A stretch of 34,286 nt of DNA. It comes from an uncultured Chloroflexota bacterium (lineage in GTDB: Bacteria; Chloroflexota; Dehalococcoidia; Lucifugimonadales; GCA-002694895). The notes under the pieces were generated by a model, which searched no databases, was not told where the DNA came from, and was given only the letters and a program-made list of their open reading frames with translations. Of this stretch, positions 1 through 34,286 are shown piece by piece. Numbering within the stretch: the stretch's first letter is position 1; each line of letters opens with the position of its first letter. The DNA lies in assembly GCA_950054395.1 (NCBI GenBank), contig CATLOZ010000008.1, forward strand, positions 1 through 34,286. Reading direction: 5' to 3'. A program made the position numbers and the translations under genes.

Positions 1-152
1 AATTCAACTGCTTCATATTTCCCTATACTTGCACCTGAAGGAACTGTGGATATGCCAGTATATTTATTATCAAGAGTAACAAAAGATCGTAATGTAGGAG
101 TACCTCTTGAATCAAGAACTTGTATTGAACTTATGTTTGTGATTTTAGACAT
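1..152 (-). CDS. eno: Enolase, N-terminal part (runs off left edge)
   Basis: Reverse complement from CAT at 150-152 reads MSKITNISSIQVLDSRGTPTLRSFVTLDNKYTGISTVPSGASIGKYEAVE, the enolase N-terminus (VLDSRGxPT, VPSGASxGxxEA). Not in the ORF track. Confidence 0.95.
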   Translation of the reverse strand, partial: MSKITNISSIQVLDSRGTPTLRSFVTLDNKYTGISTVPSGASIGKYEAVE

Positions 153-280
153 ATAGAAATTATATTTTTAAGCTTTTTTATGATCATATTTTTAGAAATA
201 TTATACTTTATTATATGAGAGTTTAATTTAATTTATACTTGATATATCATATAAAAAGTAATTAATATTTATTTGTTTTA

Positions 281-1996
281 ATGAGTGATATACAAAATCT
301 TAGAGATAAAATAAGACATTCAGCGGCACATTTGCTGGCTGAAGCGGTATTAAAAATTTATCCTGATGCAAAATTAACAATTGGACCGGCTATATCGGAT
401 GGATTTTTTTATGACTTTGATATTGATGAAACTTTTTCCGATCAAGATTTAGTTTCAATTGAACGGCAAATGAAAAGATCAATAAAAAGGAATACAAAAT
501 TTGAAGGAAAGGAATTATCCAAAAAAGAAGCATTGATTATTTATAAAGATAATCCTTATAAAACAGAAATTATTAATTCTATGCCAGAAAATGAGGTAAT
601 AACAGAATACAGTCATTCTAATGGTAATTTTGTAGATTTATGTAAGGGCGGACATGTTGAGAAAACAGGGGAAATCAAAGCTGTAAAATTGCTTTCAACT
701 GCGGGTGCTTATTGGCGAGGAGATGAAAATAATAAGATGTTACAACGCATTTATGGAACTGCGTTTGAAAGTACTGAGGAATTAGACAAGCATTTACTTT
801 TCTTAGAAGAGGCATCAAAAAGAGACCATAGAAAACTTGGTAAAGAGTTAGACCTTTTTTCTATTTCACAAGATATTGGTTCCGGAATGATTTTATGGCA
901 TCCTAAAGGTTCTTTTATAAGAAGTAAAATTGAAGATTATTGGAAAAGTGAACATATCAAAGATAATTATGATTTGATATATACTCCGCATGTTGGTAAA
1001 TCAGATCTTTGGTCAAAAAGTGGGCATTTAGATAATTTTAAGGAAAATATGTTTCCTAGTATTGATATGGATAATAATGAATATTATTTGAAACCTATGA
1101 ATTGTCCTTTTCATATTGCGTACTATAAAAATAAGTTGAGAAGTTACAGGGATTTACCTATGAGAATAGGTGAATTAGGTACGGTATATAGATATGAGAA
1201 ACAGGGCGTTTTGCACGGATTATTAAGAGTGCGTGGATTCACTCAAGATGATGCCCATATATTTTGTATGCCTGAGCAAGTAATAGAAGAATTTAATTCA
1301 GTACTTGATTTAACATTTAGAATTTACGATAAATTTGATTTTAGAAATTATAAAATTACGTTGTCAACTAAACCTGAGAAATATGTTGGCGAAGATAAAG
1401 ATTGGGATTTTGCTGAAAATATCCTTAAAAAAATATTAAATGAAAAAGGACTTGAATACGAACTTGATGAAGGTGGAGGGGCTTTTTACGGCCCTAAAAT
1501 AGATATTCATATTGAAGACGCTATAGGTCGCCTTTGGCAATGTACTACAGTTCAATTTGATTTCAATTTACCCGAACGTTTTGATTTAAAGTATATATCT
1601 ACAGAAGGTAAGGAGATTAAACCAATTATGATTCATAGAGCACTTCTTGGTTCAGTTGAGAGATTTTTTGGAGTATTAATTGAACATTACGCAGGATCAT
1701 TTCCAATGTGGCTTGCCCCAATTCAAATTATGATTATTCCAATTGCAGATAGACACATAGATTATTGTAATCAAATTTCTGATGTTTTGAAAGAAAAAAA
1801 TTTCCGTTCGGTGGTGAATGATTCATCTGAAAGAATGAATGCAAAAATAAGGGAAGCTCAAATGCAAAAAATACCATATATGATTGTAATAGGAGATAAG
1901 GAGATATCTCAAAACAAACTTTCAATAAGAACTAGATCTGGCGAAAACATTCCAGATATAGATTTAAATGAATTTTTTAATTTGCTAAATGATTAA
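281..1996 (+). CDS. thrS: Threonyl-tRNA synthetase, short form without N-terminal TGS domain
   Basis: Starts at the editing domain (RHSAAHLLAEA; CKGGH), then class II core (MNCPFHIAYYKN, RVRGFTQDDAHIFC, GGGAFYGPKIDIHIEDAIGR, IMIHRALLGSVERFFGVLIEHYAGSFPMWLAPIQ). Confidence 0.96.
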   Translation: MSDIQNLRDKIRHSAAHLLAEAVLKIYPDAKLTIGPAISDGFFYDFDIDETFSDQDLVSIERQMKRSIKRNTKFEGKELSKKEALIIYKDNPYKTEIINSMPENEVITEYSHSNGNFVDLCKGGHVEKTGEIKAVKLLSTAGAYWRGDENNKMLQRIYGTAFESTEELDKHLLFLEEASKRDHRKLGKELDLFSISQDIGSGMILWHPKGSFIRSKIEDYWKSEHIKDNYDLIYTPHVGKSDLWSKSGHLDNFKENMFPSIDMDNNEYYLKPMNCPFHIAYYKNKLRSYRDLPMRIGELGTVYRYEKQGVLHGLLRVRGFTQDDAHIFCMPEQVIEEFNSVLDLTFRIYDKFDFRNYKITLSTKPEKYVGEDKDWDFAENILKKILNEKGLEYELDEGGGAFYGPKIDIHIEDAIGRLWQCTTVQFDFNLPERFDLKYISTEGKEIKPIMIHRALLGSVERFFGVLIEHYAGSFPMWLAPIQIMIIPIADRHIDYCNQISDVLKEKNFRSVVNDSSERMNAKIREAQMQKIPYMIVIGDKEISQNKLSIRTRSGENIPDIDLNEFFNLLND

Positions 1997-2903
1997 TAAA
2001 TTTTTATCAATAAATAAATTAAAAATATTGTCTTATGTGTCCTTGCTAGGCATTCTGATGGTTTTATTCCAAATAACCTTGGGAGGGATAGTAAGGGTCA
2101 CTGAATCAGGATTGGGATGCCCTGATTGGCCTCTATGTGATGGTCAAATCGTACCTGAATTAGACTTTCATACTGCCATAGAATGGGGGCATAGAGTTTC
2201 TGGTGCTTCTATTGGAATTTTAATTATTATTATTAATGTTATTTCAGTTAAATTTTTTGGAAGAAAATCAGCACAATCATCTATAGCCTTTTCTTTGTTA
2301 TTGTTGGTTGTTTTGGAAGGCGTTTTAGGCGGTGTTACTGTTTTGACAGAATTAGCATGGTGGGTCCGGTTAATTCATCTGGGAGTTTCATTTGTAATCT
2401 TATTTCTTTTTGCATATTTGTTTTCTTCAATTAGAAAAGTTAATAAAAAATCATTTATATCAAATCTTAAGATATTTCAGGAATATATATTAAATACCAC
2501 TTTGATTGGACTTTTGATTTTAATGTTGTACGGTTCAGCAATAGTGGGATTAGGAGTTAATTCATCCTGCATGTCGTGGCCTGATTGTATGGGTCAATGG
2601 ATAAGATTTAATGAAAGTTCGTATCTTTTACATATGATACACAGATATTTAGCTTTAGTTTTTGGGCTGATGATATTGTATATTTCTCATGTAGTTGGAA
2701 GATTTGCAATGCGTCGTTCTTTTGTTAAAATTATTGCCAGGTCACTGGGATTAATATTTATACTTCATATTTTGTTTAGTATTGGATTAGTTCACGCAGG
2801 ATTTGATGAATGGTTAAGGGTGGTACATCTAAGTTTGGCTGGTATTATATGGTTATTTGTTTCATGGTTATTTATAGAATACAGAATATTTAAATCAACT
2901 TAA
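1989..2903 (+). CDS. ctaA: Heme A synthase (COX15/CtaA family)
   Basis: LGGIVRVTESGLGCPDWPLCDGQ, EWGHRVSG, SCMSWPDCMGQW, HMIHRYLA, multiple TM segments; 8-bp overlap with thrS. Confidence 0.93.
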   Translation: MINKFLSINKLKILSYVSLLGILMVLFQITLGGIVRVTESGLGCPDWPLCDGQIVPELDFHTAIEWGHRVSGASIGILIIIINVISVKFFGRKSAQSSIAFSLLLLVVLEGVLGGVTVLTELAWWVRLIHLGVSFVILFLFAYLFSSIRKVNKKSFISNLKIFQEYILNTTLIGLLILMLYGSAIVGLGVNSSCMSWPDCMGQWIRFNESSYLLHMIHRYLALVFGLMILYISHVVGRFAMRRSFVKIIARSLGLIFILHILFSIGLVHAGFDEWLRVVHLSLAGIIWLFVSWLFIEYRIFKST

Positions 2904-3031
2904 TTTGAAGGTAATTTTTTATAATAGAAAAATTATATTTTATTAATTATTAACTATAAAATGTGTAGACTATAGATGTCCTTGTTGTTACAATTTTTTA
3001 AATGTGAATTATATTACTAATTGATAATTTA

Positions 3032-4075
3032 GTGTTTGATACGATAAAAAAATTCTTACCAATTTTACTGTCTTTACTTTTTGTTATTGCCTGCGGAGGG
3101 TTTGATGGTCCGCAATCTACATTTGATACACACGGCCCAGTAGCAAAAGAGCAAGCCGACTTGTTTTATTTGATTTTGTGGGCGGGTATGGTTGTTTTAG
3201 TAGCAGTAGAGTTAGCTATTATATATATATATATTAAATTTAGAAGAAAGAAAAACTCTACAAGAATTCCATCCCAGACTCATGGGAATACTAAATTGGA
3301 AATTATGTGGACAATTTTACCAGCTATATTTTTAGCAATTGTATCAGTTCCTGTATTGTCTGCAATTTGGACTATTGGAACTCCACCAAAAAATCCAGAT
3401 GTTGTTGTAAATGTACATGGTCATCAATATTGGTTTGAATTTGAATATCAAGATTTAGACGTTGTAACTGCAAATGAATTACATATACCTGTTGGGAAAA
3501 AAATATTAATTAATCTCTACTCTAATAATGTATTGCATAGTTTTTGGATACCTAAGATAGCAGGTAAAACTGATATTATTCCTAATCAAGGCAACTATAT
3601 GTGGATTCAAGGCGATGATGTTGGTATGTATTATGGGCAATGTGCAGAATTTTGCGGAGAATCTCACGCTTTAATGAGATTTAGAGTAGTAGTAGATACA
3701 GATGAAGATTTCAGAGCATGGATATCTCATCAAAAATCAGAAGCTTTTGTCCCTAATGATCCTTTGGAAAAATCTGGTTATGATATTTTTATGTCTTCAA
3801 AAGCAGGATGTGGAGGTTGTCATATGATAAATGGGTCTAAAAAGGCAAAAGGTAAAATTGGCCCTAATTTAACACATTTTGGATCTCGTCAACATATGGC
3901 TGCAGGTATATTAGAAAATAATCAGGTTAATCTTAGGAATTGGATAAGAAATCCTGATATGATAAAACCAGGTAATATAATGTCAGGGCAGGCTGCAGTT
4001 TATATGGACCCTAATAAATCATTAACAGAATCTGAAGTTATAGCCCTTGCTTCATATTTACAATCATTAAAGTGA
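3032..4075 (+). CDS. coxB: Cytochrome c oxidase subunit II, caa3-type, with C-terminal cytochrome c domain; predicted lipoprotein
   Basis: Lipobox-like VIAC near N-terminus; CuA motif GQCAEFCGESHALMRF; C-terminal CGGCH heme c motif. GTG start. Confidence 0.95.
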   Translation: MFDTIKKFLPILLSLLFVIACGGFDGPQSTFDTHGPVAKEQADLFYLILWAGMVVLVAVELAIIYIYIKFRRKKNSTRIPSQTHGNTKLEIMWTILPAIFLAIVSVPVLSAIWTIGTPPKNPDVVVNVHGHQYWFEFEYQDLDVVTANELHIPVGKKILINLYSNNVLHSFWIPKIAGKTDIIPNQGNYMWIQGDDVGMYYGQCAEFCGESHALMRFRVVVDTDEDFRAWISHQKSEAFVPNDPLEKSGYDIFMSSKAGCGGCHMINGSKKAKGKIGPNLTHFGSRQHMAAGILENNQVNLRNWIRNPDMIKPGNIMSGQAAVYMDPNKSLTESEVIALASYLQSLK

Positions 4076-4092
4076 TATAGAAAAATTAAATT

Positions 4093-5940
4093 ATGACAAC
4101 AATTCCTTTTAAATTACCATTGAATATAAAATTATATAGACCTGTCAGTCCTACTGGTGTATGGGGTTGGTTGACTACTGTTGATCATAAAAAGATAGGT
4201 GTTTTATATGGTGTAACTGCATTCATTATGTTTCTCACAGGTGGAATAGAAGCAATGTTGATTCGAACTCAATTAATTGCACCTGAGCTAAAAATAATTG
4301 CTCCTGAAGTCTATAATCAGCTTTTTACTATGCATGCAACAACAATGATTTTTTTAGCTATAATGCCTTTGTCTGCAGCGTTTTTTAATTTTATTATTCC
4401 TTTACAAATTGGTGCAAGAGATGTTGCGTTCCCTAGATTAAATGCTTTTAGTTATTGGGCTTTTCTTGCTGGTGCTTTAATAATGAAATCAAGCTGGTTT
4501 TTAGGAGGATCTCCAAATGCTGGTTGGTTTGGTTATGCTCCCATAACTACTGCAACGTTTAATCCTGGAAATGGGATAGATTTTTGGATTATTGGTCTTC
4601 AAGTCTTAGGTGTAGCTTCTTTAGCCGCATCTTTTAATTTTATAGTAACTATAATAAATTTGAGAGCCCCTGGAATGACAATGATGAGGTTGCCATTATT
4701 TACATGGATGACTTTTATAACAGCTATACTACTTATATTAGCTTTTCCAGTAATAACTGTTGCTTTAATTGAATTGATGCTTGATAGAACTTTTGATTTT
4801 AATTTTTTCAATACTAAAGCAGGAGCTAATCCTATATTGTGGCAACATTTATTCTGGATATTTGGCCACCCTGAAGTTTATATTTTGATATTACCAGCTA
4901 TGGGAATAGTATCTGAGGTTTTACCTACATTTTCTAGAAAACCTATATTTGGGTATCCTGCAATGGTACTAGCAGCTTCTTTTATTGCATTTATGGGATG
5001 GTTAGTATGGAGTCATCATATGTTTACAACTGGATTAGGTCCAATTGCAAATAGTGTGTTTACATTAACTACAATGCTTATAGCAATTCCTACTGGTGTA
5101 AAAATGTTTAATTGGTTGGGTACCATGTGGGGTGGAGATATAGATTTCAAAACCCCTACATTATTTGCTGTAGGATTTATGTCAATGTTTTTAATTGGTG
5201 GAATTAGTGGTGTAATGCACTCTTTTTCTGCTTCTGATTATCAGCAACAGGATACATATTTTATAGTTGCTCATATACATTATGTTTTGTTCGGAGGTTC
5301 TATATTTGGAATTTTTGCAGGTATTTATTATTGGTTTCCTAAAATCACTGGAAGAATGTATGATGAAAAATTAGGTAAGCTAAATTTTTGGATAATGTTT
5401 ATTGGTCAGAATTTAACTTTCTTCCCTATGCATTGGGTTGGAATGCAAGGCATGCCAAGAAGAATTTTTACATACGACTCTGGAATGGGATGGGCTTTTT
5501 GGAACGGATTTGAAACAATTGCAGCTTATGCGATTGCATTCGGAGTTTTAATATTTGTTATAAATATGATAAAAAGTTGGACTGGTGGTAAAAAAGCAGG
5601 TGATGATCCTTGGGATGGAAGAACATTAGAGTGGTCAATACCTTCTCCACCACCTGTTTATAATTTTAGAGATATTCCGATAGTTAAATCTTTAGATGAT
5701 TTTTGGCACACTAAACAAAAATCATCTAATTCAAATACTAAAGTTAAAAGTAAAACGAAAGTAAGCGATATTCATTTACCTCAGCCTTCTTACTGGCCTT
5801 TATTAGTAGCTGTAGGGTTAACAATAGCAGGTTTTGGCATTATTTATAATTTGGTGTTCACTGGAATTGGTATTGGTATTATGCTGATAACAGTATGTGC
5901 TTGGTCTTTTGAACCGGTTAACGAACCCGATTCACATTAG
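4093..5940 (+). CDS. coxA: Cytochrome c oxidase subunit I
   Basis: Heme-copper oxidase signatures: FTMHATTMIFLAIMP, WQHLFWIFGHPEVYILILPAMGI, HHMFTTG, VAHIHYVLFGG. Confidence 0.98.
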   Translation: MTTIPFKLPLNIKLYRPVSPTGVWGWLTTVDHKKIGVLYGVTAFIMFLTGGIEAMLIRTQLIAPELKIIAPEVYNQLFTMHATTMIFLAIMPLSAAFFNFIIPLQIGARDVAFPRLNAFSYWAFLAGALIMKSSWFLGGSPNAGWFGYAPITTATFNPGNGIDFWIIGLQVLGVASLAASFNFIVTIINLRAPGMTMMRLPLFTWMTFITAILLILAFPVITVALIELMLDRTFDFNFFNTKAGANPILWQHLFWIFGHPEVYILILPAMGIVSEVLPTFSRKPIFGYPAMVLAASFIAFMGWLVWSHHMFTTGLGPIANSVFTLTTMLIAIPTGVKMFNWLGTMWGGDIDFKTPTLFAVGFMSMFLIGGISGVMHSFSASDYQQQDTYFIVAHIHYVLFGGSIFGIFAGIYYWFPKITGRMYDEKLGKLNFWIMFIGQNLTFFPMHWVGMQGMPRRIFTYDSGMGWAFWNGFETIAAYAIAFGVLIFVINMIKSWTGGKKAGDDPWDGRTLEWSIPSPPPVYNFRDIPIVKSLDDFWHTKQKSSNSNTKVKSKTKVSDIHLPQPSYWPLLVAVGLTIAGFGIIYNLVFTGIGIGIMLITVCAWSFEPVNEPDSH

Positions 5941-5957
5941 TTTGAGGTATATAGAAT

Positions 5958-6557
5958 ATGTCTGATGAAACGACAACAGGATTAAGTCATAGAAAACTAT
6001 TAATTTGGGTTTTCTTGGGATCTGATTGCATGTTTTTTGCATCTTTGATAGGCACGTATCTTATTTATAAAGGATCAGGTGTTTTGCACCCTGGCCCTGC
6101 AGATGTGTTTGATATACCAACAACATCTGTTAGCACATTTGTTTTGCTTATGAGTAGTATGAGTATGGTTTTTGCTTATGCATATTTAGTAAGAGATGAT
6201 ATAAAAGCATTTAGGATATGGATGTTTTCTACTATAATAATGGGATCAACATTTTTGGGGTTTCAGGTATTTGAGTTTAGCGAATTTTATTTCCATGATG
6301 ATTTAAGTCCTCAAACTAATTTGTTTGGAACGACTTTTTATGCTTTAACTGGTACTCATGGCCTTCATGTTACTATAGGAGTAATTTGGTTAGGTATAAT
6401 TTTTTATTCAAGTTTGTTTAGAAATACAGTAACTTCAAAAACCAATTTGGACTTAGATTTGGCAGCTTTGTATTGGCATTTTGTTGATATTGTATGGATT
6501 GTCATTTTTGCAGTTGTTTATTTATTTGGAACATTTACTGGATTCCCATCATCATAG
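5958..6557 (+). CDS. coxC: Cytochrome c oxidase subunit III
   Basis: CoxC-like TM protein: FVLLMSSMSMVFA, LGFQVFEFSEFY, GTTFYALTGTHGLHVTIGVIWL, YWHFVDIVWIVIFAVVYL. Confidence 0.95.
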   Translation: MSDETTTGLSHRKLLIWVFLGSDCMFFASLIGTYLIYKGSGVLHPGPADVFDIPTTSVSTFVLLMSSMSMVFAYAYLVRDDIKAFRIWMFSTIIMGSTFLGFQVFEFSEFYFHDDLSPQTNLFGTTFYALTGTHGLHVTIGVIWLGIIFYSSLFRNTVTSKTNLDLDLAALYWHFVDIVWIVIFAVVYLFGTFTGFPSS

Positions 6558-6570
6558 TGAGGAGATAAAA

Positions 6571-6891
6571 ATGTCTGTAGAAATAAAAAATCAATCTAAT
6601 CATATAGATGAAAGTCATTCTCACCCAAAGCCAATGACATACTTTAAAGTAGCAATGGCACTTGTTATTTTAACAGCTCTTGAAATTTTGGTATTTTATT
6701 TTGATTGGTTAGGTTATGGAATTATTCCTGTGTTAGCTTTTTTATCAATAGCAAAATTTGCAATTGTTGTGATGTATTATATGCATTTAAAATTTGACTC
6801 AAAATTATTTACATATGTTTTTATGTCAGGGCTGATTTTAGCAACAGTTGTAATTTTATGGCTGATGGCTTTATTTGGATGGTTTGTCTAA
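6571..6891 (+). CDS. coxD: Cytochrome c oxidase subunit IV (CoxD / COX4_pro-like)
   Basis: Three-TM small subunit with VALVILTALEILVFY and VVMYYMHLKFDSKLF. Track start at 6481 is too far upstream; ATG at 6571 follows AGGAG at 6560-6563. Confidence 0.85.
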   Translation: MSVEIKNQSNHIDESHSHPKPMTYFKVAMALVILTALEILVFYFDWLGYGIIPVLAFLSIAKFAIVVMYYMHLKFDSKLFTYVFMSGLILATVVILWLMALFGWFV

Positions 6892-6900
6892 ACTAATTAA

Positions 6901-7686
6901 ATGCATTCAGTATTTTTAAATACTTCTTTTCACTATGAAATAATATTCGGGTTAGTAGCACTAGAATTTATTTATTTAGCCATTGTTTTTGGATTGAAAA
7001 ATAAATTCAGTATCAATCCTCAAACAGATTATAAAAAATCATTTACTTTTTTGCTTGGTATTCTGGTTTTATTTTTAGCCTTGGTATGGCCTGTTCATTA
7101 TATAAGTGAATATTATTTATTTAGCGCACATATGTTACAACATATAATGATTTCTTATATAGCACCCCCTTTATTATTATTAGGATTGAATCATAAAATT
7201 ACTGATTTATTGTTTAAATTTAAGTTATCAAAATATATTTTTAATTTTATTTTTAACCCTGTTTTTTGTTTCGTATTATTTAATATTGTATTTGGTTTAT
7301 GGCACATACCAAATGTATATAATTTATCTGTATCTTTCTATAAATTTCATGCATTAGAACATACTATGTTTATTATTTCAGCAATTTTTATGTGGTGGCC
7401 TTTAGTAACTCCAAGTTTAATTAAGCCAAGCTTACACTATTCCCTGAAATTAATTTATTTGTTTCTTTTATCTATCGCGCAGATTATTGTTTTTGGAATA
7501 ATTACTTATGCTTCTGAAAATATTTATGAGCATTATCAAAATTCAACTTATATGTTTGGCCTTTCCCCACTTGAAGACCAACAATTAGGTGGGGTAATTA
7601 TGAAAGTTGGTACAGCTTTAATTCTGATGGGCTTATTTATTTATTATTTTTTTAAATGGTATTTGTCAGAAAAAAGGTATGAATAG
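6901..7686 (+). CDS. ctaG: Cytochrome c oxidase assembly factor CtaG (caa3_CtaG family)
   Basis: Multi-TM protein with SAHMLQHIMISYIAPPLLLLGL and HALEHTMFIISAIFMWWPLV; in oxidase operon. Confidence 0.88.
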   Translation: MHSVFLNTSFHYEIIFGLVALEFIYLAIVFGLKNKFSINPQTDYKKSFTFLLGILVLFLALVWPVHYISEYYLFSAHMLQHIMISYIAPPLLLLGLNHKITDLLFKFKLSKYIFNFIFNPVFCFVLFNIVFGLWHIPNVYNLSVSFYKFHALEHTMFIISAIFMWWPLVTPSLIKPSLHYSLKLIYLFLLSIAQIIVFGIITYASENIYEHYQNSTYMFGLSPLEDQQLGGVIMKVGTALILMGLFIYYFFKWYLSEKRYE

Positions 7687-7730
7687 CTTTATTTATAATG
7701 TTAGAATTATAATTCAATGACCGTGAATGT

Positions 7731-7946
7731 ATGTTAAAACGATTAATTTATGCAATTATATTATCTCTTATTTCAGTGTTAACTGTAGCTGTTTTTGCTA
7801 TTTCCCTAGGTTATATTTTTTATAATCTTCCCACATTAGGATCTGGTGAGGGTGAATTAAAAAATTTATCAGTTGTTTTGGCTGGTATGTCTATATTAAT
7901 AGGAACTCCAATAATGGCATATCTAGCAGTAAAATATATTAAGTAA
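7731..7946 (+). CDS. Small two-TM membrane protein of unknown function in oxidase operon
   Basis: 71-aa ORF with two hydrophobic segments, between ctaG and SCO1-like gene. Confidence 0.65.
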   Translation: MLKRLIYAIILSLISVLTVAVFAISLGYIFYNLPTLGSGEGELKNLSVVLAGMSILIGTPIMAYLAVKYIK

Positions 7947-7963
7947 TTGGATTATTAGGATTT

Positions 7964-8551
7964 TTGTTTAAATTTTTTATCAGAATATTACTAGTCTTTA
8001 TATTCTTTATATTATCATCCTGCATTTTTGACAACCCTAATTATATGGGAATAAAATCAAAAACTGATTTGTATTTACCTGAATTTAATTTCCAAAATCA
8101 AAACGGAGTTTATATATCTGATGCCGATTTTTCATCTAAATTAGTACTTGTAACTTTTATGTATTCTAATTGCAAAACAGAGTGCCCCTCTGCACTCAAT
8201 GATTTAAAGATTTTTGAAAATATAAGAAATGAATACAAAGATGAATTAAATATAATAATATTTTCCATTGATCCTGTTAATGATACCCAACTTCAGGTAA
8301 AAAATTTATTGAATAAATATGAATTAAATAATTCTCTTGATTATTTAATTGCTGATAAATATGATCTGAAAGTAATATGGGAACATTTTTATGTACCAGT
8401 GGCTTATGTTCAAAGTAAATCTTTAAAAGGTAATTTGATTTTGCATTCTATTCCAGCATATTTAATTTCTAATCAAAATAAATTTACATTAATATATACT
8501 GAGTTTGATATAGATTCTATTAAAGTTGATATAAAAAATATATTAAATTAA
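7964..8551 (+). CDS. SCO1/SenC-like copper chaperone, predicted lipoprotein
   Basis: Lipobox-like ILSSC; VLVTFMYSNCKTECPSAL (CxxxC), IIFSIDPVNDT, downstream His in LILHSIPAYLI. TTG start. Confidence 0.87.
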   Translation: MFKFFIRILLVFIFFILSSCIFDNPNYMGIKSKTDLYLPEFNFQNQNGVYISDADFSSKLVLVTFMYSNCKTECPSALNDLKIFENIRNEYKDELNIIIFSIDPVNDTQLQVKNLLNKYELNNSLDYLIADKYDLKVIWEHFYVPVAYVQSKSLKGNLILHSIPAYLISNQNKFTLIYTEFDIDSIKVDIKNILN

Positions 8552-8904
8552 TTTATTGAAGATTTAGCTTTTTCTACTAATTGTTCGAATCCAACAGGCT
8601 CATTTATAGCCATATCAGAAAGTGTTTTTCTATCAATTTCAATTTCAGATTTTTTTAATCCGGACATGAAAACGCTATATGAAATGCCATGCTCTCTTGC
8701 TGCGGCATTTATTCTGACATTCCAAAGTCTTCTAAAATTTCTTTTTTTAGTTTTATTGTGTATATAGTTATACATTAAAGCATGTAAAACAGATTCGTTA
8801 GCCTGTCTAAATAATTTGCTTCTTGAACCTCGGTGTCCTTTTGCAAGGTTTAAAATTTTTTTATGGGATCGTTTTTTATTTGTTCCTCTTTTTATCCTAG
8901 TCAA
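8548..8904 (-). CDS. rplT: Ribosomal protein bL20
   Basis: MTRIKRGTNKKRSHKKILNLAKGHRGSRSKLFRQANESVLHALMYNYIHNKTKKRNFRRLWNVRINAAAREHGISYS. Confidence 0.98.
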   Translation of the reverse strand: MTRIKRGTNKKRSHKKILNLAKGHRGSRSKLFRQANESVLHALMYNYIHNKTKKRNFRRLWNVRINAAAREHGISYSVFMSGLKKSEIEIDRKTLSDMAINEPVGFEQLVEKAKSSIN

Positions 8905-8925
8905 CTTATTCTCCGGTTTATAATA

Positions 8926-9114
8926 TTAAATTAATTTTTTCAATCTTTTAACATCTGCTTTATGTACGCTTACAGTATCATGAAAAGTTCTTTTTACTTT
9001 TTGTGATTTTTTTCTTTTTAAGTGACTACTGTTTCCTTTCATTCTAAGAAGTTTGCCGCTGCCGCTTACTTTTATTCTAGATGATGCACCTTTGTGAGTT
9101 TTCATTTTGGGCAT
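8926..9114 (-). CDS. rpmI: Ribosomal protein bL35
   Basis: MPKMKTHKGASSRIKVSGSGKLLRMKGNSSHLKRKKSQKVKR. Confidence 0.97.
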   Translation of the reverse strand: MPKMKTHKGASSRIKVSGSGKLLRMKGNSSHLKRKKSQKVKRTFHDTVSVHKADVKRLKKLI

Positions 9115-9119
9115 ATTTT

Positions 9120-9659
9120 TTATCCTTTATTAATTTTATTTGATGGTGGCATTAAAGTCATAGATAGAATATTGCCACTCATTCCTGGAGGGGATTCTAG
9201 TATTGCTTCATCTAAAAGAGAATCTCTCACAGTTTTTAATACGTTCATCCCAAGTTCTGGGTGAGTAATCTCTCTTCCCCTAAATAATACTGTTATTTTG
9301 ACTTTATTTCCTTTTGATAGAAATTTTTTAACTTGTTTTATTTTCCAGTCTAATTCATTATCTCCTGTTCTTGTTTTAAATTTAACTTCTTTAGTTTTTT
9401 GTATTGAAGTTTTTACTCTACTTTGTTTTTTGGCTGTCCTTTCTTTTCTGGTAAGTTTATATTTATGTTTACCATAGTCCATTATTTTGCAGACAGGAGG
9501 TTGAGCACCCGGAGATACTTCTACTAAATCCAGAGATCTCAGGAGTGCATGATTAACAGCGTCTTTAGTGAGTAAGACCCCCATTTGCTTTCCGTTTTCG
9601 TCTATGACCAAAACTCTATCTGATTTTATCCCTTCATTTATGAAGTAATCTTTTGCTAT
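9120..9659 (-). CDS. infC: Translation initiation factor IF-3, probable AUA start at 9657-9659
   Basis: IF-3 homology (VIDENGKQMGV, PVCKIMDYGKHKY, EITHPELGMNVL) extends upstream of the TTG at 9609-9611 as I-A-K-D-Y-F-I-N-E-G-I-K-S-D-R-V-L. Only a near-cognate ATA lies between a GGGAG SD-like site and this extension; an in-frame TAA lies further upstream. Confidence 0.93.
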   Translation of the reverse strand: MAKDYFINEGIKSDRVLVIDENGKQMGVLLTKDAVNHALLRSLDLVEVSPGAQPPVCKIMDYGKHKYKLTRKERTAKKQSRVKTSIQKTKEVKFKTRTGDNELDWKIKQVKKFLSKGNKVKITVLFRGREITHPELGMNVLKTVRDSLLDEAILESPPGMSGNILSMTLMPPSNKINKG

Positions 9660-9684
9660 TTTATTTCTCCCATAATAAAATTAA

Positions 9685-9701
9685 CCACGAAAATTTCGTG
9701 G
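9685..9701. promoter_or_regulatory. Perfect 17-nt inverted repeat between recO and infC (operator, 5' UTR hairpin or terminator stem)
   Basis: CCACGAAA-A-TTTCGTGG, 26 nt upstream of the infC ATA; minus-strand sequence continues TTAATTTTATT. Confidence 0.5.
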
Positions 9702-9712
9702 CATAATATGAG

Positions 9713-9741
9713 AGTCTAGCATAACCATTCTCTTCATTCAA
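9713..9741 (-). promoter_or_regulatory. Candidate sigma70-type promoter for infC-rpmI-rplT
   Basis: Minus strand TTGAAT (9736-9741), 17-bp spacer, TAGACT (9713-9718). Confidence 0.35.
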
Positions 9742-9761
9742 CAGATTTTATATTTATAATA

Positions 9762-10529
9762 TTAGTACTTATTTAATGAAGAGAATAATATTTTTTCAGA
9801 TTTCAATTCTTTATTAGTATAAAACTTTATATATGTTGATAGTTTTTTATATAAACTTAGTTCGACTTTTTTCGTAATTATATTATTTATATTTAAGTTA
9901 TTATCATATTCAGTATTTTTAATATGCTTTAATAATCTGATTTCTTGTTCTAATAATTTCAAACTTGAAAATTTTGTTTTTTCAGAACATTTATTACAAA
10001 AAATTCCACTTTCAATCAAATTTAAAAGATAATCTCCCGGTTGAATTTTATTATTACAATTTAAACATATGTTAATTTCGGGGAATATTCCTTCTGCTAA
10101 AAGTAACTTAATTTGAAAATAAACTAAAGTAAAGATAAATATATCGTTTGATATCCATTTCAAACATTTACTAACTAAATGATAAATATAATTATTATTC
10201 TCATTTATAGAATTAAAATTTATTGTCAATTCGGCGATTATATTTCCTGAAGATAGATTTGTTAGTTTTATTGGTCTTTCAAACCACGTTTCAACGGATT
10301 TGGCTTCATAAATTATATAAAAATTATCTGTAATAGAAGCTTTGAAATTCATTTTTTGAAATACATCTATATAATCAAAATTTTTATTTGATGTTTTTCT
10401 TATTCTTTTGATTATAGCTGTGATTATCCCTTTATGAGGGCTTAGTATATTGAAAATTTTGTCGAATTCACCATATTCATATGATGATATAGTTATACCT
10501 TCAAAATTTAAATATTCCCTTTTTTGCAT
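9762..10529 (-). CDS. recO: DNA repair protein RecO
   Basis: RecO-like N-terminal domain and zinc-binding cysteines CLNCNNKIQPGDYLLNLIESGIFCNKC; adjacent to recR. Confidence 0.85.
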   Translation of the reverse strand: MQKREYLNFEGITISSYEYGEFDKIFNILSPHKGIITAIIKRIRKTSNKNFDYIDVFQKMNFKASITDNFYIIYEAKSVETWFERPIKLTNLSSGNIIAELTINFNSINENNNYIYHLVSKCLKWISNDIFIFTLVYFQIKLLLAEGIFPEINICLNCNNKIQPGDYLLNLIESGIFCNKCSEKTKFSSLKLLEQEIRLLKHIKNTEYDNNLNINNIITKKVELSLYKKLSTYIKFYTNKELKSEKILFSSLNKY

Positions 10530-10544
10530 TATATTATTTTACTT

Positions 10545-10577
10545 AAATATTTGAGTGATTATATTACTCAAATATTT
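10545..10577 (-). repeat. 12-bp perfect inverted repeat straddling the recR stop codon
   Basis: AAATATTTGAGT (10545-10556), 9-nt loop, ACTCAAATATTT (10566-10577); recR stop at 10564-10566. Confidence 0.6.
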
Positions 10578-11178
10578 GCCTGGAATTGAAAGCTTGAGTT
10601 AGTGTTTTTGGGTCTGTATAATCCAAATCTCCTCCGAATGGAATGCCTACAGCAAGTCTTGAGATTTTTATATTTGCTGATTTGATCTGATTAGAGATAT
10701 AAGTAGCTGTTGCATCACCTTCAATAGTGGGATTTGTGGCTAATATAATTTCCGTTGGTGGCTTTTTCTCAATTCTTTTTATTAATGATGAAATAGTTAG
10801 TTCATTAGGTCCAATACCATTAATTGGAGATATATATCCATTAAGAATATGATAAGACCCATTATAATTATTGGTGCTTTCTATTGCATAAGCATCAATT
10901 GAATCTTGTACTATGCAGATTGATTTTTGATCTCTCATTTCATCAGTACATATATTACATGGATTTATTTCCGTAACTATGAAGCAATTATTACAGAAAG
11001 ATAATTTTTGTTTTGATTTGATTAGGCTATCTGCTAAAGATAGTATTTTATTTTCGGGTGATTTTATAATATGGAAGGCTAATCTTTCAGCCGTTTTAGG
11101 GCCAATGCCTGGTAGTTGATTAAGATGATTTATTAAATCAGATATCACAGAAGAGATTGAAACATTTTTTTTATTCAA
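10564..11178 (-). CDS. recR: Recombination protein RecR
   Basis: LPGIGPKTAERLAFHI, CNNCFIVTEINPCNIC zinc finger, toprim-like region, GIPFGGDLDYTDPKTLTQAFNSR. Confidence 0.97.
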   Translation of the reverse strand: MNKKNVSISSVISDLINHLNQLPGIGPKTAERLAFHIIKSPENKILSLADSLIKSKQKLSFCNNCFIVTEINPCNICTDEMRDQKSICIVQDSIDAYAIESTNNYNGSYHILNGYISPINGIGPNELTISSLIKRIEKKPPTEIILATNPTIEGDATATYISNQIKSANIKISRLAVGIPFGGDLDYTDPKTLTQAFNSRQIFE

Positions 11179-11179
11179 A

Positions 11180-11473
11180 TTACATTCCTAATAAATTACT
11201 TATTGATCCAAGTTGAGCATTTGCATTTTTTTGTGATTTTTCAATAGCTTTGTTGATTGTTTCAGTAAGATCATTTTCTAAATTTTTTATTAATTTAGAA
11301 TCTTGATTTTTTATATTTAATTTTATTTCTTTTATTTTAAAAGTCCCATCTACAGTTACAGAAATTGTATCTGATTTATTGTTTTGTGTGACTGTAGTTT
11401 GTTTTAATTTTTTTTGTATTTGTTTCATTTGGTTTTTCATTTGAAAAACATTTTTAAGGTTTTTAGGATTCAT
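11180..11473 (-). CDS. ybaB: YbaB/EbfC family nucleoid-associated protein
   Basis: Short coiled-coil MKNQMKQIQKKLKQTTV, VDGTFKIKEIKLN; between dnaX and recR. ATG at 11473 preferred over TTG at 11479. Confidence 0.87.
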   Translation of the reverse strand: MNPKNLKNVFQMKNQMKQIQKKLKQTTVTQNNKSDTISVTVDGTFKIKEIKLNIKNQDSKLIKNLENDLTETINKAIEKSQKNANAQLGSISNLLGM

Positions 11474-13037
11474 TTTCAATCTCCTTTAAGGATATTAATT
11501 TTCCATATTTAGATGCTTCAGACAAAAATAATGCCTCATCATTTTTATTTGATTTATCATTAGTTTCCTCATTATTATTTGTTAGTTTCAGATTTAATAA
11601 TAATTCTTTTCCCCATATTGATTTAGTTGCTGATCTTGCTAATTTGATATTTTCAGGATTGTTTATTTCCACTTTCAACATTTCAATTTGACTTTTATGT
11701 GTGAAATATAAATTTAATAAATTTTCATTAATTTTATAACTTTTGATGGCTTTCATTTTCCAGTACCAATTTTTATTTTCAAACGCTTGAATAAATTTCA
11801 TTAAATCAGATTGAGGGTGTTGTGAGATATATTTTGATGGTATTGGCTTGCTTTTAGATTGTATTGAATTTTTTTGATTTGCAGGTATTTTTATATCATT
11901 ATTTTCAATTTGATCAATATTCCTTTTTTGGGATATTGAATTTGAATTTTCATTGGATGGAATTTGAAATAATTCAAAAAGCTCTATGAGCATTATTTCT
12001 AAATTTAGCCGAAAATTCTCAATATTAATAATATCTTTTGCATTTATGATTTCGGAAATTTTTTTAATTGTAGTGATATCTAGAATAGATGCCATTTTAT
12101 TGATTTCAGATTTTTTTGTTTCCAACCCGTATTTGTAGTGTATTAATTTCAGACATGTTTTGCGGAATCCGTTCATTATCGAACTAAAGCTACTACCTTT
12201 ATTTATTTCTTCATTTAATAACAAAAGCGCAGAGTTAAGATCTTTTGAATGTAGATAGTTCAATATTTCTACAGGTATATCATCTGTTATGATACCCAAC
12301 GTAAATCTAATTAGATTTTCATCAATTTCGTTATTATTTTGTTTAAGAATGCATTTTTCTAATAAATTTTCAGCATTTCTAAGACTGCCATTTGCATGAG
12401 ATGCAATTATGTGAGCATCTTTTGTTGTTAATATTAACTTCTCATCTTGTGCTATTTTTACTAATTTTGCAGATATATTACTTTCATCTATCGATTTAAA
12501 TTCAACTATTTGACATCTTGATAAGATTGTTTGAGGAATCTTTTGAGGATCTGTTGTTACAAGGATTATTATTAAGTGATCTGGAGGTTCTTCCAAGGTT
12601 TTTAATAATGCATTGAACGAATGCCTACTTAACATATGTACTTCATCTAAGATATAGACTTTAAATTTGTTTAATCCGGACAAAAAGTTAATTTTTTGTA
12701 ACATTACTTCAGTTAAATCTTCTACTTGTCTTATTGAACTTGCTGCATCGAGTTCTATAAGAGCATTAGAAGAATAATCGTTAATTGAACTACATGATGT
12801 GCAAGTACAATTAGAAATATCTAGTTTCAAAGTATCGTAATTTTCACAATTTACAGATTTTGCAAATGCTCTGGCTGTACTGGTTTTGCCTGTACCTGAC
12901 GGACCTGAAAATACATATGATTGAGATAATCTTTTATGAATAATAGAATTTATTAATAATTTGATAATTTCTTCTTGTCCTAATATTTCTGTTAGGCTTT
13001 TAGGTCTCCATTTTCTATATAAAACTTCTTTTTGCAT
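11463..13037 (-). CDS. dnaX: DNA polymerase III subunit gamma/tau
   Basis: YRKWRPKSLTEILGQEEI, SGPSGTGKTSTARAFAK, YILDEVHMLSRHSFNALLKTLEEPP, LSRCQIVEFK. Confidence 0.97.
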   Translation of the reverse strand: MQKEVLYRKWRPKSLTEILGQEEIIKLLINSIIHKRLSQSYVFSGPSGTGKTSTARAFAKSVNCENYDTLKLDISNCTCTSCSSINDYSSNALIELDAASSIRQVEDLTEVMLQKINFLSGLNKFKVYILDEVHMLSRHSFNALLKTLEEPPDHLIIILVTTDPQKIPQTILSRCQIVEFKSIDESNISAKLVKIAQDEKLILTTKDAHIIASHANGSLRNAENLLEKCILKQNNNEIDENLIRFTLGIITDDIPVEILNYLHSKDLNSALLLLNEEINKGSSFSSIMNGFRKTCLKLIHYKYGLETKKSEINKMASILDITTIKKISEIINAKDIINIENFRLNLEIMLIELFELFQIPSNENSNSISQKRNIDQIENNDIKIPANQKNSIQSKSKPIPSKYISQHPQSDLMKFIQAFENKNWYWKMKAIKSYKINENLLNLYFTHKSQIEMLKVEINNPENIKLARSATKSIWGKELLLNLKLTNNNEETNDKSNKNDEALFLSEASKYGKLISLKEIENES

Positions 13038-13039
13038 TT

Positions 13040-13537
13040 TTAATATTTAATTTTATTTAATATATAATTTTGCTTTTCAGTCATTTTTTTTTCATCTTTA
13101 ATATTTTCATGATCATAACCATTTAAATGTAATATACCATGTATTATTAATTTTTTAATTTCATTATCAAATATAATTCTTTTATTCTCATTTTGATTTT
13201 TTATATATTCTAAAGAAATAGCTAAATCCCCTATCAAGATTTTATTAATGTCAGAATGTTTTGGAAAATCAATATTATTTATTTTTTTAATTTTTTCAGT
13301 ACCATAATAAGTTCCTGAAAAATCAGGAGAAAAAGATAAAATATCAGTTGGTTCCAAAATTCCCCGAAATTCTGAATTTAATTCAGCAATTTTATTATTA
13401 TCAACAAATAAAATATTAATTTGCGAAGATGGATTCAAATTTAAAATTTTAAAGATATTAGGTATGTATTGAGGGATATCTTTATTATTAAAGTTTATTT
13501 TTAAATTAGTATCAAAATGTATATTAATGTTAGACAT
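13040..13537 (-). CDS. ybeY: Endoribonuclease YbeY
   Basis: HGILHLNGYDH metal-binding motif; EFRGILEPTDILSFSPD; GDLAISLEYI. Confidence 0.93.
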   Translation of the reverse strand: MSNINIHFDTNLKINFNNKDIPQYIPNIFKILNLNPSSQINILFVDNNKIAELNSEFRGILEPTDILSFSPDFSGTYYGTEKIKKINNIDFPKHSDINKILIGDLAISLEYIKNQNENKRIIFDNEIKKLIIHGILHLNGYDHENIKDEKKMTEKQNYILNKIKY

Positions 13538-13548
13538 TAATAATTAAT

Positions 13549-14430
13549 CTACTTTGAAGGCATACTGGAAAATTTATTTGCTCCAAATAACGAATCTAAT
13601 ATATTTGAATCCTTTGGAATAATAATAGTTGTGTTTGCATTGAAACTATTTTCATATGTTTCCAATTGTCTTAGAAATCGATAGAATTCAGGATCGCGAC
13701 CATGTGCCTCAGATAATATTTTGATTGCTGTTGCTTCAGCATTACCAACGATTATCTTAGCTTCTTTATCGGCTTTTGCCTTTATAATTGAAGCATCTTT
13801 ATCTACTTCAGATCTTACAGTTAAATCAACTTCTGCTGCTTCAGCTCTTTCTTTATCAGCTTTTCTTTTTCTTTCAGCCTGCATTCTTCCGTATATGCTT
13901 TCAGCTATTTCTTCAGGGAAATCTGCTCTTTTAATTCTTACATCAACAAGTTCAATTCCAAATTCACGTATTTTGGGACCTGCTTGTTGTTTTACTTTAT
14001 TCATTATTTGTTCTCGATTAGTTTTTATTATTTCAACTTGTAAATCTGAAGCTATTTCTCTTCTTAATTCAGATGAGATGATATCTATGGCTCTTGATGC
14101 TGCTAAGGATTCATTACGAGTTGTCTTAAAAAATAATAGTGGATCAACAATTTTCCCTCTGGCATAAATATCTATTACTAAACGTTTTTTATCGCTTGTT
14201 AAAAGAGAATCAGGAGGAGCGTCAAAAATTAATAGTCTTTTTTCAAATTTTCTAACTTGATCTACGAATGGTAGTTTAAAATTTAATCCGGGATTAGTAG
14301 ATGTCTTAATAGGTTCCCCAAACCTAGTTACTATAGCAGTATTTGTTTCATCAACAATAAACATTGATTGTATTCCAACAAAAAATATTATTAGTATTAT
14401 AATTAGTATCGCAGTATATGATCTTTTCAT
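13549..14430 (-). CDS. hflC: Band 7/SPFH protein HflC
   Basis: N-terminal TM, FIVDETNTAIVTRFGEPIKTSTNPGLNFKLPFVDQVRKFEKRLLIFDAPP, GRMQAERKRKADKERAEA; next to hflK. Confidence 0.93.
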   Translation of the reverse strand: MKRSYTAILIIILIIFFVGIQSMFIVDETNTAIVTRFGEPIKTSTNPGLNFKLPFVDQVRKFEKRLLIFDAPPDSLLTSDKKRLVIDIYARGKIVDPLLFFKTTRNESLAASRAIDIISSELRREIASDLQVEIIKTNREQIMNKVKQQAGPKIREFGIELVDVRIKRADFPEEIAESIYGRMQAERKRKADKERAEAAEVDLTVRSEVDKDASIIKAKADKEAKIIVGNAEATAIKILSEAHGRDPEFYRFLRQLETYENSFNANTTIIIPKDSNILDSLFGANKFSSMPSK

Positions 14431-14431
14431 A

Positions 14432-15430
14432 TTAATCCTCTAACGTCCCAATAACTTGTTTTACATTATCGGAGTTAAAAATATATATTTTATTAGGATC
14501 CCCTATTATTATTTGTTTTAATTTTGGTAGTACTCTTTCTATTGTTTCTAGATATAGCCTTGATTCTGTTGTTTCTTTTTGCAAATTATATTCTTTAAGT
14601 ATTGAGTTGAATTTATCAGCTTCACCTTGTGATTCAGCAATTCTTACTGCTTCATAAGCTTTTGCATCTTGTATGACTTTAGCTGCATACCCTCTTGCTT
14701 TTGGCAGTATATCTTCTCTATACGCATCAGCAAGATTTATTATTTTTGCTTTATCTTCTCTTGCTCTTACAACATCATCAAATGCATCTTGTACTTGTTG
14801 GGGAGGTTGTACATTTTGTAATTTTACTTCTCTGACTCTTATACCTGTCTCGTAATTATCCAATAGAGATTGCATGAGTATTTTAGTTTCTGATTGAACA
14901 GCTTCTTTTTCTGTAGTTAATACATCATCTATAGGTTTACTTCCAACTACCTGTCTTAAAGCTGTTTCTGCTACATCCATCATAGTTTTTTCGCTTGGCG
15001 AGATTGTCTTGTAAAGAAAGTTTTTTAGGTCCTTAATATCAAATTGAACTAATAATTGTGCATCAACTATATTTTCATCACCAGTTATCATTAGAGCTTC
15101 ACTAGGAACTGCTTTATCTCCCCTGAATCCCAATTCTAATCTTCTGATTGTATCTGTGGCTACAATATCTTTATCTCCTATTGGTGATGGGAAGAACCAA
15201 TGTAATCCTGGGCCTGCTAATGAATTAAATTTACCAAATAGTTTTAAAGCTGCTTGTTCTCCTGGTTGAACTGTGAATATTCCTGAGCTTCCCCATAACC
15301 CAATAAAAAATAAGATTACAATGATAAAGATAAAAAAGTTATTTTTTGGAAGTGGTATATATTTTCTAATATTATTTAGAATATTGCTAAGTTTAGAAAA
15401 ATTAAATTCTGGTTCTTTGTTGTTAAACAC
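14432..15430 (-). CDS. hflK: Band 7/SPFH protein HflK
   Basis: GIFTVQPGEQAALKLFGKFNSLAGPGLHWFFPSPIG, ALRQVVG, VQPPQQVQDAFDDVVRAREDK. GTG start. Confidence 0.92.
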   Translation of the reverse strand: MFNNKEPEFNFSKLSNILNNIRKYIPLPKNNFFIFIIVILFFIGLWGSSGIFTVQPGEQAALKLFGKFNSLAGPGLHWFFPSPIGDKDIVATDTIRRLELGFRGDKAVPSEALMITGDENIVDAQLLVQFDIKDLKNFLYKTISPSEKTMMDVAETALRQVVGSKPIDDVLTTEKEAVQSETKILMQSLLDNYETGIRVREVKLQNVQPPQQVQDAFDDVVRAREDKAKIINLADAYREDILPKARGYAAKVIQDAKAYEAVRIAESQGEADKFNSILKEYNLQKETTESRLYLETIERVLPKLKQIIIGDPNKIYIFNSDNVKQVIGTLED

Positions 15431-15488
15431 TTATTTACCTTATTGACTATATTATTTAATTATAGTTAATTTTAGTCATAAAGAATAT

Positions 15489-16520
15489 CTAATTTACACA
15501 TTTCTTTATATCTAGATCAGAATTCAAAATATTTTCAAATTTTGAAAAATTATTAATATTTTTAAGTTTGTTTATAAAAACATTTAATTTTGCATTCTTT
15601 GTTCGGATACATTTTAATTTAGACAATATATTGTTTGTACTTTGTGGTGTGTTTCCATATGAGTTATAAAAAGCAAAATAAGCCTGATTGATCTTTCTTA
15701 TTTGATATCCTTGATCATTTAACTTGTTTTTTTGTGATAACATGAATTTTTCAGCTATATCAATTTTGTTTTTCGAAAGTAAGTTGTCAGTTATCGAACG
15801 AGTGAATCTGATTTCAGAATTAAATGAATTTATTTCTTTGGTTTTAATCTTTGTTGATTGAGTTTCGTTAATCATAATGTTATTTGCTAATTCTTCACTA
15901 ATATAACTTACCAGAGTTTCATTTAAAGCTAACATTTTATTATCTTTATAAATATTTTGACCAAGATCATACAATGAAAAATATTGATGAAGCCATTCAT
16001 GAATTGTATTATTGATAATTTTAGTATGCTCCATATCTTTTGGTATTAAAGATGGATAAAAAGCTATGCCACCTATTTTAAGCACTATTGCAGAAACATT
16101 GAATTTTTTTTCTATTTGATTTTCGATTATTTCCTTTTCTTTAATTGTTAAGTTTTGTTTTAATAGGATAGAGTAGGTTAGTTTTATTTCATTTGTTGGA
16201 GATATGATTAAAATATTAGGAGTATTATCAAGTTTGAATCTTAGCTTAGGGAAAAGGAATTTATTGAATATTAATATATTATTTTTTTTAATTTCATTTT
16301 CAATTATTTTTTTAATTTCATTTGATTCATCAGGTTGATGACTTTTATTTTGATTTAATTCATTAACAATTAAATTTGTTATATTTTTAATTTCCCATTC
16401 ATAAATATTAAAAATATTATTTGCCACATGGATATTAATGGGATTGATTTTTGTAGACTCAGGTATTTGGATCATGAAAATCATTAATATAAAGATTGTC
16501 AGGTATTTTAATTTTAACAA
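15489..16520 (-). CDS. Secreted gluzincin-like putative metallopeptidase
   Basis: N-terminal hydrophobic signal; HEWLHQYF (HExxH) with downstream NETLVSYISEEL supplying a candidate third ligand. Confidence 0.6.
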   Translation of the reverse strand: MLKLKYLTIFILMIFMIQIPESTKINPINIHVANNIFNIYEWEIKNITNLIVNELNQNKSHQPDESNEIKKIIENEIKKNNILIFNKFLFPKLRFKLDNTPNILIISPTNEIKLTYSILLKQNLTIKEKEIIENQIEKKFNVSAIVLKIGGIAFYPSLIPKDMEHTKIINNTIHEWLHQYFSLYDLGQNIYKDNKMLALNETLVSYISEELANNIMINETQSTKIKTKEINSFNSEIRFTRSITDNLLSKNKIDIAEKFMLSQKNKLNDQGYQIRKINQAYFAFYNSYGNTPQSTNNILSKLKCIRTKNAKLNVFINKLKNINNFSKFENILNSDLDIKKCVN

Positions 16521-16524
16521 GCTA

Positions 16525-17223
16525 TTATTTAAATAAGTTTAAAAATCTTTCTTCATAATGATCAAATAAACCCCATCTATCTAATTCTTTTTTCAATATT
16601 TCTGGGTCAGCTCCAAATTCTACTTGATTAAATAGTATTTCAATTCTTTGAATAGCAGCTTTTGGGACACCTCCAAATTGGGCTTGCGGCTGAAGTAATC
16701 CTCTGGAGTTAAATTCATTAACATTACTGACTAAAGATTCAGATGTAAAATCATGAATGAATTTTAGTAAAGATACATCCCATAATTCGTCTACTCCAAC
16801 AATAACTGCAGTTAATTTATCTTTTTTTGTATTTAGTTCTTTAATTATGTTATTGGAAACTTCTTCTACCGATCCGTTGAGAATGTTTAATTTCCCTGGT
16901 TCGTTTTTATATTGATAAAGTACACCTGGGCTATTCACACCAAATTTATTAGATATAAATTCTAAGTATTTATATGCCTCGCTGCTAAATCCTTTTAAAT
17001 TTAATGCATAAGTAGGAGTAATAATTTGGGGTTTTCCAGAATTTACTCTGCCAGTCCTTACAACGGTTTCTTTTTTGGATTCATCTATATCTGAATAAAT
17101 TGGTTCTGTAATTACATAGTAATTAATTATCGTAGTGCCAAATGTAGCCAAAAGTTGCAAAGGTTTTCTAACTAATCGGGTTTTTTGTACAGCTTTGATT
17201 AAATCTTTTTCTGATTCAAACAT
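16525..17223 (-). CDS. Protein of unknown function (232 aa)
   Basis: Long ORF in register with the operon, 4 bp from the neighbouring gene; no family recognised. Confidence 0.75.
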   Translation of the reverse strand: MFESEKDLIKAVQKTRLVRKPLQLLATFGTTIINYYVITEPIYSDIDESKKETVVRTGRVNSGKPQIITPTYALNLKGFSSEAYKYLEFISNKFGVNSPGVLYQYKNEPGKLNILNGSVEEVSNNIIKELNTKKDKLTAVIVGVDELWDVSLLKFIHDFTSESLVSNVNEFNSRGLLQPQAQFGGVPKAAIQRIEILFNQVEFGADPEILKKELDRWGLFDHYEERFLNLFK

Positions 17224-17287
17224 GTATATTCATATTTAATATAATAATTTGAATTAATTATTCAGATTTTAACACAAAGGAGTAAAA

Positions 17288-17561
17288 TTGTATGTTTCGG
17301 GAGCTTACATAAGGTCTTTGATAAATTGGAAAATCTTTAAGATATAAAAGATCATTTACATATTCTTTTAAATCAAAATTCAATATTTTGATTTCAGCGA
17401 TAGATGATTTGAATTCTGTTAGATTTGCTAATTTTGGAATTGTCTCTGTTTCTAATAGTTATAATACTCTCGAAAAAAGATTGAATAATATTACAGAATT
17501 TATAAATAAAACTTATTTGGAAGTTGAAATTGTTGAACTAAATAGGTTTAACTTAATTTAA
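17288..17561 (+). pseudogene. DUF503/YlxP-like remnant, apparently frameshifted
   Basis: TTG start after AAAGGAG gives MYVSGAYIRSLIN; another frame gives GKSLRYKRSFTYSFKSKFNILISAIDDLNSVRFANFGIVSVSNSYNTLEKRLNNITEFINKTYLEVEIVEL, resembling DUF503 (SLKxKR...RFNVxxAExD...xxLGIxxVSN). TAA at 17559-17561. Confidence 0.45.
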
Positions 17562-17568
17562 TAAATAT

Positions 17569-17596
17569 TTGAAAGAAATAATAATTATGGTATTCT
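17569..17596 (+). promoter_or_regulatory. Candidate promoter of tRNA-Pro
   Basis: TTGAAA (17569-17574), 16-bp spacer, TATTCT (17591-17596), 8 nt before the tRNA. Confidence 0.4.
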
Positions 17597-17604
17597 CAAG
17601 ATTA

Positions 17605-17678
17605 CGGGGTGTGGCGCAGTTGGCTAGCGCACCAGTATGGGGTACTGGGGGTCATCGGTTCGAGTCCGGTCACCCCGA
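17605..17678 (+). tRNA. tRNA-Pro(GGG)
   Basis: Cloverleaf: acceptor CGGGGTG/CACCCCG, anticodon stem-loop CCAGT-ATGGGGT-ACTGG (anticodon GGG, G37), T-arm CCGGTTCGAGTCCGG-like; no encoded CCA. Confidence 0.93.
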
Positions 17679-17692
17679 TATTGGAGGTTTTA

Positions 17693-20020
17693 ATGAAAAA
17701 TATTGAAAATTATTTGCCAGATTTAAATAAAGAACACGAGCCTGATAAAATTTTAGATGATATAAGTATTTATAGAGATGAATATGGAATCCCTCATATA
17801 AAAGCAAAAAATTCTTATGATGCTTTTTTTGGGCAAGGATTTGCAACAGCACAAGATAGAATGTGGCATATGGAATATGATAGAAAAAGAGCTTATGGCA
17901 AATTATCTGAACTGGTTGGCGTATCTGGCCTTGATAATGATGAATTTATGGGAAGCTTGAATATTATAAGTAATGTTAAAGATGATTTTGATCAGTTAGA
18001 TAAATCTGCCAAAGAGATGTATGTAGCTTATTCTGATGGTGTTAATGCTTATTTGAATTCTAAAGATACATTGCCTATTGAATTTGATTTAATAAATTTA
18101 ACTATAGATTCATGGCAACCATGGGATTGTTTGGCAGTTTTTAAAGTCAGGCATATTATGATGGGAGTTTTTGAAGGCAAAATCTGGAGAAGTTCTTTGC
18201 TAAAAGAATTTCAGATAGATAAACTTGTTAATCTTTTCAGAGGTTATGAAAAAAATAATTTAGTTATTGTTCCTCCTCAAAAGCTTTTTGATAGTGAAGA
18301 ACTTGATGCTACTGAGTATTTTGCTAAGGCTCTTGAATATATTGATGATTTAAGTGAAATTGACATAGGAAGCAATAGTTGGGTTATAGGAGGAGAACAT
18401 ACACTCTCAGGCAAACCAATGATTGCAGGTGATCCACACAGAGGATTAGATACACCATCTGTTTATTATCAGAATCATATTTCTTGCGATGAATTTGATG
18501 TTATAGGCTTATCATTTCCTGGTTGCCCCGGTTTTCCTCATTTTGGCCATAACAAAAACGTTGCTTGGTGCGTTACTCACGCAGGATCTGATTATCAGGA
18601 TTTGTATATTGAAAAGATCAGAAATATTGATGGAATAATGCAATATCAGTATGAAGGGCAATGGGCACCTTTAATTCAGGATGTTTATAATGTGAGTATA
18701 TTAAATGGTAAAACTGTAGAGATATGTTCTTACAAAACTAGAAATGGTTATATATTAAGTTTTAATGATGATAATACGAAAGCTATTTCATTTAGATATT
18801 CTGCTACTTATGAATTTAATACTGGATTTAATGTTATTAGGCAGATGATAGATTCTCAAAATAGTGATCAAATGGAAAATAACATGAATGACTGGGTTGA
18901 TCCTTGTAATAATTTTATTTTTGCGGATACTAATGGTGATTATGGATATATTAATAGAGGAAAAGTTCCGCTAAGAGATCAATTAAATGCTTGGGTACCA
19001 GTACCTGGATGGGATAAAAAATATGATTGGAATGGATATGTTCCTTTTGATGAACTACCGAGAATTAGAAATCCCAGAAATGGATTTATAGTAACAGCCA
19101 ATAATAAGATTCCAGACGAAGATTACCCTTTTTATTTGTCTTTAGATAGTGCACCAGAATATAGAGCGAGAAGAATAACTAATAGAATTAAAAGTCATTT
19201 AAAAAAAGGAAAATTTGATTCTACATCAATGCTAGCAATTCATTCTGAGATTATTTCTATACCCGCACAAATTTTAACTAAAGAAATAAAGAAAATTAAT
19301 TTTGAAAATCCAAGTTATGGTGAACTACAAAAATATTTAATTGATTGGGATGGGAGTATGGATAGAAATTATGTAGCTCCTACTATATATTCAGAATTTA
19401 GATATAGGTTGAATAAGAAAATTATTTCAGGTTTATTGGATTCAGATAAAGCTGATAAAATGCTTAATGCTGGTGGCAGAGGAGCACCTGCGCATTTAAG
19501 GACATTGTCAGCAAGATTTATTTCATATATTGATAGAAACAATACAGAATATTTACCTAACGGTTATGAGAATTGGACTTCATTATTTGAGAAAATATTT
19601 ATGGAATCTTGTGATTATTTAATTGATACATATGGAAATGATAGAGATTTGTGGAAATGGGGTAATGTACATAAGACAAATCCAGTACATACACTATCAG
19701 ATTTATTTCCGGAATTATCTGATCAATTAAATCCCCCGAAATTTTCTGTTAGTGGTGATGGAGATACTCCGCATAATGCGGGGTATTCAAATGTCTCAAG
19801 ATACAATGTGGTATCCACTTCTGTAGCAAGATATATGTTTGATGTCGCTGATTGGGATAATAGTAAGTGGATAGTACCTTTGGGGTCATCAGGACATCCA
19901 GGCAGTAAAAATTATGCTGACCAAGGATACTTATGGAAAGATGATAAAGTGATAAAAATGCAATATTCATGGGATGTCATAACAAAGAATTATCAATTAC
20001 AAATCCTAAAGAAAAAATAA
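17693..20020 (+). CDS. Penicillin amidase (acylase) family protein, Ntn hydrolase
   Basis: RDEYGIPHIKAKNSYDAFFGQGFATAQDRMWHMEYDRKRAYGKLSELVG; nucleophile region GSNSWVIGGEHTLSGKPMIAGDPH. ATG 17693 with GGAGG at 17683-17687; track start at 17609 lies in the tRNA. Confidence 0.92.
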   Translation: MKNIENYLPDLNKEHEPDKILDDISIYRDEYGIPHIKAKNSYDAFFGQGFATAQDRMWHMEYDRKRAYGKLSELVGVSGLDNDEFMGSLNIISNVKDDFDQLDKSAKEMYVAYSDGVNAYLNSKDTLPIEFDLINLTIDSWQPWDCLAVFKVRHIMMGVFEGKIWRSSLLKEFQIDKLVNLFRGYEKNNLVIVPPQKLFDSEELDATEYFAKALEYIDDLSEIDIGSNSWVIGGEHTLSGKPMIAGDPHRGLDTPSVYYQNHISCDEFDVIGLSFPGCPGFPHFGHNKNVAWCVTHAGSDYQDLYIEKIRNIDGIMQYQYEGQWAPLIQDVYNVSILNGKTVEICSYKTRNGYILSFNDDNTKAISFRYSATYEFNTGFNVIRQMIDSQNSDQMENNMNDWVDPCNNFIFADTNGDYGYINRGKVPLRDQLNAWVPVPGWDKKYDWNGYVPFDELPRIRNPRNGFIVTANNKIPDEDYPFYLSLDSAPEYRARRITNRIKSHLKKGKFDSTSMLAIHSEIISIPAQILTKEIKKINFENPSYGELQKYLIDWDGSMDRNYVAPTIYSEFRYRLNKKIISGLLDSDKADKMLNAGGRGAPAHLRTLSARFISYIDRNNTEYLPNGYENWTSLFEKIFMESCDYLIDTYGNDRDLWKWGNVHKTNPVHTLSDLFPELSDQLNPPKFSVSGDGDTPHNAGYSNVSRYNVVSTSVARYMFDVADWDNSKWIVPLGSSGHPGSKNYADQGYLWKDDKVIKMQYSWDVITKNYQLQILKKK

Positions 20021-20023
20021 TAT

Positions 20024-21595
20024 TTATTTAGAATTAATTTTAAGAGCCTGTCCTTTTAAAGTTTTTGTGTGTTTGCCTTTATCAATTACAAGATTTCCAT
20101 TTACTAATACGTATTCTATACCTTCAGCAAATTGTTTAGGATTATCTTTTGTTGCTTTAGATTTAATTTTATTTAAATCAAAAATTGTTAAATCTGCTTT
20201 GAATCCGTCTTTAATTAGCCCTCTATTTGAAATACCAAGTCTTTGCGCAGGGAAAGAAGTAATTTTTCTTATCGCATATTCTAAGGACATATGTTTTTCC
20301 TCTCTTACATATTCTGAAATTATAGTTGGAAAACATCCATATGTTCTTGGACTTGGGAAGTCTCCTAATAAGACTGCATCGCTTCCGACCATAGATAGGG
20401 GATGATTAATAAAATGAGGTATAGTATTACCGTTTGCTCCTAAAGCAACATAACAAGTTTGTAGATCTTCTTCAATTAAAATTTCACATATTGTATCTAT
20501 AGGATGTTGATTTCTAGATCTTGAAATTTCCCCAACTGACAATCCTTCATATCTATGATTTTTTGGTAATTTGAAATATGTTAACCATACTTGTTCCCAA
20601 CTCAATGCCCTAGGAGCAACTTCTTTTTTTAACTGAATTCTTAATTCTTTGGATTTAAGAATAGATTTAAGAACTTTTACGCCCCCATCTTTAGTCCAGT
20701 CTGGCAACATAATTATCAATCTTGTACTACCATAAATATATGGATAACTATCAAATGTAACATCTAATCCTGATTCTCTGGAATCTTCAACTAATCCCAG
20801 GATTTTAGTTGATCCACCTTTTGAATATGAACTTTGATATAAATGAGTGATATGTACAGGGATATTACTTTTCTCACCTATTGTAATTGCTTCTTTGAAA
20901 GGATCTAAAAATTTATCGCCTAACTCATATCTTACATGAGTATGATAAATGCCACCTAGCTTTGTTGCTTCTTTTGATAATTCAATTAATTCATTTGTGT
21001 CAGCAAAATTACCCGGAGGATATTCCAATCCGGTAGATATTCCAAATGCCCCTTCTTCCATCGATTCTCTTAGAATAGATTTCATGTTATCTATATCTTT
21101 TCTTGAAGCTTTTTTATTCTCCCATCCTATGGTGTTTATCCTTAGTACAGAGTTACCTACTAGATAAGCTATATTTACGGCTGTTTTTTCATGAAATGCT
21201 TGTAAATATGACTCTACAGTTGGCCAGAAAACATCTTGGGATATAGTGCCATCTAATCCAGAGTTTAATTCAATGAATTCATGTAAATCTTCTTTTGATT
21301 TAAAAGGAGCATATGAATTTCCATCTACTCCAATTAATTCTGTAGTTATGCCTTGTGTTACTTTCGGTTCATGTAATGGTTCATCTAATATTCTTAAACC
21401 AGAATGAGCATGAAAATCAATGAAACCAGGAGATAATATCATTCCATCTGCATCAATAGTTTTCTTTGAATTCAAGTTTTGTTGTTTATATTTGAATATT
21501 TTAATTTTGTTGTTTTTTATTCCAACATCTGCAAAATAACCTGGGTTACCACTTCCGTCGACTATCATTGCATTATTTATTAAGATATCTAGCAT
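20024..21595 (-). CDS. N-acyl-D-amino-acid deacylase / D-aminoacylase family amidohydrolase
   Basis: ILINNAMIVDGSGNPGYFADVGIKNNKI, DGMILSPGFIDFHAHSGL, HITHLYQSSYSKGG, VGSDAVLLGDFPSPRTYGCFP, ITSFPAQRLGISNRGLIKDGFKADLTIFD. Confidence 0.87.
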   Translation of the reverse strand: MLDILINNAMIVDGSGNPGYFADVGIKNNKIKIFKYKQQNLNSKKTIDADGMILSPGFIDFHAHSGLRILDEPLHEPKVTQGITTELIGVDGNSYAPFKSKEDLHEFIELNSGLDGTISQDVFWPTVESYLQAFHEKTAVNIAYLVGNSVLRINTIGWENKKASRKDIDNMKSILRESMEEGAFGISTGLEYPPGNFADTNELIELSKEATKLGGIYHTHVRYELGDKFLDPFKEAITIGEKSNIPVHITHLYQSSYSKGGSTKILGLVEDSRESGLDVTFDSYPYIYGSTRLIIMLPDWTKDGGVKVLKSILKSKELRIQLKKEVAPRALSWEQVWLTYFKLPKNHRYEGLSVGEISRSRNQHPIDTICEILIEEDLQTCYVALGANGNTIPHFINHPLSMVGSDAVLLGDFPSPRTYGCFPTIISEYVREEKHMSLEYAIRKITSFPAQRLGISNRGLIKDGFKADLTIFDLNKIKSKATKDNPKQFAEGIEYVLVNGNLVIDKGKHTKTLKGQALKINSK

Positions 21596-21623
21596 TTTTT
21601 TTAATCAAGTATATTGTAATAGC

Positions 21624-21652
21624 TTTAAATTATTAATTTTGATAGTTATAAT
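21624..21652 (+). promoter_or_regulatory. Candidate prfB promoter
   Basis: TTTAAA (21624-21629), 17-bp spacer, TATAAT (21647-21652). Confidence 0.3.
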
Positions 21653-21678
21653 ATCAAATTATTTGATTCAATTTTAAC

Positions 21679-22774
21679 ATGGAAAATACTCTAACATTTA
21701 TTAATAAATTAGAAAAGCGTTTTGATAGTTTAAGGGGGAGGCTTTGAAATTGATAAACTACGTTCTAAAATTAATGCATTAAGTTCTACAACTATGTCCG
21801 ATGGGTTTTGGAATGATTCTACCAAAGCGCAAAAAATTTCTAAAGAATTGGGATATTATGAATCTCAATTAAATGATATTAATAGTGTTATATCCTCCCT
21901 GCAATCATTAAAAGAATTGGTTATTTTGTCTATTGATGAAAATGACGATTCATTTGAGGAAGAGATTTTAAATTCTATTGATTTATTAGAAAAAGATATT
22001 GGTAATTTAGAACTTAAAACTTTATTTGATGGTAAATATGATATACGAAATGCTATTATTTCAATTCATGCTGGAGCAGGCGGTGTAGAATCCCAGGATT
22101 GGGCTAGTATGATTATGAGAATGTATTTACGTTGGGCTGAAAAAATGAATATGACATCTAAAATTCTTGAAATTTCAAAAGGAGATGAAGCAGGAATAAA
22201 AAGTACAACAATTCATATTAAAGGAAATAATGTGTATGGTCTATTAAAGAGTGAGAGAGGTGTGCATAGACTTGTCAGATTATCTCCGTATGATTCTGAT
22301 AATGCTAGACATACATCTTTTGTATTAGTCGAAACTTTACCTGAAATTGAATCTGATGTTGAAATAGAATTAAAATCAGATGATTTAAATATAGAAGCAT
22401 TCAAAGCTGGTGGTGCGGGTGGGCAGAGTGTTCAAAAAAATTCTACCGCAATAAGAATTACACATATACCAACAGGTATTAAAGTTTCATGCCAAAATGA
22501 AAGATCTCAGGCTCAGAATAAAGAAATAGCAATGAGAATATTGCAGTCTAGATTATTATCATTGGAATTAAAGAAAAGAGAAGAGAATGAAAAGAAAATT
22601 AGGGGGCCTCATATTTCTGCTGAATGGGGTAACCAGATAAGAAGTTATGTCTTACATCCCTATAAAATGGTTAAAGATCATAGATCTGATTATGAGTCTT
22701 CAGATCCTGATAAAATACTAGATGGAGATATTAATGAATTTATTGATAATTATTTGAGAATAAGTAAAAATTAA
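21679..22774 (+). CDS. prfB: Peptide chain release factor 2, programmed +1 frameshift: join(21679..21744,21746..22774)
   Basis: Frame 1 from ATG 21679: MENTLTFINKLEKRFDSLRGRL then TGA at 21745-21747 in AGG GGG AGG CTT TGA; +1 shift continues EIDKLRSKINALSSTTMSDGFWND... GGQ motif in AGGAGGQSVQKNSTAIRITHIPTGI. Confidence 0.97.
21733..21747 (+). promoter_or_regulatory. RF2 recoding site (SD-like stimulator, CTT slip codon, TGA)
   Basis: AGGGGGAGGCTTTGA, matching the classic bacterial prfB arrangement AGGGGGnnnCTTTGA. Confidence 0.95.
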
Positions 22775-22835
22775 TAATTACTTAATAAATTATTAATAAA
22801 ATAAAATTTAAATCAATTCAAACAGGAATTTAAAT

Positions 22836-24500
22836 ATGTGGATCTGTAAAAATAAATTATTATTCAAAGTTATATTTTCATCGCTGCTGCTGATTTTCTT
22901 GATATCATGTTCTAGTGATTCCGGGGAAAAAAATGTTGATCAGTTCACTAATACTTCTGAAAAAGTTTTATCAGAAAAAAAGAATAATAATAATATAGTA
23001 TCTGCAGGTAAACAGCTTAATGTTTTATATTCTGATCCACCCACACTTGACCCTCACAGAGCTCAAGACTCTACTTCAGCTGGGATAATATTAGAGATTT
23101 ATAGTGGACTGGTTTCTTTGGATACAAATCTTCAAATTATTCCTGATATAGCAGAATCCTGGGCTATCAGTAATGATGGTATGAAATATACTTTTAAACT
23201 TAGAGATAATGCGAAATTTCATAATGGAAAAAAAATAACGTCCGCAGATTTTGTATGGTCATTTAACAGAGCTGCAAACCCTGCCACAACTTCTATTACA
23301 GCAGAAGATTACCTTGGGGATATAGTTGGTGTCCAAGATGTAATTGATGGTAAGACAGATAAAATTTCAGGCATCAAATTAATTGATGAATTAACTTTAG
23401 AAATCAATATAGATTCTCCCAAAGCATACTTTTTAGCGAAATTGACTTATCCTGTTTCTTTTGTTTTGGATTCAGAAAATGTTAAAAATAAAAATTGGAC
23501 AGATTCACCTAATGGATCTGGCCCTTTTATGCTTGATGAGTATCTCATAGGGGAGAAATTATTGTTAAAAAGAAATCCGGACTGGTATAGAGAACCTGCA
23601 AAAATAGAATATGTTTCTATGAATTTGGCTGGAGGGCAAGCTATGGCTATGTATGAAAATGGTGAAATTGATTTAACTGGCGTCGGGATGGCCGATTTAG
23701 AAAGAGTTTTAGATCCATCTAGTGATTTAAATAAAGATGTAGTAATAGCACCATTAAGTTTTTCTCAGTATTATATTGGCTTTAATGTACAAAAACCTCC
23801 TTTTGATGACAAATATTTTAGGCAAGCTTTAGCTCATGCTATTAATAAAGAATTGATTGCAAATGAGGTATTATCTGGCATGGTTAAACCTGCTTACGGG
23901 ATTTTACCTCCTGGTTTCCCTGGATACGATAAAACTATAGATGGGTTGAAATTTAATGAACAGTTAGCAAAAGATATGTTGGCAAAATCAAAATATTCTA
24001 ATATTAATGATTTACCAAGACTAATTTTATCTGTACCTGGTACGGGAGGAAGTGCAGGTTTAGATATTGAAGTTATAATTGAGATGTGGAAGCAAACATT
24101 AGGTATCGAAGTTGAAATTCAGCAAGTAGAATGGGCTACATTTTTACAAATGTTAAATAGGCAAGAATTACAATTTTTTTCAGGACTTGGATGGATTGCA
24201 GACTATCCTGATCCGGAAAATTTTTTAGATATTAATTTTCATTCTACAAAATCTACAAATCATAATGGATACAAAAATGAAGAAGTAGATAAACTTTTAG
24301 AATCAGCAAGGATTGAACAGGATTTAAATAACAGAATGCAAATGTATAATAATGCGGAAAGAATAATTGTAGATGAAGCTCCGTGGATACCTTTATGGTT
24401 TCCGGGAGATAGATATGTTTTGATAAATCAAAGAGTTAAAAATTACAAACTTACCCCAATGAGTGTTCCTAAATATTCTTTAGTTGAAATAGTTGATTAA
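22836..24500 (+). CDS. Peptide-type ABC transporter substrate-binding lipoprotein (SBP_bac_5)
   Basis: Lipobox FLISC; LYSDPPTLDPHRAQDSTSAGIILEIYSGLV, IAESWAISNDGMKYTFKLRDNAKFHNGKKITSADFVWSFNR. Confidence 0.95.
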   Translation: MWICKNKLLFKVIFSSLLLIFLISCSSDSGEKNVDQFTNTSEKVLSEKKNNNNIVSAGKQLNVLYSDPPTLDPHRAQDSTSAGIILEIYSGLVSLDTNLQIIPDIAESWAISNDGMKYTFKLRDNAKFHNGKKITSADFVWSFNRAANPATTSITAEDYLGDIVGVQDVIDGKTDKISGIKLIDELTLEINIDSPKAYFLAKLTYPVSFVLDSENVKNKNWTDSPNGSGPFMLDEYLIGEKLLLKRNPDWYREPAKIEYVSMNLAGGQAMAMYENGEIDLTGVGMADLERVLDPSSDLNKDVVIAPLSFSQYYIGFNVQKPPFDDKYFRQALAHAINKELIANEVLSGMVKPAYGILPPGFPGYDKTIDGLKFNEQLAKDMLAKSKYSNINDLPRLILSVPGTGGSAGLDIEVIIEMWKQTLGIEVEIQQVEWATFLQMLNRQELQFFSGLGWIADYPDPENFLDINFHSTKSTNHNGYKNEEVDKLLESARIEQDLNNRMQMYNNAERIIVDEAPWIPLWFPGDRYVLINQRVKNYKLTPMSVPKYSLVEIVD

Positions 24501-24521
24501 TTTAATGTATAAGTAATAATT

Positions 24522-25451
24522 ATGTGGAAGTATATAGTAGGCAGATTAGTATGGATTCCTTTTCTGCTTATTGCAGTTGCTTTTATAACTTTTATATTAG
24601 GTAGGTTTGGCCCTGGTGACCCTGTAGAGGTAATGATGGGGACTAAATATAATCCTGTGGTAGCAGAAAGAATAAGATCTGAAATGGGTTTGGATAAGCC
24701 AGTAATGGTTCAGTTTTACAAATATATTCAAAGTGCATCCAAAGGTGATTTTGGTGAAAGTTTTCGTTTTAGAGGCAGATCAGTTTCAAGTTTAATTGCT
24801 CCGAAAATGATAGTTTCAGCAAAATTGAGTCTTGTAGCTTTGCTGATAAGTATTTCAATAGGATTGCCTTTAGGTTTTTATATAGCTCATAAGCAAGGGA
24901 CATGGATAGATCCTTTGATTGTATCTTTTTCAGTTTTTTTTATGTCTATACCAATTATGATTACTATTCCTTTTTTACTTTGGATAGGATGTCTAAAAAC
25001 AAATCTAGTACCTTGTTCTGGATGGGGTGGAATATTTGATTCCAGAATAATTATACCCGCATTAGCAATGGGGATACCTGGAGTAGCCGGTATGCTCAGA
25101 ATAATGAGAGCCACAACATTGGATGTATTGGGTCAGGATTATATCCGAACAGCCCAATCTAAAGGACTTCATTACTTTACAGTTAGCACTAGGCATGTAT
25201 TTAGGAATTCGATTATTCCTATTGTAACTATATTGGCTTTCTCATTAGCTGGTTTATTAGGAGGAGCATTTATAACTGAAACTATTATGGGAATACCTGG
25301 TATCGGAAGATTTAGTGTTGAATCTATTTTTAACAGAGATTATCCGGTAATTATGGCTATTACACTTATTGGAGCAACTGCATTTGTCATAGCTAATTTG
25401 ATGGCGGATATTTCTTATTCAATAATTGATCCAAGGATAAGATACAAATGA
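24522..25451 (+). CDS. ABC transporter permease, DppB/OppB type
   Basis: VGRLVWIPFLLIAVAFITFIL, DYIRTAQSKGL motif, GAFITETIMGIPGIGRFSVESIFNRDYPVIMAI. Confidence 0.94.
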   Translation: MWKYIVGRLVWIPFLLIAVAFITFILGRFGPGDPVEVMMGTKYNPVVAERIRSEMGLDKPVMVQFYKYIQSASKGDFGESFRFRGRSVSSLIAPKMIVSAKLSLVALLISISIGLPLGFYIAHKQGTWIDPLIVSFSVFFMSIPIMITIPFLLWIGCLKTNLVPCSGWGGIFDSRIIIPALAMGIPGVAGMLRIMRATTLDVLGQDYIRTAQSKGLHYFTVSTRHVFRNSIIPIVTILAFSLAGLLGGAFITETIMGIPGIGRFSVESIFNRDYPVIMAITLIGATAFVIANLMADISYSIIDPRIRYK

Positions 25452-26389
25452 ATAAAAATATTACTCAGTCAAAAGGGCATTTCATGACAGCTTTGTCAAG
25501 ATTGTTCAGAAAAAAAATTGCTGTAGTTTGTATTGCGATACTAATAATTATTTATTTTAGTGGTATATTTGCATTTCTTATTGCTCCTTATGAATATACT
25601 GCACAAGATTATAGTAATATCAAAAAGCCACCTAGCATTGAACATTGGATGGGAACTGACCGTGCAGGAAGAGATGTTTTCAGTAGAGTTTTATGGGGAG
25701 TACAAAATACTGTTATTATTACATTTGTAGCAATTTTAACCGGAAGCATATTTATAGGAGTTGGCTTAGGTTTAATTTCTGGTTACAGAGGAGGGAGAGT
25801 GGACTCCTTAATTATGAGAATAGGTGAAATTTCATCATCTTTCCCTGATATTTTACTTGTGATTATTTTGGCTGCTACACTACGTCCTAGGATTTTGGGT
25901 TTTATACGTTATCTTGAAGATGCTTATAATATTAATGGTTTGGTGAAAACAGGGATAGTAGATTACCTTGTTATATCTTTAGCATTAGTAAGTTTTGGAT
26001 GGATTGGAACTGCAAGATTGATGAGAGCTCAGGTTTTAAGTATAAAACAGAATCAATATATTGATTCTGCAAAATCTATTGGTGCTTCTACTTCAAGAAT
26101 TTTATTTTTACATTTGATGCCTAATGCTATTAGCCCGTTAGTTGTTTCAATAACTATGGGCATGGGAGCTCTGGTAGGAACGGAAATAATATTAAGTTGG
26201 CTCGGCTTAGGTGTTCAACCTCCACGACCTAGCCTTGGACGTATGCTACTCGAAGGAGGAAGTATTAGTGTATTAAGAGAAGAACCATGGTTGTTGATTG
26301 GCCCAGGGATTGTAGTGTTTTTACTTATTATTTGCTGGAATTTATTGGGAGATTCTTTGAGTGATGTTTTAAATCCCAGAACTAGATAA
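25448..26389 (+). CDS. ABC transporter permease, DppC/OppC type
   Basis: HWMGTDRAGRDVFSRVLWGVQNT, RAQVLSIKQNQYIDSAKSIGAS, LSWLGLGVQPPRPSLGRML; ATGA overlap with upstream permease. Confidence 0.94.
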   Translation: MNKNITQSKGHFMTALSRLFRKKIAVVCIAILIIIYFSGIFAFLIAPYEYTAQDYSNIKKPPSIEHWMGTDRAGRDVFSRVLWGVQNTVIITFVAILTGSIFIGVGLGLISGYRGGRVDSLIMRIGEISSSFPDILLVIILAATLRPRILGFIRYLEDAYNINGLVKTGIVDYLVISLALVSFGWIGTARLMRAQVLSIKQNQYIDSAKSIGASTSRILFLHLMPNAISPLVVSITMGMGALVGTEIILSWLGLGVQPPRPSLGRMLLEGGSISVLREEPWLLIGPGIVVFLLIICWNLLGDSLSDVLNPRTR

Positions 26390-27794
26390 TATTATTTTTT
26401 TTCAATCTGAACGGGATAAAAATAAATAGTAATGATAATAGAATTACTACATCATTTGATTGAGATAAACCGCAACCACTGTTATTATTTGCAATTGAAG
26501 TTTCTTTTGTTATCTGATTTTGTGATTGTGCTTCCTTTTCTTTAGTTGAGATTGAAGAATTTTTATTTTTATTTTCCTCTGTAACTTTTTTGGAGTTTGT
26601 AATTACTTCCTTTAGAGTATAAGGTTTAATGATTGGAGATACGGGGGCTTTTGGTTTTTTGATGGATGTTGAAATTAATGAAGCTCCTATATGCTTTCTC
26701 CATTTATTTTCTAATCCTGTTTTGTCTAATTCGTAAGTATCAAGTATTGCATTATTTATAGATTTTCCTGATTTTAGAGTCTTTATAAATTTTGTAAAGT
26801 TATCATTACCTAAATTAGTAATTATATATTTAATAAATTGTTCTGATTGTCCGTAAAATAATAATATATCTTTTGGTTTACCAGGCGGACTTGAATATTT
26901 TGTTATATTTAATAATTTGTCTTCTGCTAATGCTTTTTCAAAAATAGAGTCTTTAGCTGTATAGCTGAGATGGCTAGCGTATTCTGCAAGTCCTTCATGT
27001 AGCCAAGATGGAATATTAATATATTTAGATTTAGCAGCTTTGTCTAGAAGGATATGTGTTAATTCATGAGTAGCTGTTGCTGAGGTTTGTCTGTTATCCA
27101 ATACTAACACGACTCCTTCTGAAGTAAATGCTTGCCCTTCTGTAACTAAGTTTCTCATTATAGTATCACTTTTTGGTGGGAGTGATTTTGTCATATAATC
27201 ATAATCGTTAAATAACATAATACTTAAAGGATTATTTTTTGACTCTAATCCTAATAATGGTGACATTATATCGACTGTTTCACTTATAATTTGAAGTAAT
27301 TTTTCAGATCTTTTTTTTACTACTGATCCATACACTTCCGAGTAGTAAAATGTGATAGATCCTGATTTTATATTTTCCCATTTTTGGTTAGGGTCTAAAT
27401 ATATTATTGTGTTTGCTTTTGTGGTTAAATTATATTCAGATTTAGTCAATATAGTAAAACGATATTCTATAAGTGATCCTTGGGGAATATATCTTTCTGA
27501 TGTATTAGTTCTCCATTTTAAGCTTGCCTGAAATTCATTATTATTTTCATGTTGGGTAAATTCTAAAGGATGAATAATGGATGTATTCCCCTGGCCAGAT
27601 TTAAATAATAAATTAATAGAATCTATTTGTTCGGTACTTGATCCTGTTATATTGAATGTAATATCACTCGGAAAATTTATATTAATATTTGTTTCCTTAA
27701 TTGAAACTTTAGGATTTGTATTATCATCAGCTATTAAATCCAAAGCTGGAAATAAAAATATTAATAATGATAGAAGAACAATATTTTTTTTCAT
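26382..27794 (-). CDS. Peptidase MA-like secreted gluzincin with C-terminal sorting-like tail
   Basis: N-terminal signal; TATHELTHILLDKAAKSKYINIPSWLHEGLAEYASHLS (HExxH + E); C-terminus NNNSGCGLSQSNDVVILLSLLFIFIPFRLKKNNII (SGCG, TM, basic tail). Confidence 0.82.
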   Translation of the reverse strand: MKKNIVLLSLLIFLFPALDLIADDNTNPKVSIKETNININFPSDITFNITGSSTEQIDSINLLFKSGQGNTSIIHPLEFTQHENNNEFQASLKWRTNTSERYIPQGSLIEYRFTILTKSEYNLTTKANTIIYLDPNQKWENIKSGSITFYYSEVYGSVVKKRSEKLLQIISETVDIMSPLLGLESKNNPLSIMLFNDYDYMTKSLPPKSDTIMRNLVTEGQAFTSEGVVLVLDNRQTSATATHELTHILLDKAAKSKYINIPSWLHEGLAEYASHLSYTAKDSIFEKALAEDKLLNITKYSSPPGKPKDILLFYGQSEQFIKYIITNLGNDNFTKFIKTLKSGKSINNAILDTYELDKTGLENKWRKHIGASLISTSIKKPKAPVSPIIKPYTLKEVITNSKKVTEENKNKNSSISTKEKEAQSQNQITKETSIANNNSGCGLSQSNDVVILLSLLFIFIPFRLKKNNII

Positions 27795-28399
27795 TTTTTC
27801 TCAGAATTAATATATGCATAAAATATACGTTGCATTATGGTTATTAATGCTAAGAGGATAGAAATATACATAAATAAATAAAAAATATACAAATAAAATG
27901 AACCTATTATTAATGCAAGTGAAAGAGTAACGATTCTTTCTGGTCTGGTGAAGATACCTATATCTCCTTCTATGCCTATAGATTCATATTTTGTTTTTAT
28001 ATAACTTACTAATTGATTAGATATTGCACTAAGAAAAATGATTAATAAAGAATTTGGATCATTAATAAAATAGATAAATAAGCCACCATATATTGCTATT
28101 TCAGACAATCTATCAATAACTGCATCAATAAATTTCCCGAAATTTGTTGTGTTGTTTGTATATCTAGCTAATGCTCCGTCTAGCAAATCAAAAATACTAG
28201 AAAATATTATTAGTATTCCTGAAATTATTAAATATCCCTGACTTATTAAAATCATTGTTATTATTGAAAATATAAATCCAATAATTGTTAAAGTATTTGG
28301 CGATATTTTACTTTTTACCAATAAAGGGATTAACGAGGCATACAATAATTTGTTGCAATATAACTTTAATTTATTTCTTTGTATTTGATAATTATTCAA
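27791..28399 (-). CDS. CDP-alcohol phosphatidyltransferase, phosphatidylinositol(-phosphate) synthase-like
   Basis: DLLDGALARYTNNTTNFGKFIDAVIDR CDP-OH-P motif and SYIKTKYESIGIEGDIGIFTRPERI. Confidence 0.88.
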   Translation of the reverse strand: MNNYQIQRNKLKLYCNKLLYASLIPLLVKSKISPNTLTIIGFIFSIITMILISQGYLIISGILIIFSSIFDLLDGALARYTNNTTNFGKFIDAVIDRLSEIAIYGGLFIYFINDPNSLLIIFLSAISNQLVSYIKTKYESIGIEGDIGIFTRPERIVTLSLALIIGSFYLYIFYLFMYISILLALITIMQRIFYAYINSEKK

Positions 28400-29496
28400 T
28401 GATATGAAATTTTTTTATTATATAAAGTATTTTTATAAGTATTAATTATTTTATCAGATATGTTGTCCCAATTTAGATTTTTAATGTATAAATTAGCATT
28501 AGTGATTAATTTTTGTTTTTGATTTTTGTCATCATATAATTTTTTAATTGAATGAGCTAATTGATATATATTATTGGGCTCAATAAGTAATCCATTAAAA
28601 TTGTTTGTAATTATTTCGTTGTACCCCTGGATATCTGAAGCAATGATAGCTGTATTTGAAGCCATTGCTTCTAATAATATAATTCCAAAACTTTCTTTTT
28701 TTAAAGAAGGGGCACAAAGAATATCTGATGACTGAAGGTATTCTGCTTTGCTACTTTCACTTACAAATCCAGGATTTATTATTTCTATATTGTTAATCTT
28801 GAGATTGGTTACTTTGTTACCTAGTATAATTAGCCTAATAGAAAAATCAAATGTATATTTTTTTAAGCTTTTTATAAGAGTGTTGAGGCCTTTTCTATGA
28901 TCGTTTCTGCCTATGAAAATTATGTTTAATTTATTATCTGTAATTTTATTAATTTTTTTAGCTTTAATGAAAAACTCTGTATTAATGCCATTGGGTATTA
29001 TTTCATAGATATTTTGAAAATAAGTATTTATAAAATTTTTAGCTGTTTCAGAAACTGCGATGCGTACATGTAATTTTTTGTCTAAAGGTTTGAATATATT
29101 GTTCAATCCAAATTTATATAAATTTGTACCTTGATTTGAATGAAAAGTTGCTATGTTTATAGTTTCAGAATTCAATAAAAAGCTGATAGGAAGAGAACCC
29201 GCGAATGGTTCATGTAAGTGTATTATATCTGGTTTATATTTAGAAATTAATTTTTTTACTTGGTTATTTATAAAAGGAGATAAAGTGATTTGTGATTTAG
29301 ACCCACCACTATTTATATTGAATGTTTTTCCTATTTTATAATGATTATTATGATCATAGATATTAGTTTTACTTTCTGGAGTTATAAGAATATATTTAAT
29401 TTTTTTCTTTTTTAATTGTTGAGTTAAATTAAAGACGTGATTCCATACACCTCCTGGGTTATCTATTCCATAAGGGCAAACAATAAAAATTTTCAT
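28396..29496 (-). CDS. GT4-family glycosyltransferase, PimA-like
   Basis: CPYGIDNPGGVWNHVFNLTQQL, HLHEPFAGSLPISFL, IPNGINTEFF, FIGRNDHRKGLNTLIKSL, APSLKKESFGIILLEAMASNTAIIASDIQGYNEII. Confidence 0.88.
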   Translation of the reverse strand: MKIFIVCPYGIDNPGGVWNHVFNLTQQLKKKKIKYILITPESKTNIYDHNNHYKIGKTFNINSGGSKSQITLSPFINNQVKKLISKYKPDIIHLHEPFAGSLPISFLLNSETINIATFHSNQGTNLYKFGLNNIFKPLDKKLHVRIAVSETAKNFINTYFQNIYEIIPNGINTEFFIKAKKINKITDNKLNIIFIGRNDHRKGLNTLIKSLKKYTFDFSIRLIILGNKVTNLKINNIEIINPGFVSESSKAEYLQSSDILCAPSLKKESFGIILLEAMASNTAIIASDIQGYNEIITNNFNGLLIEPNNIYQLAHSIKKLYDDKNQKQKLITNANLYIKNLNWDNISDKIINTYKNTLYNKKISYH

Positions 29497-29503
29497 TTAT
29501 ATT

Positions 29504-30592
29504 TTAAGGATTTTCTGTAGAAGACTGTATAAATTTTTCAAGTAAATTTCTTGCTTCATTGTCTGTAAACTGTGTAGGAGGTGATTTCATAAAATAACTT
29601 GAAGGGGCATCAATTGCTCCGGCCATTCCTTTATCCATAGCTATTTTACAGCACCGGACTGCATCGATAACTACACCTGCAGAATTTGGGCTATCCCACA
29701 CTTCAAGTTTTAATTCTATATTTAAAGGAACGTCTCCAAAGCTGTTCCCTTCTAATCGTATATATGCCCATTTTCTATCCGATAACCATGGGACATGATC
29801 ACTTGGGCCTATATGGATATTCTTGCTATCGATTTCATGGTCAATTTGCGAGGTTACTGATTGTGTTTTTGATATTTTTTTAGATTTTAAACGGGATCTT
29901 TCAAGCATATTTAGGAAATCTGTGTTTCCGCCAAAGTTAAGTTGATATGAATTTTCTAATTCTACGCCTCTGTCCATAAATAATCTGCTTAATACTCTAT
30001 GCACAATAGTTGCGCCTACTTGTGATTTGATGTCATCTCCTATTACAGGAACTCCTGCATCCTCAAATCGTTTCTGCCAATATCCATTTGGGCTTGATGC
30101 AATAAAGACAGGTATACAATTTATAAATCCACATTGTGCTTTAAGGATTTGTTCTACATACCATTTTGTAGCTTCTTCTGATCCGACAGGCAGATAACTA
30201 ACAACTACGTCAGTTTTAGTTTCTTTCAAAACTTTAATAATATCTACTGTTGAAGAATTGTGCTTTTCAATTATTTCTCCTAAATATTGACCAATGCCAT
30301 CATGTGTCATTCCTCTTTGTACAGGTATATTTAGTTTTGGTACGTCTTGAAATTTTATAGTATTATTTGGTTCGGAAAATATTGCTTCTGAAAGGTCTTT
30401 ACCTACTTTGTTTTTATCTACATCAAAAGCAGCAGAAAATTCGATGTCTCCTATATGATATTTTCCAAGTAGTGGATGCATTATTCCTGGGATTTTATCA
30501 TTTTCTTTTGCGTTTTTGTATTTTATTACTCCTTGCACCAGGGATGATGCACAATTTCCAACTCCAATTATAGCTACTCTAACTTTACTCAA
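29504..30592 (-). CDS. ino1: Inositol-3-phosphate synthase, short actinobacterial type
   Basis: [112 protein letters not shown]. Confidence 0.93.
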
Positions 30593-30731
30593 AATATTCC
30601 TTTAAAGAATATGGTTAAACAAGAACAAGACCAAGATTGTATCATCTCAGTATAATGATTTCAATAGTGATTTCTTTGGATATATTTAGATTGTATTATT
30701 CTTACAAAGTAAATTTAATTTATGAAATTTT

Positions 30732-32081
30732 TTATATAATTTCATCCCCTGCAATTAGATAAAAGTTAATTAAATCTAAATTTTGTAGTTTTCTGAGATG
30801 ATTTTTATCTCCAACTATAATTGTTGAAAAATCGTTTAGTGATTTGAAATTTTGACTGATATATTGGTAGATATGATTTAAGTCGATTTTATCTATATTT
30901 TCGAGATATTTATTGTAAAATTTTTTTGATTGGTTAGCACTAATTAACCAATTTAACATTTTTAAAGCGGAAGTATGTGTTTCGAAATTATTTAAATATT
31001 CTTGTTTCAGTGAATGTTTTGCATTATTTAATTCTTCATTTGAAATTTTATTATTATTAAATAATCCTTGTATTTCATTATTTATTTCATATATTGATTC
31101 TTTGGTTTTTGTTGAGTTTACTGAGCCTCCGCCTATTAATAAAGGTGGATTGGTATTCCATTGAATATTTGATCCAAATCCATATGAATAACCTTTTTTT
31201 TCTCTTAAACAGACATTCAGCCTTGACATAAAAGAACCCCCTAGAATTTCATTAAATAAATCCCCTAAAATAATATCTGTAGAATTTGACAAAGTAAGAT
31301 TTTTACCAAATAATATTGCACTTTGTGGATTATTTGTATTTGTATAAATTAAATAATTTTTCTTTTTGGGGACACTAAAATCCGAACTATGATTTGAAAT
31401 ATTTTTTACAGTCTTAAGGTTATTTAATATTATATTTAATTTTTTATCATTATTGATATTTATAATAGAAATTTTGGTATCTTCAGTAAAAATTAATATT
31501 TTTTTAAATATTTTTTTAATTTTCTCAAATTCATAATTTTCTATACTTGATAAATTTCCAGATGATGTAAAAGAATCTATTGAGTCTTTTGAATAAATAG
31601 ATTTAGCCAACCCTTTTTGAGCCAAGTACATTGGGTTACCTTTGTTTTGAATAATTTCGCCTGTTCTTTGTTTTTTTAACCGAATAAATTCTTTTTCTGA
31701 AAAATATGGATTTAAAATAGAATTTATAATTAAATTCAGAGGTTTTTCCCAATTATCTGATGATGATTGGAATCCTAAAGTAATAAAATTATTATCACTA
31801 GAATAAATAGGGTCAGCTCCTAAATTTTCAATTTGTTCATATAAAGAATAATTATTTAAACCTTTTTGTTCAAATAACATTTTAATAACGAAGCTAATCG
31901 CACCCGGCGGTATTATTGATGTTGATTTATTATTTATCTTATTTATGAATAATATTGTGAATAAATCTGTAGATGGTTTATTGATAGTGAAAATATTTAT
32001 TTTATTACTTAATGTTTCACTTGATATATCTGGTAATTTAAATTTATTTTTTAATAGAGAAGGGCTTGGTAAGTTATTCAT
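30732..32081 (-). CDS. M16-family peptidase-like subunit without HxxEH (probably non-catalytic)
   Basis: M16 C-terminal motif CLREKKGYSYGFGSNIQW; active-site position reads VIKMLFEQKG. Confidence 0.87.
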   Translation of the reverse strand: MNNLPSPSLLKNKFKLPDISSETLSNKINIFTINKPSTDLFTILFINKINNKSTSIIPPGAISFVIKMLFEQKGLNNYSLYEQIENLGADPIYSSDNNFITLGFQSSSDNWEKPLNLIINSILNPYFSEKEFIRLKKQRTGEIIQNKGNPMYLAQKGLAKSIYSKDSIDSFTSSGNLSSIENYEFEKIKKIFKKILIFTEDTKISIININNDKKLNIILNNLKTVKNISNHSSDFSVPKKKNYLIYTNTNNPQSAILFGKNLTLSNSTDIILGDLFNEILGGSFMSRLNVCLREKKGYSYGFGSNIQWNTNPPLLIGGGSVNSTKTKESIYEINNEIQGLFNNNKISNEELNNAKHSLKQEYLNNFETHTSALKMLNWLISANQSKKFYNKYLENIDKIDLNHIYQYISQNFKSLNDFSTIIVGDKNHLRKLQNLDLINFYLIAGDEII

Positions 32082-32085
32082 TTTT

Positions 32086-33366
32086 TCATTTTTTTATTTT
32101 ATAGTGTAAACGCAGATGAGGCGTGCGTAATAAATATTCTGCAGCATCAATGACATCCTGTTTTAGTACTTTGTTATATCTATCAAGTATGTTATTTATC
32201 TTATCAGGATTTCCTCCATAAATATTAAAATAATTTAACATATCAGCTATTCCTCCGAATCCACCTGATTTTTCTAATTGTCTATTAATACTTAGTTTAT
32301 ATTTATTTTTAGCAAGAATTATTTCTTCATTAGATATATTACCTGAATTAATATTCTTTATTTCATCAATTGTTATTTTATATATTTCATCAAAATTTAT
32401 TTCTTGTTTTATATTGATTGAAATATCAAATTCTCCTGCAAGTTCATTTGAATAATGAGTAACTTCTAAACTTTGGGCTAATTGTGTTTTAGTTATTAAT
32501 TTTTGATATAGCCTACTGCCAATCCCATCTCCTAATATTGTGGATAAGAAGTCTAATTCAGGTTCGTTATTACTAAATATATGGGAATTTGTAGGCCATC
32601 TAATAATTAGTTTTGGTAAAGTTGCAGGACTTTCTCCAATCATTTCATGAAATGTATTTTTTTTAAGTGAACTGATTAATGGTTTATTATTATAGGAATT
32701 AATTTTATTTGATTTTATATTTCCAAAATATTGTTCAAGCCATTTTATAGTTTGTTTAGAATTAAAATTTCCTGAAATTGCAAGACTTGAATTTGATGGC
32801 ACATAATAATTCTGATGAAATTTTATTGTTTCTGACAATTTGGCTTTTTGAATATCAGATTCATATCCGATAGTTTGCCAATTATAAGGATGGGGTTTTG
32901 GAAAAATTATATCTTGTATAAATTCTTCACTATCTCCATATGGTGAGTTTTCATAGTTTTGCTTTCTTTCTTGAATAACAATTTTCTTTTCTTTTTCTAG
33001 TTTTGTATCAGTTAGAACTTCTGTTAAGTACCCCATACGATCCGCCTCCATAAATATTACTCTTTCCAAATATTCCGGACTGATATTTTCCCAATAATTT
33101 GTCCTGTCTGAATTTGTTGACCCATTGATCCCTGTACTTATAGGTTCAACTATTGAGAACCAATTGGTATTGCAATTCTTAGAACCTTCAAACATTAGAT
33201 GTTCAAACAGGTGTGCAAAACCTGTCATACCTGGTTTTTCATTTTTGGAACCAACGTGATACCATATATTTAATGCTGCAAATCCTTTGGTATTGTCTTT
33301 ATTTAGAATGCATTGTAAGCCGTTAGAAAGTGTGATTTTAGATACTGAATGCTCTTTTTTGCTCAT
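32086..33366 (-). CDS. M16-family zinc peptidase (catalytic subunit)
   Basis: GMTGFAHLFEHLMFEGSKN (HxxEH), YYVPSNSSLAISGNF. Confidence 0.94.
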   Translation of the reverse strand: MSKKEHSVSKITLSNGLQCILNKDNTKGFAALNIWYHVGSKNEKPGMTGFAHLFEHLMFEGSKNCNTNWFSIVEPISTGINGSTNSDRTNYWENISPEYLERVIFMEADRMGYLTEVLTDTKLEKEKKIVIQERKQNYENSPYGDSEEFIQDIIFPKPHPYNWQTIGYESDIQKAKLSETIKFHQNYYVPSNSSLAISGNFNSKQTIKWLEQYFGNIKSNKINSYNNKPLISSLKKNTFHEMIGESPATLPKLIIRWPTNSHIFSNNEPELDFLSTILGDGIGSRLYQKLITKTQLAQSLEVTHYSNELAGEFDISINIKQEINFDEIYKITIDEIKNINSGNISNEEIILAKNKYKLSINRQLEKSGGFGGIADMLNYFNIYGGNPDKINNILDRYNKVLKQDVIDAAEYLLRTPHLRLHYKIKK

Positions 33367-33487
33367 TAATTTGTTTCCAAATGAGATTTTATAGTATTAA
33401 AGTTTTGATTCCAAGGTACATCAGATGATAATATTTATAATATAGTTTGTGAAACACATTTTAAAATAATTGAAAATGAGGTATTAG

Positions 33488-34286
33488 ATGAATAAAAATA
33501 AATCCAAATTACCAAGAAATGGGTTTGTATATTTGATTATTATTTCTACTGTTTTTGCGGTTATCTTATCTACTGCTAATAGTCCTTTTAATATGAGTAA
33601 TGAGATATCTGTTACTGAAACTCTGGAAATGATTCAGGAAGGAAGTATTCAAGAAATTATTGTTGAAGGAGAGAAACTTAATATTACAACTAAAGATGGT
33701 AGCAAACTTGTATCATCTAAGGAACCTGGCTCTGATTTGATTGAACTAATGAGAAACTCTGGCATAGACCCCTTGCAATCAGATGTTAATATTATAATTA
33801 AAGGAAGGAGTGGCTGGGGAACTGTAATCGGATTATTATTTAACTTTTTGCCAATTATATTTTTTGCGGGTTTAATTTTATTTATGATGCGGCAAGCTCA
33901 AGGTGGTGCTAATCAAACTTTTGGCTTTGGGAAGAGTAAGGCTCGTAAATTTACAGATAATAAATCAGGAGTCACATTTAATGATGTTGCAGGAGTAGAA
34001 GAAGCTAAAATTGAATTGTCAGAGATAGTTGAGTTTTTGAAAGAACCTGATAAATTTCGAAAACTTGGAGCTAAAGTTCCTAGAGGTGTGCTTTTAGTAG
34101 GGCCTCCTGGTACAGGTAAAACTTTACTTGCAAAAGCTGTTGCTGGCGAAGCTAATGTGCTTTTCTATTCTATAAGCGGGAGCGAGTTTGTTGAGATGTT
34201 TGTTGGTGTAGGAGCTGCAAGGGTAAGAGATTTATTTGGGCAAGCTAAAGCAAATTCCCCATGTATTATTTTTATAGATGAAATCG
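33488..34286 (+). CDS. ftsH: ATP-dependent zinc metalloprotease FtsH, N-terminal part (runs off right edge)
   Basis: [25 protein letters not shown]...; [83 protein letters not shown]. Not in the ORF track. Confidence 0.97.

Follow-up and report, generated by a model that had tools for sequence, protein, structure and literature searches.

Known C-terminal sorting signals and the tail of the window peptidase

JDVT-CTERM, Synerg-CTERM and CGP-CTERM were reportedly grouped by Haft in 2024 as tripartite C-terminal signals with an invariant cysteine, and to our knowledge, Cys-containing sorting tails have so far been tied to CPBP proteases. The MYXO-CTERM signal of the myxosortase MrtX likewise combines an invariant-Cys motif, a transmembrane segment (TM) and a basic end, and is found on many unrelated secreted proteins with N-terminal signal peptides (PMC11980579). 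In the GlyGly-CTERM/rhombosortase system, a Gly-rich motif is followed by a TM with helix-breaking residues and a basic end (PMC3237569, PMC13393428); rhomboids cleave more readily where a TM contains such residues (PMC3237569). The PGF-CTERM signal of archaeosortase A is tripartite as well, and in some archaea a phospholipid-synthase gene lies near the sorting gene, but it is archaeal, has a PGF motif without a required Cys and depends on an exosortase-like enzyme (PMC7157517).

The window, by which we mean the whole 34,286-nt stretch of DNA that was analysed, corresponds to contig C8 in a draft genome of 1.26 Mb (76% complete) of an uncultured Chloroflexota bacterium. It encodes a peptidase with a tail of similar layout, composed of the following features, for which signal peptides and TMs were called by eye or hydropathy:

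26382..27794, minus strand: coding sequence (470 codons and a stop) for a secreted peptidase of gluzincin type, Peptidase MA family 2 (open reading frame, Pfam match)
27723..27794, minus strand: hydrophobic N-terminal Sec-type signal region, residues 1-24 (MKKNIVLLSLLIFLFPALDLIADD; by eye)
27054..27068, minus strand: HELTH zinc-binding/catalytic motif, residues 243-247 (sequence; within the Pfam stretch 238-369)
26979..26999, minus strand: HEGLAEY, residues 266-272, where the third zinc ligand of the gluzincin centre probably lies (sequence; similar in orthologues)
26481..26669, minus strand: low-complexity polar linker of 63 residues (376-438) that joins the peptidase domain to the tail (unconserved in orthologues)
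26469..26480, minus strand: SGCG signature motif; its Cys441 (codon 26472-26474) is the protein's only Cys and is conserved throughout the order (sequence, orthologue tails, alignment)
26409..26450, minus strand: hydrophobic stretch of the tail, with residues 449-462 as its core (sequence)
26385..26408, minus strand: basic C-terminal end RLKKNNII, residues 463-470 (sequence)

The protein belongs to Peptidase MA family 2 both by its score against Pfam Peptidase_MA_2 (PF13485; E 7.9e-23, 81.7 bits at a gathering cut-off of 32.4 bits) and by its HExxH...E centre, represented by HELTH and HEGLAEY. This family describes the catalytic domain, i.e. the passenger, and not the tail; a solved relative of the window peptidase was not found by sequence. 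The tail has the layout SGC(441)G-LSQSND-VVILLSLLFIFIPF-RLKKNNII, and C441 is the sole Cys of the 470 residues. The sequence and the Peptidase_MA_2 match thus bear out the N-terminal signal, the gluzincin centre and the Cys/hydrophobic/basic tail reported in the first-pass annotation, which had also described the layout as resembling MYXO-CTERM, Synerg-CTERM and CGP-CTERM without clearly matching any of them.

The latter description agrees with the scans of the tails against NCBIfam and Pfam, which returned weak matches to many CTERM models. MYXO-CTERM was the nearest and the commonest, weakly matched by 9/27 and 9/18 tails in NCBIfam scans, and the window peptidase's own tail matched no MYXO-CTERM model. 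Ten tails were scored against the curated CTERM cut-offs of Pfam and NCBIfam and none reached one, with best MYXO-CTERM scores of 15.7 against 20 bits (TIGR03901) and 14.7 against 15.85 bits (TIGR03382). Among the tails with cut-offs shown, CGP-CTERM scored 13.3 against 21 bits and Synerg-CTERM 12.3 against 22.5 bits. The pooled scans give E-values only, so the sub-cut-off status is demonstrated for these ten tails and inferred for the rest. JDVT-CTERM matched few tails, with a best E of 0.004 (E-value only), and GlyGly-CTERM (TIGR03501) gave one weak match among 18 tails (E 0.32). The Chloroflexota tails share the invariant-Cys tripartite layout with JDVT-, Synerg- and CGP-CTERM, but match these models only weakly and in few cases; they differ from MYXO-CTERM in their order-wide consensus and in that no CPBP protease was found in the genus. 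From GlyGly-CTERM they are set apart by the invariant Cys, although here too a rhomboid subfamily tracks one tail type.

Conservation and distribution of the tail

A protein search found matches to the peptidase in 49 of 60 relatives, mostly draft genomes. The tail Cys is kept, a few residues before the hydrophobic segment, in 41 of the 42 orthologous C-termini that were read across the order, and three further orthologues (L088, L097, L100) carry it as well. In an alignment of 27 tails (A2) it forms the one invariant column, and the linker around it is hypervariable. Judged from these sequences, the placement of the Cys exceeds chance, given its retention next to an unconserved linker; a lack of conservation of the Cys/Gly motif among orthologues, which the first-pass annotation had named as evidence against a sorting tag, was not observed. 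Tails of congeners read SCGLSDSNEILM..., and those of other families contain GGSAC, GGGSC, SGGC and the like, usually with D/E-L/V before the TM. The single orthologue among the 42 without a tail Cys (L016, genome G020) retains the TM, and its genome also lacks the R1 rhomboid described below. A related-locus search of genome contigs reached only two near-identical loci. The Chloroflexi MAG contig NZNN01000014.1 encodes an orthologue with 87% identity, and one with 89% identity is encoded on CAJWCT010000041.1 (L032), labelled as a Flavobacteriales MAG but probably a mis-binned Chloroflexota contig.

Shorter paralogues of about 410-440 aa and 26-28% identity are present in several of the same genomes as the orthologues. 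Those inspected (L157, L158, L160-L163) end in a TM and basic residues without a tail Cys, and hence a plain anchor in this peptidase superfamily needs no Cys.

In the common pattern of the tails, a Cys that follows small residues (G, S or A) is separated from a short TM by a polar spacer about 6-14 residues long, and the TM leads into a basic end; two types were distinguished within this pattern by eye. Type A, found on the peptidase and a few other proteins, is characterised in GC-rich relatives by Gly-rich, GLxGL-like TMs. Type B, found on most other proteins, consists of [SG]GGxC, a spacer and then ...N-LLLLAPL-x-L...RR; in an alignment of this type (A6), the Cys is present in 26/26 tails and the Pro of the TM in at least 90%.

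Tail-only profile searches and the reading of C-termini indicated that about eight unrelated secreted families carry the tail. By names assigned by eye, these include NHL-repeat (L235), RCC1-repeat (L239), GLUG-repeat (L232), CSLREA beta-helix (L236), beta-propeller (L224) and TIMP/netrin-like (L221) proteins, as well as a repeat family that we dubbed 'VYSG' (L223, L225, L226, L229, L231, L233, L234). A VYSG-domain profile had matches in 56/60 relatives. In the census of the window's own genome, which consisted of profile searches, the VYSG protein (G000:C53, L284), like those of all four congeners (L285-L288), was found to end in SG-rich-C-S-x-VS...TM...KK. An unrelated protein of the same genome thus carries a similar tail, the absence of which had been named beforehand as a reason to drop the idea of a tag. 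In other lineages, VYSG proteins end either in a Cys tail or in a plain, Cys-free TM, so this passenger does not need the Cys everywhere. Overall, the motif, the TM and the basic cluster lie at the extreme C-terminus, and the unrelated exported proteins are alike in their tails only, as is general for tripartite signals.

A large secreted protein of about 800-1144 aa (L242, L244, L245, L247, L248, L253) adjoins the VYSG tail protein in conserved order. Most of these large proteins share the C-terminal end KGWNLVPVLDVTG...YWVYA..G.LVP and they are often encoded near an HrcA-like gene; they may be S-layer-type proteins.

Function of the tail and candidate sorting enzymes

The best overall explanation, to which we assign a probability of roughly 0.6, is that several unrelated exported proteins across the order use this tail, with its invariant Cys, as a tripartite C-terminal sorting signal. 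The narrower statement that it is a sorting or processing signal rather than a plain anchor appears quite likely from the sequence comparisons. The first-pass annotation had considered a plain C-terminal TM anchor to explain the tail equally well, a view that fails in the face of the plain-TM paralogues without Cys. An uncleaved anchor, with the Cys kept for S-acylation, an intermolecular disulfide or a metal and with no role in sorting, would nevertheless suffice to hold the protein, as a single TM and a basic cytoplasmic end are enough for anchoring; the L016 orthologue, which lost the Cys and kept the TM, fits this explanation, and so does the fact that no tested known sortase family occurs in every tail-bearing genome. 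Besides the paralogues, the fixation of the Cys amid a variable linker and the recurrence of the Cys/TM pattern on unrelated proteins speak against it and make it unlikely. The tail Cys is the only one in 20 of the first 30 orthologue frames, which rules out an internal disulfide there. The possible new tag class that had been proposed on one example hence gains support as a Cys-containing tail class, given the order-wide Cys, the unrelated carriers and the failure of the checked tails to reach any CTERM cut-off.

If the tail is a sorting signal, a CPBP (Rce1-like) glutamic protease, as for signals of the MYXO, JDVT, Synerg or CGP kind, would be suggested as its cutter by the shared invariant-Cys layout, by the prevalence of MYXO-CTERM among the weak matches and by the presence of CPBP proteins in 36/60 relatives. 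For the genus of the window, however, this explanation is very improbable. PF02517 had no match in any of its five genomes, and chance loss from all five is unlikely at their completeness of 65-89%, even though they are drafts; it was also absent from the tail-bearing genomes G006, G007, G012, G026, G030, G045 and G046, and the individually checked tails stayed below the MYXO-CTERM cut-offs. In the genus, a CPBP cutter could persist only as a divergent family missed by PF02517. The co-occurrence with a CPBP protease that the first-pass annotation had proposed as a check was accordingly negative there. Exosortase (PF09721) was detected in 5/60 relatives, two of them over the cut-off, and PrsW (PF13367) was uncommon. 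As a universal partner, CPBP, any rhomboid (PF01694), exosortase and PrsW were all discarded, since none is present in all tail-bearing genomes, and no common polytopic neighbour stood out as a sortase gene adjoining the non-peptidase tail genes.

The other partner proposed for that check, a rhomboid-type protease, gave a suggestive although imperfect positive for one subfamily. Rhomboids occur in 41/60 relatives and form clearly separated subfamilies (branch support 100/100 for R2). The subfamily in question, R1, has the signature GASGAIFG...DNWAHxGG, with Ser and His invariant in alignment A7, and occurs in each of the five genomes of the genus; the window's own genome has a single R1 rhomboid (G000:C15:15861-16280) with intact GxSG and His motifs. 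The first 60 genomes suggested that R1 goes together with type B tails, and this association was subsequently tested with tail and R1 profiles in 250 genomes of the order; R1 proteins scored 107 bits or more with the R1 profile, and the next group no higher than 80. R1 was present in 19/20 families with a type B tail (E at most 1e-8) and in 0/21 without (Fisher p 8e-11, families not being independent of each other), and the inclusion of the first 60 genomes in this split makes the test less than fully independent. In the 190 genomes outside the set in which the idea was formed, the association was weaker, with an odds ratio of 4.9 (p 5e-4) at E 1e-8 and of 1.9-2.2 at laxer cut-offs. For type A, R1 was found in 24/43 genomes with a peptidase tail versus 0/11 without the peptidase. 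R1 is absent from family f41, in which the closed genome G230 has five strong type B tails and no alternative sorter was identified, from G014 and G046, both with type B tails, and from many genomes that keep the type A tail Cys, e.g. G010, G024 and G045. R1 leaves type A tails in many genomes unexplained, and neither R1 nor CPBP fits in f41, f5 and f24. R1 genes lie far from tail genes where both could be placed, and two R1 proteins scored 44.9 and 51.3 bits against rhombosortase TIGR03902, below its cut-off of 84 bits.

Because of the f41 exception, the unexplained type A tails and the sub-cut-off rhombosortase scores, we offer R1 as a candidate only. It is a plausible cutter for the Pro-containing type B tails, at somewhat less than even odds, and we consider it only tentatively for the type A tail of the window peptidase in the genus. 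Under the sorting-signal explanation, the peptidase would be exported by Sec and held in the membrane by the tail TM; cleavage close to the Gly/Cys motif by an intramembrane protease, for which R1 is the candidate in the genus, would follow, a membrane lipid would be joined to the Cys or to the C-terminus so created, and the linker would display the protease at the cell surface. The full scheme, in which Gly/Cys-TM-basic tails throughout the order are cut by R1 as a dedicated rhomboid-type serine protease and not by CPBP, and the proteins are then linked by the Cys or by the newly formed C-terminus to a membrane lipid that is possibly inositol-based, is doubtful. A widespread lineage with a Cys tail but without CPBP points to another cutter, and the rhomboid subfamily is directly testable. 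If the tail is indeed a sorting signal, the surface proteins of a large uncultured group could be listed from sequence alone.

Inositol-phospholipid genes and other neighbours

Directly upstream of the peptidase gene, the window contains genes for inositol-phospholipid synthesis:

27794..28399, minus strand: CDP-alcohol phosphatidyltransferase, nearest to archaetidylinositol/phosphatidylinositol phosphate synthase models (sub-cut-off), a conserved upstream neighbour (family models, neighbourhoods)
28399..29496, minus strand: GT4 glycosyltransferase of the inositol-lipid operon, PimA-like by context (neighbourhoods, family models)
29507..30592, minus strand: inositol-3-phosphate synthase (INO1; neighbourhoods, family models)

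The inositol-phospholipid synthase gene was present at the peptidase locus in 19/20 neighbourhoods and INO1, GT4 and synthase genes together in 15/20. In Haloferax, archaeosortase-dependent lipid anchoring requires PssA and PssD, and pssA adjoins artA in some methanogens (PMC7157517). As an addition to the sorting-signal explanation, the upstream enzymes might supply an inositol phospholipid to which the peptidase is joined, as a bacterial counterpart of GPI-like or archaeosortase lipid anchors. The Haloferax precedent of a phospholipid pathway feeding the archaeosortase anchor makes the inositol lipid worth testing, but no more. INO1 is present in 59/60 relatives, with or without the peptidase, and the presence of the operon was therefore rejected as a means of predicting the tail; INO1, GT4 and synthase stay together in genomes that lack the peptidase, and other tail-bearing proteins are unlinked to the operon. 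The link between operon and peptidase is physical and not obligatory, and may reflect shared expression only. We regard attachment to an inositol lipid as improbable.

In several families, although not in the genus of the window, a protein disulfide oxidoreductase gene separates the tail peptidase gene from that of the PI synthase (L113:8669-9349, with matching gaps in L108 and L119-L123). This gene was rejected as a sortase, because the scanned copy is a thioredoxin-fold protein disulfide oxidoreductase that scored over the TIGR02187 cut-off. Two further proteins of the window (16528-17223 and 15492-16520, minus strand), one of which contains HEWLHQY, matched no Pfam or NCBIfam family over cut-off. 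They are encoded apart from the peptidase in the window, whereas their relatives in several genomes directly follow the tail peptidase, before HflK/HflC.
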